DNA of 64,000 nucleotides from Rhizobium leguminosarum (GTDB taxonomy: Bacteria > Pseudomonadota > Alphaproteobacteria > Rhizobiales > Rhizobiaceae). The stretch lies in the NCBI RefSeq assembly GCF_001679785.1, contig NZ_CP016293.1, positions 186,001-250,000 on the forward strand, in the 5' to 3' direction. The position numbers and the translations under genes are program-made. Under the pieces are notes generated by a model. That model was not told the DNA's origin, did no database searches, and saw only the letters and a list, made by a program, of their open reading frames with translations. Of the stretch, positions 1 through 64,000 are shown piece after piece; the first letter of the stretch is position 1; each line of letters opens with the position of its first letter.

Positions 1-603
1 TTTGGCCAGCGCACCACCGGCAGCGGCACGACCATCCTCGCCAATGTCTATGTCAGCGCCGATTCCGTGGTCTTCCACCACAAGGGCTTCGAGCGGCCGA
101 CGACGATAGGCTCCGTCGGCCAGATCATCCATGCTGGCATCGATCTCGGTATCGCACGGGCGGCCTTTGCCGAAACGCTGGAGTTCGTCAGGACGAAATC
201 GCGCCCCTGGATGGATAGCGGCCTTGAGCGTGCCTCAGACGATCCGCTGACGATCGCCAAGGTTGGCCAGATCGCCATCCGGCTGGAAGCCGCAACGGCT
301 CTGGTGGAGCGCGCCGGCCACAAGGTCGATGCCGCGCAGGTCGAGACGACGGAGGAAAAGGTGATCGCGGCCACGCTGGCCGTCGCTGCGGCGAAGGTGC
401 TGACGACCGAAGTGGCGCTCGAGGCCTCGAACACGCTTTTCGAGCTTGCCGGAACCTCGTCGGTGCAAACAGGCCTCAATCTCGACCGCCACTGGCGCAA
501 TGCCCGCACCCATACGCTCCACGATCCCGTGCGTTGGAAATATCACGTCGTCGGCAACTACCATTTGAACGGCGTAGCGCCGCCGAAGAACGGCGCGCTC
601 TGA
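1..603 (+). CDS. Acyl-CoA dehydrogenase-fold flavin monooxygenase, DszC/SfnB-like (3' part)
   Basis: The frame is open from base 1, so the N-terminus lies outside the window; about 200 C-terminal residues are visible. They carry the WRNxRTHTLHDP motif near the C-terminus that is typical of the DszC/SfnB branch of acyl-CoA dehydrogenase-like, reduced-flavin-dependent monooxygenases. The same motif occurs in the convergent paralogue at 683-1891, and the two also share an RPW-x-SG-x-ERA-x-DDP segment. Such enzymes oxidise sulfur or nitrogen heteroatoms of small organics using FMNH2 from a separate reductase. Pairing with a DszA/NtaA-type enzyme at 5812 supports a role in opening organosulfur or related compounds. 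Substrate unknown. Confidence 0.8.
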   Translation, partial: FGQRTTGSGTTILANVYVSADSVVFHHKGFERPTTIGSVGQIIHAGIDLGIARAAFAETLEFVRTKSRPWMDSGLERASDDPLTIAKVGQIAIRLEAATALVERAGHKVDAAQVETTEEKVIAATLAVAAAKVLTTEVALEASNTLFELAGTSSVQTGLNLDRHWRNARTHTLHDPVRWKYHVVGNYHLNGVAPPKNGAL

Positions 604-624
604 AATTTCCCGCTCTTCCAGATG

Positions 625-658
625 AAAACCCCATTGCCGGCGCCGGCAATGGGGTTTT
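625..658. terminator. Bidirectional intrinsic terminator (perfect 34-bp palindrome)
   Basis: A perfect inverted repeat whose arms are AAAACCCCATTGCCGGC and its complement, with A and T runs on both sides. It lies between two convergent genes (stops at 603 and 683), so it can terminate transcription from either strand. Confidence 0.9.
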
Positions 659-682
659 TGCTTTCGATGAAAGGTGGCCGCC

Positions 683-1891
683 TCAGCTATAGAGGCTGAC
701 CTCCGGTATCTTGTCGTTCAGCACGAATTCGCCGACTTCCTTCGCCTTGTAGAAGACAGGATCGTGCAGCGTGTGGGTGCGGACATTGCGCCAGAACCGG
801 TCGAAACGGTACTTGTCGGCCGTCGAGCGCGCGCCCGTCAGCTCGAAGACGCGCGAGGTGATGTCGAGCGAGACATGGGTGGCGTGGACCTTGGCGGCAT
901 AGGCTTCCGCCGCCGCCTCGCCGCGCTCACGCGCGGTGACGTCGCGGCCGCGGGCAAGACCCGCCTGCACGGCAGCTGCGGCGTTGTCGGCAAGGGCCGT
1001 CGAAGCCTTCAGCGCGGCGGTGAATTCGCCGACGCGTTCGAGGATATAGGGATCATCCGCCGCCCGCTCGACACCGGAGGTGATCCACGGCCGGGTCGTG
1101 TCGCGGACGTAATCGACGGCTGCCTGCAGCGCGCCTTCCGCTGTGCCGAGATAAAAATTGACGAAGACCAGCTGGATGAACGGCGTATTGAAGGTCGACA
1201 ATACTGGCGGCGCCACGTCGGGTGCAGCCGGCGCGCCAACGAAATCCTCCTCGTAAACGGGGAAATCATGAAATTCGACGCTACCGCTGTCCGACAGGCG
1301 CTGGCCGATATTGTCCCAGTCGTCATTGGCGACGTAACCTTGACGATTGGTCGGCACGGCGAAACCGGCTATCTTGTCGTCGAGCGTCGCATTGGCATTG
1401 ATATAGTCGGACACCCGAGCCGCCGTGGAAAAGGACTTGCGTCCGTTCAGCACATAGCCGTTGCCGCGACGGGTGAGCACCAGCCCGGGATCGCGCGGAT
1501 TGACGGCCGCCCCCCAATAGAGGTTCCTGGCGACCGTATCGCTGCCCAGCGCATGAGCGCGCGCCGCATCGAGGGCCCAATAGATGTACTGGCTGTTGAC
1601 GTAGTGGTAGCCGAGCAGCTGGCCGATCGAGCTCTCGCCACGGGCGAGAATGCGCACCAGCCTAAGCCCGTCGACCCAATCGAGGCCACCGCCACCGATT
1701 TGCGTGGGATGCAGCGCATTGAGCAGCCCGGCATTCTTCAATTTGACGATCTCAGCGAGCGGCGGACGGCCTTCGCGGTCGAGGTCTGCGCCGCGCCGCG
1801 ACAGGTCGGCAGAGATCTCCTCGGCACGGGCAAAGAGGTCTTCGCGCGTCGGATTTCGGCTGGCCGCGAAGATGACATTGGATTGGCTCAT
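683..1891 (-). CDS. DszC/SfnB-like flavin-dependent monooxygenase (acyl-CoA dehydrogenase fold)
   Basis: 402 aa, the normal length for the family. The N-terminal helical domain, middle beta domain (NGRKSFSTAA near residue 150) and C-terminal four-helix domain follow in order, ending with the DRFWRNVRTHTLHDP motif characteristic of SfnB/DszC-like heteroatom monooxygenases rather than beta-oxidation dehydrogenases. The start is supported by a GGAG about eight bases upstream. It lies downstream of the ABC binding protein at 1970-3016 on the same strand and is probably cotranscribed with it. Likely an FMNH2-dependent oxygenase of a sulfur- or nitrogen-containing compound delivered by the neighbouring importers; the substrate is not readable from sequence. 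Confidence 0.82.
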   Translation of the reverse strand: MSQSNVIFAASRNPTREDLFARAEEISADLSRRGADLDREGRPPLAEIVKLKNAGLLNALHPTQIGGGGLDWVDGLRLVRILARGESSIGQLLGYHYVNSQYIYWALDAARAHALGSDTVARNLYWGAAVNPRDPGLVLTRRGNGYVLNGRKSFSTAARVSDYINANATLDDKIAGFAVPTNRQGYVANDDWDNIGQRLSDSGSVEFHDFPVYEEDFVGAPAAPDVAPPVLSTFNTPFIQLVFVNFYLGTAEGALQAAVDYVRDTTRPWITSGVERAADDPYILERVGEFTAALKASTALADNAAAAVQAGLARGRDVTARERGEAAAEAYAAKVHATHVSLDITSRVFELTGARSTADKYRFDRFWRNVRTHTLHDPVFYKAKEVGEFVLNDKIPEVSLYS

Positions 1892-1969
1892 GGGCGGAAC
1901 TCCAATTCTCCAAAAAGATGATCCGGCGGGAGCCGCACGCTTCCGCCGGAAGGATCGAAGCGCGAGCTC

Positions 1970-3016
1970 TCAGAACAGCTTGTCCGGGATCCAGCTGGCT
2001 GTTGCCGCATCGCTCGTGCTGAAGGCCGGGATCTTTTCGGCCAGTTCCTCGATCGTCTTGACGCCGGCTGCACGCAGGCTTTCCTGCGTCAGAAGCGTCG
2101 GCTTCACGGTGATTTGGTGGGGAACCGTCTGCCCGGCGATTTCGAGTGCTGCGGCGCGAATGGAGACGGCGCCGACGACGGCGGGATTGGTCGCGACGGT
2201 CGCGACCCACGGGCTGCCCTCCTCGGTGATTTCCTGGATATCGGCCGTCGAGACGTCGGCCGAATAGATCTTGAGCTTGCTTGCTATGCCGAGATCATTG
2301 GCGGCGAGCTTCACGCCGCGGGCGAATTCGTCATAGGGGGCGAAGACGACCGATATATCGGGATTGGCGGTTAGCACGGCCTTCGCCTGATCGGCAGTCG
2401 AAGTCGCCGTCGTGTCGCTGACATTGCCGAAACGGGCCTTTTCGACCACGCCTTTATTGTCCGACTTGAACTTATCCCAGACTTCGTTGCGGCGGTCGAG
2501 CGGCGCAAAGCCGGCGACATAGACATAACCGGCGTTGAAGCTGTTGCCGTTGTCCTTCACCACCTGTTCGAGCGCCAGTGACGCGAGTTCGTGATCGCTC
2601 TGCTCCACCTGCGGAATCTTGGGATTGTTGAGGTTGACGTCGAAGGCCACGACCTTGATGCCCTTGTCGAGCGCCTGTTGCGCGACGTCGCCGAGCGATT
2701 CCGGCAGGCCATGATCGATGACGATGCCGGAGACGCCGAGATTGATCGCCTGCAGGATCTGTTCGCGCTGCTCGGCGGCATCCTGCCGGCCGGGGAAAAT
2801 GCGCAGGTCGATATCCAGCGCCTTGGCCTGGGCTTCAGCCCCTGCCTGGTAGGCCTGGAAGAAATCGCCGGCCGAGATGTAGCTGATCAGCGCTACTTTG
2901 ACGCCGCCCTTGTCGAAAGGGGCAGGAGCGCCGGACAGACCGTCGGCTTTTGCGCCTTGAATGAAAATGAACGGAATGACGGCGGCAGACAGTGCGAGCC
3001 GTGCGAGGGATTTCAT
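1970..3016 (-). CDS. Sugar-type (ribose/xylose class) ABC transporter substrate-binding protein
   Basis: 348 aa with a Sec signal peptide (MKSLARLALSAAVIPFIFIQ, cleaved near AKA-DG) followed by a periplasmic-binding-protein fold of the ribose-binding (Peripla_BP_4) class. An AAGGAA ribosome-binding site precedes the ATG. It captures a small ligand in the periplasm for the ATPase and permease at 3252-5794. Those partners are encoded divergently, so this importer is split over both strands of one intergenic region. Together with the monooxygenase downstream this hints at a non-sugar ligand, since ribose-type binding proteins also serve autoinducers, sulfonates and polyols. Ligand unknown. Confidence 0.85.
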   Translation of the reverse strand: MKSLARLALSAAVIPFIFIQGAKADGLSGAPAPFDKGGVKVALISYISAGDFFQAYQAGAEAQAKALDIDLRIFPGRQDAAEQREQILQAINLGVSGIVIDHGLPESLGDVAQQALDKGIKVVAFDVNLNNPKIPQVEQSDHELASLALEQVVKDNGNSFNAGYVYVAGFAPLDRRNEVWDKFKSDNKGVVEKARFGNVSDTTATSTADQAKAVLTANPDISVVFAPYDEFARGVKLAANDLGIASKLKIYSADVSTADIQEITEEGSPWVATVATNPAVVGAVSIRAAALEIAGQTVPHQITVKPTLLTQESLRAAGVKTIEELAEKIPAFSTSDAATASWIPDKLF

Positions 3017-3081
3017 CGTCGCGTTCCTTTTAGCAATCGGGAGCGTCGTCTGACAGGTCTGGCAGCCCTCGCGACGCGTCG

Positions 3082-3098
3082 GATTATTAGATATAATC
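3082..3098. promoter_or_regulatory. Inverted repeat GATTAT-N5-ATAATC with embedded TATAAT in a divergent promoter region
   Basis: In the 235-bp gap between the divergent binding-protein and ATPase genes the arms GATTAT (3082-3087) and ATAATC (3093-3098) form a 17-bp dyad. A perfect TATAAT at 3092-3097 could be the -10 element for the rightward operon; no convincing -35 is visible, which would suit an activated promoter. The remaining 150 bases to the start at 3252 show nothing else distinct. Confidence 0.35.
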
Positions 3099-3251
3099 TC
3101 TATGTTTTTAGTAGAGTAAATGATCCGATTTTACGGGCTGTGGGAGATTCTTTGTTTCCCGAGGGCAGTTCGCCGGGGAAAGCCGTGCCTGGAGTTCGAC
3201 CGCCCGGACAGGGCACACTCCGGCTTCGATTGCAGTCCCGGACCTTTATCG

Positions 3252-4736
3252 ATGCCGCTTCTTCACATTGAAAATATCACCCGCAGTTTTGGGTCGACGC
3301 GGGCGCTTGCCGGCGCTGATTTTTCTATGGAACGCGGCGAGATCGTGGCGCTGATGGGCGCAAACGGCGCGGGCAAATCGACGCTGGTCAAGATCCTTTC
3401 CGGCGTGCTTCCGGCCGATGGCGGCATGGTCAGTCTCGATGGCCGCGCCTTCGCGCCGCGTAGCCCGGCTGAAGCAGCAAGGGCCGGTGTCGTCACGGTG
3501 CATCAGTCGACGGATCTCGTCGGCGCGGCCGGCCTGACCGTTGCCGATGCCCTGCTGCTCAACCGGTTTGCCGATCGCAGCACACCCTTCTTCGTCTCGC
3601 GCGCCGGCATCCGCCGCGCCGCGCAGTCCATGCTCGATGCCGCGGGCTTCACCCTGCCGCTGGACCGTGATTTCGGTGACCTCGCCAGCGCCGATCGGCA
3701 ACTGGTGGCGATCGCCCGGGCGCTTGCCAACCGCGCCGATCTCCTCATCCTCGACGAGCCGACGGCAAGCCTTTCCGGAGAGGAAAGCCGCCGCCTCTTC
3801 GATATTCTGCTGAGGCTTCGCAAGCGCGGACTGGCGATCCTCTATATCTCGCACCGTACCGCCGATCTCGAAGCCATCGCCGACCGCGCGCTTGTCATGC
3901 GCGGCGGCCGCGTCGTCGGCACCTTCGCGCGGCCGATCGATTTTTCGAGGGCCATCGAGACGATGATCGGCCGCAGACTGGATGCGGCTCGGCCGGATGC
4001 GCGGCCTGCGACCGGGCCAGTGATTTTCGAGATGCGCGATATCAGACTGCTCTCTGGGGCCGCCTCCTTCGATCTGTCATTGCATGAGGGTGAGGTGGTG
4101 GCGGTGACCGGGGTGCTCGGCGCCGGCAAGAGCCGGCTGCTGTCGGCGATCTTCGGGGTGACGGCGCTTGCCGGCGGCGCGATGTTCCTCGGGGGCCGGC
4201 CCTATCGGCCGAACAACCCCGCTGAAGCGATCGCCGCAGGTGTGGCGATGGCGGCCGAAGATCGTCATCGCTCCTCGCTGATGCCGCCGGCATGGCCGGG
4301 CCATTCGCTGTCGGCGACCATCAGCCTGCCGCATCTTGGCAAATGGTATCCGCGCGGTTTCCTTGTCGGCGGCCGCGAGCGACGCGAAGCCGAACAGGCA
4401 ATCGCCCGTCTCGGCATCAAGGCCGCGGGTCCGCTCGCCTCGGTCTGGTCGCTGTCCGGAGGCAACCAGCAGAAGGCGGTGATTGCCCGGTGGGAAGCGG
4501 AACCGAGCTGGCTGCTGCTGCTCGACGAACCCTTCCAAGGTGTCGACGTCGGCGCCCGGCACGACATCATCCGGGCAATCCGCGCCCGCACCGACCGGGC
4601 GACGCTGATTGCGACCTCCGACCCGGAGGAGGCCTATGAGGTGGCCGACCGCATCCTCGTCATCGACCGCCACGTGTTGAAGCCCGCTGCAGGCGGAATT
4701 GCCACTCCTTCCGCCATTCAGGGAATATCCGCATGA
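3252..4736 (+). CDS. Sugar-type ABC transporter ATP-binding protein (two NBDs, RbsA/XylG class)
   Basis: 494 aa from the ATG at 3252 (MPLLHIENI). An in-frame extension to 3120 exists but has no family similarity and crosses the promoter region, so the shorter start is chosen. Two fused nucleotide-binding domains are present: Walker A GANGAGKST near residue 36 with Walker B LLILDEPTAS, and a second degenerate P-loop GVLGAGKSR with signature LSGGNQQKAVIARW. The first-domain signature is divergent (LASADRQLVAIARA). This is the standard form of the ribose/galactose importer ATPase. The stop overlaps the permease start by four bases. It energises uptake of whatever the divergent binding protein captures. 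Confidence 0.88.
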   Translation: MPLLHIENITRSFGSTRALAGADFSMERGEIVALMGANGAGKSTLVKILSGVLPADGGMVSLDGRAFAPRSPAEAARAGVVTVHQSTDLVGAAGLTVADALLLNRFADRSTPFFVSRAGIRRAAQSMLDAAGFTLPLDRDFGDLASADRQLVAIARALANRADLLILDEPTASLSGEESRRLFDILLRLRKRGLAILYISHRTADLEAIADRALVMRGGRVVGTFARPIDFSRAIETMIGRRLDAARPDARPATGPVIFEMRDIRLLSGAASFDLSLHEGEVVAVTGVLGAGKSRLLSAIFGVTALAGGAMFLGGRPYRPNNPAEAIAAGVAMAAEDRHRSSLMPPAWPGHSLSATISLPHLGKWYPRGFLVGGRERREAEQAIARLGIKAAGPLASVWSLSGGNQQKAVIARWEAEPSWLLLLDEPFQGVDVGARHDIIRAIRARTDRATLIATSDPEEAYEVADRILVIDRHVLKPAAGGIATPSAIQGISA

Positions 4737-5794
4737 CGACGATCGATGACGACACTCTTCCGCAGGCAAGCGTCCGGCCGAAGGCATCGCCGCAAGCCGA
4801 TAACGGCCGTCTCGCAGCCCTCGGGGCGTTCCTGCGGGCGGGCGCGGTGTTCATCCTGCTGGCGCTGCTCATCGTCGGCTTCACCATTGCCCAACCCGCC
4901 TTCATCAATATCGCCAATCTGATGAGCATCCTGCAGGCGGTGTCCGTCGTCGCCATTCTCGGCGCCGGCGTCACCGTCACACTGGCCGTCGGCGGTTTCG
5001 ATCTGTCGATCGGCGCGGTCGCCGCATCGAGCGTGATGGCGGCCAGCTATGCGATGATCGTCTGGGGCCTTGATGCCTATGCGACGGTGCCGCTGGTGCT
5101 CGCCTTCGGTGCCTTGGTCGGTCTCGTCAACGCCTTCCTCATCGTGCGCCTGAAGGTGCCGGATCTCTTGGCGACGCTGGCGATGATGTTCCTGCTTTCC
5201 GGCCTGCAGCTGATCCCGACCGCTGGCCGGTCGATTTCGGCCGGCCTCACCCTGCCCGACGGCTCGAAGGCGACCGGCGCCTACGATCCGGCCTTTTTGC
5301 TGATCGGCCGCTACAGCATCCTCGGCACCCTGCCCGTTTCGGTGGTGCTGATGGCAGCGGTCGCCATCGCACTCTTCATTCTCACCGAACGCACCCGCAT
5401 CGGCCGGCTACTGTTTGCGACCGGCGGCAACGAGGTCGCGACCCGGCTTGCCGGCGCCTCGACGGTGCGGCTGAAGACGCTCGCCTATGTCCTATCGGGC
5501 ACGCTGGCATCGCTCGGTGGCGTCGTCATCGCCGCTCGCGTCGGGCGTGGCGACATTTCCTCCGGCGGTTCGCTGCTGATGGATTCGGTCGCCGCCGCGC
5601 TGATCGGCTTTGCCGTCTTCAATCTGCGGCGTCCGAACGTGCTCGGCACCATTGCCGGCGCCGTCTTCGTCGGCGTGCTGCTCAATGGTCTCACCATGCT
5701 GAACGCCCCTTATTACACCCAGGATTTCGTCAAGGGCGCCGTGCTCGTCGGAGCCTTAGCGCTGACCTACGGCCTCGGCCGCAGCAATCCCTAA
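4733..5794 (+). CDS. Sugar-type ABC transporter permease (RbsC class)
   Basis: 353 aa, about ten hydrophobic segments, with the family hallmark GGFDLSIGAVAASSVM near residue 85 and a late GGV-VIAARVGRGD segment, as in RbsC/XylH permeases. The start overlaps the ATPase stop (ATGA). It presumably forms a homodimeric channel with the ATPase at 3252. It is followed after 17 bases by the DszA/NtaA-like monooxygenase, so transport and oxidation are cotranscribed. Confidence 0.87.
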   Translation: MTTIDDDTLPQASVRPKASPQADNGRLAALGAFLRAGAVFILLALLIVGFTIAQPAFINIANLMSILQAVSVVAILGAGVTVTLAVGGFDLSIGAVAASSVMAASYAMIVWGLDAYATVPLVLAFGALVGLVNAFLIVRLKVPDLLATLAMMFLLSGLQLIPTAGRSISAGLTLPDGSKATGAYDPAFLLIGRYSILGTLPVSVVLMAAVAIALFILTERTRIGRLLFATGGNEVATRLAGASTVRLKTLAYVLSGTLASLGGVVIAARVGRGDISSGGSLLMDSVAAALIGFAVFNLRRPNVLGTIAGAVFVGVLLNGLTMLNAPYYTQDFVKGAVLVGALALTYGLGRSNP

Positions 5795-5811
5795 TTCCAA
5801 GGAAGAAAAAC

Positions 5812-7209
5812 ATGACTCGCGAAATCAGGCTGAACGCCTTCGATATGAATTGCGTCGGACACCAGTCGCCGGGGCTCTGGCGCCATCCGCGCGACAAGTC
5901 CTGGACCTACAAGGATCTCGACTACTGGGTGCATCTGGCAAAGACGCTGGAGCGCGGCAGGTTCGACGGGCTGTTCATCGCCGACGTGCTCGGCGTCTAC
6001 GATGTGCTGAACGGCAATGTCGATGCCGCACTGCGCCATTCGGCGCAGGTGCCGGTCAACGATCCGCTGCAACTGATCCCGACCATGTCCTATGAGACCG
6101 AGCACCTCGGCTTCGGCCTGACGGCGTCGCTTTCCTTCGAGCATCCCTACACCTTCGCCCGCCGCATATCGACACTCGACCATCTGACCAAAGGGCGTGT
6201 CGGCTGGAATATCGTCACCTCCTACCTGAACAGCGGCGCGCTCAATATCGGCCAGCCGGCGCAGACGAAGCATGATGACCGATACGACCTCGCCGAGGAA
6301 TATCTCGAGGTCTGCTACAAGCTCTGGGAGGGAAGCTGGGAGGACGGCGCGGTCGTCCGCGACCGGGAAACCGGCATCTTCACCCATCCGGAAAAAGTCC
6401 ATCCGATCCGCCATTCCGGCAAGCATTTCAACGTGCCCGGCATTCACTTGAGCGAACCCTCGCCGCAGCGCACGCCGGTGCTCTACCAGGCCGGCGCTTC
6501 CAGCCGCGGCAAGGATTTCGCCGGCGCCCATGCCGAGTGCATCTTCGTCGCGTCGCCATCGAAGGCCGTGCTGAAGCGCTACGTCGCCAATGTTCGCGAG
6601 GCGGCCGAACGCGTCGGCCGCAACCCGCGCGAAATCCTTGCCTTCAATCTGCAGACCGTGATCCTCGGCGAGACCGACGCGGAGGCGCAGCGGAAGTTCA
6701 ACGAATACCGCAAATACGCCTCCTTCGAAGGAGCGCTGACGCTGATCTCCGGCTGGACCGGCATCGATTTCGGCCAGTTCGGGCCGGACGAGGCGCTGCG
6801 GCACCGCCATACCAATGCGGTGCAATCGGCCGTCGAGACCTTCACGACCATCGATCCCACCAAGGAATGGACGGTGCGTGAAATGGCCGAGTGGGTCGGC
6901 ATCGGCGGTTTCGGCCCGGTTTTCGTCGGCTCGCCGCAAACGGTCGCCGATCTGATGCAGGAATGGATCGAGGATACCGATGTCGACGGCTTCAACCTTG
7001 CCTATGCCGTGACGCCCGAGAGTTTCGAGGATGCCGTCGACCTGCTGGTGCCGGAACTGCAAAAGCGCGGCGTCTACAAGACCGACTACGCCAAGGGAAC
7101 GCTGCGGGAAAAACTCGGGGGAGCGGGGCCGCGGCTCATCGCGCCGCATCCGGGGGCGGCCTATCGCAATCTTTTCGCCGAGCCCAGGCGCCAAGCCGCC
7201 AGCGGTTGA
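5812..7209 (+). CDS. LLM-class flavin-dependent monooxygenase, NtaA/SnaA/DszA subfamily
   Basis: 465 aa, matching the 440-470 aa length of the NtaA/SnaA/DszA/SoxA monooxygenases (bacterial luciferase-like TIM barrel). Visible family features are the N-terminal LNAFDMNCVGHQSPGLWRHP segment, RISTLDHLTKGRVGWNIVTS in the flavin-binding part, and the QAGASSRGKDFA phosphate-binding loop. These enzymes use FMNH2 made by a partner reductase, which is not in the window, to cleave C-S or C-N bonds in sulfones, aminopolycarboxylates and similar molecules. Its position between two ABC importers and near two DszC-like enzymes suggests stepwise oxidation of an imported organosulfur or amine compound. AAGGAAG precedes the start. 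Confidence 0.87.
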   Translation: MTREIRLNAFDMNCVGHQSPGLWRHPRDKSWTYKDLDYWVHLAKTLERGRFDGLFIADVLGVYDVLNGNVDAALRHSAQVPVNDPLQLIPTMSYETEHLGFGLTASLSFEHPYTFARRISTLDHLTKGRVGWNIVTSYLNSGALNIGQPAQTKHDDRYDLAEEYLEVCYKLWEGSWEDGAVVRDRETGIFTHPEKVHPIRHSGKHFNVPGIHLSEPSPQRTPVLYQAGASSRGKDFAGAHAECIFVASPSKAVLKRYVANVREAAERVGRNPREILAFNLQTVILGETDAEAQRKFNEYRKYASFEGALTLISGWTGIDFGQFGPDEALRHRHTNAVQSAVETFTTIDPTKEWTVREMAEWVGIGGFGPVFVGSPQTVADLMQEWIEDTDVDGFNLAYAVTPESFEDAVDLLVPELQKRGVYKTDYAKGTLREKLGGAGPRLIAPHPGAAYRNLFAEPRRQAASG

Positions 7210-7252
7210 GGAAATAATGGCTGGGTGACAAAAAAGTGTCTCGCCCAGTCTG

Positions 7253-7315
7253 GCCATTCGAATTTAATTTCTATGATAATCGGCATTTCACCCTGAATAT
7301 GGGCATTCGAATTTT
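7253..7315. repeat. Direct repeat CATTCGAATTT ahead of the peptide-type importer
   Basis: Two copies of (G/C)CATTCGAATTT, each containing the palindrome TTCGAA, lie about 49 bases apart (7254-7266 and 7303-7315), just upstream of the binding-protein gene at 7334. The spacing is close to five helical turns, as for paired regulator sites. An imperfect CTGGG...CCCAG hairpin at about 7221-7248 precedes them and could terminate the upstream unit. Function is inferred only. Confidence 0.4.
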
Positions 7316-7333
7316 CGGCGATCAGGAGGGGTC

Positions 7334-8944
7334 ATGACCGTATCATCTATCTCGCGGCGCACGCTGATGAAGGGCACTGCCCTGCTGCTTGCCTCGACGG
7401 CGCTCGCCCGGCAGGCGCTCGCGCAGACCGCGTCCGGCGGCGGCCGGCTGATCGTTGCGGCCGATTCCGAGCCGAAGAACCTCAACCCTGCCATCGTCGC
7501 CTCGAACGGCGTCTTCTTCGTCGCAAGCAAGGTGATCGAGCCGCTCGCCGAAGCGTCGTTCGACGGCAAGGACGGGCTTTCACCGCGCCTCGCCACCTCC
7601 TGGGAGGGCTCGGATGACGGCCTCTCGGTCACCTTCAAGCTGCGCGACGGCGTCACCTGGCACGATGGCAAGCCGTTCACCTCGGTCGATGTCGCCTTCT
7701 CCGCGCTCAACATCTGGAAACCGCTGCAGAATCTCGGCCGCCTGGTCTTCGCCAATCTCGAAGCCGTCGATACGCCCGATGATTACACCGCGATCTTCCG
7801 TTTCTCCAAGCCGACCCCGTTCCAGTTGATCCGCAACGCACTGCCTGTTGTCACCAGCGTCGTCGCCAAGCACATTTTCGACGGCACCGACATCGCGACC
7901 AACCCGGCCAACAACACGCTGATCGGCACCGGTCCGTTCAAGTTCGCCGAGCACAAGCCAGGCGAATATTACCGGCTGACGCGCAACGAGAATTACTGGG
8001 ACAAAGACCAACCGAAACTCGACGAGATCATCTTCCGGGTGCTGCCCGATCGCGAGTCGGCGGGTGCAGCACTCGAAGCTGACGAGATCCAGCTTGCCGC
8101 CTTCTCGGCGGTGCCGCTCGCCGATCTCGGCCGCATCTCCAAGGTCGAAGGCATCAAGGTGATTTCGAAGGGCTATGAGGCCCTGACCTATCAGCTCGTC
8201 GTCGAGATCAATCATCGCCGCAAGGAATTGGCCGACCTCAGGGTGCGCCAAGCAATCGCCCAGGCGATCGACAAGAAATTCGTGGTCGACACGATCTTCC
8301 TCGGTTATGCCGCCGCCTCGACCGGCCCGGTGCCGAAGAATGCGCCGGAGTTCTATACATCCGATGTCGCGACCTATGCGTTCGACCCTGCGGCCGCCAA
8401 CGATATCCTCGACAAGGCAGGATACAAGCAAGGACCGGATGGCAACCGCTTTACGCTGAAGCTTCGCCCCGCGCCCTATTTCAACGAGACCCGGCAGTTC
8501 GGCGATTACCTTCGCCAGGCGCTCGCCGTCATCGGCATCAACGCGGAGATCGTCAATGCCGATGCGGCCGCGCACCAAAAGGCTGTTTATACCGACCACG
8601 ACTTCGACCTTGCCGTCGGTCCGCCGGTCTTCCGTGGCGATCCGGCGATCTCCACCACCATTCTCGTCCAGTCCGGCACGCCAGCCGGCGTGCCCTTCTC
8701 CAACCAGGGCGGCTACGTCAATCCGGAGCTCGACAAAATCATCAAGCAGGCCTCCGAGACCGTTGACACAGCGGCGCGCACCGATCTCTACCGCAAGTTC
8801 CAGCAGCTCGTCGCAGCCGATCTGCCGCTGATCAACGTCGCGGAATGGGGTTTCATCACCGTCGCGCGCGACAGCGTGCTCAACGTCGCGGACAATCCGC
8901 GCTGGGCCGTCTCGAACTGGGGCGATACGGCGCTGCAATCGTGA
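7334..8944 (+). CDS. Peptide/nickel-type ABC transporter substrate-binding protein (SBP family 5), Tat-exported
   Basis: 536 aa, family 5 (DppA/OppA-like) binding protein. The N-terminus SISRRTLMKGTALLL is a twin-arginine signal followed by a hydrophobic stretch and an ALAQ cleavage site, so export is probably folded via Tat. The mature part shows family landmarks such as WEGSDDGLSVTFKLRDGVTWHDGKPFTS near residue 100. A GGAGGGG ribosome site precedes the ATG. It heads a five-gene importer (to 12374). Members bind peptides, opines, metals, or thioether and glutathione-like compounds; given the oxygenases nearby the ligand may be a modified amino acid or sulfur compound. Confidence 0.87.
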   Translation: MTVSSISRRTLMKGTALLLASTALARQALAQTASGGGRLIVAADSEPKNLNPAIVASNGVFFVASKVIEPLAEASFDGKDGLSPRLATSWEGSDDGLSVTFKLRDGVTWHDGKPFTSVDVAFSALNIWKPLQNLGRLVFANLEAVDTPDDYTAIFRFSKPTPFQLIRNALPVVTSVVAKHIFDGTDIATNPANNTLIGTGPFKFAEHKPGEYYRLTRNENYWDKDQPKLDEIIFRVLPDRESAGAALEADEIQLAAFSAVPLADLGRISKVEGIKVISKGYEALTYQLVVEINHRRKELADLRVRQAIAQAIDKKFVVDTIFLGYAAASTGPVPKNAPEFYTSDVATYAFDPAAANDILDKAGYKQGPDGNRFTLKLRPAPYFNETRQFGDYLRQALAVIGINAEIVNADAAAHQKAVYTDHDFDLAVGPPVFRGDPAISTTILVQSGTPAGVPFSNQGGYVNPELDKIIKQASETVDTAARTDLYRKFQQLVAADLPLINVAEWGFITVARDSVLNVADNPRWAVSNWGDTALQS

Positions 8945-8984
8945 TAGGATCGACGGCAATTCTCTTCCAGAGGCCCTGTCCGGC

Positions 8985-9974
8985 GTGAGACGTGCAATCA
9001 TCCTCCTGAGGCGCAGGGCGATCAGCAGCATTCCGGTGCTGTTGATCGTGGTGATCTTCACCTTTTTCCTGCTTGAATCCGCCTCGGGTGATGCTGTCGA
9101 CGCCTATCTCGGCTCGATCGGCGGCGGCGATGCCGCACTTAGGCAGTCGCTACGCGAGAGCTACGGCCTCGACCAATCGATGTTCGCGCGCCTCTGGCTC
9201 TATCTTTCCTCACTCGCACGTTTCGATCTCGGCTGGTCGGTCGCCTTCGGCCGGCCAGTCGGTGCGCTCATTGCCGAACGCCTGCCCAATACGCTGCTGC
9301 TGATGGGCAGCGCGACGGCGCTATCCTTCGGCCTCGGCTCAGCGCTCGGCATCCTTGCCGGAGCGCGGCCGGGCGGTCTGCGTGACCGGCTGCTGTCGAT
9401 CGGCTCGCTGATCGTCTATGCCATTCCGAGCTTCTGGCTCGGCCTGGTGCTGAGCATCGCCTTTTCGGTGAAGCTGCGCTGGTTTCCGATCGCCGGCGTC
9501 GAGACAATCGCTTCCGGCAAGACAGGATTTTCGCGCGCGCTCGATATCGCCGATCATCTGGTTCTGCCGGTCGGCGCATTGGCACTGATCTATCTCGCCT
9601 TGTTCCTGCGGGTGATGCGCAGCGGCATGGCCGAGGCCTGGAAGCTCGATTTCGTGCTCTTCGCCCGGGCCAAGGGTCTGTCGCAGAGCCGGATCGTGCT
9701 GCGCCATGTCGCGCGCAACGCGCTGCTGCCGCTCGTCACCATGCTCGGGCTGCAATCGGCGGCCATGCTCGGCGGCAGCGTGGTGATCGAGAGCATTTTT
9801 GCAATCCCGGGCTTCGGGCGGCTGGCGCAGGAGGCGGTCAACGGCCGTGACGCGCCGTTGTTGATGGGCATCATCGTCACCAGCGCCGTCCTGGTCATCT
9901 CGGTCAATTTCCTCGTCGATCTCGTCTATGCCGCACTCGACCCGCGCATCGGCGCATCGGAGGGCGGCGCATGA
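8985..9974 (+). CDS. Dipeptide-type ABC transporter permease (DppB class)
   Basis: 329 aa from a GTG start. The N-terminal membrane segment (ISSIPVLLIVVIFTFFLLE) and the assembly loop with RAKGLSQSRIVLRHVARNALLP near residue 230 (EAA motif that docks on the ATPases) are typical of DppB/OppB. The stop overlaps the next permease start by four bases. It forms a heterodimeric channel with the protein at 9971. Confidence 0.87.
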   Translation: MRRAIILLRRRAISSIPVLLIVVIFTFFLLESASGDAVDAYLGSIGGGDAALRQSLRESYGLDQSMFARLWLYLSSLARFDLGWSVAFGRPVGALIAERLPNTLLLMGSATALSFGLGSALGILAGARPGGLRDRLLSIGSLIVYAIPSFWLGLVLSIAFSVKLRWFPIAGVETIASGKTGFSRALDIADHLVLPVGALALIYLALFLRVMRSGMAEAWKLDFVLFARAKGLSQSRIVLRHVARNALLPLVTMLGLQSAAMLGGSVVIESIFAIPGFGRLAQEAVNGRDAPLLMGIIVTSAVLVISVNFLVDLVYAALDPRIGASEGGA

Positions 9975-10804
9975 GCTGGCTGCGGCGACTGCTGCGCACG
10001 CCGGAAGGGGCGGCCGGATTTGCGATCCTTCTCGTCCTGCTTGTGGCCGGGCTGCTCGCTCCCGTTATTTCGCCGGGCGATCCGCTGAAAATTGCCGGCC
10101 GCGCCCTGCTGGCGCCGTTCGCCGATCCGGCTTTCCCGCTCGGCACCGACCGTCTCGGCCGCGACGTGTTGGCGGGCCTGCTCTATGGTGCCAGGACCTC
10201 GCTTGCCGTTGGCCTGGCGGCGGCGTTTGCGGCCATGGTGCTTGGGCTCTGCGTCGGCCTTGCGGCCGGTTTTGCCGGCGGGCTCGTCGACGAGGCGCTG
10301 ATGCGGGTGGTCGACGCCTTCCAGATCGTACCGGCTTTCCTGCTCGCTCTCGCACTCGTCAGCACTATCGGCGTGTCGACGCCCATTGTCGTCCTTGCCA
10401 TCGCACTCGGCACCTGGGCCGATCCGGCGCGGTTGACGAGAGCGCAGGTGCTTGCGATCCGCGAGCAGGATTATGTCGCCTCGGCAAGGGTGATCGGCAT
10501 GCATCCCGCCGAAATCGCTTTCCGGGAAATCCTGCCGAACGCGTTGCCGCCGGTGCTGGCGCTTTCGGCCACCATCGTCGCCGGTGCGATCCTTACCGAG
10601 GCAGCGCTTTCCTTCCTGGGTCTCGGCAATCCCAATATCGCCACCTGGGGTTCGATGATCGCAGAGGGCCGCAGCGTGTTGCGTTCGGCATCCTATCTCT
10701 CGGTCATACCGGGTGCGGCACTCGCCGTGACCGTGCTCGGCGTCCATCTTTTCAGCGAAGGTCTGGGCAAGGCGCTTGGCGACAATGGCGTGAGGGCGGC
10801 ATGA
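9971..10804 (+). CDS. Dipeptide-type ABC transporter permease (DppC class)
   Basis: 277 aa. DppC/OppC hallmarks are the early FPLGTDRLGRDVLAGLLYGA motif near residue 56 and the EAA loop ARVIGMHPAEIAFREILPN near residue 175. About six membrane segments. Overlaps both neighbours by four bases, so it is translationally coupled within the importer operon. Confidence 0.88.
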   Translation: MSWLRRLLRTPEGAAGFAILLVLLVAGLLAPVISPGDPLKIAGRALLAPFADPAFPLGTDRLGRDVLAGLLYGARTSLAVGLAAAFAAMVLGLCVGLAAGFAGGLVDEALMRVVDAFQIVPAFLLALALVSTIGVSTPIVVLAIALGTWADPARLTRAQVLAIREQDYVASARVIGMHPAEIAFREILPNALPPVLALSATIVAGAILTEAALSFLGLGNPNIATWGSMIAEGRSVLRSASYLSVIPGAALAVTVLGVHLFSEGLGKALGDNGVRAA

Positions 10805-11595
10805 GCGGCATTTTCTGCAGCGTGCGACAGCTTTCGGTCGCTTATGGGCGCGATAGGAACGGCGCGGCCGCGCTCGACCATATCGATCTTGATATAGTCG
10901 CCGGCGAAAGGCTGGCGATCATCGGCGAAAGTGGTTCCGGCAAGAGCACGCTTGCCCGCGCGCTTGCCGGTCTGCTGCCGGAGGGAACGAAGGTCGGCGG
11001 CGAGATACTTTGGCCCGGCCTTGGCCATCCGCCTCGCCCAGGCCGCGATTTCGGCTTCGTCTTTCAGGATCCGGGCTCCAGCCTCAATCCCGTTTTGACG
11101 ATCGGCGAACAGATCGCCGAGGGCGCCAGGCGCCATCTCGGCCTCAGCTGGAAACAGGCCTATGCCAGGGCCGAGGAATTGCTTGAGCGGGTACGGATAC
11201 CGCAGCCTGATAAGGCGATGCGGGCCTTTCCGCATCAGCTCTCCGGCGGCCAGCGCCAGCGCGTGGCGATTGCCGCGGCCATCGCCGCGAAACCGGCGCT
11301 GCTGATCGCCGACGAGGCGACCAGCGCGCTCGATGTCGTCGTCCAGGCCGAGATCGTCCGCCTGCTCGACGGATTGGTGCGCGAGGACGGCATGACGCTG
11401 CTCTTCATCACCCACGACATCGCGCTGGCCTCCGGCTTTGTCGATCGAATCGCCGTTTTCCGCAATGCGAGGCTGGTCGAGGCAGGTCCCGTCCGTTCGG
11501 TGCTTTCGGCGCCTGAGAGCGACTATACCGCCGCCCTCATCGCCAGCCATCGCGATCTCGCGACGCCGCCGCTGATCGCGGAGGTACCGTCATGA
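10801..11595 (+). CDS. Dipeptide-type ABC transporter ATP-binding protein (DppD class)
   Basis: 264 aa from the ATG at 10801, which overlaps the upstream permease stop; a much longer in-frame reading upstream is the shadow of that permease. Walker A GESGSGKST near residue 42, signature [15 protein letters not shown] and Walker B LLIADEATSALD are intact. It is shorter than classical DppD (about 330 aa) and lacks most of the C-terminal oligopeptide/dipeptide extension. It pairs with the ATPase at 11592. Confidence 0.87.
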   Translation: MSGIFCSVRQLSVAYGRDRNGAAALDHIDLDIVAGERLAIIGESGSGKSTLARALAGLLPEGTKVGGEILWPGLGHPPRPGRDFGFVFQDPGSSLNPVLTIGEQIAEGARRHLGLSWKQAYARAEELLERVRIPQPDKAMRAFPHQLSGGQRQRVAIAAAIAAKPALLIADEATSALDVVVQAEIVRLLDGLVREDGMTLLFITHDIALASGFVDRIAVFRNARLVEAGPVRSVLSAPESDYTAALIASHRDLATPPLIAEVPS

Positions 11596-12374
11596 ACGAC
11601 AGGCTGCTTTCCATCGAAAACCTGTCGAAAGGTTTTTCGTCTGCGGGACGCCGGATTGCTGCTCTCGATAATGTGTCGCTCACCATCGCGGCCGGGGAAA
11701 CGCTCGGTCTCGTCGGCGCCTCAGGCAGTGGAAAATCGACGCTATCGCGCATCCTGCTGCGGCTTGTTGCTGCCGATGCCGGCTCGATCCGTTTCGAGGG
11801 AGAGGATTGGCTCGCGCTGAACGGTGCGCCTTTGCGGCGCCGGCGGGCGCGTATGCAGATGGTGTTTCAGGATCCGCTCGCCGCCTTCAATCCGCTGGCG
11901 AGCGTCGGTGCAGTGCTCGACGATCCGCTTCGCATCCACGGCATCGCCGGCAAGGATCGGCGCCCCGGCGAGATCATCATGCTACTCGAGCGTGTCGGCC
12001 TCACCGCAGATCATGCCGCCCGTCCGGTGCGGGCACTCTCCGGCGGTCAGCGGCAGCGTGTGGCGATCGCGCGGGCGATTGCGACGCGGCCCTCGCTGCT
12101 GGTGCTCGATGAAGCGGTCTCGGCGCTTGATGTGACCGTGCGCGGCAGGATCCTGGAGCTTCTGGTCGATCTGCAGAAAGAACAGGGCATTGCCTGTCTG
12201 TTCATTTCGCACGATCTTGCCGTGGTCCGCGCCGTATCCCACCGCATCGCCGTTATGGATGGCGGACGGATCGTCGAGACCGGACCGGCAGCGGCGGTCG
12301 TTGCCGCGCCGCAATCCGAGGCCGCCCGCGCACTCGTTGCCGCCGTCCCCCGTCTCGTGACCGATCCTTGCTGA
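11592..12374 (+). CDS. Dipeptide-type ABC transporter ATP-binding protein (DppF class)
   Basis: 260 aa, start overlapping the previous stop. Walker A GASGSGKST near residue 43, signature [15 protein letters not shown] and Walker B LLVLDEAVSALD are present. Like its partner it lacks the long C-terminal extension of E. coli DppF. With the binding protein, two permeases and the DppD-like subunit it completes one importer. The class V PLP enzyme starts 11 bases further on. Confidence 0.87.
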   Translation: MNDRLLSIENLSKGFSSAGRRIAALDNVSLTIAAGETLGLVGASGSGKSTLSRILLRLVAADAGSIRFEGEDWLALNGAPLRRRRARMQMVFQDPLAAFNPLASVGAVLDDPLRIHGIAGKDRRPGEIIMLLERVGLTADHAARPVRALSGGQRQRVAIARAIATRPSLLVLDEAVSALDVTVRGRILELLVDLQKEQGIACLFISHDLAVVRAVSHRIAVMDGGRIVETGPAAAVVAAPQSEAARALVAAVPRLVTDPC

Positions 12375-12385
12375 AGGAAGTATCC

Positions 12386-13480
12386 ATGTCCGATCTTGGT
12401 TGGAATCCACTGCATGGCGTGCCCTCCTATCCCGCGGAGCGCTACGCCGTCCTTGCCGACAGGATCGGTGGTATCTTGCGCAGCCGCAACGACATATTGC
12501 TGGTGCAGGCCGAGGCGGTGGTGGCGCTGGAGGCGGCGGCGGTCAGCCTTGCGCGCCCCGGCCTTTCAGCGCTCAACATTATCACCAGCCCCTTTGGCGG
12601 CTGGTTCGGGCAATGGCTGCGGCGGGGTGGCGCGACGGTTGAGGATGTCGTCGCCGAGCCGGGCCTGCCGATCGAGATCGAATGCGTTGCAAAAGCGCTC
12701 GATGCTGGTCCTCACATCGATGTCCTGGCGCTGGTTCATGCCGAATCCGCAAGCGCCATTCTCAACCCCCTGCCGGAGATACTGGCGCTTGCCCGGGCTC
12801 GCGGCATCGTCACCGTCGTCGATGCGGTCGCTTCGGTCGGCGGCCATCAGCTCGAGGTCGACGATCTCGGCATCGACATCGCGGTGATCGGGCCACAGAA
12901 GGCGCTCGGCGGCCCGGCCGGCGTGTCCGCAATTTCGGTCAGCGGCCGCGCCTGGGATCTGATCCTCAGAGACGGCGCACCGCGCGCGTCGATCTTGTCT
13001 TTGGCCGATCTGAAGGGCTGGATCGACGGTGGCCGGCGCGGCCTGCCGGGAACACCGGCGCCGCTGGAATTTTTCGTGCTGGAGGTGGCGCTCGACCGCA
13101 TCGAGGCTGAAGGCCTGGAGAATGTCGTCGCTCGCCACGCGCTTGCGGCATCGGCGACACGGGCGGGGCTTGCCGCACTCGGAGCCCCGACATGGGTACC
13201 TGCAGCAAGGGCTTCGAACCTGGTGACGTCGGTGCCGGTGCCGGAGGCGCTGGCGCCTGCCGCGCTGATCGCAACCGCCGGGCAACTCGGAGTCGAGCTG
13301 AGCGAAGGCGTCGGAACCGCGCAGGCCCGTCTCGTGCGGCTGAACCATACTGGGCCGCGCGCCGCATTCCAGACGGTGCTCTCGAATGTCGTGGCGTATG
13401 GCGCCGCCCTCAGGCAGGCCGGCCATCCCTCGGACATAGCAGCCGCTTCGGAGGCGATATCCGCAGCCTACTGCTCCTGA
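12386..13480 (+). CDS. PLP-dependent aminotransferase class V family protein (alanine-glyoxylate aminotransferase-like)
   Basis: 364 aa from the ATG at 12386, behind a GAAGGAAG ribosome site; an 18-base longer start is less likely. Fold-type I class V features are HAESASAILNP near residue 118, the PLP-binding aspartate in VVDAVASVGGHQ (D146) and the Schiff-base lysine in GPQKALGGPAG (K172). Overall it resembles serine-pyruvate and alanine-glyoxylate aminotransferases, but class V also contains cysteine desulfurases and C-S lyases. As last gene of the importer operon it probably processes the imported amino compound after oxygenase attack. The exact reaction is unknown. Confidence 0.78.
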   Translation: MSDLGWNPLHGVPSYPAERYAVLADRIGGILRSRNDILLVQAEAVVALEAAAVSLARPGLSALNIITSPFGGWFGQWLRRGGATVEDVVAEPGLPIEIECVAKALDAGPHIDVLALVHAESASAILNPLPEILALARARGIVTVVDAVASVGGHQLEVDDLGIDIAVIGPQKALGGPAGVSAISVSGRAWDLILRDGAPRASILSLADLKGWIDGGRRGLPGTPAPLEFFVLEVALDRIEAEGLENVVARHALAASATRAGLAALGAPTWVPAARASNLVTSVPVPEALAPAALIATAGQLGVELSEGVGTAQARLVRLNHTGPRAAFQTVLSNVVAYGAALRQAGHPSDIAAASEAISAAYCS

Positions 13481-13498
13481 GAGGATGCTCTCAGGAGC
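13473..13498. terminator. Hairpin terminator overlapping the aminotransferase stop codon
   Basis: A perfect 11-bp stem GCTCCTGAGAG / CTCTCAGGAGC with a GATG loop includes the TGA of the upstream gene. There is no long U run, so termination may be weak or the hairpin may protect the 3' end. It lies between convergent transcription units. Confidence 0.6.
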
Positions 13499-13585
13499 GG
13501 GAAAGCGGCATCGGCTAACCACCCGCCTTCAGGGCGTGTGGTCGCTGCCCGATTGCTGCGGAACTGACCATGCGGTCCGCCCTGC

Positions 13586-15037
<1,452 letters not shown>

Positions 15038-15041
15038 TCAG

Positions 15042-15917
15042 TCAGCGATCCACCTGCTGCTCTGCCCAGCGGATGGATTGGGCCGGATCGCCGAAGGTGA
15101 AGAAATGCACGCCGCTGATGCCGAGATCCGGTTCGGTGGCCTGTGCTGCGGCAATCTCCATCAGCAACTCTTCCGGCGTTTCGCCCGAAAGTACGTTGCG
15201 GGCGATCTCGCTTCTTTCGCGCAGCGCCCGCAAGGATGCGCCGACGCCGCAGCGAAGCGCGTATTTGAGAAGCTTTGTGCGGCTGGCCGGCCCGGCGATG
15301 CCGACGCTCAGCGGCGCCGTCACGCCCCGTTCGCGAAGCCGCCTTGCAAAGTTCAGGAGCGGTTTCGGATCGAACAGGAACTGGCTCACCAATAACACAT
15401 CGAGCCCCGCACGTGCAGCTGCATCGATCTTTGCCGTCAGTGCCGCATCGAGGATGGCGCCGGGGATCCGGGGATGCCCTTCCGGGTAACAGGCGATGGC
15501 GATCCGGTCGATGCCATATGCCTGGAAGAGCCCTGTCTCGATCAGGTCCAGGCTGGAGCCGAAGGCTCCGGCGGCATCGTCCCGATCACCGCCGAGGACG
15601 AGCGCATGGCGGACACCAGCCTCCTCAGAAAGCCGGGCAAGCATGGTGTCGAGTTCCAGGCGGTTTCGGATGTTGCGGGCGACGATGTGGGGAATCGGCA
15701 CGAAACCGGCATCTCTCAGCCCCGCCGAGGCCCTTACCAGAAGGCCGATGTCTTCCTTCGGAAGATGGGCGATGAAGACCTCGCAGCCCTGCGGCAGGGT
15801 CGCCGTCATGCTCTCTAGCGACTGGAGGTCACGTGACGTCACCTCGATGGAATAATGCGAGAGGAGATCGGCAAGCGGCGATTTCTCCCGGCTCTCGCTT
15901 TGCGGCGCAATCATCAT
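15042..15917 (-). CDS. metF: Methylenetetrahydrofolate reductase family protein (MetF-like)
   Basis: 291 aa, normal for bacterial MetF (FAD-dependent TIM barrel). Recognisable segments are SIEVTSRD at the start, PIPHIVARNI near residue 75, LVLGGDRD (flavin contact) near residue 107 and the AYPEGHP-like CYPEGHPRI near residue 143. It interconverts 5,10-methylene-THF and 5-methyl-THF. Sitting 52 bases upstream of ligM in the same operon, it most likely oxidises the 5-methyl-THF formed by demethylation rather than serving methionine synthesis. It is more divergent than a housekeeping MetF. Two adjacent ATGs are possible (15917 or 15914). Confidence 0.85.
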   Translation of the reverse strand: MMIAPQSESREKSPLADLLSHYSIEVTSRDLQSLESMTATLPQGCEVFIAHLPKEDIGLLVRASAGLRDAGFVPIPHIVARNIRNRLELDTMLARLSEEAGVRHALVLGGDRDDAAGAFGSSLDLIETGLFQAYGIDRIAIACYPEGHPRIPGAILDAALTAKIDAAARAGLDVLLVSQFLFDPKPLLNFARRLRERGVTAPLSVGIAGPASRTKLLKYALRCGVGASLRALRERSEIARNVLSGETPEELLMEIAAAQATEPDLGISGVHFFTFGDPAQSIRWAEQQVDR

Positions 15918-15959
15918 AAGCCTCTCTCCTCATCATGCGGAAATATTATGTGTCCATGC

Positions 15960-15997
15960 TGTATACAATGATAGGCCGAAAATTATGCCGCCAGCAA
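15960..15997 (-). promoter_or_regulatory. Promoter of metF-ligM with overlapping TGTATACA operator
   Basis: On the minus strand TTGCTG (15997-15992), an 18-base spacer and TATCAT (15973-15968) make a plausible sigma-70 promoter. Directly downstream, at the expected start of transcription, lies TGTATACA (15960-15967) within TTGTATACAG, the type of dyad often bound by FCD-class GntR repressors. This suggests repression by the divergent gntR product, relieved by an aromatic ligand. Inference from sequence only. Confidence 0.45.
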
Positions 15998-16093
15998 GTG
16001 ACATAACGAATGCCGCGGGAAAATACCAAAATTTAGCCTTATACATAACCGTTTATATATGAAATTATATGGCATTGATCATGCAATAATCAC

Positions 16094-16124
16094 TTGACAG
16101 GCGTTGGTATACACGTCGTACTCT
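16094..16124 (+). promoter_or_regulatory. Promoter of gntR and the importer with GTATAC operator in its spacer
   Basis: A perfect TTGACA (16094-16099) is followed, after 18-19 bases, by a weak -10 (GTACTC or TACTCT). TTGGTATACAC (centre GTATAC, 16107-16112) sits between the two, sharing its core with the operator at 15960. A repressor there would block this promoter, consistent with autoregulation. The rest of the 288-bp divergent region is AT-rich without further clear elements. Confidence 0.45.
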
Positions 16125-16205
16125 TTCTGAAAAGGAATGGGGAATGTCGTCCGCGACACGTGAAGGCCCAAGCGCCCGAATAGGCCGCGGACCGCAAATT
16201 TCGGG

Positions 16206-16970
16206 ATGGAACGGGAGATGGTTGCGGAAAAGAGAACCGTGGATCGCAAGCGCGACAGCCAGGCCTTGAAAGGCCTTCTTGGCGTGCGTGATCTCGTGCT
16301 CGGCGGCGGGGTCTCGCCGGGCGAACGCCTTTCGGAAGTCTGGCTCGCCGAAAAGCTCGGCATTTCGCGCACACCGCTGCGCGCTGCGCTTGCGCGTCTC
16401 GAACAGGAAGGCCTGCTCGAGCAGATCCCCTCCGGCGGTTACGCCGTGCGCGGTTTCACCACCGCGGATGTTTTCGACGCCATCGAGCTGCGTGGTGTGC
16501 TTGAAGGCACGGCGGCGCGTCTCGCCGCCGAACGCGGTGTCACGCCAGCCAAGCTCAAGGCGATCAAGGGTCTGATCCTCGAGCTCGACAAATGCTTTCG
16601 CGATCGGCCGGAGGACATGCTGTTTGCCCAGTATGTCGAGCTCAATGCGGAATTCCATTCCATGCTCGCTGGCCTTGCCGGAAGCGAGATGATGCGGCGT
16701 GAGGTGGAACGGGCGACGCAACTGCCCTTTGCCTCGCCGAGCGCGTTTCTGGAAAAGCAGGAAGACGTGCTCGCCTTCCGCCTGTCGCTGGTGCATGCGC
16801 AGCGTCAGCACCGCGACATCGTTTCGGCGATCGAGATGCGCGAAGGCACCCGCGCCGAGGCGCTGGCGCGGGAACATGCGCGCCTTGCGCGGCACAATCT
16901 GGAATTCGTCATGGAAGAGGATCGCAGTCTGATCACCCGCGTTCCGGGATTGACGCTGATATCGACGTGA
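16206..16970 (+). CDS. GntR family transcriptional regulator, FCD subfamily
   Basis: 254 aa. N-terminal winged helix (GERLSEVWLAEKLGISRTPLRAALARLEQEGLLEQIPSGGY, in segments from residue 38) and a C-terminal FCD helical bundle with the metal-binding pattern: D near 91, and the H residues in EFHSMLAGL, LVHAQRQHRDI and REHARLARHN. FCD regulators commonly respond to acids and aromatic ligands; VanR is an example. An alternative ATG at 16218 is possible. Divergent from metF-ligM and upstream of a LIV-type importer, it probably controls both through the TGTATAC-type sites. Confidence 0.87.
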   Translation: MEREMVAEKRTVDRKRDSQALKGLLGVRDLVLGGGVSPGERLSEVWLAEKLGISRTPLRAALARLEQEGLLEQIPSGGYAVRGFTTADVFDAIELRGVLEGTAARLAAERGVTPAKLKAIKGLILELDKCFRDRPEDMLFAQYVELNAEFHSMLAGLAGSEMMRREVERATQLPFASPSAFLEKQEDVLAFRLSLVHAQRQHRDIVSAIEMREGTRAEALAREHARLARHNLEFVMEEDRSLITRVPGLTLIST

Positions 16971-17082
16971 GACGCGGCCGGCGATCGAGGGCGAGGAGGC
17001 CCCGGCTGACCGACGAGCATGCCGATGGAGAAAGAGGAGGCCGGCGGATCGCGCAGATCGCCGGTAAAAGGAGGAGAAAGCC

Positions 17083-18261
17083 GTGATTGCCAGAAGAAGT
17101 CTGATCGCCCTCTCTGCGGGGCTTGTCATGTCGGCCGGCCTTGGTCTGCCGTCCTATGCCGAAGATACATTCAAGGTAGGTCTCATCCTGCCGATGACCG
17201 GCCCCTTCGCATCGACCGGCCGCCAGGTGGAGGCCGGCGCCAAAGCCTATATCGCTGCGCATGGCGACACCGTCGCCGGCAAGAAGATCGAACTCGTGGT
17301 GCGCGACGATGCCGGTACCGCCGACCAGACCCGCCGTATCGCCCAGGAACTGATCGTCAACGACAAGGTCAATACGCTTGCCGGCTTCGGACTGACGCCG
17401 CTGGCGCTTTCCGTCGCGCCCGTGATTACGCAGGCCAAGGTGCCTGCCGTCGTCATGGCCGCCGCCACCTCGTCGATCACGCAGGCATCGGAATATTTCA
17501 TCCGCACCAGCGGCACCCTGCCGCAATATTCGGTGCCGGTCGCGCGCTGGGCGCATGAAAACAATATCAAGAAGGTCGTAACCCTCGTGACCGATTACGG
17601 CCCGGGCATCGATGCGGAAACCTGGTTCACCAAGGAGTTCAAGGCAAAGGGCGGTGAGGTCGTCGAGGCCGTGCGCATTCCGCTGCAGAACCCGGATTTC
17701 GCGCCCTTCCTGCAGCGTGTGCGCGACGCCAAGCCGGATGCGGTCTTCGTGTTCCTGCCATCCGGCGTCGGCTCGCTGTTCATGAAGCAGTTCGTCGACC
17801 GCGGCCTTGCCGAAGCCGGCATCAAGCTGATCGGGACCGGCGACATTACCGATGACGATATCCTGAACGGCATGGGCAAGCCTGCGCTCGGCACCATCAC
17901 CGCGCATTTCTATGCGGCTGCGCACGACAGCCCCGAGAACGCCGAATTCGTCAAGGCCTTCAAGGCCGCCAACAACAATATGCGCCCGAACTTCATGGCG
18001 ATGGGCGGTTATGACGGCATGCATGCCATCTATGCCGCGCTCGAAGCCACCAAGGGAGATGCGGACGGAGCGGCGCTGATCAAGGCGATGAAGGGCCTTG
18101 CCTGGACGAGCCCGCGCGGCCCGATCTCCATTGATCCGCAGACCCGCGATATCATCCAGAATATCTATATGCGCGAAGTCAAGGACGTGAACGGCGAACT
18201 GCAGAACGTCGAGTTCGCGACCTACAAGGACGTGAAGGATCCGGTCAAGGCCGGCCAGTAA
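17083..18261 (+). CDS. Branched-chain amino acid-type ABC transporter substrate-binding protein (LivJ/K family)
   Basis: 392 aa from a GTG preceded by a strong AAAGGAGGAG ribosome site. Signal peptide with cleavage near SYA-ED, then a Peripla_BP_6 domain (VGLILPMTGPFASTGRQVEAG). Members bind amino acids, amides, and aromatic acids such as benzoate or hydroxycinnamates. Next to ligM-metF and an FCD regulator, a methoxylated aromatic acid is the likely ligand (inference). It heads a five-gene importer ending at 21697. Confidence 0.87.
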   Translation: MIARRSLIALSAGLVMSAGLGLPSYAEDTFKVGLILPMTGPFASTGRQVEAGAKAYIAAHGDTVAGKKIELVVRDDAGTADQTRRIAQELIVNDKVNTLAGFGLTPLALSVAPVITQAKVPAVVMAAATSSITQASEYFIRTSGTLPQYSVPVARWAHENNIKKVVTLVTDYGPGIDAETWFTKEFKAKGGEVVEAVRIPLQNPDFAPFLQRVRDAKPDAVFVFLPSGVGSLFMKQFVDRGLAEAGIKLIGTGDITDDDILNGMGKPALGTITAHFYAAAHDSPENAEFVKAFKAANNNMRPNFMAMGGYDGMHAIYAALEATKGDADGAALIKAMKGLAWTSPRGPISIDPQTRDIIQNIYMREVKDVNGELQNVEFATYKDVKDPVKAGQ

Positions 18262-18277
18262 GGCTTTGTGATAAGAT

Positions 18278-18299
18278 GCGGCGGAGGCAGCTCCGCCGC
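18278..18299 (+). terminator. Intercistronic hairpin between binding-protein and permease genes
   Basis: A perfect 9-bp stem GCGGCGGAG / CTCCGCCGC with a GCAG tetraloop lies 17 bases after the binding-protein stop. With no U tract, it more likely protects the 3' end of the binding-protein message or causes partial read-through, lowering permease and ATPase levels. Confidence 0.6.
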
Positions 18300-18325
18300 T
18301 TTGCTCCTGGAAAGTCGGGTTTGTC

Positions 18326-19186
18326 ATGCTGACTATTCTGTTCGACGGCATCGCCTATGGAATGTTGCTGTTCATTCTCGCCTGCGGATTGACCATCACG
18401 CTTGGATTGATGAATTTCATCAACCTCGCCCATGGCGCTTTCGCCATGGCTGGCGGCTACATCACCGTCGTCCTGATGAACAGCTATGGCGTTTCCTTCT
18501 ATTGGTGTTTGCCGATCGCCTTCCTCGCAGTCGCGCTTGCCGGCCTTGTTCTGGAGCGCCTGCTCTACCGGCACCTCTATTCCAAGCCGCATCTCGACCA
18601 GGTGCTGTTTTCCGTCGGCCTGGTCTTCATGTCGATCGCCGGCGCCCATTATTTCATGGGCGGCCAGCAGCAGATGATCCAGCTGCCACAGGAGCTCTCC
18701 GGCCGCTGGGATCTCTACGGCGTCGGCATCGGCCGCTACCGGCTCTTCATCATCCTTGTCTGCATCCTTCTGACGATCACGCTGCAGCTCCTGCTGACGA
18801 AAACCCGTTTTGGCGGCCAGCTGCGTGCCGCTGTCGATGACGGACGGGTTGCCCGCGGGCTCGGCATCAATGTCTCGGCGGTCTTCGCGCTGACCTTCGC
18901 CGTCGGCTCGGGCCTTGCCGGCCTCGGCGGCGCGATGGGCACCGAGATTCTCGGGCTCGATCCGAATTTTCCGCTGAAATTCATGATCTACTTCCTGATC
19001 GTGGTGACCGTCGGCGGTACCTCCTCGATAACTGGGCCATTTCTCGCCGCCCTCCTGCTCGGCGTCGCCGATGTCGCCGGCAAATATTACGTGCCTGAGA
19101 TCGGCGCCTTCGTCATCTACGGCGTCATGGTCGCCGTACTTCTCCTGCGTCCGCATGGGCTGTTCTCGCGGGAGGGTGGCCGATGA
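18326..19186 (+). CDS. Branched-chain amino acid-type ABC transporter permease (LivH family)
   Basis: 286 aa, about eight membrane helices. LivH hallmarks are GLTITLGLMNFINLAHGAFA near residue 27 and the conserved GLDPNFPLKFMIYFLIVVTVGG region near residue 210. The stop overlaps the LivM-type start by four bases. One half of the membrane channel of the importer. Confidence 0.88.
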   Translation: MLTILFDGIAYGMLLFILACGLTITLGLMNFINLAHGAFAMAGGYITVVLMNSYGVSFYWCLPIAFLAVALAGLVLERLLYRHLYSKPHLDQVLFSVGLVFMSIAGAHYFMGGQQQMIQLPQELSGRWDLYGVGIGRYRLFIILVCILLTITLQLLLTKTRFGGQLRAAVDDGRVARGLGINVSAVFALTFAVGSGLAGLGGAMGTEILGLDPNFPLKFMIYFLIVVTVGGTSSITGPFLAALLLGVADVAGKYYVPEIGAFVIYGVMVAVLLLRPHGLFSREGGR

Positions 19187-20229
19187 GCGACGCACGCAGC
19201 GAGGCGAGAAAACGCGCCATCGAACAGCTTCGCCGCGGCAACGCCTGGCGGCTCTATGAGATCGTCCTCTGGATCGCGGCGATCGCTGCCATCTTCGTGC
19301 TGCCTTCGAAGATGCTGCTGCTCACCGAAATCGCCATCACCGCGCTGTTTGCCTTATCCCTCGATCTGGTGCTCGGTTATGCCGGCATCGTTTCGCTCGG
19401 TCATGCCGCCTTCTTCGGCCTCGGCGCCTATGCTGCAGGTCTCTTTGCCAAATATGCCATCGCCGAACCCGTCACCGGCCTCTTTGCTGCAGCCGCGGTC
19501 TCCGGCCTTGCCGGCTTCGGAGCGAGCTTCCTCGTCCTTCGCGGCTCGGATCTCACGCGGCTGATGACGACGCTCGGCATCGCCTTGATGCTCGCCGAAC
19601 TCGCCAACCAGATGGCATGGGTGACGGGCGGCGCCGATGGCCTCAGCGGTGTCACCGTCGGGCCGATCCTCGGCGTTTTCGAGTTCGACCTCTGGGGCCG
19701 CACCGGCTACGTCTACAGCCTCGCTGCACTCTTCGTCCTGACATTTGTCGCCCGGCATCTGATGAATTCCTCCTTCGGCCTGTCGCTGAGGGCGATCAAG
19801 GCCAATCCGATGCGCGCCGCGATGGTCGCCATTCCGGCGAGGAACCGGATCATCGTCATCTATACGATCGCCGCCGCTTATGCCGGCATTGCCGGCGCAC
19901 TGCTGACGCATACGACGAGTTTCGTTTCGCCCGATGTCCTCGCCTTCCATCGCTCGGCGGATGTGCTTCTGGTCCTGGTCATCGGCGGCGTCGGTTATCT
20001 CTATGGCGGCATCATCGGCGCGGTCATCTTCACCATTCTGCGCGACTGGCTCTCTGTCTCCACGCCGCAATACTGGATGTTCTGGATCGGCCTGATCCTG
20101 ATCGCCATCGTGCTCGTTGGCCGCGAGCGCATCGCCCGCTGGCACACATTTCTGCCGGCCTCGCTGCAGGCCGGCATCAAGCGGCTGGCGACATGGCGGC
20201 CTGGCGTGAAGCTGAAAGAAAGCCGATGA
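19183..20229 (+). CDS. Branched-chain amino acid-type ABC transporter permease (LivM family)
   Basis: 348 aa, LivM-type, with an N-terminal cytoplasmic stretch and about nine hydrophobic segments. Landmarks are SLDLVLGYAGIVSLGHAAFFGLGAY (in segments, from residue 60), SLRAIKANPMRAAMVAIP and a VLVIGGVGYLYGGIIGA loop. Overlaps both neighbours by four bases, so the operon is translationally coupled. Confidence 0.88.
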   Translation: MSDARSEARKRAIEQLRRGNAWRLYEIVLWIAAIAAIFVLPSKMLLLTEIAITALFALSLDLVLGYAGIVSLGHAAFFGLGAYAAGLFAKYAIAEPVTGLFAAAAVSGLAGFGASFLVLRGSDLTRLMTTLGIALMLAELANQMAWVTGGADGLSGVTVGPILGVFEFDLWGRTGYVYSLAALFVLTFVARHLMNSSFGLSLRAIKANPMRAAMVAIPARNRIIVIYTIAAAYAGIAGALLTHTTSFVSPDVLAFHRSADVLLVLVIGGVGYLYGGIIGAVIFTILRDWLSVSTPQYWMFWIGLILIAIVLVGRERIARWHTFLPASLQAGIKRLATWRPGVKLKESR

Positions 20230-20975
20230 CCGTCGCGCTTGAAACCCGCAACCTCGTCAAGCGTTTCGGCGGCTTCACTGCCACCAACGATGTCTCGCTG
20301 ACGATCGAAAGCGGCGCGCGCCATGCGCTGATCGGCCCGAACGGCGCCGGCAAGACCACACTGATCAATCTGCTGACCGGGGTATTGAAGCCGACCTCCG
20401 GACAGGTGATCGTCGACGGTGAGGATATCACCGGCCTTTCCTCGCACAGGCGCGTGCGGCGCGGTATCGCGCGCACGTTCCAGATCAACCAGCTCTTTTC
20501 GGGCTTTACGCCGCTGGAATCGGTCCTGCTGGCGATCAATGAGCGGGACGGTTTTGGCCGCTCCGCATGGCGCCCGCTGGCAGCCCATCTGGATGCAACC
20601 GATGAGGCGGTGGACCTGCTGGAGCGTTTCGGCCTTTCCGGCGTCATGGGCGAGAAGACCGGCCGGATTGCCTATGGCAAGCAGCGGCTTCTTGAAATCG
20701 CGCTTGCCTTTGCGAGCCGGCCGCGGGTGCTGCTGCTCGACGAGCCGGCGGCCGGCGTCGCCGAAGAAGAGCGCAGCGAGGTGCTCGCCATCGTCCGCAG
20801 CCTGCCCGCCGAGGTGACGGTGGTGCTGATCGAACATGACATGGATCTCGTCTTTTCCTTTGCCGACCGCATTTCGGTTCTGGTTGCAGGCGCGGTGATG
20901 GTCGAGGGAACGGTCGGCGAGATCGCCGCCGATCCGCGCGTCAAGGCGGTCTATCTCGGGGAGGACGCGACATGA
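20226..20975 (+). CDS. Branched-chain amino acid-type ABC transporter ATP-binding protein (LivG family)
   Basis: 249 aa from the ATG at 20226; a long upstream in-frame reading is the shadow of LivM. Walker A GPNGAGKTT near residue 38, the LivG-type RTFQINQLFSGFTPLESV segment, a degenerate signature GRIAYGKQRLLEIALA and Walker B VLLLDEPAAGV. The signature lacks the usual LSGG, a variation often tolerated in LivG proteins, which keep YGxQR instead. Confidence 0.88.
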   Translation: MTVALETRNLVKRFGGFTATNDVSLTIESGARHALIGPNGAGKTTLINLLTGVLKPTSGQVIVDGEDITGLSSHRRVRRGIARTFQINQLFSGFTPLESVLLAINERDGFGRSAWRPLAAHLDATDEAVDLLERFGLSGVMGEKTGRIAYGKQRLLEIALAFASRPRVLLLDEPAAGVAEEERSEVLAIVRSLPAEVTVVLIEHDMDLVFSFADRISVLVAGAVMVEGTVGEIAADPRVKAVYLGEDAT

Positions 20976-21697
20976 CGGCGCTCTTGCGGATCGACAGGCT
21001 CGTTTCCGGCTATGGTGAGGCCCGGGTTCTCGGCGGTGTGAGTTTCGAGCTCGATGAAGGTCGGTCCCTGTCGCTGCTCGGCCGCAATGGTGCGGGCAAG
21101 ACGACGCTGGTCGATACGATCGTCGGCGTCACCACCCATCATTCCGGGACGATCAGCTTTGCCGGCGCCGATCTGACGCGCATGCGGCCGGAACGACGGG
21201 CCGTCGCCGGCATCGGCTGGGTGCCGCAGGAGCGCAACATCTTCAGGTCGCTCACCGTCGAGGAGAACCTGACGGCGATTGCCCGCCCCGGTCCATGGTC
21301 GGTCGAGCGCGTCTATTCGATGTTCCCGCGGTTGAAGGAGAGGCGCTTCAATCGCGGCAACCAGCTTTCCGGCGGCGAGCAGCAGATGCTGGCGCTCGGA
21401 CGGGCGTTGATGCTCAATCCGCGGCTGCTGCTGCTCGACGAGCCGCTCGAAGGACTGGCGCCGATCATCGTCGACGAATTGCTGGCGGCGCTCCGGAAGA
21501 TCATCGACGGCGAAGGCATGTCGGCGATCATCATCGAGCAGAAGGCGCGCAAGATCCTGCCGCTGACCGATCGCACCGTGGTTCTAGAGCGTGGCCTTGT
21601 CAGCTACGCCGGCGAGAGCGCGATCTTGCTGGCCGACAGCGAAATGTTCGACAGGTATCTGGCACTCGGCGACCATAAGGCCGCCGCTCCCGCATAA
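20972..21697 (+). CDS. Branched-chain amino acid-type ABC transporter ATP-binding protein (LivF family)
   Basis: 241 aa. Walker A GRNGAGKTT near residue 38, the LivF-typical GWVPQERNIFRSLTVEENL near residue 84, signature LSGGEQQMLALGRAL and Walker B LLLLDEPLEGLAP. Last gene of the LIV-type importer; transcription probably ends at the hairpin at 21701. Confidence 0.88.
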   Translation: MTALLRIDRLVSGYGEARVLGGVSFELDEGRSLSLLGRNGAGKTTLVDTIVGVTTHHSGTISFAGADLTRMRPERRAVAGIGWVPQERNIFRSLTVEENLTAIARPGPWSVERVYSMFPRLKERRFNRGNQLSGGEQQMLALGRALMLNPRLLLLDEPLEGLAPIIVDELLAALRKIIDGEGMSAIIIEQKARKILPLTDRTVVLERGLVSYAGESAILLADSEMFDRYLALGDHKAAAPA

Positions 21698-21700
21698 TAT

Positions 21701-21796
21701 CTTAAATCGGAATCGATTTTAGGATAAAATTATGCAGCAATTCAAAGTGTTACAGCATCCTTTGCGCGTATGAAAAGACGCGCGGCGCTGTAGCCC
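21701..21796. repeat. Rhizobial intergenic palindromic repeat, copy 1, with terminator-like hairpin
   Basis: Begins with a TTAAATCG-GAAT-CGATTTTA hairpin that can terminate the LIV operon, then a segment starting ATGCAGCAATTCAAA (21732) and ending in a nested stem (TACAGC...GCTGTA around GCGCGT...ACGCGC). About 36 bases match, in inverse orientation and with a few changes, the copy at 22801-22836. I recognise this element from memory as widespread between rhizobial genes. Confidence 0.7.
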
Positions 21797-21899
21797 GGCC
21801 TGACGAAAACTCTCCGGCACCCCGATGAAAGCCGTATCCGGCCCTTGATAATCAAGGCTCGTCAAGGCAGGAAAGTGGTATCGCGGAGACTTGGTGCAA

Positions 21900-22763
21900 A
21901 TGACGAGATTGCTGGATGCGCAGGGGCTGGAGATTTCGCATGAAGGGCATCGCACCCGCCTGAAATGGCACCGCTTGCGCAAGCGGTTTTCCGACCCGCT
22001 GTTTTCCGCCGAAGTGATGGCGGAGGGCTTTGCGGCGGGCGCCTCAATGGAGCTCGATCTGCGCGTCCGCGCCGACGGCGGTTTCGTCGTGCTGCACGAC
22101 AAGGAACTCGAAGGCGAGACGACAGGACGTGGACCGGTCGCCGAAAAGGGCGTCAGTGACCTCAGCGATATCAGGATGCAAGAGGGCGACCGGCCGCTGA
22201 TCCTCAGCGAGGATCTCGCTGCCATGATGCAATCGACGCATCCAGCCGCATTGCTGCAATTCGACATGAAGGACGACTACGAAGCGATCAGCGCCAGGGG
22301 CGTCGCGCATTTGGCCACGCATTTCCGCGATATCGCCGCCTCGGTGATCGTCAGTGGCGACAGTCTCGACCTCATCGTCGCGGTCAAGGAGAAGCTTCCC
22401 CATCTCCTGCGCGGCATCGATCCGACCAACAAGCTCTACGATATCAGGATGGCCAACGGCTGGAAGGCGGTCGAGACGGAACTGCGCGCTGACCTGCGCG
22501 GCCCGACCGAACCGGACACGATCTATCTGCACTGGCCGCTGATCCTTAATGCCGCCAATGCGGGGCTGGATATGATCGCGCTCTGCCAGGACGAAGGCAA
22601 ACATGTCGATGCCTGGACCTTCACCCTGAAGGATCCGGAGGCCGGTTTCAGCGAAGAGGAATGGCGAGGCTTTTCGGCGCTGATGGCCCTGAAACCGGAT
22701 CAGATCACCACCGACGAGGCGCCAGCGACAGAACGCGCCTGGCGCCGGCGGATGACGGCTTAA
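21900..22763 (+). CDS. Glycerophosphodiester phosphodiesterase family protein
   Basis: 287 aa from the ATG at 21900; a TTG nine bases earlier is possible. The GDPD active-site pattern is present though divergent: HR in KWHRLRKR near residue 24, E-x-D in SMELDLRVRADG near residue 51, the catalytic HD in VVLHDKEL near residue 65, and DMK in place of the usual EIK near 122. It hydrolyses glycerophosphodiesters to glycerol 3-phosphate and an alcohol, or related phosphodiesters. No signal peptide, so cytoplasmic. It stands alone between inverted copies of a repeat, 4 kb from a second GDPD in an ABC operon. Confidence 0.8.
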   Translation: MTRLLDAQGLEISHEGHRTRLKWHRLRKRFSDPLFSAEVMAEGFAAGASMELDLRVRADGGFVVLHDKELEGETTGRGPVAEKGVSDLSDIRMQEGDRPLILSEDLAAMMQSTHPAALLQFDMKDDYEAISARGVAHLATHFRDIAASVIVSGDSLDLIVAVKEKLPHLLRGIDPTNKLYDIRMANGWKAVETELRADLRGPTEPDTIYLHWPLILNAANAGLDMIALCQDEGKHVDAWTFTLKDPEAGFSEEEWRGFSALMALKPDQITTDEAPATERAWRRRMTA

Positions 22764-22783
22764 CCGGCGGGTTTTGCGGCGCC

Positions 22784-22836
22784 GCGCGTCTCTTCGAGAC
22801 GCGCAAAGGACGCCGCAGCATTTTGAATTGCTGCAT
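22784..22836. repeat. Rhizobial intergenic palindromic repeat, copy 2 (inverted relative to copy 1)
   Basis: A GCGCGTCTC-TTC-GAGACGCGC hairpin (22784-22804) is followed by AAAGGACGCCGCAGCA and a GCAGCA...TGCTGC stem. It is the inverse of 21732-21769. The hairpin lies directly after the phosphodiesterase stop and may act as its terminator. Confidence 0.7.
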
Positions 22837-22921
22837 CATGCCGAAGGTGTGGGAGATTTTCGATAGCGTATTTCCGGGCTTGTCGCCTGCTTTTTGCAAT
22901 TTGCATCATTTTAAACTTCTG

Positions 22922-24601
22922 ATGCTATCCATAGCCAGCAGACAAATGTTGGTGTCCGATATGCAAGTTGTTGATGCCGAAACAAATACTCGACAAGCAA
23001 ATTCCAGCTTACAGGAAGCGTGGCATCTTGGATGTACAGGCCGTTCGGTCGAGGCACTCACACTGGCCGGCGAAATTCTTGTTAATGCTAAGGCGCGGGG
23101 CGACGACCGGCTCGCCGCGCAATGCGACACCGATATTGCCTGGTACTGTTTTCAAATCGGCAAGGCCGAACTTGGGCTGACGCATGTCCGGCGGGCGATA
23201 GACTTCTGGAAATTGCACGGGGAGCGTAAAGAGGAAGCCTTTGCCCGGGCCTATTTCGGATGGTTGCTCTTGGAACTGGGCTTGCCGGAGGAAGCGATCG
23301 AACAAGCGACCCGCGCGTTGGATCTGGCCGACAAGGCCGCGGACCCGAAAGCGCAAAGCCTGGCCACCAACGTCATAGGAATTATCTTCTGGTGCAACAA
23401 ACAGCCCGACCGGGCCATCTTGATGAGCGAGAGATCTGTCGAACTCGCCAGATCGATTGGCAATAAGAACTATGAATGCTGGTGGCTCATCAATCTCGGC
23501 GGCGCTCATTCGGAAGGCGGATATATCGCGCGGGCGCTTGGCCAGCCGGAGGAAGAACACCAGATGCTGGTCAGAGCGCTGGAACTGACCGAACAGGCGC
23601 TCGACATCGCAATCGAGATCGGCGACAGCTGGGCCGCTCGCCTCTGTCTCGGCAACCAAGCCGAGTTCTACAGCCACTTGGGCGAGCATGAGAAGGCGCT
23701 CCAGTGCATGGCCCGCTATCTGCTGTTTCAAGAGAACAGCTATGTCAGGGACAGGCAGCAATATCTCTACACTTTGGGCCAGATCTACAACAATTCCGGA
23801 AAATTCACCGAAGCCCTGTCGCCGCTGCTCGAGGCGGTGGAGCTGATCGACGCCGGCGGCAGTTTCGATTCCTATGTCCAGATCTATCTTTACCTGTCGC
23901 AGGCCTATGAGGGGCTGGGGCAGTTCGATCCGGCACTGGAGGCACATAAGAAATACCACCAAGCCTATCTGCGCAATAGTGCCGAGAGTACGCAGCGACG
24001 CGCACGTCTCGCTGAAATCTACTATGAAACCAAACGGTTCAAGGAAGTTGCCGAAACGGAGTCGAAGCGCGCAGAAACGCTGGAGGCCTCCTATCAGAAA
24101 CTGCAGGAGCAAACCGATATCCTTGCCAATGCCGTCTATCTGGACGCACTGACCGGGCTCTATAACCGAAAATATCTCGACAGCCGCTTTAAGGAACTGA
24201 CGTCTGAGAAGCGTCCATATTCCATCGCGATGCTGGATGTCGATCACTTCAAATCGATCAACGACGACTTCTCTCACATGATCGGTGACCGGGTCCTGAG
24301 TGCCATTGGAACCATACTGCGCAGCCAGCTGCGCATTACCGATCAGGCAATTCGGTTTGGCGGCGAGGAATTCGTCGTCCTGTTCGCCGGCGCTCCCCGA
24401 GGGGCCGCAGATCTCTGCGAGAGGCTGCGTTCAGCCATTGAACGATGGGATTGGTCTGAGATCTGCAACGGGCTGCACGTCACGATCAGCATAGGTGTCG
24501 CCGGTACCCTGTCTGCCAAGTCTCCGAACGAGATTCTGGCGATCGCCGATCAGAATCTCTATGCGGCGAAAAAGACCGGTCGCAATCGCGTGGTTGCGTA
24601 A
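22922..24601 (+). CDS. TPR-repeat diguanylate cyclase (GGDEF)
   Basis: 559 aa if started at 22922; ATGs at 22946 and 22961 are also in frame and no strong ribosome site decides. The first about 380 residues are tandem TPR-like helical hairpins (AWYCFQIGKAELGLTHVRRA, LGEHEKALQCMARYLLF, LGQIYNNSGKFTEALSPLLE), then a short coiled linker and a C-terminal GGDEF domain with LDVDHFKSINDDFSHMIGD and an intact GGEEF active site (about residues 480-484). It should make cyclic di-GMP from two GTP. No transmembrane helix is visible, so it is a cytoplasmic enzyme probably controlled by protein partners of the TPR scaffold. Monocistronic. Confidence 0.85.
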   Translation: MLSIASRQMLVSDMQVVDAETNTRQANSSLQEAWHLGCTGRSVEALTLAGEILVNAKARGDDRLAAQCDTDIAWYCFQIGKAELGLTHVRRAIDFWKLHGERKEEAFARAYFGWLLLELGLPEEAIEQATRALDLADKAADPKAQSLATNVIGIIFWCNKQPDRAILMSERSVELARSIGNKNYECWWLINLGGAHSEGGYIARALGQPEEEHQMLVRALELTEQALDIAIEIGDSWAARLCLGNQAEFYSHLGEHEKALQCMARYLLFQENSYVRDRQQYLYTLGQIYNNSGKFTEALSPLLEAVELIDAGGSFDSYVQIYLYLSQAYEGLGQFDPALEAHKKYHQAYLRNSAESTQRRARLAEIYYETKRFKEVAETESKRAETLEASYQKLQEQTDILANAVYLDALTGLYNRKYLDSRFKELTSEKRPYSIAMLDVDHFKSINDDFSHMIGDRVLSAIGTILRSQLRITDQAIRFGGEEFVVLFAGAPRGAADLCERLRSAIERWDWSEICNGLHVTISIGVAGTLSAKSPNEILAIADQNLYAAKKTGRNRVVA

Positions 24602-24675
24602 CGGGCGTTCCGTAACTTTCGGGCAAGTTCGCAGTCTCAGAAGTCGGGCGGATCCCGTCTCCGGGAGTGGTCTAT

Positions 24676-25485
24676 CTATAGCCCCTCAATGTCGAGGATG
24701 AAGGCGAATTCGCCGGCAAGCCCCGGCGAATGGGCGATGACGGGTCCGCCCTGCGCAAGCAGCCTGTCAACCGGCGGCATCGCCACCATCGCGCCCGCCT
24801 CTTCGGCGATCAGCGCGCCGGCGAGCATGTCCCAGGCATTGAGGTGGCGTTCGTAGTAGAGATCGGCGGCACCCTCGGCGACGCGAACGAGGTCGATGGC
24901 GGCCGCGCCCATGCGGCGATAGTCCATGCCGCGTTCATGAAGCCGCTTGGAGAGCGCGAGATGGTCGTCGAAGCTCGTCTTGCGGGAATGGCCGAGAATG
25001 ACAAGCGCATTGGCCGGATCGGCGGTCGCAGCCGCATGCACCGGAAACCCGTCCTTGAAGGCGCCGCCGCCGCGGACGGCGTGAAAGACCTTGTCTTCGG
25101 CCGCGTCGTAAACCACGCCGATCTCAACCTTGCCGTCGGCGACGAAGGCGATCGAGATGCCCCAATGCCGGAAGCCTCTGATATAGTTGGTCGTGCCGTC
25201 GATCGGATCGACGACCCAGGTGCCGGCCTTGCCCGATCGCCCGCCGCTTTCCTCGCCCATGAACATATCGTCCGGAAAGCGCGAGAGCAGGCCGTCGCGG
25301 ATCGCCTGCTCGGCCCTTCTGTCGGCGATGGTGACGAAATCCTGCAATCCCTTGTTCTCGACGGCAAGCGAGCCGGGGGCAGAGTCGCGCCGAAACCGGG
25401 CCGTTTCCCGCCCGACCTCGAGGGCAACGGTGATCGCGGCCCCCGCCCGTGCGCGGATGGCGGCGGCATCGAGTGCGGAATTCAT
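24676..25485 (-). CDS. Inositol monophosphatase family protein
   Basis: 269 aa, normal length. Metal-binding motifs of the Mg-dependent, lithium-sensitive phosphatase family are intact: GEESGG near residue 78, DPIDGTTN near residue 97 and WDMLAGALIAEEAGA near residue 219. It removes phosphate from inositol 1-phosphate or similar sugar and nucleoside monophosphates. Its ATG overlaps the LacI stop by one base, and it is the last gene of an operon with an ABC importer and a glycerophosphodiesterase, which suggests a role in breaking down an imported phosphodiester. Confidence 0.87.
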   Translation of the reverse strand: MNSALDAAAIRARAGAAITVALEVGRETARFRRDSAPGSLAVENKGLQDFVTIADRRAEQAIRDGLLSRFPDDMFMGEESGGRSGKAGTWVVDPIDGTTNYIRGFRHWGISIAFVADGKVEIGVVYDAAEDKVFHAVRGGGAFKDGFPVHAAATADPANALVILGHSRKTSFDDHLALSKRLHERGMDYRRMGAAAIDLVRVAEGAADLYYERHLNAWDMLAGALIAEEAGAMVAMPPVDRLLAQGGPVIAHSPGLAGEFAFILDIEGL

Positions 25486-26489
25486 CAGGCGGTCCTTCTT
25501 CTGATCAGTGTCACCGGCGTGAATTCCACACGCGCCGTCAGGTCCGGCTCGACGATGCGGCTCATCAGCAGGTCGACCGTCTTTTCAGCCTGAAGGTCGC
25601 AGGGTTGACGGATGGTCGTGAGATCGTAAGCGGTCCAGCTCGCCTGGGGAATGTCGTCATGGCCGATGATGAAGAGCGGCGGCGCATCATCGCGGCCGCG
25701 GCCCTGCATGACGCGGTCGATGACGCCGCAGGCCATGTAGTCGTTGGCGCAAAACACTCCGTCTATGCCGGATGCGGAAAGTTCGGCGGCCGCATCATAG
25801 CCGCTTCGGTAGTCGTTTATTTTGAGATGCAGAAATTCCGGCTCGACGCCGAGCTGCTTGCAGCGTGCCACGAACGCCTCGCTGCGCCGCCGCGCCGTGT
25901 AAGATATGGTGGGTGCGGCCATGACGGCGGGCTTTCGCACGCCGCTGTCGATCAGGTGGCTGGCGGCGAGATGGCCGGCCATGCGGTCGTCGGAAATGAT
26001 GCGGTCGACGAAGGGAATGTCGTTGCCCTTGTTGATCAGCACGATCGGCACGCCCTCGGCCGCGCATTGCTCGCAGATCCCGGTCGGCGGCGCGTCCGAT
26101 GTGACGATGACGCCTGAAACGGCGTAATGCAGCAATTGGCCGATGACTGTCGAGGTATCCGCTTCCGGCGAGGTCGGGAGCAGGATGGGGCGGAAATTGC
26201 GGGCGAGCAGCACTCTTGCCAGATTCTCGATCTGCAGCGTGCGGAACGGATTGTCGAGGCCGGCGGCGACGAGGCCGACAAGATCGGAGCGTTTGTTGGT
26301 GAGGCTCCGGGCAAGATAATTCACCCGATAGCCGAGTTCCTTGGCGGCCTGATAGACCTTCTCGCGCGTTTTCGGCGAGACACTGGCATCCGGCGTGAAG
26401 GCGCGCGACACGGCGGCGCGCGAGACGCCGGCCACACGCGCCACGTCGAAGGAGGTTACTTTGCGCGGTCCCTTATCCTTGTCTGCCAA
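25485..26489 (-). CDS. LacI family transcriptional regulator
   Basis: 334 aa. N-terminal LacI helix-turn-helix (VTSFDVARVAGVSRAAVSRA from residue 11) with hinge helix RVNYLARSLT, then a periplasmic-binding-protein-like effector domain. It lies inside the importer operon rather than beside it, overlapping the phosphodiesterase gene by 17 bases and the phosphatase by one. It therefore probably regulates its own operon; a candidate operator TTGAGCACGTGTGCAA is found at the operon promoter (32109-32124). Confidence 0.87.
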   Translation of the reverse strand: MADKDKGPRKVTSFDVARVAGVSRAAVSRAFTPDASVSPKTREKVYQAAKELGYRVNYLARSLTNKRSDLVGLVAAGLDNPFRTLQIENLARVLLARNFRPILLPTSPEADTSTVIGQLLHYAVSGVIVTSDAPPTGICEQCAAEGVPIVLINKGNDIPFVDRIISDDRMAGHLAASHLIDSGVRKPAVMAAPTISYTARRRSEAFVARCKQLGVEPEFLHLKINDYRSGYDAAAELSASGIDGVFCANDYMACGVIDRVMQGRGRDDAPPLFIIGHDDIPQASWTAYDLTTIRQPCDLQAEKTVDLLMSRIVEPDLTARVEFTPVTLIRRRTA

Positions 26490-27252
26490 CTGCTTTTTCC
26501 TTGACCGCCGATGGCCGCATCAGATCGGGCAGATCCGTGCAAATGCCGAGAACCGGAAGCTTCATGAGGTCATCGAGAACAGCCGGCCGTTCCTCGTGCC
26601 AGAGCACGATCTCGCGGCCCGCATCGAAGGCGCGGCGCATCAGCGCGTCGGTCACCAGATCCTGCGGACGTTCGCCTGCCCTCTCCCAGCAGAGATGCAG
26701 GATATCGGCGCCGGCCTCGTCGCCGAGCGCATGCGGATCGTGGCCGACCCGGATCAACACCGAAAGCGGAAAATCGCAGGCCGCATCGCGGAGTTCGCGC
26801 ACCTGCGCCGTATCGAAGGAGCCGAGACAGGCGAAACGCTGGTTCATCTCGGCAAGATGCCGCCAGCAGCGCATGCCGGTCCCAGGCGCCTTCAGCTCGA
26901 CATAGAGGCCGGTTCCGGTCTCGCGGCCGAGTTCGGCGACTTCGGAAAAACTCGGAATGTCGACACCCTCGAGTGCGCCGAGTTCCGCCGCCGTCATTTC
27001 GGAAATGCGACGGTCAATGCCGAAGACGCGCTCGAGATGGTCGTCATGCGAGACGACGACCACGCCATCCTTGGTCAGCTGCGTGTCGAGCTCCCACATT
27101 TCCGCGCCGAGTTCGGCGGCTCGGCGGAAAGCAGTGATCGTGTTCTCGCGTTCATGGCCGCTGGCGCCGCGATGGCCGATGCAAAAGGGAAGCCGGCCCT
27201 TGCCTGACGGCCAGCCGTAATGCTCGAAAAATGCCGAGAAATCGCGGGTCAT
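26473..27252 (-). CDS. Glycerophosphodiester phosphodiesterase (UgpQ-like)
   Basis: 259 aa with a canonical GDPD active site: HRGASGHERENTITAFRRA near residue 24, ELDTQLTKDGVVVVSHDDHLERV (E, D and the second catalytic His) near residue 55, and a VELK segment. It cleaves glycerophosphodiesters to glycerol 3-phosphate plus the head-group alcohol. No signal peptide, so it acts after import. Its start overlaps the ATPase stop (TGATG), as in ugp operons where ugpQ follows ugpC. The phosphatase two genes on raises the possibility that the head group is inositol. Confidence 0.88.
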   Translation of the reverse strand: MTRDFSAFFEHYGWPSGKGRLPFCIGHRGASGHERENTITAFRRAAELGAEMWELDTQLTKDGVVVVSHDDHLERVFGIDRRISEMTAAELGALEGVDIPSFSEVAELGRETGTGLYVELKAPGTGMRCWRHLAEMNQRFACLGSFDTAQVRELRDAACDFPLSVLIRVGHDPHALGDEAGADILHLCWERAGERPQDLVTDALMRRAFDAGREIVLWHEERPAVLDDLMKLPVLGICTDLPDLMRPSAVKEKAVGRQG

Positions 27253-28307
27253 CAGAGCCTCCTGCCATTTTCGTCGAAGATGAACACGCCGCGGCTGTCG
27301 ATCGCCCAGCGGACGTCGTCGCCCACATGGATATCGCTGCGCACCGGCTGGATCGAGCGCAGCAGCGGTCCGCCGGCGAGAGCCACGTCGTAGAGGTTCT
27401 CGCGACCCTGTGTTTCGGCAAAGGTGACCTTGCCCGGCACGGCGATGTCGCCTGCCGGCGTAAAATGCTCCGGCCGGACGCCGAGCATCAGCTTCGTGCC
27501 CTCGGCGGCGCCGACAGAATCCGGCAGCGGCACGCGGATCTCGCTTTGCGGGATGATGAAGGCGCCCTTGTCCACGACGCCGCGCAGGAAGGTGATCGGC
27601 GGATTGCCGAGAAAGCCGGCGACGAAGGCGGTCTTCGGATCATTGTACATTTCGGCCGGCGTGGCGATCTGGACGATCTCGCCTTCCTTCATGATGGCGA
27701 TGCGGTCGCACATGCTCATCGCCTCCACCTGGTCATGGGTGACGAGGATCGCGGTGATGCCGGTCTCGCGTTGCAGGCGGCGGATTTCCGATCGCATTTC
27801 GAGGCGCAGCTTGGCGTCGAGGTTGGCGAGCGGCTCGTCGAGCAACAGCACATCCGGCTTGCGGATCAGCGCGCGTGCCAAGGCCACGCGCTGCTGCTGG
27901 CCGCCGGAAAGCTCGGCCGGCCTGCGGCCCATCAGGTTGCCGATCTGAACGAGGGCCGCGATGCGGTCGACTTCCTTGCGGATCTCGGCAACAGGCATGC
28001 CCTTCACCTTCAGCGGAAACCCTATGTTCTCGGTAACCGTCATGTGCGGATAGAGCGCATAGGACTGGAAAACGACGCCGACATTGCGGGCCTGGCTCGG
28101 CAGGTCCGTGACGTCGCGATCGCCGAAGAGGATGCGTCCGCCGGTCGGCCGGTGGATACCGCAGACCGCAAACAACGTCGTCGACTTGCCGCAGCCGGAA
28201 GGACCGAGCAGCGCCAGCATCTCGCCGTTGCGGACTTCGAGCCGCATGTTCTCGATGACCTTGGTGGAGCCGAAGCTCTTCGAAAAATTGTCGAGGAGGA
28301 TGCGCAT
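27252..28307 (-). CDS. UgpC/MalK-type ABC transporter ATP-binding protein
   Basis: 351 aa. N-terminal ATPase domain with Walker [10 protein letters not shown] near residue 35, signature LSGGQQQRVALARAL and Walker B VLLLDEPLANLDAKLR, then the C-terminal TOBE/MalK regulatory domain (VRPEHFTPAG). One-base overlaps with both neighbours show tight coupling. It powers the importer formed with the permeases at 28307 and 29152. Confidence 0.9.
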   Translation of the reverse strand: MRILLDNFSKSFGSTKVIENMRLEVRNGEMLALLGPSGCGKSTTLFAVCGIHRPTGGRILFGDRDVTDLPSQARNVGVVFQSYALYPHMTVTENIGFPLKVKGMPVAEIRKEVDRIAALVQIGNLMGRRPAELSGGQQQRVALARALIRKPDVLLLDEPLANLDAKLRLEMRSEIRRLQRETGITAILVTHDQVEAMSMCDRIAIMKEGEIVQIATPAEMYNDPKTAFVAGFLGNPPITFLRGVVDKGAFIIPQSEIRVPLPDSVGAAEGTKLMLGVRPEHFTPAGDIAVPGKVTFAETQGRENLYDVALAGGPLLRSIQPVRSDIHVGDDVRWAIDSRGVFIFDENGRRL

Positions 28308-29155
28308 CAGCCTTTGCTCCCGCCGCCGTAGATGTTCATGAGGTATTTATTGAAGAGCGCGTAAACGAGCAGCACCGGAACGAGGTAGAAGACGCCGACC
28401 GCTTTGAACATGTTGAAGTCATAATTGTTGTCGTCGGCGAGGAAGCCGGCCAGATAGACCGAGAGTACCTGCACCTGGTTACCAGGCGCCAGCACCTGCG
28501 GCAGGATGAATTCGCCCCAGCCGGAAAGGAAAGAGAACAGGCCGAGCGCCATGATGCCGGGCTTGACCTGTGGCAGCACGAGGCTGCGCCAGACCCGGAA
28601 ACGCGAGGCGCCGTCGACGACGCCGGCCATTTCGATTTCCCAAGGCACGGTGTCGTAGAAGCCCTTCATCAGCCAGATGCCGAGCGGCAGGTCGATCGCC
28701 GCCTTCACCAGGATGACGCCGATCAGCGAATTGTAGAGGCCGATCATCTGCAGTACGATGAAGATGGCGATGATCAGCGTCACCGACGGGAAAGCATGCA
28801 ACACCATGACGCCGGCAAGGAAGAAGCCACGCGCCGGCACGTTCAGTCGTGACAGCACGTAGCCCGCCATCGACGAGACGATGAGCACGAGGCTGGTGGT
28901 GCAGGCGGCAAAGAGCAGCGTATTCACAGTCACCTGCCAGATGTTTGCCTTGCCCTCTGTCGTCTGCCACAGGAAGCGCCAGTGATTGAGCGTCAAGCCG
29001 GAGGGCAACAGCGCGTCCGCCTGCTTCACGGTCACGGTGTCGAGGAAGAGATAGACATACATCAGCAGCAGTGGCAGGCTGACGATAGTCAGCGCCGTTA
29101 TGACAGGCCAGCTGCGGTAATTTGCCGAGGGCTGCGATCGTTCGGCCATGGTCAA
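28307..29155 (-). CDS. Carbohydrate-type ABC transporter permease (MalG/UgpE class)
   Basis: 282 aa with six membrane segments and the EAA loop (EIEMAGVVDGASRFRVWRSL near residue 185) that contacts the ATPase. Overlaps the MalF-class partner by four bases. Typical MalG-type length. Confidence 0.88.
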   Translation of the reverse strand: MTMAERSQPSANYRSWPVITALTIVSLPLLLMYVYLFLDTVTVKQADALLPSGLTLNHWRFLWQTTEGKANIWQVTVNTLLFAACTTSLVLIVSSMAGYVLSRLNVPARGFFLAGVMVLHAFPSVTLIIAIFIVLQMIGLYNSLIGVILVKAAIDLPLGIWLMKGFYDTVPWEIEMAGVVDGASRFRVWRSLVLPQVKPGIMALGLFSFLSGWGEFILPQVLAPGNQVQVLSVYLAGFLADDNNYDFNMFKAVGVFYLVPVLLVYALFNKYLMNIYGGGSKG

Positions 29156-30453
29156 TCCTCGATCAAGGGCTTGGCGACAAGCGTGCCGTAGCTGAAGACG
29201 CGCAGATAGAGGAGCGACATCGCCACGCCGATGACGACGAGCACCAAGGCCATGGCGGCACCCAAGCCGTATTCGAGGTTGCCGGCATAGTTCCTCAGCG
29301 CAGTGTGATAGGCCGACAGCGCCCAGACCTCGGTCGCATTGCCCGGTCCGCCATTGGTCGCAAGCAGGATTTCATTGAAGGAGGCAAGCAGCGACAGCGT
29401 CTGATAGCAGGTGACGAAGAGGATCGGCCAGCGCATCTGCGGCAGGATGATGTAGCGGATCTGCTGCCAGCGGGAGGCGCCGTCGACCTCGCTCGCATAG
29501 AACTGGCTTTTCGGAATGGCCTTCATCGCCGAGGAGAAGACCAGCATGCCCATCGAGGCGCCGATGAAGCCGTTGATCAACACGACGAAGAACCAGGCGT
29601 TGTAAGCGTTGTCGAGAAGATAGTTCTTCGGCGGATAGCCGAATTTTCCCATCAGGATAGAGATGAATCCGCTGTCCCAGGCGAGCCACTTCCACAACAT
29701 GACGTAGATGACGACGGGCGTAATGCGCGGCAGGAGCCAGATGCCGCGGAAGATCGAGGCAGGCGTCGGCGGCATGTAGTGCGTCAGGATGGCGAGCAGC
29801 AGCGCATAACCGACATTGAACAGCATCAGCACCAGCGCAACGTAGAGCACTGTATTGAAAAGCACACGTGCCATGTCGGGCGAGGTGGCCATGCGTGAGA
29901 AATTGTCGGTCGTCCAGGTCCAGCCGGTATAGGTGACCCTCGCGACGGTTTCCTTCTGTTCCGGGGTGAGCTTGAATCCCAGACTGTCCAGTGCCGAAAA
30001 GAGCTGCTCCTTGCTGTCGAAACGGGTGTTGAGGACGGAGCGGTTGAACTGTTCGGAGATCTGCTTGACCTCGCGTGTCGAAGGTCGCTCGGCAAGATCC
30101 TTGATCATGCGCTCGACGTCGCGGCGTGTCGGGAAGACCTCACCTGTATGCTTGGCGCGCAATTCCGCGGCAATTCCCGGCGCAAGCCCGAGGCCCTCGA
30201 CGGCCTTTAGGCCTGCATCGTCGATCGTGTAGCGCGGTTCAGCCATCTCGGCTGCGATGTCTGGCATCGCCGACTTTAGCGCGATCAAAGAATTGGGCGC
30301 GATCTGGTAGACACCGCCTGATATGCCGGTCGCCGTCGTCATGCTGGTCATCGAAAAGACCGCCGTCAGAACGACCGGCATCAGGAAGAAAAGAACGATC
30401 ATGATCGCCGCAGGCGCGATCATCACCAGTCCGAGCGTCCTGGACGATTTCAT
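29152..30453 (-). CDS. Carbohydrate-type ABC transporter permease (MalF/UgpA class) with large periplasmic insert
   Basis: 433 aa, about 130-140 residues longer than usual UgpA-type permeases. After the first membrane segment (near residues 10-33) a long hydrophilic region of about 150 residues (to roughly 185) precedes the remaining helices. This resembles the periplasmic P2 loop of enterobacterial MalF, which contacts the binding protein. The EAA loop (YASEVDGASRWQQIRYI) is near residue 325. The operon position is standard: binding protein, this gene, MalG-type permease, ATPase. Confidence 0.87.
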   Translation of the reverse strand: MKSSRTLGLVMIAPAAIMIVLFFLMPVVLTAVFSMTSMTTATGISGGVYQIAPNSLIALKSAMPDIAAEMAEPRYTIDDAGLKAVEGLGLAPGIAAELRAKHTGEVFPTRRDVERMIKDLAERPSTREVKQISEQFNRSVLNTRFDSKEQLFSALDSLGFKLTPEQKETVARVTYTGWTWTTDNFSRMATSPDMARVLFNTVLYVALVLMLFNVGYALLLAILTHYMPPTPASIFRGIWLLPRITPVVIYVMLWKWLAWDSGFISILMGKFGYPPKNYLLDNAYNAWFFVVLINGFIGASMGMLVFSSAMKAIPKSQFYASEVDGASRWQQIRYIILPQMRWPILFVTCYQTLSLLASFNEILLATNGGPGNATEVWALSAYHTALRNYAGNLEYGLGAAMALVLVVIGVAMSLLYLRVFSYGTLVAKPLIED

Positions 30454-30515
30454 GGAAGCCTCCTCGCGGACCGACCGGGCAGCGTTGCCGCCGCCCGGAA
30501 GAGTGCTTCGATCCT

Positions 30516-30565
30516 AGAGCATGATGCCGAAAAGTGTGAGCGGTTTTCGGACGACATCATGCTCT
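30516..30565. repeat. Dispersed rhizobial palindrome (AGAGCATGATG type)
   Basis: Arms AGAGCATGATG (30516-30526) and CATCATGCTCT (30555-30565) enclose a second pair CCGAAAA/TTTTCGG. I recognise this sequence from memory as common between rhizobial genes. Here it separates the binding-protein gene from the permease genes of one operon. Confidence 0.7.
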
Positions 30566-30579
30566 AACCCTTTAATTTA

Positions 30580-30627
30580 GAACAGGATTCAGATTTCAGG
30601 CCGAGCCGGCCTGAAATCTTCCTGTTC
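30580..30627 (-). terminator. Long hairpin at the 3' end of the binding-protein gene
   Basis: GAACAGGA...TCCTGTTC encloses AGATTTCAGGC/GCCTGAAATCT with a short CGAGCCG loop, giving a very stable stem whose last base touches the TAG stop. It probably protects the binding-protein message or partly terminates transcription before the permeases. Confidence 0.65.
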
Positions 30628-31973
30628 TAGCGGATGACGATCTTGTCGCCGAGCGTGCTCTTCAGCTCGCTTTCGGCGTCACCGATCGCGGCATCGACGG
30701 TCTTGGCGCCAGTCCAGGATGCTTCGAGGTTCTTCCACATGATGTTCCAATATTTGCCGAAATCGGAATTGTTCGGCATCGCATTGGCATGCGGCAGCAG
30801 GCGCTCGGTGGCTTCGCGGGTCCAGCGGTCGGCCGAGTAGAAGTCCACGGTGGCTTCCGACTTGGAGATGCCGAGATGGGCCGATTTGACCGCATGCAGC
30901 GCGTTGGTGCGCGGCTCGGAAGCGATCTTGACCAGCTGGGCGGCGATCTCGGTGTCTTCCTGGTTGTGACCTGCGGTCAGCAGGTAGACGAGCGGATGGG
31001 TCAGCGTGTTGGCCTTGCCGCCTTCACCGGCGGGGATCAGCGTGAAGATCACGTTGCCGAAGAAGTCCTTCAGGCCTTCCTGGTTGACGAGGCGGGCATA
31101 GTGCCAGGTGCCGCCGTCCCAGATGCCGGCCTTGCCGGTAGCGACTTCCTTCCACCACTGGTCGCCCGGCATGCCGATGTGGTTCTTCTTGGTAACACCG
31201 GTCTTCACGGCATCGGCGAAGAACTGATAGGTGCGGGTCATCGCGCCCTTGTCGAAAACGAGCTTGCCGCCTTCTTCCATCGTGCCGCCGAAGCTGGTGT
31301 AGAACTGCCAGTAATCAGGGCCGTTGCTGGGGCGCGGATAGAAACCGTAGCCGGCCTGGACGAGGCCCTTGTCCTGCATCTTCTTGGCGTCTTCGAGCAG
31401 GTTCTTCATGGTGTACTTGCCGTCCTGGACGCTCTGCGGCAACGCATCCAGATCGGCGTCGCTGTAACCGATCGCCTTCATGTAAGGCTTCCAGAAGAAC
31501 ATCGGACGGGATTCGGAGTCCTGCGGGATGCCGTAGACGGTGCCGTTATAGGACGCGATCTGCAACAGGTTTTCATAGATGTCGCTGAGCGGCCAGGAGT
31601 CGAGATCGACATAATCCTCGATCGGAACGATCAGCCCGGCCTGCGACCAGGGTGCGATGTCTTCATGGCCGCTGACGACGATATTCGGAGCGGTCTTGGC
31701 TTCGGCGGCAAGGGTCAGCGCCTGCTTGAAGTCCTCCCAGGCCGAATAGGGCTTCTTCTCGACGGTGATCTTCAGCTCTTCGCCCTTCAGGGCGGCTTCA
31801 CGCTGCAGCTGCTGGGCTGCGATCTCGATGGCGTCGAGGCGATAGACGTCGTTCGGGCCGGTACCGCCGGCCCAGACGCTGATGTGAACGTCCTTGGCGA
31901 GTGCAATTGCGGAGGTCGAAGCCAGGATCGCGGCTGCGACGGCAAGGGATTTCAGTGTCGGCAAAATGGTCAT
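30627..31973 (-). CDS. Carbohydrate-type ABC transporter substrate-binding protein (SBP family 1)
   Basis: 448 aa from the ATG at 31973 (MTILPTLKSLAVAAAILAST, signal peptide cleaved near ALA-KD), which has an AGGGAGA ribosome site; the 50-residue longer reading upstream lacks one. The mature protein is an extracellular solute-binding protein of the UgpB/MalE class. First gene of an operon continuing with permeases, ATPase, glycerophosphodiesterase, LacI and phosphatase, so the ligand is probably a glycerophosphodiester, possibly glycerophosphoinositol, rather than a plain sugar (inference from context). Confidence 0.87.
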   Translation of the reverse strand: MTILPTLKSLAVAAAILASTSAIALAKDVHISVWAGGTGPNDVYRLDAIEIAAQQLQREAALKGEELKITVEKKPYSAWEDFKQALTLAAEAKTAPNIVVSGHEDIAPWSQAGLIVPIEDYVDLDSWPLSDIYENLLQIASYNGTVYGIPQDSESRPMFFWKPYMKAIGYSDADLDALPQSVQDGKYTMKNLLEDAKKMQDKGLVQAGYGFYPRPSNGPDYWQFYTSFGGTMEEGGKLVFDKGAMTRTYQFFADAVKTGVTKKNHIGMPGDQWWKEVATGKAGIWDGGTWHYARLVNQEGLKDFFGNVIFTLIPAGEGGKANTLTHPLVYLLTAGHNQEDTEIAAQLVKIASEPRTNALHAVKSAHLGISKSEATVDFYSADRWTREATERLLPHANAMPNNSDFGKYWNIMWKNLEASWTGAKTVDAAIGDAESELKSTLGDKIVIR

Positions 31974-32122
31974 CTTCTTCGTCTCCCTAGAAGAGCAGTG
32001 TGAGGCCTCTTGACGGGTCAGCACTGCTGATGATGACCGCTCCGAAACCCCACGAAAACGTGGCGTATCCCGCTCTAGGGGTTGAACGTAACGGCCGAAT
32101 GACAAAATTGAGCACGTGTGCA
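31974..32122 (-). promoter_or_regulatory. Structured 5' leader of the glycerophosphodiester importer mRNA
   Basis: About 150 untranslated bases separate the predicted start of transcription from the ATG. They contain AGCAGTG (31994-32000) pairing with CACTGCT (32022-32028), and CCACG-AAAA-CGTGG (32050-32063), which competes with AACCCC/GGGGTT (32046-32083). Such alternative stems can be regulatory, but no known riboswitch class is recognised. Confidence 0.3.
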
Positions 32123-32156
32123 AAATTATTATGACAATGTCCGCACGACTTGCAAG
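32109..32156 (-). promoter_or_regulatory. Promoter with LacI-type operator for the glycerophosphodiester importer operon
   Basis: On the minus strand TTGCAA (32156-32151), a 16-base spacer and CATAAT (32134-32129) form a sigma-70-like promoter. The dyad TTGAGCACGTGTGCAA (32109-32124), with the central CG usual in LacI-family operators, covers the predicted +1. It fits autorepression by the LacI protein encoded in the operon. Confidence 0.45.
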
Positions 32157-32220
32157 CGGCGGTTTTTGACAGGCGTCTTTTACGCTTCAAATTGCGTATT
32201 TCCTGGGCTAGCATCGCGTC

Positions 32221-32679
32221 ATGAGCCTTGAATCTGTCCGCACCTTCCTGCGCGCCCACGCACCCGATATCGAAATCATCGAAACCGCCGAGAACTCCTC
32301 GACGGTGGCGCTTGCCGCCGAAGCCCATGGCGTCGAGCCGGCCCAGATCGCGAAGACGATCTGCCTGCGTGTCGGCGAGCAGATGATGCTGGTCGTTGCC
32401 GGCGGCACGGCGCGGCTCGACAATCGCAAGTTCAAGGACACCTTCGGAGCCAAGGGGCGAATGCTCGATGCCGAAGAGGTTGTGGCCGTGACCAGCCATC
32501 CGGTTGGCGGCGTCTGCCCCTTCGGCCTGCCCTCGCCGTTGCCCATCTATTGCGATATCTCGCTGAAACGCTTCGATGAAGTCGTGCCGGCCGCCGGCTC
32601 GACAAACTCGGCCGTGCGCATCGAAACCGAACGGCTGGCGGAGCTGACCGGCGCCAGCTGGGTCGACGTCTGCCAGTAA
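32221..32679 (+). CDS. YbaK/EbsC family aminoacyl-tRNA deacylase-like protein
   Basis: 152 aa, full length for the family. Conserved YbaK features are AQIAKTICLRVG (catalytic lysine) near residue 42, GTARLDNRKFKDTFG near 62 and HPVGGVCPFGLP near 92. Members hydrolyse mischarged Cys-tRNA(Pro) or related aminoacyl-tRNAs in the cytoplasm. It starts 98 bases from the divergent importer promoter. A housekeeping-type gene, not functionally linked to its neighbours. Confidence 0.85.
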   Translation: MSLESVRTFLRAHAPDIEIIETAENSSTVALAAEAHGVEPAQIAKTICLRVGEQMMLVVAGGTARLDNRKFKDTFGAKGRMLDAEEVVAVTSHPVGGVCPFGLPSPLPIYCDISLKRFDEVVPAAGSTNSAVRIETERLAELTGASWVDVCQ

Positions 32680-32763
32680 TGGCGCCGAAGAGCTTCACAC
32701 TTGGGAAAGAGTCCCTATATTACATCTCGACATGCCGTGATTGCGCATGACAGGAGATCAGGA

Positions 32764-33774
32764 ATGCCGAGTGCCGTTTCGCGTTTTGCCAAGATCGCGG
32801 CCATTGCCGCTCTGACGAGCGCTACTGTTTTTGCTTCCCTTGACGATGCCGAGGCGCGACGCGCCGGCAGCGGCGGTTTCGGAAGCCGCGGCACGCGCAC
32901 CTTCCAGGCACCGCCTGTCACCAGCACCGCGCCTGGGACCGCAGCACCGATCGAGCGATCGATGACGCCGCGTTCGCAGACCACCGCACCTGCTACCGCG
33001 CAGCAGCCTCTCGGCGCCCAGCGCCCCGGTTTCTTCGGCGGCTTCGGCCGTTCGATGATCGGCGGCCTGATTGCCGGCGGTCTTCTCGGCATGCTGCTCG
33101 GCCACGGTTTCGGCGGTGGCTTCGGCTTGCTCGGTATGTTGCTGCAGATCGCGCTGATCGGCGGCGCCGTTATGCTCGCCATGCGTTATTTCGCCAACCG
33201 CCGCCAGCCTTCCTACGGCGTCGGCGGCGGCCAGAGCCGATCCTATCCGCAGTCTTATGGCATGTCGCCCGCCAGCAACTCGTCCTTCCAGATCCCGGCG
33301 ATCGGGTCGGGCGGCGGTTTCGGCGGGCAGCCGCGCGGCAATCGGCCGAGTGACGAGATCGGGCTGGCGCAGGCCGATCTCGATCAGTTCGAGGAATTGC
33401 TGACCCAAGTGCAGACCGCTTACGGTGCCGAGGATTACGGCACGTTGCGCCGGCTGACGACGCCCGAGGCGATGTCCTATCTCGCCGAGGAGCTTGGCGA
33501 AAACGCCACCAACGGCGTGCGCAACAGCGTCTCCGACGTCAAGCTGCTGCAGGGCGATATTGCTGAGGCTTGGCGCGAGGACGGCCAGGAATATGCGACA
33601 CTCGCCATGCGTTATTCCTCGATCGACGCGATGGTCGAACGCGACAGCGGCCGCCTGGTTTCTGGCGACGACCAGCGTCCGAGCGAAAGCACCGAGGTTT
33701 GGACCTTCGTGCGCAAGTCTGGCGCCGATTGGAAGCTTGCGGCGATCCAGGGTGCCGAGCAGCGCGCCGCTTGA
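32764..33774 (+). CDS. Tim44-like domain membrane-associated protein
   Basis: 336 aa from the ATG at 32764 behind CAGGAG; a 21-codon longer frame has no ribosome site. Signal-like N-terminus (IAAIAALTSATVFASL), a low-complexity Gly/Pro/Thr region, one or two glycine-rich hydrophobic segments near residues 100-145, then a C-terminal Tim44-like domain (DLDQFEELLTQVQTAYGAED onward, with YATLAMRYSSIDAMV and EVWTFVRKSGADWKLAAIQ). In alphaproteobacteria such proteins are membrane-anchored with poorly known roles. Monocistronic. Confidence 0.8.
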   Translation: MPSAVSRFAKIAAIAALTSATVFASLDDAEARRAGSGGFGSRGTRTFQAPPVTSTAPGTAAPIERSMTPRSQTTAPATAQQPLGAQRPGFFGGFGRSMIGGLIAGGLLGMLLGHGFGGGFGLLGMLLQIALIGGAVMLAMRYFANRRQPSYGVGGGQSRSYPQSYGMSPASNSSFQIPAIGSGGGFGGQPRGNRPSDEIGLAQADLDQFEELLTQVQTAYGAEDYGTLRRLTTPEAMSYLAEELGENATNGVRNSVSDVKLLQGDIAEAWREDGQEYATLAMRYSSIDAMVERDSGRLVSGDDQRPSESTEVWTFVRKSGADWKLAAIQGAEQRAA

Positions 33775-33801
33775 TGCGGCGCTCAAAACCAATGCTCTGT
33801 T

Positions 33802-34833
33802 TTAATTCACCGCGACCGGTTTGGAACGCATGCGGGAGACCGTCTCGCGTTCCGCCCGTTTGCAACGCATCGGCGGCAGTCCGCGATCCATCAGGTCCAT
33901 GTCTTCCAGCACCATGTCGCCCATCTTCTTGAAGGCGCTGTCGAGGGCGCCAGCCCTATGCGCCGAGCGGATGAAACCTCTCAGGCTCCGCACCGGATGA
34001 TCGGGCGGCAGCGGTTCTTCAGGGTAGACGTCGCTCGCCGCGACGATGTGGCCTGAGGAGACGGCCGCCATCAGCGCATCGAAATCGACGACATCGGCGC
34101 GGCTGAGCAGGATGAAGGCCGCGCCCCTGCGCATGCTGGCGAAAGCCTCGGCGCCGAGAAATCGCCTGTTCTCGCTGGTGACGGCGGCGGCGACGAAGAC
34201 GAAATCACTCTTCGTCAGGACGTCCTCCATGCTTGCCGGCTCGACACCGTTTTCCTCAAGGATCGATTGCGGCAGCCAGGGGTCGAATACGCGGATGCGC
34301 GCCCTGAAGCCGGAAAGCACCCGGCGCAGCGCCTTGCCGAGATCGCCGAAGCCAACGATGCCGATCTCGGAACCGGCGAGCAGCCGCGCACTTGCATTTC
34401 CCTCCCCTCCCCAGAGTTCGTTGCCCTGGCGAAAAGCGACATCCGCGTCGACGATGCCGCGCGCCAAGGCCAGGGCGAAACCGAGACCGATTTCGGCGAC
34501 CGGTTCGGCAAAGACCTGCCCTGTCGTGACGACATGGATACCGCGCTGGAAGAGCACCTCATAAGGCATGTTGTTGAGCAGATTGCTTTCGACATTGAGG
34601 ATCGAGCGCAAGGCCGGCATACGTCCCAGCGTGTCCGCCGAAAGCGGCGGCTGGCCGATGATATAGCGCGCCTTGCCGAGGATTTCGTCGCCGAGCCCGG
34701 CGATGTTCTCGGGATCGGCCTCGACGATCTCGTATTTCGCATGCAGTTCGGCGCGCGCTTTGTCGCTGAAAATCAGATCGAGCGTGCGCGGCTCGGGAGC
34801 GCTGATCGCCAGCGGTAGTTCGGTATTCGTCAT
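33802..34833 (-). CDS. D-isomer specific 2-hydroxyacid dehydrogenase family protein
   Basis: 343 aa from the ATG at 34833, which has GGAGGA ten bases upstream; an in-frame ATG five codons earlier is possible. The NAD-binding GFGDLG motif (IGIVGFGDLGKALRRV) is near residue 160. The catalytic arginine (LLSRADVVD), glutamate (YPEEPLP) and histidine (RSAHRAGA) follow in the expected order. It reduces a 2-ketoacid or oxidises a D-2-hydroxyacid; substrate not determinable. Convergent with the Tim44-like gene. Confidence 0.85.
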   Translation of the reverse strand: MTNTELPLAISAPEPRTLDLIFSDKARAELHAKYEIVEADPENIAGLGDEILGKARYIIGQPPLSADTLGRMPALRSILNVESNLLNNMPYEVLFQRGIHVVTTGQVFAEPVAEIGLGFALALARGIVDADVAFRQGNELWGGEGNASARLLAGSEIGIVGFGDLGKALRRVLSGFRARIRVFDPWLPQSILEENGVEPASMEDVLTKSDFVFVAAAVTSENRRFLGAEAFASMRRGAAFILLSRADVVDFDALMAAVSSGHIVAASDVYPEEPLPPDHPVRSLRGFIRSAHRAGALDSAFKKMGDMVLEDMDLMDRGLPPMRCKRAERETVSRMRSKPVAVN

Positions 34834-35008
34834 GGGCGTCTCCTCCATCGCGGCGGTTCGCGCCGCCTCTGCCGGACGATTGATAGCCTCTGTGCGGAGT
34901 TGTTTCCAGTTCGATCTTGAGGCGTGGCGCGCCGGGATAAGCTATCGAAAGTGGCATCTGCCTATCAGATAAGCAGTTGAATTGGCTGGGTATTTCATGG
35001 CATTTTCG

Positions 35009-35037
35009 TTGACGGCGCGAATTCTTTGAACTAGCGT
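35009..35037 (+). promoter_or_regulatory. Possible sigma-70 promoter of hupE/ureJ
   Basis: TTGACG (35009-35014), a 17-base spacer and TAGCGT (35032-35037) lie 75 bases before the HupE start. The -10 is weak. No other element was recognised in the 278-bp divergent gap 34834-35111. Confidence 0.3.
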
Positions 35038-35111
35038 GATGCGCGCGACTTGAAACCATGCCTGTGTTCGGCGACCGCGGGATATTCGAAAACTCACGAG
35101 GGGAATGAGCA

Positions 35112-35711
35112 ATGAAATCAGCAATCAAGAGCGGCCTGCTTGCCTTGGCTGCCGCAGCGCTTCCAGCCGTCGCCTCGGCCCATCCCGCTATCGGCGAAGC
35201 TGCCGGCTTCAGCCATGGCTTTGCCCATCCGATGTCTGGCCTCGATCATGTCCTTGCCATGGTGATGGTCGGTGTTTTCGCATTTCAGCTCGGCGGCCGC
35301 GCCACCTGGCTCGTGCCGACGACCTTCGTTCTGGTGATGGCACTCGGTGGTGCTCTCGGCGTTGCCGGCATCAATGTTCCCTTCGTTGAAATTGGCATCG
35401 CGCTTTCCGTCGTCGTCCTCGGCGCCATCGTTGCGCTCCACGTCAAGGCGCCGCTGGCTGCAGCACTCGGCATCATCGGTCTCTTCGCCGTCTTCCACGG
35501 TCACGCACATGGCGCCGAAATGCCGGAAAATGCCGCTGCTGCCGGCTATGCTGCCGGTTTCATGGTCGCGACCGCACTGCTGCATGTCGCCGGTCTCGCC
35601 CTTGGTTATCTCATCGGCCGCGCTGGCGAACGTCAGGGCCTCTTCGTGACGCGCACGGCCGGCGGCATTGCGACGATTGCCGGCGTCGGCATCCTGACCG
35701 GCTTGATCTAA
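35112..35711 (+). CDS. HupE/UreJ family membrane protein (probable nickel/cobalt transporter)
   Basis: 199 aa with a signal peptide (cleaved near ASA-HP) and about six hydrophobic helices. The histidine-containing family motif HPMSGLDHVLAMV follows in the first helix, and the fourth helix contains FHGHAHGAEMP, a likely metal-binding site. HupE and UreJ import nickel for hydrogenase or urease. No hydrogenase or urease gene is in the window, so here it is an orphan. GAGGGGAATGAGC contains the ribosome site; followed by a strong terminator. Confidence 0.85.
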   Translation: MKSAIKSGLLALAAAALPAVASAHPAIGEAAGFSHGFAHPMSGLDHVLAMVMVGVFAFQLGGRATWLVPTTFVLVMALGGALGVAGINVPFVEIGIALSVVVLGAIVALHVKAPLAAALGIIGLFAVFHGHAHGAEMPENAAAAGYAAGFMVATALLHVAGLALGYLIGRAGERQGLFVTRTAGGIATIAGVGILTGLI

Positions 35712-35774
35712 GCCGGGCCGCATTCCTGAAACCTGGGCGGCAGCGATTGCAGGCCTAACATCTCAATCCGACAG

Positions 35775-35810
35775 AACGCCCGGCATGCGTAACGCATCGC
35801 CGGGCGTTTC
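35775..35810 (+). terminator. Intrinsic terminator after hupE/ureJ
   Basis: AACGCCCGGC pairs with GCCGGGCGTT (stem 35775-35784 / 35799-35808) around an inner ATGCGT/ACGCAT stem, followed by TTT. It separates hupE from the cyd operon control region. Confidence 0.8.
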
Positions 35811-35838
35811 TGCGTCATCGCTGCAAACCGCTACGGAC

Positions 35839-35887
35839 TTGACCCAGGTCAAATCCAGCGACGTCGCACCCGGCTATATCTAGCCAA
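35839..35887 (+). promoter_or_regulatory. Class II FNR/FixK-type promoter of the marR-cyd operon
   Basis: TTGACCCAGGTCAA (35839-35852) matches the FNR/FixK/FnrN box pattern TTGAY-N4-RTCAA. Its centre lies exactly 41.5 bases before a predicted start at 35887, and TATATC (35875-35880) then occupies the -12 to -7 positions. That is the geometry of a class II FNR-activated promoter and predicts induction under low oxygen. Confidence 0.6.
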
Positions 35888-35933
35888 CGATCAACGAATG
35901 GACATCCAAATTGACGCAGGGCTGCCTTGCCGA

Positions 35934-35987
35934 TTGCCGGCGAGACGCGAAAGTCATTATAGTGATTTCAGAAATTTCTGAAATTAC
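35934..35987 (+). promoter_or_regulatory. Second cyd-operon promoter with MarR-type operator
   Basis: TTGCCG (35934-35939), an 18-base spacer and TATAGT (35958-35963) form a promoter. The perfect 20-bp palindrome ATTTCAGAAATTTCTGAAAT (35965-35984, imperfectly extended to 35962-35987) covers the predicted start, 20 bases before the marR ATG. This is the layout expected for autorepression by the MarR/GbsR-like protein. Confidence 0.55.
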
Positions 35988-36006
35988 AGACGCAACGGAA
36001 ACGACC

Positions 36007-36585
36007 ATGAACCTTCCGCCTCTCGTTCAGTCCTTCGTTCTCCACTTCGGTGAAATGGGGTCCCGCTGGGGAATCAACCGCACGGTCGGCCAGATCTATG
36101 CCCTGCTCTTCGTCTCGCCCGCGCCGGTCTGCGCCGAGGAAATCGCCGAGTCGCTCGGCATCTCGCGCTCCAATGTGTCGATGAGCCTGCGCGAACTGCA
36201 GGCCTGGAACCTCGTCATCCTGAAACACAAGCCGGACGACCGCCGCGATTTCTTCACCACGCCTGATGATGTCTGGCACATATTGAGGACGCTTGCCGAG
36301 GAGCGAAAGAAGCGCGAAGTCGATCCGACGCTGTCGGTTCTGCGTGAGATCCTGATGCAGCGGCCGGCGAGCGATGCCGAGCGGCATGCGCAGCAACGGA
36401 TGAGCGAGATGCACACGCTGATCGAGCAGCTGACGCATTGGTATGAAGACGTAAAACAACTTGAAACAGAAAGACTCGCAACGCTACTCTCGCTGGGCGC
36501 GAAAGTGACCAAGCTTCTGGAGGCCAAGGACCGGGTCGTTTCGCTCGGCCGCAGCCGCCGGCCAAATCCAGCGAACAAGAGTTAG
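36007..36585 (+). CDS. GbsR/MarR family transcriptional regulator
   Basis: 192 aa from the ATG at 36007; the 32-codon upstream extension would run through the palindromic operator and is rejected. A winged helix (VCAEEIAESLGISRSNVSMS with wing KPDDRRDFFTT) begins near residue 36, followed by long C-terminal helices for dimerisation, the arrangement of GbsR-like MarR proteins. First gene of the operon with cydDCAB (four bases before cydD), so it probably tunes cytochrome bd expression in response to a ligand or redox signal. Confidence 0.83.
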   Translation: MNLPPLVQSFVLHFGEMGSRWGINRTVGQIYALLFVSPAPVCAEEIAESLGISRSNVSMSLRELQAWNLVILKHKPDDRRDFFTTPDDVWHILRTLAEERKKREVDPTLSVLREILMQRPASDAERHAQQRMSEMHTLIEQLTHWYEDVKQLETERLATLLSLGAKVTKLLEAKDRVVSLGRSRRPNPANKS

Positions 36586-36589
36586 CGCC

Positions 36590-38335
36590 ATGGGCACTGC
36601 ATTCTTCGACGCGAAGGACAGACGGGGCGCCGAGCCGGTGCCGGACGGCGATACAGTCTCGTCTGTCACCGGCCCCGATGATGCGAAAGGTGCGCTGCGC
36701 AGAGCGGCAATGCTGCAGGCGCTGGCTGCTGCCGTCTGGATCCCGCAGGCCGCATTGCTGGCCGTCTCGGTCGGCCGCATCGCCGATGGCGGCGGATTGC
36801 ATGACGTTCTCTGGCCCGCCCTCGGTATCCTCGCCCTCGGATTTGCAAGAAGCTGTGTCGATGCGGCTGGCGGCCGCCTGGCTTTTCAAGCCGCCCGCGC
36901 CGAACTCAGCCGCCTACGGCAGATCGCCGCCGCGGCACTTTCCATGTCGTCGCCGGTCGATCGCGGCCGGCCTGCCTCCGGCAAAGCCGCAAGTGTCATT
37001 GGCGAACAGGCCGAACTGATCGTGCCTTATCTCGCCCGTTTCCAGCCGGCACGGATGAAGGCGAGCCTCGTGCCGCTCATTATCCTTGCCTTCATCCTTC
37101 CGGTCTCCTGGATCGCTGCGCTGGTTCTGCTGTTCGCCGCGCCGCTGATCCCGATCTTCATGGCGTTGATCGGCTGGCGCGCCCAGGCGGCCAGCGAAAG
37201 ACAACTCGTGGCGACCGGTGGCCTCAACGGCTTCCTGCTCGATCGGCTGCGCGGACTGGCGACCATCCGTGCGCTCGACGCTGTCGATGCAACGGCACTC
37301 CGCCTGCGGTCGGAGGCGGAGTCTCTGCGTGCGCGCACCATGGCGGTGCTGAAGATAGCCTTCCTGTCCTCGGCGGTGCTCGAGCTTTTCGCCGCGCTCG
37401 GCGTGGCGATGATTGCCGTCTATGTCGGCTTCAGCCTGCTCGGCGAGATCCGCTTCGGCACCTGGGTAGGCCGGCTCGACCTGACGGAGGGACTGTTCAT
37501 CCTGCTGCTCGCACCGGCCTTCTTCGAGCCTCTGCGCGAGCTCTCGGCTGTCTGGCACGATCGGGCGGCCGGCGAAGCGGCGCTGAAGGCGCTGGGCACC
37601 CTCGCTGCCGGCGGCCTGTCCATCCGAGGAACAGCCGCGGTCGCGCCAGCGGCATCTGCCGTCGCCGAAACGCCGGCCCTCCGTCTTGAGAATGTCGATT
37701 TCCGCTACAACGCCGCCGAGCCGTTGATCCTTGACGGTTTCAACCTCGATATCGCGGCCGGCGAACATCTGGCGCTTCTTGGCGCCAGCGGTTCCGGCAA
37801 GTCGACGCTTCTTTCGCTGATTTCAGGACTGGCGCCCTGCACCGGCGGACGCGTCGTCATCAGCGGCATCGAACTCGCGGATGACAGCGCCCATGCCTTG
37901 CGCGCCAGCATGGCATGGATCGGCCAGAGACCGCATATTTTTGCGGGGACCATCGCCGGCAATATCGCGCTCGGCAGGCCCGGTATCCTGCGCGGCGACG
38001 TGGCGGATGCGCTCGACGCCGCCAGGCTCGGAAAAGTCGCCGCCGCCTATGGCAACCGGCCGCTCGGCGAAGGCGGGATCGGGCTTTCCGGCGGCGAGGC
38101 GCTGCGGCTGGCGATCGCGCGGGCGGCCTGCAATCCGCATCTCCGGATCATCCTGGCCGACGAGCCGACCGCACATCTCGACGCCGCCACCGCCGCCGAG
38201 GTGACCGAGAGCCTGCTTTCGCTCGCCAGGGGCCGCACTTTGATCGTTGCGACCCACGATCCGCTGCTTGCCGCCCGCATGCATCGCACCATGCGCGTCG
38301 ATGCCGACATCGTTATGAGGGAGGCCGCCGAATGA
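36590..38335 (+). CDS. cydD: Heterodimeric ABC exporter CydDC, subunit CydD
   Basis: 581 aa, the usual CydD size. Six membrane helices occupy about residues 40-320, followed by an ATPase domain with Walker A GASGSGKST near residue 400, signature LSGGEALRLAIARAA and Walker B IILADEPTAHLD. CydDC moves haem or low-molecular-weight thiols (cysteine, glutathione) across the cytoplasmic membrane and is required for assembly of cytochrome bd. The stop overlaps the cydC start by four bases. Confidence 0.9.
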   Translation: MGTAFFDAKDRRGAEPVPDGDTVSSVTGPDDAKGALRRAAMLQALAAAVWIPQAALLAVSVGRIADGGGLHDVLWPALGILALGFARSCVDAAGGRLAFQAARAELSRLRQIAAAALSMSSPVDRGRPASGKAASVIGEQAELIVPYLARFQPARMKASLVPLIILAFILPVSWIAALVLLFAAPLIPIFMALIGWRAQAASERQLVATGGLNGFLLDRLRGLATIRALDAVDATALRLRSEAESLRARTMAVLKIAFLSSAVLELFAALGVAMIAVYVGFSLLGEIRFGTWVGRLDLTEGLFILLLAPAFFEPLRELSAVWHDRAAGEAALKALGTLAAGGLSIRGTAAVAPAASAVAETPALRLENVDFRYNAAEPLILDGFNLDIAAGEHLALLGASGSGKSTLLSLISGLAPCTGGRVVISGIELADDSAHALRASMAWIGQRPHIFAGTIAGNIALGRPGILRGDVADALDAARLGKVAAAYGNRPLGEGGIGLSGGEALRLAIARAACNPHLRIILADEPTAHLDAATAAEVTESLLSLARGRTLIVATHDPLLAARMHRTMRVDADIVMREAAE

Positions 38336-40023
38336 GCGGATTTGCTGCGGACCTCAAGCCTATCCTGCGCCTGTTCGTTGCCGAGCGCCGGCGTGCGCTG
38401 CTGCTTGGCGCAGCACTTTCGGCGGCGACGGTGACCGCCGGCATCGCCCTGCTCGGCCTGTCCGGCTGGTTCATCACCGCCACCTCGCTCGCCGGCCTTT
38501 CGGCTGCTGCCGCCATAACCTTCGACGTCTTTGCGCCGTCAGCCGGCATCCGCCTGCTCGCCATCGTCCGTACGGCCGCGCGCTACGGCGAAAGGCTTGC
38601 GACCCATGACGCAACGCTCGACGTGCTCGCCGCCCTGCGCGAAAAGCTGTTTCGCGGCTTTGCCGAACCGGGTGCTGCCCTCGCCCTGCTCCATCGTCCC
38701 GCACGGCTGCTCTTCCGACTGACGGCCGATATCGATGCGCTCGATTCCCTCTACCTGCGCATCCTCGTGCCGGCCGCGGTGGCGATCGGTGCAGCACTGG
38801 CGGCAAGCCTCGTGCTGGGGCTGATGCATCCCCTGTTCGGCCTGTGTTTCGGCCTTTTTCTCGCCGGTGCCGGCCTCGGCCTGCCTGTCATCGCCGGGCG
38901 GGCGGCGCGCAAACATGCCCGCAGACGCGCCCATGGCATCGAGGCGCTACGGTCGCGGACGATCGATCTCGTCGCCGGCCAGACCGATCTGCTGATGGCC
39001 GGCCGGCTTGCCGCGCAGAGGGAGACGATTGCCGCGGCAGACCATTACTCCGCCCGGGCCGACGATCGGCTGAACCGCGTCGAAACCGCCCTGACATTCG
39101 GCTTCGGCCTCGTCTCGACCTTGCTGCTGACGGCTTCGCTGCTCGCCGTCGCAGCACTTGCGGAAACGAAGGCGATCACCGCCCCTGTCGCCGCACTCGG
39201 CCTGCTCGTCGCTTTTGCAGCAGTCGAACCCTTCGCAGCGCTGCGCCGCGGTGCCCTGGAACTTGGGCGGACGCTGCTCGCCGCAAGGCGCATCGCGCCG
39301 CGGCTTGCCGTCGCGGCGGCACCCGAACCATTGGCGGTGCCGTTGCCGGGACGCGCTTTTTCGCTGGCGAAGGTGTCAGCCTTCCATGAAAACTCCGCCG
39401 TGCCGGCGCTCGAGGATATCGACCTTGCACTTCAACAGGGCGAACGCCTCGCCGTCATCGGCGGCAGCGGCGCCGGCAAGTCGAGCCTGCTTGCTCTCCT
39501 TTCCGGCGAATTGCCGGCAATGACGGGAAATGTCGCCGCGATGACAGCGACGCTGCTGACGCAACGGACAGAACTTTTCGAGGACAGCCTGCGCGGCAAC
39601 CTGCTCCTTGCAAACCCGGATGCGAACGAGGCCCGTCTTCTCGAAGCGCTCGCCGCCGCCGGCCTGCTTGCCGATATCGAGGCCATGCCGGGTGGGATCG
39701 ATACCCGCCTCGGCGAAGGCGGGCTCGGTCTTTCCGGTGGCCAGTCGCGCCGGCTGGCGCTTGCCCGGCTCTTCCTGCGCGACACGCCGCTCTGGCTGCT
39801 CGATGAGCCGACCGAAGGCCTTGACGGCGCCACCGCCCGAGACGTGCTCAGCCGTCTGTCGGCCATGGCGGCGGGCCGCTCGCTGGTGATCGCCACGCAT
39901 ATCCGCCGGGAGGCTGCGATCGCAGACCGCATCGCCGTCATCGATGGCGGTCGCATCACAGAAATTTGGCGCCGCGGAGAGGCGGCGTTCGAAAAGGCGC
40001 TCGACCGGCTTCGGCCGGACTGA
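38332..40023 (+). CDS. cydC: Heterodimeric ABC exporter CydDC, subunit CydC
   Basis: 563 aa from the ATG at 38332 (MSGFAADLKPILRLF); the longer in-frame reading upstream is the shadow of cydD. Membrane domain to about residue 310 including the conserved GLSGWFITATSLAG and PSAGIRLLAIVRTAARYGERL segments. ATPase domain with Walker A GGSGAGKSS, signature LSGGQSRRLALARL and Walker B LWLLDEPTEGLD. Partner of CydD. Followed after 76 bases by cydA. Confidence 0.9.
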   Translation: MSGFAADLKPILRLFVAERRRALLLGAALSAATVTAGIALLGLSGWFITATSLAGLSAAAAITFDVFAPSAGIRLLAIVRTAARYGERLATHDATLDVLAALREKLFRGFAEPGAALALLHRPARLLFRLTADIDALDSLYLRILVPAAVAIGAALAASLVLGLMHPLFGLCFGLFLAGAGLGLPVIAGRAARKHARRRAHGIEALRSRTIDLVAGQTDLLMAGRLAAQRETIAAADHYSARADDRLNRVETALTFGFGLVSTLLLTASLLAVAALAETKAITAPVAALGLLVAFAAVEPFAALRRGALELGRTLLAARRIAPRLAVAAAPEPLAVPLPGRAFSLAKVSAFHENSAVPALEDIDLALQQGERLAVIGGSGAGKSSLLALLSGELPAMTGNVAAMTATLLTQRTELFEDSLRGNLLLANPDANEARLLEALAAAGLLADIEAMPGGIDTRLGEGGLGLSGGQSRRLALARLFLRDTPLWLLDEPTEGLDGATARDVLSRLSAMAAGRSLVIATHIRREAAIADRIAVIDGGRITEIWRRGEAAFEKALDRLRPD

Positions 40024-40099
40024 GCGAGACCGCATGCCCTCACGCGCCGGCCGGCGCTGAGGAACGCCCTGTACCCCGTGGGACCGTGGGAGAAAGACA

Positions 40100-41680
40100 A
40101 TGGAACTAGATATCGTCGCGTTATCGCGCTTCCAATTCGCGCTGACGGCGCTTTACCACTTCCTGTTCGTGCCTCTGACGCTCGGCTTGTCCGTGGTGCT
40201 GGCGATCATGGAAACTGTCTATGTCATGACCGGCCGCCAGATCTGGCGGCAGATGACAAAATTCTGGGGCGGGCTGTTCGGCATCAATTTCGTGCTCGGC
40301 GTCGCCACCGGCATCGTCATGGAATTCCAGTTCGGCATGAACTGGAGCTATTACAGCTATTATGTCGGCGACATCTTCGGCGCGCCGCTGGCGATCGAAG
40401 GCCTGATGGCCTTCTTCCTCGAGGCGACCTTCGTCGGCCTGTTCTTCTTCGGCTGGGACAAGCTGTCGAAGGTCGGTCATCTGGTCGCCACCTGGGCGGT
40501 GGCGCTGGGGTCGAACTTTTCCGCACTCTGGATCCTGATCGCCAATGGCTGGATGCAGAATCCCGTGGGATCGGCGCTCAATCCGCAGACGATGCGCATG
40601 GAGATCACAAGCTTCTTCGACGTGGTCTTCAATCCTGTGGCCCAGGCGAAATTCGTCCATACGGTATCAGCAGGTTATGTCTGCGCCTCGATCTTCGTGC
40701 TCGGCGTCTCGGCTTGGTATATCCTCAAGGGCCGGCATATCGAGCTTGCCAAGCGCTCGATGACGGTCGCCGCCTCCTTCGGCCTTGCTTCGGCGCTTTC
40801 GGTCGTCGTGCTTGGCGATGAGAGTGGTTATCTCGCCACCGAAAACCAGAAGATGAAGCTCGCCGCCATCGAGGGCATGTGGAAGACCGAACCGGCCCCG
40901 GCCGCTTTCACCGCCTTTGGCTTCCCCGACCAGGAGGCGCGCGAGACGCATTTTGCCGTGCACATTCCCTGGGTCATGGGCCTGATCGGAACGCGGTCGC
41001 TGACCACAGAAATCCCCGGTATCGACAAGCTCGAACAACAGGCCGAAACCCGGATCCGCGACGGCATCAAGGCTTACGACGCGCTGATGCAGATCCGTGC
41101 AGTACCGGCACAGGACCAGGTTGCGCAGGAAGTGCGCACTTCCTTCGAGGATCTCGGCCATGATCTGGGCTACGCTCTTCTTCTGAAGCGCTACGTCGAC
41201 GATCCGCGCCAGGCGACCGAGGAGCAGATCATTCAGGCTGCGCGTGATACGATCCCGCACGTGCCGACGCTCTTCTGGTCCTTCCGCATCATGGTTGGTC
41301 TCGGCATCTTCTTCATCCTGCTGACCGCCACCTTTTTCTGGCTGTCGGCGCGCCGCCATCTCGATAAGTATCCACTGCTTCTCAGAATTGCCGTGCTGGC
41401 GATCCCCCTGCCCTGGGTCGCCATCGAGCTCGGCTGGGTCGTCGCCGAGTTCGGCCGCCAGCCCTGGGTGATCGAAGGCGTGCTGCCGACGGCCGCCGCC
41501 GTCTCCAGCCTCGGCGCCGGCACCGTGCTTCTGACGATCATCGGTTTTGCGGCGCTCTACACGACGCTGATCGTCATCGAGATGGGCCTGATGATCAAGG
41601 CGATCAAGCAAGGACCGGAGCCGGACGACGAGCCGGAAGCGATTCTGATTTCCGAAACCCTCGTCCCGGCCGCGGAGTGA
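40100..41680 (+). CDS. cydA: Cytochrome bd ubiquinol oxidase subunit I
   Basis: 526 aa, like E. coli CydA (522 aa). The haem ligands are found at the expected places: H20 (ALYHFLFVPLTLG), H187 (KFVHTVSAGYV) and M398 (SFRIMVGLG). The quinol-binding Q loop between about residues 250 and 385 is of the long (L) type, and GWVVAEFGRQPW is intact. The enzyme oxidises quinol and reduces oxygen to water with very high affinity in the cytoplasmic membrane, suited to microaerobic growth. A GGGAGAAA ribosome site precedes the start. Confidence 0.93.
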   Translation: MELDIVALSRFQFALTALYHFLFVPLTLGLSVVLAIMETVYVMTGRQIWRQMTKFWGGLFGINFVLGVATGIVMEFQFGMNWSYYSYYVGDIFGAPLAIEGLMAFFLEATFVGLFFFGWDKLSKVGHLVATWAVALGSNFSALWILIANGWMQNPVGSALNPQTMRMEITSFFDVVFNPVAQAKFVHTVSAGYVCASIFVLGVSAWYILKGRHIELAKRSMTVAASFGLASALSVVVLGDESGYLATENQKMKLAAIEGMWKTEPAPAAFTAFGFPDQEARETHFAVHIPWVMGLIGTRSLTTEIPGIDKLEQQAETRIRDGIKAYDALMQIRAVPAQDQVAQEVRTSFEDLGHDLGYALLLKRYVDDPRQATEEQIIQAARDTIPHVPTLFWSFRIMVGLGIFFILLTATFFWLSARRHLDKYPLLLRIAVLAIPLPWVAIELGWVVAEFGRQPWVIEGVLPTAAAVSSLGAGTVLLTIIGFAALYTTLIVIEMGLMIKAIKQGPEPDDEPEAILISETLVPAAE

Positions 41681-41686
41681 CCTGCC

Positions 41687-42841
41687 ATGATCCTTCACGA
41701 ACTCTTCGACTATGAAACCCTGCGTCTCATCTGGTGGCTGCTGCTCGGCGTCCTGCTGATCGCTTTTGCGACGACCGGCGGCTTCGATCTCGGCGTCGGC
41801 ACGCTTCTGCCTTTCGTTGCCCGGACCGATACGGAACGGCGCGTGGCGATCAACACCATCGGCGCCACCTGGGAGGGCAACCAAGTCTGGCTGATCCTCG
41901 GCGGCGGCGCTATCTTCGCCGCCTGGCCGCCGCTTTATGCGGTGTCCTTCTCCGGCTTCTATCTGGCGATGTTCGCGATCCTCTTCGCGCTCATCCTACG
42001 ACCGGTCGGTTTCAAATACCGGTCGAAGCGGGAAAGCGCCAATTGGCGGAGCGGCTGGGATTGGGCTCTCTTTGTCGGCGGCTTCGTGCCGTCGCTGATC
42101 TTCGGCGTTGCCGTCGGCAATGTGCTGCAGGGCGTTCCCTTCCGCTTTGCCGACGATATGCGGATCTTCTACGAAGGCTCGTTCTTCGCCCTGCTCAACC
42201 CCTATGCGCTGCTCTGCGGCCTGCTTTCCCTAGCCATGCTGACGATGCATGGTGCGGCCTGGCTGGTGTTGAAGTCGAGTGGCCCGGTCGCCGAGCGCGC
42301 CAGAAGCTATGGCAGCATCGCTGCCCTTGCCGTCATCGTGCTTTTCGCACTCGGCGGTCTCTTCCTGTGGATCGGCGTCGGTGGCTATCGCATCACCAGC
42401 GATATCAGCCCGATCGGCCCCTCCAATCCGCTGCTGAAGACCGTGGCGCTGGAGAAAGGCGCGTGGCTTACCAATTACGCCGCCCATCCGTGGATGATCA
42501 TCGCACCGGTCCTCGGCTTCGTCGGCGCGGCACTGGCCTTCATTGCCATGCGGGCCAGGCGCGAGGTCATGACGCTGCTCTTCAGCAAGGTGGCGATCTT
42601 TGGCATCATCTCGACGGTCGGCCTCTCGATGTTTCCGTTCATCCTGCCCTCCTCGCTCGATCCGCGATCGAGCCTGACGGTCTGGGATGCGTCCTCCAGC
42701 CACATGACGCTGTTCATCATGCTTGTGGTGACGGTGATCTTCCTGCCGATCATCTTCGCCTACACGGCCTGGGTCTACAAGGTTCTATGGGGCAAGGTCG
42801 ATGAGAAGTCCATCGCCGATAAAAATAGCCACGCCTACTAG
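41687..42841 (+). CDS. cydB: Cytochrome bd ubiquinol oxidase subunit II
   Basis: 384 aa with about nine hydrophobic helices. The family signature ATTGGFDLGVGTLLPFV near residue 25 and RRVAINTIGATWEGNQVWLI near residue 50 are present. It stabilises the haem-bearing subunit I. It starts six bases after cydA. The stop codon lies in a hairpin that begins a dispersed repeat, which separates it from cydX. Confidence 0.93.
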   Translation: MILHELFDYETLRLIWWLLLGVLLIAFATTGGFDLGVGTLLPFVARTDTERRVAINTIGATWEGNQVWLILGGGAIFAAWPPLYAVSFSGFYLAMFAILFALILRPVGFKYRSKRESANWRSGWDWALFVGGFVPSLIFGVAVGNVLQGVPFRFADDMRIFYEGSFFALLNPYALLCGLLSLAMLTMHGAAWLVLKSSGPVAERARSYGSIAALAVIVLFALGGLFLWIGVGGYRITSDISPIGPSNPLLKTVALEKGAWLTNYAAHPWMIIAPVLGFVGAALAFIAMRARREVMTLLFSKVAIFGIISTVGLSMFPFILPSSLDPRSSLTVWDASSSHMTLFIMLVVTVIFLPIIFAYTAWVYKVLWGKVDEKSIADKNSHAY

Positions 42842-42920
42842 AGCGATTCAGTAGAACCGCTCTAACCTTTTGTTTTTGCGCAATTCCCGGCAAAAGCGTT
42901 TCGCGCTTTGCCTGGGAAAA
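42839..42920. repeat. Dispersed rhizobial palindromic element between cydB and cydX
   Basis: TAGAGCG (42839-42845) pairs with CGCTCTA (42858-42864); a second stem TCCCGGCAAA...TTTGCCTGGGA spans about 42885-42917. The AATTCCCGG...AAAACCGCTTTGCAC composition is one I recognise from many rhizobial intergenic regions. It lengthens the normally short cydB-cydX gap to 120 bases. Confidence 0.6.
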
Positions 42921-42961
42921 CCGCTTTGCACTTTTCTTGGTGCTCTCAGGGAGACGAAACA

Positions 42962-43084
42962 ATGTGGTATTTTGCATGGATCCTCGGCCTGCCGCTGGCC
43001 GCCGCCTTCGCCGTCCTCAACGCCATGTGGTATGAGCTGATGGACGACGCGGCCAGGAAGAAAGCTTCCGAGCCGCGCAAGTAG
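42962..43084 (+). CDS. cydX: Cytochrome bd oxidase small subunit CydX (CydX/CbdX family)
   Basis: 40 aa, MWYFAWILGLPLAAAFAVLN followed by AMWYELMDDAARKKASEPRK. The first half forms one membrane helix and contains the WYFAWILG motif of CydX, which binds beside CydA and is needed for stable, active oxidase. The start follows GGGAGACGAAACA. It lies 120 bases after cydB and directly before a terminator, ending the operon. Confidence 0.9.
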   Translation: MWYFAWILGLPLAAAFAVLNAMWYELMDDAARKKASEPRK

Positions 43085-43090
43085 AAAAAG

Positions 43091-43120
43091 CAAAGGGCGC
43101 GGTTCAAACCGCGCCCTTTG
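43091..43120. terminator. Bidirectional terminator at the end of the cyd operon
   Basis: A perfect 14-bp stem CAAAGGGCGCGGTT / AACCGCGCCCTTTG with a two-base loop and flanking A-rich and T-rich runs. It lies between cydX and the convergent oxidoreductase gene, so it serves both strands. Confidence 0.9.
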
Positions 43121-43128
43121 TTGTTACT

Positions 43129-45132
43129 TCAGCCTTCCAGCCACTTCACCTGATCGGGTGTCAGCTTGATGTCGAGCGCCGAGAGGCTGTCTTCCAGCTC
43201 GGCGACGGTGCGCGGCCCGATCAGCGGAATGACCGGGAAAGGCTGGGCAATCACATAGGCGAGCGCGATGTGGATTGGATGGCGGCCGAGCTTATTGGCA
43301 AGGTCGATAGCGCGGTCGCGGCGTCCGAAGTTGCGCTCGGAATACCAGACCCGGACGATCTCCTCATCGTCTCGCTTGTCGCGGCCGGCGCGGTCGGTAA
43401 AGAAGCCGCGGCCCTGGCTCGACCAGGCAAAGTTCGGGATCTGCTTCTCGTTCAGCCATTTCTTCCAGTCGTCATCGGAAGCGGCAACGCAGCCGGCCCA
43501 GATCGGGTCGAGCATCTCGGCGAGCGAGAAGTTGTTGGAAAGTGCTGCCGGCGCCGTCTTGCCGGTCTTTTTGGCATAGGCGATCGCCTCGTCGAAGCGC
43601 GCCCGCGTCCAGTTCGAGCCACCGAATATGCCGCGGATGCGTCCGCGCTTGACCTCGGCATCCATGGCATCGACGAACTCGCCGACGGGCACGTCGGTAT
43701 TGTCGCGATGCATGAAATAGATGTCGACATAGTCGGTCTTCAGCCGGGAAAGCGACTGGTCGAGCTGCTTTGCGATCATATCGGGATAGCAAAGCGGCGA
43801 ATGGGCGCCCTTGCCGATCAGCACGATCTCTTCGCGCGGCACCTTGCGGCTCGTGTGCCAGTCGCCGAAGATCGCCTCCGTCTTGCCGCCGCCATAGACA
43901 TAGGCCGTGTCGAAGGCATTGCCCCCAGCCTCGTAAAAGGCGTCGAGCGTCAGCGAGGCGGCGGCGAAGTTCGGGAAGAACTCGAAGCCGAGTGTCACGA
44001 CCGAGGCCGGCTTGGAAATGCCGGGAATTTGACGCTGCGGAACGCTGTTGCCGCGCGTGATCGCGCCGCCGGCAATGTTTGTCGTGCGTTTGCTGGCTTT
44101 TTCCACGCCGTATTCGAGGCCGACCGAGGCACGCCACTGGTCGAGCACACGCAGGTTTCCGATCGAATCTGCCCAGCTCATGCCAGGAGAGCTAAATTCG
44201 GTCTTGCCGGCGCGGATGGCATCGCCCGCCGCATCCGCTTCGAAGGAATAGAGCCAGCGATCCTCCCTGAGTTCGACGGTCTCCTGCTTGCCGCCCTTGA
44301 AGATCTCGATCTTGCCGACGCCGCCCTTGTGACCGGAGGCGAACCAGAAGTCCTGGACCTCGATCCGGCCCTCGGAGCCGATGATGCGCAGCACATTGTC
44401 CTGCTGCGCCATGATCGAGCAGGAGACTTCGGCGATGATCTCGTTCGGGAATTTGAGCACGGCAGATGCCCATTCATCGACGCCGCTCTCTCCGAGATGG
44501 GCGACGCCCGAGACCTTTTCCGGTTCGAGAAAGGCCTTCCCCTCCGCGGCGCCTGATATCAGCCTGGCCATTGAGACCGGATAACCGCCGACATCGAGAA
44601 TGCCGCCGCCGGCGGTATCGTTGGCGAAAAGCCGGTGTTCCGGCTTATAGCTGCCCATGTTGAAGCCGAAGCTCGAGCGGATGATCCGAACGGTGCCGAT
44701 GACGCCGCTTTTGACCAGCTCGACCAGCTTCTCCGTCTGCGGATGCACGCGGTACATGAAGGCCTCGCCGGCAAAAACGCCGGCTTTTTTCGCTTCGTAG
44801 TAAACCGCTTCGGCATCATAGGCCGAGAGCGCGATCGGCTTTTCCACCAGGACGTGCTTGCCGGCGCGTGCCGCCTTGATCGCCCATTCCGCGTGGCCGG
44901 TGTGCGGGACGGCGATATAGATCGCATCGATGTCCTTATCGGAGAGCAGCGCCTCGTAACCATCGACGATGCGGGCGCCGGGGAAATTCTCGGCAAGGCC
45001 CGGCTTTGCCGGATTGCGGGTGGCGATCGCCACCAGTCTTCCGGTGCGCGAATGGGCGACGCCGTCTGCAAAAGTGCGGGCGATGGTGCCGGGGCCGATG
45101 ATGCCCCAGCGGATCGGTTGATCTGAAGTCAT
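43129..45132 (-). CDS. Fused Gfo/Idh/MocA oxidoreductase - aldo/keto reductase
   Basis: 667 aa, about twice either family alone. Residues 1 to about 340 form a Gfo/Idh/MocA dehydrogenase with the NAD(P) motif GIIGPGTIARTF near residue 10, EKPIAL (K98) and a GGGILDVGGYP segment giving D180 and Y184 as likely catalytic residues. After a linker of about 30 residues (350-375), residues 378-667 form an aldo/keto reductase with the full tetrad D408, Y413, K441, H475. The reading frame is continuous with no sign of frameshift. Both domains look active, so it may perform two successive redox steps on an imported sugar. Last gene of the ABC operon at 45171-49333. Confidence 0.85.
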   Translation of the reverse strand: MTSDQPIRWGIIGPGTIARTFADGVAHSRTGRLVAIATRNPAKPGLAENFPGARIVDGYEALLSDKDIDAIYIAVPHTGHAEWAIKAARAGKHVLVEKPIALSAYDAEAVYYEAKKAGVFAGEAFMYRVHPQTEKLVELVKSGVIGTVRIIRSSFGFNMGSYKPEHRLFANDTAGGGILDVGGYPVSMARLISGAAEGKAFLEPEKVSGVAHLGESGVDEWASAVLKFPNEIIAEVSCSIMAQQDNVLRIIGSEGRIEVQDFWFASGHKGGVGKIEIFKGGKQETVELREDRWLYSFEADAAGDAIRAGKTEFSSPGMSWADSIGNLRVLDQWRASVGLEYGVEKASKRTTNIAGGAITRGNSVPQRQIPGISKPASVVTLGFEFFPNFAAASLTLDAFYEAGGNAFDTAYVYGGGKTEAIFGDWHTSRKVPREEIVLIGKGAHSPLCYPDMIAKQLDQSLSRLKTDYVDIYFMHRDNTDVPVGEFVDAMDAEVKRGRIRGIFGGSNWTRARFDEAIAYAKKTGKTAPAALSNNFSLAEMLDPIWAGCVAASDDDWKKWLNEKQIPNFAWSSQGRGFFTDRAGRDKRDDEEIVRVWYSERNFGRRDRAIDLANKLGRHPIHIALAYVIAQPFPVIPLIGPRTVAELEDSLSALDIKLTPDQVKWLEG

Positions 45133-45170
45133 GGAAAATCCTCTTTCGTCTTTCTGTCCTGGGATTTGGT

Positions 45171-46253
45171 TCAGCGAAGCCGCTTGCCGGCACCGTCGAA
45201 AAGGAATGTGCGGTTGGCGGGAAGGCCGACCGTCAGCGTTTCGCGGTTGCCGGCGACGCGCGATTCCGGCCGCTCGATGATCAGTTGCTCGGGGCCAACG
45301 GTTGCGTAGATGTAACTGGTATTGCCGAGGTGTTCCGCGACGTCGATGGTGACGGTGAGGTCGGCATCGCCGGTGCCCGCATCGACGAAATGTTCGGGAC
45401 GGATGCCGAGCGTCATTTTTGCACCGGGTTCAATGGGGTCGGTGACCGGCAGTGTCAGACGTGTATTGGCGTCGCTTTCGAGCGCAATCACTGCCCTGCC
45501 CGGCTGCGTCTCAACCACCGCAGCCTTGAGGAAATTCATCTTCGGCGAGCCGACGAAACCGGCGACGAACTGGTTTGCCGGATCATCGTAAAGGTCGAGC
45601 GGCGCGCCGATCTGTTCGATATTACCGGCGCGCAGCACGACGATCCTGTCGGCGAGTGTCATCGCTTCCGTCTGGTCGTGGGTGACGTAGATCATCGTCG
45701 TGCCGAGCTTCTTGTGCAGCCTGGAGATCTCCACGCGCATCTGCACGCGCAGTTCGGCATCGAGGTTCGACAAAGGTTCGTCGAACAGGAAGACCTGTGG
45801 TTCGCGGACGATGGCGCGGCCGATCGCGACACGCTGGCGCTGGCCGCCGGAAAGCTGCTTCGGCCGGCGTTTCATGAGTTCGGTGATCTGCAGGATCTCG
45901 GCGACATGGCCCACGCGCCGCTCGGTGTCGGCCTTCGGATTGCCGTTCATGCGCAGGCCGAAGCTCAAATTTTGCTCGACGGTCAGGTGCGGATAGAGCG
46001 CATAGGATTGGAAGACCATGGCGATGCCGCGATCGGCCGGCTCGACGTCGTTGACGACCCTGCCGCCGATCTGAAGCTCGCCTGACGTAATGTCCTCGAG
46101 GCCGGCGATCATCCTGAGCAGCGTGGATTTGCCGCAGCCGGAGGGGCCGACGAAGACGACGAATTCGCCGTCCTTCACCTCCAGATTGGCGCCGTGGATG
46201 ATCTCAAAGCCGCCGAAGCGCTTGACGATGTTGCTGAGTGAAAGCTCTGCCAT
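45171..46253 (-). CDS. UgpC/MsmK-type sugar ABC transporter ATP-binding protein
   Basis: 360 aa. Walker [10 protein letters not shown] near residue 37, signature [15 protein letters not shown], Walker [17 protein letters not shown] and a C-terminal TOBE regulatory domain ([11 protein letters not shown]). The typical MalK/UgpC two-domain ATPase of a family 1 sugar importer. It follows the MalG-class permease by 24 bases and precedes the fused oxidoreductase by 38. Confidence 0.9.
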
Positions 46254-46277
46254 GCAGCCTCCCGATTATTTGCCCGA

Positions 46278-47114
46278 TTATTTAATTGCGCCGGCCGCGA
46301 TGCCGGCGATGAAATGGCGCTGAAGAGCCACGAAAATGACGAGGATCGGCGCCGTCAGCAGTACCGCGCCGGCCATGATGCCGCCCCAGGAGACCTTGGT
46401 GAGGCCGATCAGCGTTCCCAATGCCACAGGCGCCGTCATCATCCCGGGTCTGGAATTGATCAGCAGCGGCCAGAGGTAATTGTTCCACGAGTGCAGGAAG
46501 AGAATGATCGCCAATGCCGCCATGGTCGGGCGCGCCAGTGGCAAGGCGATGCGCAGGAAGATCTGCCATTCCTTGACGCCCTCGACCCGGGCCGCATCGA
46601 AGAGCTCGCCCGGCATCATCGAGAAGGATTGCCGCATGAACAGCACGCCGAGCGAATTGAACAGCGGCGGCACGATCAGAGCTACCCAGGTGTTTGCCAG
46701 CTTGAACTCGCGCGCCACCATGATGAATTGCGGGATGACGACCACGGAGAAGGGAAGCGTGATCGTGCCGAGGATGATGGCGATGACGACGGAGCGGCCG
46801 ACGAAACGGTAACGTGCCAGTGCCCAGCCGGCCATCGAGGTCAGCAGCACCGAGAGCACTGTATAGATCAGCGCCACGCCGATGGAGATCACCATTGCCC
46901 CGATGAAATCGGTATCGGCCTGCAGGTTTTTGAAATTCTCGACGAAGTTGGTCGATGGCCAGAGCACGATGTCAGGGCTGAAGATGCCGTTGTCGGGCAT
47001 GGTTGAGAAGACGAACATCATCCAGAGCGGAAACAGCCAGATTATCGCCAGCGGCGCCAGTGCAGCATGCAACGCGATCTGGCGCAGCAGAAGCGATTGC
47101 GATTTGGATTTCAT
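46278..47114 (-). CDS. Sugar ABC transporter permease (MalG class)
   Basis: 278 aa, six membrane helices, EAA loop DAARVEGVKEWQIFLRIALP near residue 180. Overlaps the MalF-class gene by four bases. Channel half of the importer. Confidence 0.88.
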   Translation of the reverse strand: MKSKSQSLLLRQIALHAALAPLAIIWLFPLWMMFVFSTMPDNGIFSPDIVLWPSTNFVENFKNLQADTDFIGAMVISIGVALIYTVLSVLLTSMAGWALARYRFVGRSVVIAIILGTITLPFSVVVIPQFIMVAREFKLANTWVALIVPPLFNSLGVLFMRQSFSMMPGELFDAARVEGVKEWQIFLRIALPLARPTMAALAIILFLHSWNNYLWPLLINSRPGMMTAPVALGTLIGLTKVSWGGIMAGAVLLTAPILVIFVALQRHFIAGIAAGAIK

Positions 47115-47971
47115 TTCGGATCCCTCCCGACCCAGAGATTGAGAAGCGAGATCGCCACGGCAAGAGCAGCCATCGTATAGGCGATCGCCGAGGCATAGCC
47201 GAAGTTCAGCGAGGTGAAGCCCTGGCGATAAAGCAGCAGGCCGAGGGTCTCGGTGCCGCCGCCGGGACCGCCGCGATTGGTGATGAGGAAGGGCTCGGTG
47301 AAGAGCTGCATGGTCCCGATCACCGAGAGCACCACGCAGAAGAGGATGATCGGTTTCAGGAGCGGCAGGGTGATGTGGAAGAACTGCTGGACCTTGCTTA
47401 CCCGGTCGAGCGTCGCCGCCTCGTAGACATCATCGGGAATCGACTGCAGGCCGGCGAGGATGATGATGGCGTTGTAGCCTGCCCAGCGCCATGTGACGGC
47501 GAGAATGATCAGCGCCATGGCGGCATTGGCATTGTCGAACCAGGAGACCGGGCTGAGACCGACGGCCGAGATCAGCTTGTTGACGATACCGAAATCGAGG
47601 CTGAACATCAGCCGAAACACCGCGGCATAGGCGACTTCGCCGACGACGACAGGCGCAAAGAAGGCGAAGCGGAAGAGGGGGCGCGCTTTCAGCAGCGGCG
47701 AATTGAGCATGACGGCCATAACGGTCGCGAGCGCGATCATGACGGGCACCTGGATCACCAGGATGATCAGCGTGTTGTAGAGGGCATTGTAGAAGGCCGG
47801 ATCGTAGAAGAGCCGGCCCCAATTGGCCTGGAAACTATATTTCCATGGGTTGATGCGGGTGTTCTGAAAGGAAATCAGGAACGAATTGATGATCGGCCAG
47901 ACCCAGAAGGTGGCAAAGACCAGCAGATAAGGGGCGAGGAACGCATAGGCGCTCCGGGTTCTGAACGGCAT
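47111..47971 (-). CDS. Sugar ABC transporter permease (MalF class)
   Basis: 286 aa, six membrane helices, EAA loop YEAATLDRVSKVQQFFHITL near residue 185. It has no large periplasmic insert, unlike the paralogue at 29152. A hairpin and 87 bases separate it from the binding-protein gene. Confidence 0.88.
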   Translation of the reverse strand: MPFRTRSAYAFLAPYLLVFATFWVWPIINSFLISFQNTRINPWKYSFQANWGRLFYDPAFYNALYNTLIILVIQVPVMIALATVMAVMLNSPLLKARPLFRFAFFAPVVVGEVAYAAVFRLMFSLDFGIVNKLISAVGLSPVSWFDNANAAMALIILAVTWRWAGYNAIIILAGLQSIPDDVYEAATLDRVSKVQQFFHITLPLLKPIILFCVVLSVIGTMQLFTEPFLITNRGGPGGGTETLGLLLYRQGFTSLNFGYASAIAYTMAALAVAISLLNLWVGRDPK

Positions 47972-48027
47972 CGAGCCTCCTCCTCACAAAACCAACGAAT
48001 GACCATCCGCCTTGCGGCGGACGGAGT

Positions 48028-48050
48028 GCCGGGCGCGTCAAGCGCCCGGC
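48028..48050 (-). terminator. Intercistronic hairpin after the sugar-binding-protein gene
   Basis: A 9-bp GC stem GCCGGGCGC / GCGCCCGGC with a GTCAA loop lies eight bases after the binding-protein stop. No U tract follows, so it is better seen as an mRNA-stabilising or attenuating element than a full terminator. Confidence 0.6.
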
Positions 48051-48058
48051 TTCGTCAT

Positions 48059-49333
48059 TCACTGCGCGATCGGAAGGCCGGTCGCCGAAGCGATCTGGTT
48101 GGCGGCATCGTCGAGAGCCGCCTTCGCATTGGGATAGCCGCCGGAGAAGAACTTCGCCTGCGTCGCCTTGAAGATGGCTTCGGCATCGCTCTGGAAGGCG
48201 GTGCCGCGGCTCGGCACGATCTTCGGCAGCGTCGCCAGGATATCGGCCCAGACCTTCTGACCGCCCCAATAAGGCTGCGCTTCGTTGACGAAGGGATCCT
48301 GAACGGCCGAGAGCAACGATGGCACCAGACCGAATTCCTTCAGCATGGTCACCTGACCCTCATTCGTGCCGAGGGCGTAGTTGACGAATTTCCAGGCCGC
48401 TTCCTTGTTTGCGGAGGTTGCCGAAATAGCGAGCGACGAACCGCCGAGATTGGCGGCATGTGGGCCATCGGCCGTCAGGCTCGGCATTTTGTAGACGCCC
48501 CACTTGCCCTTGAGATCGGGCGAGGTCGAGCGAACGGTGCCCTCGTACCAACCGCCATACAGCTGGCTTGCGGCCTTGCCGGCGGTGTTGGCCTGGATCT
48601 TTTCGTCCCAGTTGGCCGCCGTCAGCGTGCCGGCATCCTTCATTTCCTTCACCTTTTGCAGCGAGGAGACGCAGGCCGGCTGGTTGATGGTGATATTCTG
48701 GCCGTCGGCCGAGTAATAGCCGCAGCCCTGTTCATTGGCGATCATACGAAACCATTCGCTGTCGCCATTGAAGTCCGCCTGCGCCATGACGGTGCCGGGG
48801 TTGGCGGCGGAAATCTTCTTGCCGGCGGCAATAAAGTCGTCCCAGGTGTTGATCGTGCTCGGATCGACGCCGGCCTTTTCGTAGAGATCGCGGCGATAGA
48901 AGACGGCGACAGGGCCGGAATCCCACGGCATGGCATAGGCGACGTCGCCGACCTCAAGCTCGGTGCGCTTGAATTCAGGGAATTTCGCCTGAATGTCGGC
49001 CGTGTAACCGAGCTCCTTCAGATTGGCGAAGCAATCCGGAAAACGGCTCCAGAAGATCTCGGCCTCGAAGTTTTCGATGCTGACGATGTCGGGCAAGCCG
49101 TCGCCGCCAGCGGCGCAGGCAGCCAGCGTCTTATCGAAGACCTGGGCGTTGCCAAGGTCCTCGACGGTGATCTTGATATCGGGAAACTGTTTGTTGAAGC
49201 CTGGAAGCGTGGACTTCAATGCCGACGCGGCGACATTCCAGCTCCAGATGGTGAGATTGGCCGACTGCGCGAATGCGGAGCCGGAAGCAAGCACTGCGAC
49301 AGCTGCGGTCGCAGCGAGAAGTTTGAAGCGCAT
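48059..49333 (-). CDS. Sugar ABC transporter substrate-binding protein (SBP family 1)
   Basis: 424 aa with signal peptide (AATAAVAVLASGSAFA, cleaved before QS). Family 1 extracellular solute-binding protein of the MalE/UgpB type; WSRFPDCFANL and PWDSGPVAVFYRRDLYEKAGV in the first lobe are typical. It carries a sugar or glycoside to the permeases at 46278-47971. The AraC regulator is divergent across an 86-bp gap. The sugar is not identifiable from sequence. Confidence 0.88.
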   Translation of the reverse strand: MRFKLLAATAAVAVLASGSAFAQSANLTIWSWNVAASALKSTLPGFNKQFPDIKITVEDLGNAQVFDKTLAACAAGGDGLPDIVSIENFEAEIFWSRFPDCFANLKELGYTADIQAKFPEFKRTELEVGDVAYAMPWDSGPVAVFYRRDLYEKAGVDPSTINTWDDFIAAGKKISAANPGTVMAQADFNGDSEWFRMIANEQGCGYYSADGQNITINQPACVSSLQKVKEMKDAGTLTAANWDEKIQANTAGKAASQLYGGWYEGTVRSTSPDLKGKWGVYKMPSLTADGPHAANLGGSSLAISATSANKEAAWKFVNYALGTNEGQVTMLKEFGLVPSLLSAVQDPFVNEAQPYWGGQKVWADILATLPKIVPSRGTAFQSDAEAIFKATQAKFFSGGYPNAKAALDDAANQIASATGLPIAQ

Positions 49334-49419
49334 TGAAAATCCTCCCTTTTCAATTGCCGATCTTTCACGAACGCGGTTAGACTATCTGTAAGGGAGCGGG
49401 TGTCTCCTAAAAAGGGAAC

Positions 49420-50337
49420 ATGAATTTGGCGGAAAGTAAGGTCGGCACACGTGCAATCTATCAGCCCGGCGCGAGCAGCATCGAGGGTTTGCCGACAGCG
49501 CTGCAGATGTTTCATGCCCATCCGCCTGTAATGGCCATGCCGCACTGGCATGCGCAGGTCGAGGTCAACTACGTGATGCGCGGCACCGTGCATTACCGGA
49601 TGAGCGATCACGAATTCCGGCTGAACGCCGGCGAGATGTGCCTCTTCTGGGGTGGTCAGCCGCATCAGATGGACGAATCCTCAGATGATTCGCTCTATGC
49701 CGGCGCCCATCTGCCGCTCGTCTATTTCTTCCGGCTGCGCCTGCCGATCAGCGTTTCCAGCCGGCTTATGAAGGGTGAGACGCTGCTGACCTCGGCAACG
49801 GATGCCGCCGACAACGAGAACTTCACCCGCTGGTTCCGCTATGCCAACTCCGGCGATGCCGCCAAGGCCCAGCATGCTGTGGACGAGCTGCTGCTGCGCA
49901 TCGAGCGGATCGCGCTCGAACCTTATTCGATGACGTCGCAGGCCGTCATCAGTCTCGAAGGCGATCATCCGCACCCGCATTCCTCGCGCAGCGTCGCGCG
50001 CATGTGTGATTTCATCGCCGCCAATTTCCTGCACGACATCGATTCGGTCGATATCGCCCGCGCCGCCGACCTGCATCCGAAATATGCGATGAACCTGTTC
50101 AAGCGATCGACCGGCATGACGCTCAGCAAATATGTGACGCTGCTGCGGCTGTCGCGCGCCCAGGCGATGCTGATGAGCGAGGGCGCCAACGTGCTGCAGG
50201 TGGCGATGGACAGCGGCTTCGGCTCGATCAGCGCCTTCAACAAATCCTTCCGCCATATCGCCGGCATGTCGCCGTCGGACTTCCGCCGCGATATCCGGCT
50301 GGTGACGACGGTCCCGGCCGGGGCCTTCCGGAACTAG
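49420..50337 (+). CDS. AraC family transcriptional regulator
   Basis: 305 aa. N-terminal cupin-like ligand-binding domain (PHWHAQVEVNYVMRGTVHYR near residue 42, AGEMCLFWGGQPHQ) and C-terminal double helix-turn-helix (MCDFIAANFLHDIDSVDIAR onward, with the family motif VAMDSGFGSISAFNKSFRHIAGMSPSDFR). Divergent from the sugar ABC operon, which it most likely activates when the transported sugar is bound. AAAGGGA precedes the ATG. Confidence 0.88.
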   Translation: MNLAESKVGTRAIYQPGASSIEGLPTALQMFHAHPPVMAMPHWHAQVEVNYVMRGTVHYRMSDHEFRLNAGEMCLFWGGQPHQMDESSDDSLYAGAHLPLVYFFRLRLPISVSSRLMKGETLLTSATDAADNENFTRWFRYANSGDAAKAQHAVDELLLRIERIALEPYSMTSQAVISLEGDHPHPHSSRSVARMCDFIAANFLHDIDSVDIARAADLHPKYAMNLFKRSTGMTLSKYVTLLRLSRAQAMLMSEGANVLQVAMDSGFGSISAFNKSFRHIAGMSPSDFRRDIRLVTTVPAGAFRN

Positions 50338-50433
50338 CTCAGATAGAGTCGCAACGCGGCGTTCTGCGTGGTCTGCCTGCTACTTTTTCATTTGGGCAAA
50401 AAAGAACCACCGCCTAAGGTGGCGGCAGAATGC

Positions 50434-50448
50434 GCACATTTTCTGTGC
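50434..50448. promoter_or_regulatory. NtrC-type enhancer site (GCAC-N7-GTGC)
   Basis: GCACATTTTCTGTGC fits the NtrC pattern GCAC-N7-GTGC. It is centred 108 bases before the predicted sigma-54 start, the distance of a classical NtrC enhancer site. A partly matching TGCATGCACTATTGCAC lies at 50452-50468. From 50338 to 50430 only a weak CCGCC/GGCGG stem (about 50410-50425) is seen. Confidence 0.55.
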
Positions 50449-50521
50449 AAGTGCATGCACTATTGCACTTGTCAGCGAATTGATGTCATTCGCACCCTCA
50501 ATAAAATCAATGATTTATAAT

Positions 50522-50540
50522 TTGGCACGCACTTTGCTTC
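50522..50540 (+). promoter_or_regulatory. Sigma-54 (RpoN) promoter of the guanidine operon
   Basis: TTGGCACGCACTTTGCTTC matches the consensus TGGCACG-N4-TTGCW. GG (50524-50525, -24) and GC (50536-50537, -12) are separated by exactly ten bases. The predicted start of transcription is about 50549, at the 5' edge of the riboswitch. With the upstream NtrC-type site this predicts expression under nitrogen limitation. Confidence 0.8.
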
Positions 50541-50549
50541 GATAGTTGC

Positions 50550-50661
50550 AGAGTTGGTGGCTAGGGTTCCGGCGTCGCAAGGCGTGACTGGTCCGAGAGC
50601 TGCCACCGGCAGGGGAGACATCCCGCCGGGTGCACGGCGGGACAAAAGCCCGGGAGACCTC
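50550..50661 (+). promoter_or_regulatory. Guanidine-I riboswitch (ykkC class)
   Basis: All the conserved blocks of the ykkC/guanidine-I aptamer occur in order: CTAGGGTTCCG (50561-50571), ACTGGTCCGAGAGC (50587-50600), then GCACGG and GGGACAAAAGCCCGGGAGA (to about 50657). The closing P1 stem can form from TGGCT (50558-50562) and AGCCA (50665-50669). This RNA binds guanidinium and switches downstream genes on. It fits the guanidine-degrading enzymes encoded in the operon. Confidence 0.95.
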
Positions 50662-50668
50662 GTAAGCC

Positions 50669-50707
50669 AAGGGATTGGCGGCACGATGGTCATTGCCGAT
50701 CCCTTTT
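50669..50707 (+). terminator. Riboswitch-controlled terminator (expression platform)
   Basis: AAGGGATTGGC (50669-50679) pairs with GCCGATCCCTT (50695-50705, one U-G wobble), followed by T residues. The 5' arm touches the 3' strand of aptamer stem P1, so ligand-stabilised P1 would disfavour the terminator. The 3' arm CCCTTTT can also pair with AAAAGGG (50718-50724) next to the ribosome-binding site. Confidence 0.75.
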
Positions 50708-50732
50708 GAAGAAAAGCAAAAGGGGAATTTCA

Positions 50733-51806
50733 ATGCAGACTTTTTCGAAGATTCTATCGATTACCGCACTGACGGCGTCCCTGGCGCTCGGGCTCGTTTC
50801 CCAAGCCAAGGCCGAACAGAAGACCGACTTCAAGGTTGCCTGGTCGATCTACGTCGGCTGGATGCCCTGGGGTTATGCCGCTGATCACGGCATTGTCAAG
50901 AAATGGGCCGACAAATACGGCATCAAGATCGAGGTGACCCAGTTCAACGACTACGTCGAATCGATGAACCAGTATACCGCCGGCGCCTTCGACGCCGTGA
51001 CGCTGACCAACATGGACGGTCTGTCGATCCCGGCCGCCGGCGGCGTCGATACCACGGCCGTGATTGTCGGCGACTTTTCGAACGGCAATGATGCCGTCAT
51101 CCTCAAGGACAAGGCGAGTCTTGCCGACATCAAGGGACAGAACGTCAATCTCGTCGAATTTTCCGTCTCGCATTACCTGCTCGCTCGCGCGCTCGAAAGC
51201 ATCAAGCTGACCGAGCGCGACGTGAAAGTGGTCAACACCTCCGACGCCGATATGGTCGCCGCTTATAAGACGGCTGACGTGACTGCGGTCGTCACCTGGA
51301 ACCCGCTGGTCTCAACCATCCTCGAGGATCCCACGGCCAAGAAGGTCTTCGACAGCTCGCAGGTGCCGGGCGAGATCATCGACCTGATGGTCGCCAATTC
51401 CGGCGTGCTGAAGGACAATCCGAATTTCGGCAAGGCGCTCGCCGGCATCTGGTATGAAACCGCAGCACTGCTGACTGCCGACAGTGCCGACGGCAAGGCT
51501 GCGCGCGAGGCGATGGGCCAGGCATCGGGCACCGATCTCAAGGGCTTCGAATCCCAGCTTGCCGCAACCAAGCTGTTTGCCAAGCCGTCCGATGCCGTTG
51601 CCTTCACCGCCTCGGGCAGCCTGCCGAAGACAATGGATCTCGTCCGCAACTTCCTGTTCGAAAAAGGCCTGCTCGGCAATGGCGCGCCGTCCGCCGACGT
51701 CATCGGCATTGAAATGCCTGATGGCAAGATCCTCGGCGATAGCGGCAACGTCAAGCTGCGCTTCACCGAGACCTACATGAAGGCCGCCGCCGACGGTTCG
51801 CTCTGA
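50733..51806 (+). CDS. Guanidine-operon ABC transporter substrate-binding protein (NMT1/TauA-like)
   Basis: 357 aa from the ATG at 50733 behind AAAGGGGAA; a TTG nine codons earlier lies inside the riboswitch terminator. Signal peptide cleaved near AKA-EQ. The mature protein belongs to the nitrate/sulfonate/taurine/thiamine-precursor binding class (SIYVGWMPWGYAADHGIVKKW at the start). Related genes are annotated as urea carboxylase-linked transporters. Because the operon is controlled by a guanidine riboswitch and encodes guanidine breakdown, the likely cargo is guanidine or a guanidine-releasing compound (inference). Confidence 0.87.
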   Translation: MQTFSKILSITALTASLALGLVSQAKAEQKTDFKVAWSIYVGWMPWGYAADHGIVKKWADKYGIKIEVTQFNDYVESMNQYTAGAFDAVTLTNMDGLSIPAAGGVDTTAVIVGDFSNGNDAVILKDKASLADIKGQNVNLVEFSVSHYLLARALESIKLTERDVKVVNTSDADMVAAYKTADVTAVVTWNPLVSTILEDPTAKKVFDSSQVPGEIIDLMVANSGVLKDNPNFGKALAGIWYETAALLTADSADGKAAREAMGQASGTDLKGFESQLAATKLFAKPSDAVAFTASGSLPKTMDLVRNFLFEKGLLGNGAPSADVIGIEMPDGKILGDSGNVKLRFTETYMKAAADGSL

Positions 51807-51821
51807 GCCATGTCAAAGCAG

Positions 51822-51844
51822 CGGTGCGGCGTTGCCGCACCGCC
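51822..51844 (+). terminator. Intercistronic hairpin after the guanidine-binding-protein gene
   Basis: A perfect 10-bp stem GCGGTGCGGC / GCCGCACCGC with a GTT loop, 15 bases after the stop and before the permease start at 51871. No U tract, so it probably sets the ratio of binding protein to membrane subunits. Confidence 0.65.
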
Positions 51845-51870
51845 CACCCTTCATCAGCGGAGCTTTCCCT

Positions 51871-52689
51871 ATGCGCTGGATCAACACGAGGCCGAGCCGG
51901 GGCGCACAGCTTGCCTTGACGCTGCTGCCCTTCGTGCTGCTGATCGTTGCCTATACTTTCGGCTCGGCCGCACGGCTGGCGGAAAACGCCAACGACAAGC
52001 TGCTGCCAGGTCTTGCCGGTTTTGCCGATGCGATCGACCGCCTGGCCTTCATCGCCGATCCGCGCACCGGCCAATACCTGCTCTGGTCCGATACGGGGGC
52101 GAGCCTGATCCGCCTGCTTGCCGGCCTCGGCATCTCCACAGTCACGGCGCTCGTCGTCGGCATGCTGATCGGCATGCTGCCTTATCTCCGAGCCCTGCTC
52201 TCTCCCTTCGTCGCCGTTATCTCGATGGTGCCGCCGCTGGCGCTGCTGCCGATCCTCTTCATCGCCATGGGGCTTGGCGAAGCCTCGAAGATCGCTCTCA
52301 TCGTCATCGGCGTTGCGCCGACGATGATCCGTGACCTTGCGCTGAAGGCGCTGGAACTGCCGCGCGAACAGATCGTCAAGGCTGAAACGCTCGGCGGCTC
52401 TTCCTGGCAGATCGGCCTTCGTGTGGTGCTGCCGCAGATCCTGCCGCGGCTGATCACCTGCCTCAGGCTTCAGCTCGGTCCCGCCTGGCTGTTCCTGATC
52501 GCCGCCGAGGCGATTTCGTCGGATTCCGGTCTCGGCTACCGCATCTTCCTCGTCCGCCGCTATCTCTCGATGGACATCATCTTTCCCTATGTCGTCTGGA
52601 TCACGCTGCTCGCCGTGATCATGAATTATATCCTCGATCGCATCCGCATCGCTGTTTTCCCCTGGTCTGAGCTGGAGAAGCAGGCATGA
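51871..52689 (+). CDS. ABC transporter permease (TauC/SsuC class) of the guanidine operon
   Basis: 272 aa from the ATG at 51871 (GCGGAGC upstream); a 13-codon longer frame starts inside the intercistronic hairpin and is rejected. About six helices; the EAA loop KAETLGGSSWQIGLRVVLPQ near residue 170 is of the nitrate/taurine permease type. The stop overlaps the ATPase start by four bases. Confidence 0.87.
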   Translation: MRWINTRPSRGAQLALTLLPFVLLIVAYTFGSAARLAENANDKLLPGLAGFADAIDRLAFIADPRTGQYLLWSDTGASLIRLLAGLGISTVTALVVGMLIGMLPYLRALLSPFVAVISMVPPLALLPILFIAMGLGEASKIALIVIGVAPTMIRDLALKALELPREQIVKAETLGGSSWQIGLRVVLPQILPRLITCLRLQLGPAWLFLIAAEAISSDSGLGYRIFLVRRYLSMDIIFPYVVWITLLAVIMNYILDRIRIAVFPWSELEKQA

Positions 52690-53516
52690 GCGAGTTGGTG
52701 ATCGAAAAGGTTTGGAAGGAATATGGCGACCAGATCGTCCTCGAGGATGTGTCGCTGACCGTCGCTTCGCGCGCCTTCGTCGCTCTTGTCGGCCCGTCCG
52801 GCTGTGGCAAGTCGACTTTCCTGCGCATGCTGCTCGGCCAGGAGCGACCAACGCGAGGGACGATCCTGCTGGACGGCGAAGCGCTGCCGCAGGAGCCGGG
52901 GCCGGATCGCGGCGTCGTCTTCCAGCGCTACTCCGTCTTCCCGCATCTGACGGTCCTCGGAAACGTGCTGCTCGGGCGGGAACTCTCGGCGTCCCGCTAC
53001 AAGGCCAAGCTTTTCGGCGCCGCCCGCCGCCACGCCATCGACGAAGCCCGGCGGCTGATCGGCGAAGTCGGTCTTTCCGGCGCCGAGGGCAAATATCCGG
53101 CGCAGCTTTCAGGCGGCATGCAGCAGCGCCTGGCGCTGGCGCAGGCGCTGATCATGAAGCCGAAGGTGCTGCTGCTCGATGAGCCCTTCGGTGCGCTCGA
53201 TCCCGGCATCCGCGCCGAAATCCACACATTGATGAAGCGCCTCTGGCACGAAACGCAGATGACCGTCGTCATGGTGACGCACGACATGCGCGAGGCCTTC
53301 ACGCTGGCGACGCGCGTCGTCGCCTTTGAGCGCAAGCGTGACCGCCCGGAAGAAAAGGAGCGCTACGGCGCGACGATCACCAAGGACATTTCGATCTGGC
53401 CGCCGAGGCTTGCCGGCGCGCCTTCCATCTTCAGCCCCGACCGGGACGGCCCGGTCATTTCTCTGGGCCTTCGCCGGGACGACCCGGCTTCCAGTCCGTC
53501 AGGAGAAAAACCATGA
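52686..53516 (+). CDS. ABC transporter ATP-binding protein (TauB/SsuB class) of the guanidine operon
   Basis: 276 aa. Walker [10 protein letters not shown] near residue 38, signature LSGGMQQRLALAQAL, Walker B VLLLDEPFGALD and the H-loop in VMVTHDMREA. It has a short C-terminal tail of about 50 residues, rich in charged residues, beyond the usual fold. It energises import through the permease at 51871. Start and stop each overlap a neighbour by four bases. Confidence 0.88.
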   Translation: MSELVIEKVWKEYGDQIVLEDVSLTVASRAFVALVGPSGCGKSTFLRMLLGQERPTRGTILLDGEALPQEPGPDRGVVFQRYSVFPHLTVLGNVLLGRELSASRYKAKLFGAARRHAIDEARRLIGEVGLSGAEGKYPAQLSGGMQQRLALAQALIMKPKVLLLDEPFGALDPGIRAEIHTLMKRLWHETQMTVVMVTHDMREAFTLATRVVAFERKRDRPEEKERYGATITKDISIWPPRLAGAPSIFSPDRDGPVISLGLRRDDPASSPSGEKP

Positions 53517-54334
53517 TGCATGTCAGACGATCGCCCGAGGAGATCGCTGCCAATCGGCAGCGTTATGAGGAACATCAGAAGAAGGGGCTGGAATTTGCCC
53601 CGACGGCCTTGCCGGCGCCGAGCCCCCTTCCCGCCCCCGCACTCGATGCGGCTGCGATCATCCATCAGGAAACCGTCCCCGGCGGCTGGTACTGGTCGAC
53701 CGCGCTGAAGCGCGGCGAGGCGCTCCGCATCGATCAGGGCGAAGGCGGATCGACCGTGGCGCTCGTCGCCTGGAACGCTACTGATACGAGCGAACGGCTC
53801 AATCTCGTCGATACGGTCAAGGTGCAGTGGACGACTGCCCTCGGCAAGGGCCGTGTCATCTTCTCGGACATGGGCCGGGTGATGTTTTCGCTGATCGAGG
53901 ATAGTTCCGGCGCCCATGACTGCCTGATGGGCGGCTCGACGGCAGCTTCGAACGCTGCAAGATATCCTGGCGTCAAGACCCGCAACACCCGCGACAATCT
54001 CGTGCTCGTCGCCGGCAAACTCGGTCTCACCAGGCGCGATATTCCTGCGATTCTCAATCTCTTCGCCCCGGTCCGCGTCGACGATGACGGTGGCTTCCAC
54101 TGGCGCGGCAAGCTTTCCAACAGCGGCGACTATGCCGAGCTGCGCGCCGAGATGGACATGATCGTCGGCTTCTCCAATTGCCCGCATCCGCTCGACCCCG
54201 ACCCGGTCTATGCGCCGAAGCCGGTGATCGTCACGCGCTTTCGCGCGCCCGCACTTGCAGTCGATGACCTCTCGCGCACCGCGACCGCCGAAGCCCTTCG
54301 CGGCTTTGAGAACAACGTCTCGATGCTGGCCTGA
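53513..54334 (+). CDS. Carboxyguanidine deiminase subunit (urea amidolyase-associated, DUF1989 family)
   Basis: 273 aa. Member of the DUF1989 family long annotated 'urea carboxylase-associated protein'. Its catalytic domain from about residue 45 contains VPGGWYWSTALKRGEALRI, DSSGAHDCLMGGS and MIVGFSNCPHPLDPD, with conserved His and Cys residues that probably bind metal. Work on guanidine metabolism showed that two such proteins (CgdA and CgdB) form a heteromer removing ammonia from carboxyguanidine to give allophanate. The second subunit is next door at 54346. Which is A and which is B is not assigned here. Confidence 0.82.
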   Translation: MMHVRRSPEEIAANRQRYEEHQKKGLEFAPTALPAPSPLPAPALDAAAIIHQETVPGGWYWSTALKRGEALRIDQGEGGSTVALVAWNATDTSERLNLVDTVKVQWTTALGKGRVIFSDMGRVMFSLIEDSSGAHDCLMGGSTAASNAARYPGVKTRNTRDNLVLVAGKLGLTRRDIPAILNLFAPVRVDDDGGFHWRGKLSNSGDYAELRAEMDMIVGFSNCPHPLDPDPVYAPKPVIVTRFRAPALAVDDLSRTATAEALRGFENNVSMLA

Positions 54335-54345
54335 GGAGGATGACG

Positions 54346-54996
54346 ATGACCGATTTCATCAAGACTTCCGCTTCGCGCAGCCTCGAAAACGCCGTGCAGG
54401 ATCATTTCATCGCGGCCGAAGCGCCATGGTCCGGCATCGTGCGCAAGGGCCAGACGATCCGCATCGAGGACAGCTACGGCCAACAGGCAATCGATACGCT
54501 GTTTTATCGTGCCGATGACTTTGCCGAGCGTTATTCCAACCAGGATACGATGCGGGCGCAAGGTGGCGCCTATATCGGCACCGGCACGAAGATCATCTCG
54601 AACGAAGGCAACGTTATGCTTGTCATGACGGCCGACAGCTGCGGCCGGCATGATACGTCGGCCGGCGCCTGCTCCTGCGAGAGCAACACGGTGCGCTTTG
54701 GCCACGGCACCAAATACCTGCATGCCTGCCGCGACAATTTCGTGCTCGAGGTGACAAAACACGGCATGAGCAAGCGCGACATCGTGCCGAACATCAATTT
54801 CTTCATGAACGTGCCGATCAAGCCGAACGGCGAGATGACCATCGTCGACGGCATCTCCGCGCCCGGCGACTATGTCGAACTGGTGGCGGAGATGGACGTG
54901 CTCTGCGTCATCTCCAACTGCCCGCAGATCAACAATCCCTGCAACGGCTTCGATCCGACGCCGGTCCGGGTGCTGATCTGGGACGGCGAGGACTGA
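54346..54996 (+). CDS. Carboxyguanidine deiminase subunit (second DUF1989 protein)
   Basis: 216 aa from the ATG at 54346, seven bases after AGGAGG; an ATG at 54340 is too close to that site. DUF1989 fold with IRIEDSYGQQAIDTLFYRAD near residue 37, a SCGRHDTSAGACSCESNT cluster near 103 and VISNCPQINNPCN near the end, giving several Cys and His likely to bind metal. Partner of the 53513 product; together they convert carboxyguanidine to allophanate and ammonia. Four bases separate it from the carboxylase gene. Confidence 0.83.
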   Translation: MTDFIKTSASRSLENAVQDHFIAAEAPWSGIVRKGQTIRIEDSYGQQAIDTLFYRADDFAERYSNQDTMRAQGGAYIGTGTKIISNEGNVMLVMTADSCGRHDTSAGACSCESNTVRFGHGTKYLHACRDNFVLEVTKHGMSKRDIVPNINFFMNVPIKPNGEMTIVDGISAPGDYVELVAEMDVLCVISNCPQINNPCNGFDPTPVRVLIWDGED

Positions 54997-54999
54997 TCG

Positions 55000-57900
55000 A
55001 TGTTCACCAAGGTCCTTATCGCCAATCGCGGCGAGATCGCCGTCCGCGTCATCCGCACATTGAAGAGGATGGGCATCGCCTCGGTCGCCGTCTATTCCGA
55101 TGCCGATCGGTTCTCGAAGCCGGCGCTGACCGCCGACGAGGCCGTGCGCCTCGGCCCGGCGCCTGCTGCCGAAAGCTATCTTGACGTCGATGCCGTCATC
55201 GCCGCCTGCAAGGCGACGGGAGCCCAGGCCGTGCATCCGGGCTACGGCTTTCTCTCGGAGAATATCGGCTTTGCCGAGCGGCTTGCTGCCGAAGGCATCG
55301 CCTTCATCGGCCCACGGCCGGAACATCTGTCGGCCTTCGGCCTGAAGCACACGGCGCGCGAATTGGCGAAAGCCAGCGGCGTGCCGCTGCTGCCCGGCAC
55401 CGATCTCTTGCAGAGCGTCGACGAGGCGCTTTCGGCTGCCGAGACCGTCGGTTATCCCGTCATGCTGAAAAGCACGGCCGGCGGCGGCGGCATCGGCATG
55501 CAGCTCTGCGCCGATGCAGCAAGCCTCAAGGCCTCTTTCGAAAGCGTGCAGCGGACCGCGCGCGCCAGCTTCGGCGATGCGCGCGTCTACATCGAGCGTT
55601 TCGTTGCCGAAGCGCGCCATGTCGAGGTGCAGATCTTCGGCGACGGCAAGGGTGGAGTGATTGCGCTCGGCGAACGCGACTGCTCGCTGCAGCGGCGGAA
55701 CCAGAAGGTGGTCGAGGAAACGCCTGCGCCTGGTCTTTCCTCGGAGACAAGGGCGCGGCTGCACAAGGCGGCGGTCGATTTGGGATGCTCGGTCTCCTAT
55801 GAATCGGCCGGCACCGTCGAATTCATCTATGATCCCCAGCGCGAGGAATTTTATTTCCTCGAGGTCAATACCCGCCTGCAGGTCGAGCATCCCGTCACGG
55901 AAGCCGTTTTCGGCATCGACCTCGTCGAATGGATGATCCGGCAGGCGGCCGGCGAGGACGTGCTCTCGGGCGCCAGGGGCCTGACGCCGAAGGGTGCGGC
56001 GATCGAGATGCGTGTTTATGCCGAGATGCCGCATGCCGATTTCCGTCCGAGTGCCGGCCTGCTGACTGAGGTCGTCTTCCCGGACAATGCCCGCGTCGAC
56101 GGCTGGATCGAGACGGGAACCGAGGTCACGCCCTTCTACGACCCGATGCTCGCCAAATTGATCGTGGCGGCGGAAGACCGGCCGGCGGCGATCGAGAAGC
56201 TGAAGGCAGCACTCGCCGAAACATCGATATCGGGCATCGAGACCAATCTCGATTATTTGAGAACGATCGCCGCTTCCGAATTGCTGGCCAGCGCCAAAGT
56301 GGCGACGACGGCGCTACGCGACTTCGCCTTCGTTCCCGATGTCGTCGAGGTGCTTGCGCCCGGGGCGCAATCGAGCATTCAGGAACTGCCGGGGCGGCTC
56401 GGCCTGTGGCACGTCGGCGTACCGCCGAGCGGGCCGATGGACGAACGCTCCTTCCGCCATGCCAACCGGCTGGTCGGCAATGCCGATGTGACGGCTGCGC
56501 TGGAGTTGACCGTTTCCGGTCCGACGCTGCGGTTTTATGCCGACCAGACGATCGCGCTTGCCGGCGCGCGGATGCCCATGACATGCGACGGCGTAAAATT
56601 GCCGCATGACACCCCGGTGACAATCCGGGCCGGCCAGGTCCTGTCGATCGGTTCGATCGAAGGACCGGGACAACGCGCCTATCTCGCCGTCGCCCGTGGT
56701 TTTGCCGCTCCCGTCGTGCTCGGCTCGAGGGCGACCTTCGGCCTCGGCCAATTCGGCGGCAATGCCACCGGCACGCTGAAAACGGGGCATGTGCTGCATT
56801 TTGCCCGCCAAGTGCCGGCCGAACCGGCAACGCCTGCGACGGAGCCGGCCGCCTTGACGCGCGAATGGGATGTCGGCGTCGTTTACGGCCCGCACGGCGC
56901 GCCTGATTTCTTTCAGGACGGGGATATCGAGACGCTGTTTTCGACGGCTTACGAGGTACATTTCAACAGCGCCCGCACCGGCGTTCGCCTCATCGGCCCG
57001 GCCCCGGTTTGGGCGCGCCGCGATGGCGGCGAGGCGGGGCTGCACCCCTCCAACCTGCACGACAATGCCTATGCGATCGGGGCGATCGATTTCACCGGCG
57101 ACATGCCGATCATTCTCGGTCCTGACGGCCCGAGCCTTGGCGGCTTCGTTTGCCCGGCGGTGATTGCCCGGGACGAGCAGTGGAAGATGGGCCAGTTCAA
57201 GCCCGGCGACCTCATCCGTTTTCATGCAGTAGTGCGACCGGAAGACCCGATCGCCGGCCCTGCAGTGCGGCGGGTCACGGAAGAGACAGGCTCGCCGATC
57301 GTCGGCATCAGCGAGGATGGCCCGGTTTCCGTCGTTTATCGCCGCCAGGGCGACGACAATCTGCTCGTCGAATATGGGCCGATGACGCTCGATATCGCGC
57401 TGCGGCTGCGGGTGCACCTGCTGATGCAGGCAGTCATCGAGGCCCGCCTTCCCGGCGTCGTCGACCTCACCCCCGGCATCCGTTCCCTGCAGATCCATTA
57501 CGACGGCACGCAGTTGACGCGCCGGCGCCTGCTGGGATTGCTCTCCGAGATCGAGGCGACGCTTCCGGCAGCCCAGGAGGTCACGGTGCCGAGCCGCATC
57601 GTGCATCTGCCGCTGTCCTGGAACGATCCGGATGCGGAGCTTGCGATGCGCAAATATCAGGAACTCGTTCGCCCGAACGCACCCTGGTGCCCATCGAATA
57701 TCGAGTTCATCCGCCGCATCAACGGCCTTCCCGACGAGCAGGCCGTCCGCGATATCGTCTTTGATGCAAGCTATCTGGTGCTCGGTCTCGGCGACGTCTA
57801 TCTCGGCGCGCCGGTTGCGACCCCGACCGATCCACGCCACCGCCTCGTGACGACGAAATACAATCCCGCCCGCACCTGGACGCCGGAAAATGCCGTCGGC

Positions 57901-58539
57901 ATCGGCGGCGCCTATATGTGCATTTACGGCATGGAAGGACCGGGCGGCTACCAGCTCTTCGGCCGCACCATCCAGGTCTGGAACACATGGCGGGAGACAC
58001 CGGCCTTTGCCAGGGGCAAACCCTGGCTGCTGAACTTCTTCGACCAGATCCGGTTCTTCCCGGTCAGCAACCAGGAACTGACGGAGGCGCGCGCCGCCTT
58101 CCCGCATGGCGGCTATCCGATCCGGATCGAGGAAACGGAATTCTCCTATGCCGCCTACGAGAAGGAATTGCAGGCGAATTCGGCGTCGATCGGTCGCTTC
58201 AAGGCAACGCAGCAGGCCGCCTTCGATACTGAGCGCCAGCGCTGGAAGGAAGCCGGGCTCGACAGCTTCGTCACCGATGAAGGCACTGGCGAAAGCCCGG
58301 ATGGGGATATTCCCGACGGCTGCTTCGGGGTTGCCAGCGCCGTGCCCGGCAATATCTGGAAATTGCTGGTCGAGCCGGGTGCCTCGGTTGCGGCCGGCGA
58401 TACACTCGCCATCATCGAATCGATGAAAATGGAAATCAACGTCACCGCCCATGCGGCAGGCCGCGTCCGCGACCTGCGCGCCGGGCCGGGAAGAAACGTC
58501 AAAGCCGGCGATATCATCGTCGTTCTGGAGGAATGCTGA
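55000..58539 (+). CDS. Biotin-dependent guanidine carboxylase (urea carboxylase family)
   Basis: 1179 aa, full length for the family. Residues 1 to about 450 are the ATP-grasp biotin carboxylase domain (KVLIANRGEIAVRVIRTLKR at the start, ERDCSLQRRNQKVVEE, LEVNTRLQVEHPVTE). About 460-780 form a KipA-like and about 800-1080 a KipI-like carboxyltransferase half. The C-terminal biotin carrier domain has IIESMKMEINV with biotinyl-lysine K1143. The enzyme carboxylates guanidine with ATP and bicarbonate. Riboswitch control and linked deiminase genes favour guanidine over urea; the substrate-selective active-site residue was not checked. Confidence 0.88.
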   Translation: MFTKVLIANRGEIAVRVIRTLKRMGIASVAVYSDADRFSKPALTADEAVRLGPAPAAESYLDVDAVIAACKATGAQAVHPGYGFLSENIGFAERLAAEGIAFIGPRPEHLSAFGLKHTARELAKASGVPLLPGTDLLQSVDEALSAAETVGYPVMLKSTAGGGGIGMQLCADAASLKASFESVQRTARASFGDARVYIERFVAEARHVEVQIFGDGKGGVIALGERDCSLQRRNQKVVEETPAPGLSSETRARLHKAAVDLGCSVSYESAGTVEFIYDPQREEFYFLEVNTRLQVEHPVTEAVFGIDLVEWMIRQAAGEDVLSGARGLTPKGAAIEMRVYAEMPHADFRPSAGLLTEVVFPDNARVDGWIETGTEVTPFYDPMLAKLIVAAEDRPAAIEKLKAALAETSISGIETNLDYLRTIAASELLASAKVATTALRDFAFVPDVVEVLAPGAQSSIQELPGRLGLWHVGVPPSGPMDERSFRHANRLVGNADVTAALELTVSGPTLRFYADQTIALAGARMPMTCDGVKLPHDTPVTIRAGQVLSIGSIEGPGQRAYLAVARGFAAPVVLGSRATFGLGQFGGNATGTLKTGHVLHFARQVPAEPATPATEPAALTREWDVGVVYGPHGAPDFFQDGDIETLFSTAYEVHFNSARTGVRLIGPAPVWARRDGGEAGLHPSNLHDNAYAIGAIDFTGDMPIILGPDGPSLGGFVCPAVIARDEQWKMGQFKPGDLIRFHAVVRPEDPIAGPAVRRVTEETGSPIVGISEDGPVSVVYRRQGDDNLLVEYGPMTLDIALRLRVHLLMQAVIEARLPGVVDLTPGIRSLQIHYDGTQLTRRRLLGLLSEIEATLPAAQEVTVPSRIVHLPLSWNDPDAELAMRKYQELVRPNAPWCPSNIEFIRRINGLPDEQAVRDIVFDASYLVLGLGDVYLGAPVATPTDPRHRLVTTKYNPARTWTPENAVGIGGAYMCIYGMEGPGGYQLFGRTIQVWNTWRETPAFARGKPWLLNFFDQIRFFPVSNQELTEARAAFPHGGYPIRIEETEFSYAAYEKELQANSASIGRFKATQQAAFDTERQRWKEAGLDSFVTDEGTGESPDGDIPDGCFGVASAVPGNIWKLLVEPGASVAAGDTLAIIESMKMEINVTAHAAGRVRDLRAGPGRNVKAGDIIVVLEEC

Positions 58540-58540
58540 C

Positions 58541-60346
58541 ATGCTGCCGACCATCCTCGATCTCTCAAGCCTTCGCGCCGCCTATCAATCCGGCCTGACG
58601 CCGCTCGACGCCATCGAAGAGGTGATCACGCGGCGTGCCGCCTCGAAAGATCCGGCGATCTTCATCACCCCGGTGCCGGATGACGAGCTGCGCGCGGCCG
58701 CAAAAGCGCTGATGGCACGCGCGCCCGAGGCAAACAGCCTGCCGCTCTGGGGCGTTCCCTTCGCCGTCAAAGACAATATCGATGCCGCCGGCCTGCCGAC
58801 GACCGCGGCTTGCCCTGCCTATGCGTATCGGCCGGAAGCCGACTCCACCGTCGTTGCCCGGTTGAAGGCGGCCGGCGCCATCATCATCGGCAAGACCAAT
58901 CTCGACCAGTTCGCGACCGGCCTCAGCGGCACGCGCTCGCCCTATGGCGCGCCACGTTCGGTCTTCGATGCGGCCTATATCTCCGGCGGTTCGAGCTCCG
59001 GATCGGCGGTCACGGTGGCCTCCGGCCTCGCCGCCTTCGCGCTCGGGACCGATACGGCCGGCTCCGGCCGCGTGCCTGCCGCCTTCAACAATCTGGTCGG
59101 CATCAAGCCGACGCCGGGTCTCTTGCCGAATACCGGCGCCATACCGGCCTGCAAGAGCGTCGACTGCATCACCATCTTTGCCGCGACCGTCGGCGACGGT
59201 GTTGCGATCCGCAAGGTCGCCGAAGGCTTCGATGCCGCCGATCCTTTCTCGCGTCGCGCCAAACCGGCGAAGCTGCCGGTGTCGGGCTTGCGCATCGGCG
59301 TCCTGACCGATGCCGAGCGGGAGTTCTTCGGCGACAAGGAGGTGGAGGCGCTCTACGATCAGGCGATCGAGCGGGCCAAAGCACTCGGCGCAACCATCGT
59401 GCCGTTCGACTACGCGCCATTCCGCGAGGCTGCCGCCCTTCTCTATGACGGGCCGTGGGTCGCCGAACGTCTGGCGGCGGTCGAGACCTTCCTTGCCACC
59501 AACGCGGCCGATTTCGACCCGACGGTCAGAGGAATTATCGAAGGCGCCAAGGGCAAGACCGCGGTCGAGGCTTTCAACGGCCGATACCGGCTGGAGGAAT
59601 TGCGCCGCAAGACCGAGGCCGAATGGGAAAAGGCCGATGTGCTTCTGCTGCCGACCGCACCGACCACTTACTCGGTCGCCGACATGCTGGCCAATCCCGT
59701 CGTGCTCAACGGCCGCCTCGGTCGCTACACCAATTTCGTCAACCTGCTCGATTGCGCGGCGATCGCCGTTCCGGCCGGCTTCGGCAAAGGTGGGCTGCCG
59801 GGCGGCGTTACCGTCATCGCGCCCGCCTTCACCGACGATGCGCTGGCGCCGCTTGCCGATGCGCTGCACCGTGCAGCAGGTTCCGGCATGGGCATCGACC
59901 GGCAGACGGCAATACCGGAAGCGAGCCGTGTTGTGCCTGGCGATGACGGTTTCATCGAAATCGTGGTCGTCGGTGCGCATCTGACCGGCATGCCGCTCAA
60001 TCACGAACTGGCAGGCTCGGGCGGGCATCTGGTCAAGACCTGCCGCACGGCCGGGGATTATCGCCTCTTCGTTCTGCCCAATACTACGCCGCCGAAACCG
60101 GGGCTGCTGCGCGAACCCGGCCATAAGGGTCAGGGGCTAGAGGTCGAGGTCTGGGCACTGCCGGCCGATGCTTTCGGCAGGTTCGTCCAGAAGATTCCGG
60201 CACCCCTCGGCATCGGCAAGCTCACGCTCGAAGACGGTTCCAGCGTCTCCGGCTTCGTCTGCGAGGCCCATGCGGTGAAAGGTGCCGAGGAAATCACCGC
60301 GCTTGGCGGCTGGCGCAACTATATCAGCGCCAAGCTGGCGAGCTGA
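58541..60346 (+). CDS. atzF: Allophanate hydrolase
   Basis: 601 aa from the ATG at 58541, right after the carboxylase stop. An upstream in-frame extension is rejected because it overlaps the carboxylase. N-terminal amidase-signature domain with the Ser-cisSer-Lys triad K77 (VKDNID), S151 (GGSSSGSA) and S175 (GTDTAGSGRVPA). The C-terminal domain of about 140 residues is the extra AtzF-type domain needed for complete conversion. It hydrolyses allophanate to ammonia and carbon dioxide, the last step of guanidine nitrogen release. Confidence 0.9.
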   Translation: MLPTILDLSSLRAAYQSGLTPLDAIEEVITRRAASKDPAIFITPVPDDELRAAAKALMARAPEANSLPLWGVPFAVKDNIDAAGLPTTAACPAYAYRPEADSTVVARLKAAGAIIIGKTNLDQFATGLSGTRSPYGAPRSVFDAAYISGGSSSGSAVTVASGLAAFALGTDTAGSGRVPAAFNNLVGIKPTPGLLPNTGAIPACKSVDCITIFAATVGDGVAIRKVAEGFDAADPFSRRAKPAKLPVSGLRIGVLTDAEREFFGDKEVEALYDQAIERAKALGATIVPFDYAPFREAAALLYDGPWVAERLAAVETFLATNAADFDPTVRGIIEGAKGKTAVEAFNGRYRLEELRRKTEAEWEKADVLLLPTAPTTYSVADMLANPVVLNGRLGRYTNFVNLLDCAAIAVPAGFGKGGLPGGVTVIAPAFTDDALAPLADALHRAAGSGMGIDRQTAIPEASRVVPGDDGFIEIVVVGAHLTGMPLNHELAGSGGHLVKTCRTAGDYRLFVLPNTTPPKPGLLREPGHKGQGLEVEVWALPADAFGRFVQKIPAPLGIGKLTLEDGSSVSGFVCEAHAVKGAEEITALGGWRNYISAKLAS

Positions 60347-60358
60347 GGAGAACAGTGC

Positions 60359-60487
60359 ATGGCGGCAAAACTCGTCCGGCGCCTGATCGATCTGCTGCGG
60401 GACGGTCTGACCGCCCGCAGCGAAGCGATCGGCAGCACCTGCGTCAGCCCTGGCGGTTCTGAGAGCGTTCGGCAAGCTCGACGATGA
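60359..60487 (+). pseudogene. 42-codon ORF, possible truncated gene start after atzF
   Basis: GAGGAGAACAGTGC and an ATG directly after atzF open a frame reading MAAKLVRRLIDLLRDG and on to a TGA at 60485, overlapping the 3' end of the convergent VOC gene by 44 bases. The good ribosome site and helix-like start resemble the first residues of a longer operon gene cut by rearrangement. No family recognised; it may also be a real small protein or chance. Confidence 0.3.
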
Positions 60488-60854
60488 TGCCGTCGGGATC
60501 GCGAACGAAGGCGATCTTGTTCAGCATCTCGGAGTGGACGGCGAAGCGCGGCCGCTCCTTGATCTCGACGCCCGCCTGTTCAAGCCGGGCGAAGGTCTCG
60601 TCGACATTGTCGAAATGGAAGGTGAGGTGCCGGACGCCGGCCGTATCGCCAGGCACGTCGACCGCCCTCGACGCGCCGCCGGGCGGCGCAAAGACCTCCA
60701 GCATGCCGCCGCCTGCATCGAGGAACGCGACCTGCATGCCATTCGCCATCGTCTTGCGTAACACGAGGCTGAGGCCGAGCAGGCCACAGTAGAAATCGAC
60801 GGTGCGGTCCATGTCGCTGACCGTCATGCCGACATGCTCGAAGGATTTCAGCAT
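60444..60854 (-). CDS. VOC family protein (glyoxalase/dioxygenase fold)
   Basis: 136 aa, a single vicinal-oxygen-chelate domain of two beta-alpha-beta-beta-beta modules. Candidate metal ligands follow the family order: H7 (EHVGMTV), an E in GGMLEVF, H in RHLTFHF, and E near the end in GIIVELAE. Members include lactoylglutathione lyases, epimerases and isomerases. Last gene of an operon with two sugar-type oxidoreductases, so a role in isomerising an oxidised sugar is possible. Confidence 0.8.
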   Translation of the reverse strand: MLKSFEHVGMTVSDMDRTVDFYCGLLGLSLVLRKTMANGMQVAFLDAGGGMLEVFAPPGGASRAVDVPGDTAGVRHLTFHFDNVDETFARLEQAGVEIKERPRFAVHSEMLNKIAFVRDPDGIIVELAERSQNRQG

Positions 60855-60872
60855 GGGAGCGCCCTTCCCGGT

Positions 60873-61970
60873 TCAGACGGTGGCCGCAGCACGCCATTCC
60901 CCTGCCGGAAGCCAGGAACGATAGAGCGGATGATCGGCGGCGATCGGCATCGTCGTCGGTTGTCCGGTTCGCTGCGAGGAATAGGCGGCCGTTACCAGTT
61001 CCAGCGAATTGCGGGCATCCTGCAATGTCACCGGCGGGTCGGTGTCCTCGACGATCGCCTTGTGGAAGAGCTCGAACTGACGGGTGTAGCCATCCTCGCC
61101 AGGCACATAGGCGGCGAGCACTTCGTCGATCCGCGCCTGATGTTCCTCTGTCCCGGCGACGAACGTCCACGGATCGCGGCCCATCGTATAGGGTTCGATG
61201 ATGCTTTCGGCGACGAGGTCGTTGAAGCAGAAGCGCAACCGCGAGATCTCCTTGCGCGAACCCAGCGTCATCGACAGCGTCGCCAGCGAGCCATTCTGCA
61301 TCTTCACCGAAAGGGCTGCCGTATCCTCGACCTCGATCGGATTGACCAGCGTCGCCCCATAGGAAAACACCTCGGCGCAGGGACCATGCACATAGTTCAG
61401 CATGTCATGGGCGTGGATGGCGTGGCCGAGAAGGCCGCCGCCGAGTTCGCTCGCCCATTTGCCGCGCCATGGCACGGCATAATAATCCGGGCCGCGCCAC
61501 CAATGTGTCTCGATCGTCGTCAGGAACGGCTTGCCGGCAAGGCCGCGCTCGATCAGCAGCTTCAGCTTCTGCAGGCCGGAGCCGTAGCGATACTGGAAGA
61601 TCGGCATCAGCTTCCTGCCGGGGTAACGATCGAGGATGCGCCCCATCTCGTCGACCTCGGCGATCGAGCCGAAGAGCGGCTTCTCGCAGATCACGTGTTT
61701 GCCGGACTCGATACCCTTGCGGCAAAGTTCGAAATGCGAACTCGGCGGCGTCGAAATGTCGATGATGTCGAGATCGTCACGGGCAAACAGCGCATCAGCA
61801 TCCTGCGTATATTCGCCAATGCCGTACTCCTCGCACAGTGCCTTGCCGCGTTCCTGGTCGAGCGAGCAGAGCACAGGAACCTCGAAAAGCTCCTTGTTCC
61901 AGCCGAAACCGGCCAGATGCCGCGCAGCAATGCCTGCGCCGATGACGCCGACGCGCAATTTTCTGGTCAT
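60873..61970 (-). CDS. Gfo/Idh/MocA family NAD(P)-dependent oxidoreductase
   Basis: 365 aa from the ATG at 61970 behind GGAGGATATC; a 24-codon longer reading overlaps the upstream gene and is rejected. Rossmann motif GVIGAGIAARHLAGF near residue 7, EKPLFGSIAEVDEM near residue 98 (catalytic Lys) and GGGLLGHAIHAHDML near residue 176 (His). It oxidises or reduces a sugar or inositol-like substrate. Cotranscribed with a second family member (61981) and a VOC protein, suggesting consecutive steps. Confidence 0.86.
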   Translation of the reverse strand: MTRKLRVGVIGAGIAARHLAGFGWNKELFEVPVLCSLDQERGKALCEEYGIGEYTQDADALFARDDLDIIDISTPPSSHFELCRKGIESGKHVICEKPLFGSIAEVDEMGRILDRYPGRKLMPIFQYRYGSGLQKLKLLIERGLAGKPFLTTIETHWWRGPDYYAVPWRGKWASELGGGLLGHAIHAHDMLNYVHGPCAEVFSYGATLVNPIEVEDTAALSVKMQNGSLATLSMTLGSRKEISRLRFCFNDLVAESIIEPYTMGRDPWTFVAGTEEHQARIDEVLAAYVPGEDGYTRQFELFHKAIVEDTDPPVTLQDARNSLELVTAAYSSQRTGQPTTMPIAADHPLYRSWLPAGEWRAAATV

Positions 61971-61980
61971 GATATCCTCC

Positions 61981-62991
61981 TCAGCGGGCGCCGATGCGCG
62001 CGGCTTTCGCCTGGGCTTCCAGCGAAAGACGGCAGACTTCAAAAACGTGATCCTGGGTCATCGCCGTCTGCGTACGGTTGCCGACGTCGGCGGTGAAAGC
62101 GTCGAAATAATCGAGTTTTTCGCCGCTGCAATCGATATGGGTCATTTCCTTGCCGTTGACCAGGAAGAGGTGATCCTTGCCCGGCCGGCCGGCAATATCG
62201 ATATATTTGCGCAGTTCGATGTAGCCTTCGGTGCCGAGAATGGTCAGGCGACCGTCGCCCCAGGTCGGCAGCGCCTCCGGCGTGAACCAGTCGACGCGGA
62301 CATAGCCCGCCGCCTTGTCGGAGCGCAGAAGCACCTCGCCGAAATCCTCGAAGGCGGGCTTGCCGGGCATGCCGAAATTGCCGATCGAGCTTGCGATGAC
62401 CTCGCCTGTGGTCGAGCCGGTATAGAACAGGAACTGGTCGACCTGGTGTGAAGCGATATCGACGATGATGCCGCCGAAGGCTTCGGGATCGAAGAACCAG
62501 TCCGGCCGGGTTGGCAGCTGCAGCCGATGCGGACCGACGCCGAGCGTTTGGATCACCTTGCCGATCGCGCCTTCGGCGACGAGCTTGCCGGCCTTGACGG
62601 CGGAGCGCACGCAGTGGCGCTCGGAAAAGCAGATCGAGAAGATCTTGCCGGCCTCGGCAACGGTGCGCCTGACCTCCTCGAGCTGGGCGAAGGTCGTCAC
62701 CCCCGGCTTGTCGGTCATCACGTCCTTGCCGGCCTTCATCGCACGGATGGCGAGACCGGCGCGATCGCGCGGGATCGCCGAGATGCAGATGACGTCGATC
62801 GACGGATCGTCGAACAGCTTTTCCCGGTTGATCTGCGGCGCGTCAGGATAGGTCTTCTCAAAGGCCTCGCGCAGTGCCGGCACCGAGGTCTGCGGGCAAT
62901 AGCCGACGAATTCGCCGCCTGAAGCAAGCAATCCCTTCACGTGATCGAACGTGTGCCCATGGTCGATTCCGACGACGGCAAATCTCAACAT
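61981..62991 (-). CDS. Gfo/Idh/MocA family NAD(P)-dependent oxidoreductase
   Basis: 336 aa. The N-terminus LRFAVVGIDHGHTFDHVKGL is a divergent dinucleotide motif (GIDHGH instead of GxGxxG). TDKPGVTT near residue 94 provides the usual catalytic lysine, and GGIIVDIASHQVDQF near residue 174 the Asp and His. The family C-terminal beta sheet follows. First gene of a three-gene operon. The altered GxGxxG is found in some family branches, so cofactor use may differ from the paralogue downstream. Confidence 0.84.
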   Translation of the reverse strand: MLRFAVVGIDHGHTFDHVKGLLASGGEFVGYCPQTSVPALREAFEKTYPDAPQINREKLFDDPSIDVICISAIPRDRAGLAIRAMKAGKDVMTDKPGVTTFAQLEEVRRTVAEAGKIFSICFSERHCVRSAVKAGKLVAEGAIGKVIQTLGVGPHRLQLPTRPDWFFDPEAFGGIIVDIASHQVDQFLFYTGSTTGEVIASSIGNFGMPGKPAFEDFGEVLLRSDKAAGYVRVDWFTPEALPTWGDGRLTILGTEGYIELRKYIDIAGRPGKDHLFLVNGKEMTHIDCSGEKLDYFDAFTADVGNRTQTAMTQDHVFEVCRLSLEAQAKAARIGAR

Positions 62992-63056
62992 CGCTGCAAT
63001 ATCCTCCTCGGATTTTCGTGTGGCCGGCTGATGCCAGCCTCCTCCATGTTGGGCAA

Positions 63057-63085
63057 AATAGATAACGAAAGCCGCCTCCTGTCAA
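63057..63085 (-). promoter_or_regulatory. Sigma-70 promoter of the Gfo/Idh-VOC operon
   Basis: On the minus strand a perfect TTGACA (63085-63080), a 17-base spacer and TCTATT (63062-63057) lie about 70 bases before the start at 62991. Confidence 0.5.
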
Positions 63086-63141
63086 GGCGAGATAAAGGAG
63101 GAAATCGACCATGTTGCAAATTAAATATATGAAATATAATG

Positions 63142-63169
63142 GTTATTTTGTATCTAAATAGTTATTTTG
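63142..63169. repeat. Paired GTTATTTTG direct repeats in an AT-rich intergenic region
   Basis: GTTATTTTG occurs at 63142-63150 and 63161-63169, 19 bases apart and on the same helix face, within an unusually AT-rich stretch (63118-63175) of the 368-bp divergent gap 62992-63359. It could be a regulator site for either flanking unit. Nothing else is recognised between 63175 and 63359. Confidence 0.35.
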
Positions 63170-63359
63170 CAGGTTTTGGCGCTTGGTCTTTCGACAAAGG
63201 GCCAAGTCTTGAGCCGATCAGGCAAAGGTCTTTTTCCCCGACGCATCTTGCCCCGTCTTCATGAATGTGATCGATTTCGGCTGCCGTCGGGCTGGAGGGC
63301 GGCAACACCCCGCAATGTTTTGAAGAGCGCTCCCCGCTCGCCTGTGACGGAAGATCACC

Positions 63360-64000
63360 ATGTCTCAACCTTTGCTCGATGTCGCCGCTTCGGATGGTCT
63401 TTTTGTCGGTCGCATCTGGAATCCCGAAGTGCAGGGACCGAGCATTGTGATGTTACGCGAGGGTATGCTGGTCGACATCACGTCGCGCGAGGCGCCGACG
63501 CTGAGCGCCCTGCTCGAGCGGCAGGATGCCGCCACCTTCGTCCGTGCAGCAAGTGGCAAGGCGGTCGGCTCGCTGGCGGACATCGCCGCCAACAGTACTG
63601 GAGCTCCGGATCAAACGCGCCCGTATCTGCTTGCGCCCGTCGACCTGCAGGCAGTCAAGGCCTGCGGCGTCACCTTTGCGCAGTCGATGATCGAGCGCGT
63701 CATCGAGGAGAAGGCGGCCGGCAGTCCGGAGCGTGCCGCCTCGATCCGCGAGCGCGTCAGCACGCTGATCGGTGGCAGCCTCACCAATCTGAAGGCCGGT
63801 TCGCCGGAGGCTGCCAAGGTCAAGCAGGCACTGATCGACGAAGGCATGTGGTCGCAATATCTCGAGGTCGGTATCGGGCCGGACGCCGAAGTCTTCACCA
63901 AGTCGCCGGTGCTCTCCTCCGTCGGCTGGGGTGCGGATGTCGGCCTGCATCCGATCTCGACCTGGAACAATCCCGAGCCGGAAATCGTGCTCGCGGTCAA
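63360..64000 (+). CDS. Fumarylacetoacetate hydrolase family protein (5' part)
   Basis: 213 codons visible, open to the window edge. The start ATG at 63360 has GGAAG upstream. The LLAPVDLQAVKACGVTFAQS segment near residue 92 and the WNNPEPEIVLAVN segment at the edge are typical of the fumarylacetoacetase (FAH) fold; the glutamates there should bind the metal. The extended N-terminal part resembles sugar-acid dehydratases of this superfamily, such as 2-keto-3-deoxy-D-xylonate dehydratase (XylX-like), rather than true fumarylacetoacetase. Divergent from the Gfo/Idh operon, it may join a sugar-acid pathway with it. Confidence 0.78.
   Translation, partial: MSQPLLDVAASDGLFVGRIWNPEVQGPSIVMLREGMLVDITSREAPTLSALLERQDAATFVRAASGKAVGSLADIAANSTGAPDQTRPYLLAPVDLQAVKACGVTFAQSMIERVIEEKAAGSPERAASIRERVSTLIGGSLTNLKAGSPEAAKVKQALIDEGMWSQYLEVGIGPDAEVFTKSPVLSSVGWGADVGLHPISTWNNPEPEIVLAV

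Follow-up and report, generated by a model that had tools for sequence, protein, structure and literature searches.

A strongly supported sigma-54 promoter directly precedes a guanidine-I riboswitch aptamer at the head of a putative guanidine operon in Rhizobium leguminosarum. This promoter-riboswitch module is real and conserved, probably has two inputs and is apparently undescribed. It was studied in a window of 64,000 nucleotides (contig NZ_CP016293.1, positions 186,001 to 250,000 of the forward strand), to which the coordinates below refer. Because the guanidine-sensing RNA lies directly behind a nitrogen-starvation promoter, two signals are probably needed at once, and the region is quite probably a control module that answers to low nitrogen together with guanidine and governs the use of guanidine as a nitrogen source.

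The predicted promoter and the aptamer

Positions 50523-50538 on the plus strand carry TGGCACGCACTTTGCT, a predicted sigma-54 promoter of the form TGGCACG-N4-TTGCT with conserved -24 and -12 blocks. It shows no mismatch to the sigma-54 consensus TGGCACG-N4-TTGCW and lies 27 nt upstream of the guanidine-I aptamer defined by Rfam. The GG-N10-GC core that an initial annotation of this DNA had described as near-consensus falls within the site at 50524-50537. In PMC5491218 the sigma-54 consensus is written GGcacg-N4-ttGC. Transcription is predicted to begin at 50549 on the plus strand, 12 nt past the -12 C at 50537. The aptamer (RF00442; cmscan 80.8 bits against a gathering score of 63, E 8e-13) occupies 50550-50658 of the same strand, one base after the predicted start, in keeping with the earlier proposal that the transcript opens with the first base of the aptamer.

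The promoter match is by itself suggestive: TGGCAC-N(4-6)-TTGCW has a single match in the 64 kb against 0.11 expected, with at least one match in nine of 100 shuffles, and TGGCACN5TTGCW has nine matches in the 8.57 Mb genome against two for the reversed pattern. What places the promoter far beyond chance is not the match alone but its conservation, a site being present at all 75 aptamers of the genus. The initial annotation had named unconserved -24/-12 elements in close relatives as a result that would count against it; across the 75 genus upstreams the identity to the window is 0.91 for the -24 block and 0.94 for the -12 block, with 0.43 for the spacer. Elsewhere in the same genome, another sigma-54 promoter with TGCCTAAAGTATAGGCA precedes the gene of a binding protein that weakly resembles SsuA (L269).

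A sigma-70-like site, TTGATG-16-TAAAAT, is present at 50480-50507. It matches nine of 12 positions and its -10 reaches an identity of 0.78 in the genus, so that it might supply the main expression and reduce the sigma-54 site to a minor or condition-specific second promoter. Its -35 is nevertheless unconserved (0.25), the -10 overlaps a conserved IHF-like block and the sigma-54 blocks are better conserved (0.91, 0.94), which makes a leading role for sigma-70 decidedly improbable. Conservation, together with the controls described below, strongly supports the predicted sigma-54 promoter abutting the aptamer.

Conservation among alphaproteobacteria

The alphaproteobacterial sample comprised the listed guanidine-I places over the cut-off and two class places below it (L180, L181); L182, a class locus at a contig edge, G940 and the order places below the cut-off were left out. 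A site was counted when GG and GC were fixed, when no more than two mismatches to TGGCACG-N4-TTGCW were present and when the match fell at -36 to -16 of the aptamer. The search for the motif upstream of other Rhizobiales guanidine-I aptamers, suggested in the initial annotation, returned sites at 75 of 75 genus aptamers and at 69 of 87 in the rest of the order (74 at up to three mismatches), the order matches coming from 31 of 39 genera and 19 of 21 families. Beyond the order, alphaproteobacteria have a site at 12 of 23 aptamers, or 13 at up to three mismatches. No site with two or fewer mismatches was found at -36 to -16 of the remaining 18 order and 11 other alphaproteobacterial aptamers; L094, L126, L170 and L172 are misses that differ by a single change to the GC core, roughly in the right place.

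In the 87 alphaproteobacterial loci that lie outside the genus, information content reaches 1.7-2.0 bits at the -24 T, GG, C and A and at the -12 TGC, values raised because GG and GC were fixed and at most three mismatches were required, and the spacer and flanks carry 0.12-0.40 and 0.02-0.27 bits, respectively. At four loci of one genus (L087, L106, L116, L121) the aptamer stands before deiminase/carboxylase genes without a sigma-54 site; two of those four genomes (G290, G132) have a second aptamer, before a transporter, with a sigma-54 site.

Other proteobacteria, other phyla and controls

Absence of the promoter from non-alpha Pseudomonadota was considered and dismissed: only one of 40 loci has a site at -36 to -16, but 36 of 40 have one within -130 to -14 (37 at three mismatches), mostly at -49 to -99, the shuffle rate for this wider search being 0.65%. 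The promoter-aptamer pair is thus kept at these loci and the leader is longer. Within this longer leader, a recurring CACAAT-type element lies in the last 15 nt 5' of the aptamer at L185, L191 and L195. That the motif keeps a nearly constant distance from the aptamer in alphaproteobacteria could suggest that it belongs to the RNA element, or is a relic of shared descent, and is no promoter; yet the same consensus lies further out in the non-alpha loci, the spacer is free to vary and the motif is missing from those genomes sampled that have no rpoN or no confident ntrC, and such an origin is scarcely credible.

A sample of named genomes was chosen by the aptamer alone. Its first 80 loci held 83 aptamers, 81 of them usable; among the matches listed, a site was found at 38 of 51 from Pseudomonadota (alpha 11/16, beta/gamma 27/35) and at none of 30 from other phyla (Bacillota 19, Cyanobacteriota 7, Actinomycetota 3, Campylobacterota 1). 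In 40 further named loci, examined afterwards, the corresponding counts among the matches listed were 18 of 24 (19 at three mismatches) and none of 17, or two of 17 at three mismatches, both from Cyanobium. Matches listed in this further set include Bradyrhizobium, Hoeflea, Parvibaculum and several Pseudomonas, and misses include Gluconobacter, a Rhodobacteraceae bin, Microbulbifer and Marinagarivorans. Combined, the matches listed give 56 of 75 for Pseudomonadota and none of 47 for other phyla, the named and other samples not being independent because at least L304, L310, L314, L332, L336 and L348 occur in both. L348 and L335, with less than 130 nt upstream, and L365, with 40 nt, were left out of the named sets. 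In E. coli genomes no aptamer match appeared at the search sensitivity used. Among the guanidine-I loci sampled from proteobacteria, no other arrangement is as common as this promoter-aptamer pairing; the tandem had earlier been proposed for rhizobia, a scope that holds for Rhizobium and is too narrow, as alpha- and other proteobacteria have it too.

As controls, a site occurs in 38 of 32,400 dinucleotide shuffles and in one of 161 of the same guanidine-I upstreams at -300 to -60. For 30 of the TPP riboswitches listed, no site was found at -36 to -16 and one over -300 to -16. Guanidine-II riboswitches bind the same ligand as guanidine-I, and of the 30 examined among the 67 listed none had a sigma-54 site in -150 to -14. 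The first reading frame behind these 30, judged by eye, is a small exporter at 14, a carboxylase at eight and a DUF1989 protein at two; only the exporter loci make a fair promoter control, because the carboxylase and DUF1989 loci lie inside operons. Among the matches listed, 49 of 53 named proteobacterial aptamers are followed by an operon homologue and 15 of 19 Bacillota aptamers stand before the exporter type, labelled SMR by family resemblance rather than by a library scan, lineage and function being partly confounded in these exporter and other-phyla comparisons. The pairing of promoter and aptamer is real and widely conserved and, in the samples taken, is found with one riboswitch class specifically.

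Upstream dyads and the activator

Two candidate NtrC-like sites, both plus-strand matches to YGCM-N9-KGCR, lie upstream: site 1 (CGCCTAAGGTGGCGGCA) at 50411-50427 and site 2 (CGCACATTTTCTGTGCA) at 50433-50449. Site 2 includes the GCAC-N7-GTGC dyad that had been reported 108 bases before the start; it was located at 50434-50448, and its centre, 50441, is indeed 108 nt before 50549. The two sites are 22 nt apart, a spacing counted 14 times in those 16 genus loci whose -180 to -60 region has at least two sites. Over 75 genus upstreams, the mean identity of site 2 to the window is 0.68 against 0.50 for the following 30 nt. Site 1 overlaps a terminator-like hairpin on the minus strand; in some relatives (e.g. 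L022) its dyad is kept and the hairpin stem is, by eye, weaker. Just after site 2, a segment at 50447-50460 (GCAAGTGCATGCAC) with the perfect palindrome GTGCATGCAC is strongly conserved in close relatives.

The exact GCAC-N7-GTGC form occurs at 21 of 75 loci in the genus, one of 74 in the rest of the order, none of 13 in the class and 10 of 40 in non-alpha Pseudomonadota. As a general motif it was dropped for YGCM-N9-KGCR: an unbiased dyad count yielded it in the genus and non-alpha loci and TGCC-N9-GGCA in the order, and both forms fit the broader pattern. Loci with YGCM-N9-KGCR number 31 of 75 in the genus (9.9 when shuffled), 37 of 74 in the order (11.1), eight of 13 in the class (3.1) and 20 of 40 in non-alpha Pseudomonadota (7.4). 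Enrichment in the alphaproteobacterial groups is seen only at a spacing of nine, with N7, N8, N10 and N11 at or near background, and the genus dyads are centred mostly at -110 to -130. The dyad is also enriched in 13 order loci without a sigma-54 site (six against 2.1), as is the reverse-order dyad KGCR-N9-YGCM in the genus (25 against 10.1). No match to YGCM-N9-KGCR was found in -220 to -40 of 86 of the 162 site-bearing alphaproteobacterial loci; the genus accounts for 44 of these, out of 75, and the order for 37, out of 74.

Between dyads and promoter, AATCAATGATTTA at 50505-50517 of the plus strand resembles an IHF site. An IHF-like site falls in the same 10-nt bin at 50 of 75 genus loci against a shuffle mean of 0.7; outside the genus the count is two of 74 in the rest of the order and none of 13 and 40 beyond.

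The genome encodes an NtrC with the GAFTGA motif (L421, 698.5 bits), two RpoN proteins over the cut-off (G000:C1:4504986-4506476 and G000:C5:486574-488061) and six further NtrC-like regulators at 267 bits or more. Caulobacter has an NtrC without GAFTGA that acts at sigma-70 promoters (PMC12421884). Alphaproteobacterial genomes with no rpoN match (G968, L303, L302) or a 39-bit fragment (G1051, equivalent to L314) have no site, and neither do G1090, with rpoN just under the cut-off at 275.1 bits, and G454, with rpoN in pieces. Missing rpoN accounts for few of the absent sites, however, because 19 of the 23 site-lacking alphaproteobacterial genomes tested have it over the cut-off.

Of 11 named genomes picked, five have ntrC over the cut-off; three of these have a site and two (L331, L274) do not. 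The six without a confident ntrC (three Nitrosomonas/Nitrosospira, Aliarcobacter, Marivita and one alphaproteobacterial assembly) all lack the site, a co-absence that is supportive and no test, because the genomes were picked with site status known and some are draft bins. The Nitrosomonas/Nitrosospira loci L305, L307 and L340 come from genomes that have rpoN but neither a sigma-54 site there nor an ntrC above the cut-off. In the ammonia oxidisers sampled, guanidine may matter as an energy source.

Published genetics come from Burkholderia cenocepacia H111 shifted to 0.3 mM ammonium, where RNA-seq of an ntrC mutant showed that I35_7283-7286 lose transcript under nitrogen limitation (PMC5491218). 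The mutant had no reads for I35_7285 or for I35_7283, annotated as an ABC binding protein related to urea carboxylase, and the fold-change column gives -6.0 for I35_7286, a urea carboxylase (log2 being the scale of the text). The paper assigns these genes to urea utilisation; the operons called urea carboxylase in that work are probably guanidine operons. A search for the B. cenocepacia locus on a plasmid found no copy.

These data also bear on whether the sigma-54 promoter is served by an activator other than NtrC, which would mean that the first input is not nitrogen status. The 86 site-bearing loci without the dyad and the six additional regulators in the genome would allow this, against which stand the restriction of enrichment to N9 and its position in the genus, the missing site in the six picked genomes, the Burkholderia mutant (PMC5491218) and the fact that the pathway yields ammonia. 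A different activator is accordingly considered unlikely, and the N9 dyad, the co-absence and the Burkholderia RNA-seq support NtrC as the probable activator.

The leader and its helices

Downstream of the aptamer on the plus strand, an 11-bp hairpin, H1 (AAGGGATTGGC/GCCGATCCCTT, 50669-50705), is terminator-like or may act as an anti-anti-Shine-Dalgarno, and a competing helix, H2 (TCCCTTTTG/CAAAAGGGG, 50700-50725), hides the Shine-Dalgarno in predicted folds. In 74 of 75 genus leaders, H1 has 10-11 bp followed by four to six T after CCC, H2 pairs 9-11 bp with the Shine-Dalgarno and the segment TCCCTTTT can pair alternatively with the upstream arm (H1) or with the Shine-Dalgarno (H2). H2 is present both in the RNAalifold consensus and in the single-sequence fold. 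In the window, H1 is followed by four T after CCC, two of them within the stem, and a terminator scan reported no plus-strand terminator. The terminator is the weak part of the initial annotation and corresponds to this 11-bp hairpin at 50669-50705. The riboswitch may work by averting termination or by exposing the Shine-Dalgarno.

The second mode would make the riboswitch translational: with guanidine bound, H1 would capture the anti-Shine-Dalgarno and free the ribosome site, and nitrogen alone would set transcription. The near-universal pairing of H2 with the Shine-Dalgarno in the genus and in the consensus fold, the short T-run without a plus-strand terminator call and the Burkholderia operon transcripts seen in a medium naming no guanidine (PMC5491218) are set against the usual behaviour of guanidine-I as a transcriptional ON switch (PMC12186494) and the possibility that H1, with four to six T, could terminate. 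Covariation gives no guide between the two modes because H1 and H2 are nearly invariant. Translational control comes close to an even chance, falling slightly short of it, and is compatible with the two-input model.

The operon and its embedded guanidine-II switch

All operon features lie on the plus strand. The first member assigned by the family scan (50733-51806) is followed by an ABC permease (51832-52689, PF00528), an ABC ATPase (52686-53516, PF00005), the DUF1989 proteins UAAP1 (53513-54334, TIGR03425), by family a carboxyguanidine deiminase subunit, and UAAP2 (54340-54996, TIGR03424), a carboxylase of the urea/guanidine type (55000-58539, TIGR02712), by sequence probably a guanidine carboxylase, and an allophanate hydrolase (58541-60346, TIGR02713, scanned from 58529). 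An ABC importer, the DUF1989 pair, carboxylase and allophanate hydrolase therefore occur together, as expected of the guanidine operon announced in the initial annotation. Two guanidine riboswitches point to guanidine, not urea, as the likely substrate; in general, a guanidine carboxylase differs from a urea carboxylase by an active-site Asp in place of Asn (PMC12186494). The second riboswitch, a guanidine-II element (cmscan 40.2 bits, gathering score 32), lies at 53438-53487 within the last codons of the ATPase gene and just ahead of the first DUF1989 gene; a similar embedded pattern is found at 73 of 75 loci in the genus and at 21 of 87 in the rest of the order.

The control region is 94-97% identical in 40 records among the matches listed, from plasmids of the R. 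leguminosarum group, and the operon is annotated as urea genes in Rhizobium johnstonii 3841, where it lies on pRL9 as RL_RS27275-27305. A homologue of the operon lies downstream at 156 of 161 window, genus and order loci, and an exporter query had no match downstream at any of the 161. At L074, L120, L125, L149, L151 and L157, the aptamer and a sigma-54 site stand before a different ABC transporter, its ATPase 37-39% identical to that of the window, which is possibly an importer of other guanidino compounds.

A two-input model

Under nitrogen limitation, phosphorylated NtrC bound some 110-130 nt upstream would activate sigma-54 RNA polymerase at 50523-50538, probably assisted in the genus by IHF-mediated DNA bending. 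The transcript would begin at about 50549, so the guanidine-I aptamer would be the first thing made, and guanidine would then decide operon expression, whether it acts against termination or releases the Shine-Dalgarno. The internal guanidine-II switch would add control over the deiminase gene. The start site, the binding of NtrC and IHF and the direction and mode of the riboswitch are inferred here from sequence. AND logic is the natural reading of the arrangement, partly backed by the genetics published for a relative. Of the two-key lock originally proposed, in which transcription starts only when nitrogen is short and continues only with guanidine, the sigma-54 promoter adjoining the aptamer stands; guanidine-dependent continuation is one of two possibilities, as a Shine-Dalgarno-hiding helix is kept in the leader alongside the terminator-like hairpin. 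The medium in PMC5491218 names no guanidine, and reads from the Burkholderia operon in it suggest that the second key is leaky.

A broader reading is also favoured, if with less confidence: the NtrC/sigma-54 promoter and the guanidine-I aptamer would form one conserved coincidence detector across Pseudomonadota, with the aptamer at the very start of the transcript in alphaproteobacteria, the gate being missing where sigma-54 or NtrC is missing and in the three ammonia-oxidiser loci, and reported guanidine induction would in part be nitrogen de-repression. If assimilation operons answer guanidine only at low nitrogen, while the sampled guanidine-II loci, many of them before exporters, are without the promoter, then the nutrient and toxin roles of guanidine would be separated by promoter choice.

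Comparison with known systems

Why bacteria sense free guanidine is described as an open question in the abstract of PMC12186494. The guanidine carboxylase operons of Raoultella, Klebsiella and Vreelandella (PMC12186494, PMC12508155) share with the present locus the aptamer class, the operon content and an extra internal guanidine-II switch, and the passages on them name no promoter type or nitrogen control. Operon proteins were found on guanidine and nearly none on ammonium (PMC12508155), a comparison that shifted both inputs together because each compound served as sole nitrogen source. The Burkholderia operon (PMC5491218) is NtrC-dependent and resembles the present one in annotation. Sigma-54 control is likewise predicted in PMC12316311 for nitrate-type ABC genes and for COG3665, with genes called urea carboxylase in alpha-, beta- and gammaproteobacteria; its main text is without guanidine and its lone mention of a riboswitch is in the references. 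Passages of PMC8390497 and PMC11410670 make no mention of NtcA/NtrC or sigma; in those of the review PMC12186494, 'sigma' has no match and the sole match to 'Ntr' is an author name. The open-licence PMC literature searched yielded no paper that connects sigma-54 or NtrC with guanidine riboswitches.

NtrC and sigma-54 govern nitrogen-scavenging operons such as glnK and those for nitrate and urea uptake. The present locus has in common with them the -24/-12 promoter, the upstream dyads and the genes for uptake of a nitrogen source; unlike them, its transcript is opened by a metabolite-sensing RNA. Cyanobacteria place glutamine riboswitches under NtcA control. There too a global nitrogen regulator is paired with an RNA sensor of a nitrogen metabolite, but that system does not involve sigma-54, recognizes another ligand and belongs to another phylum.
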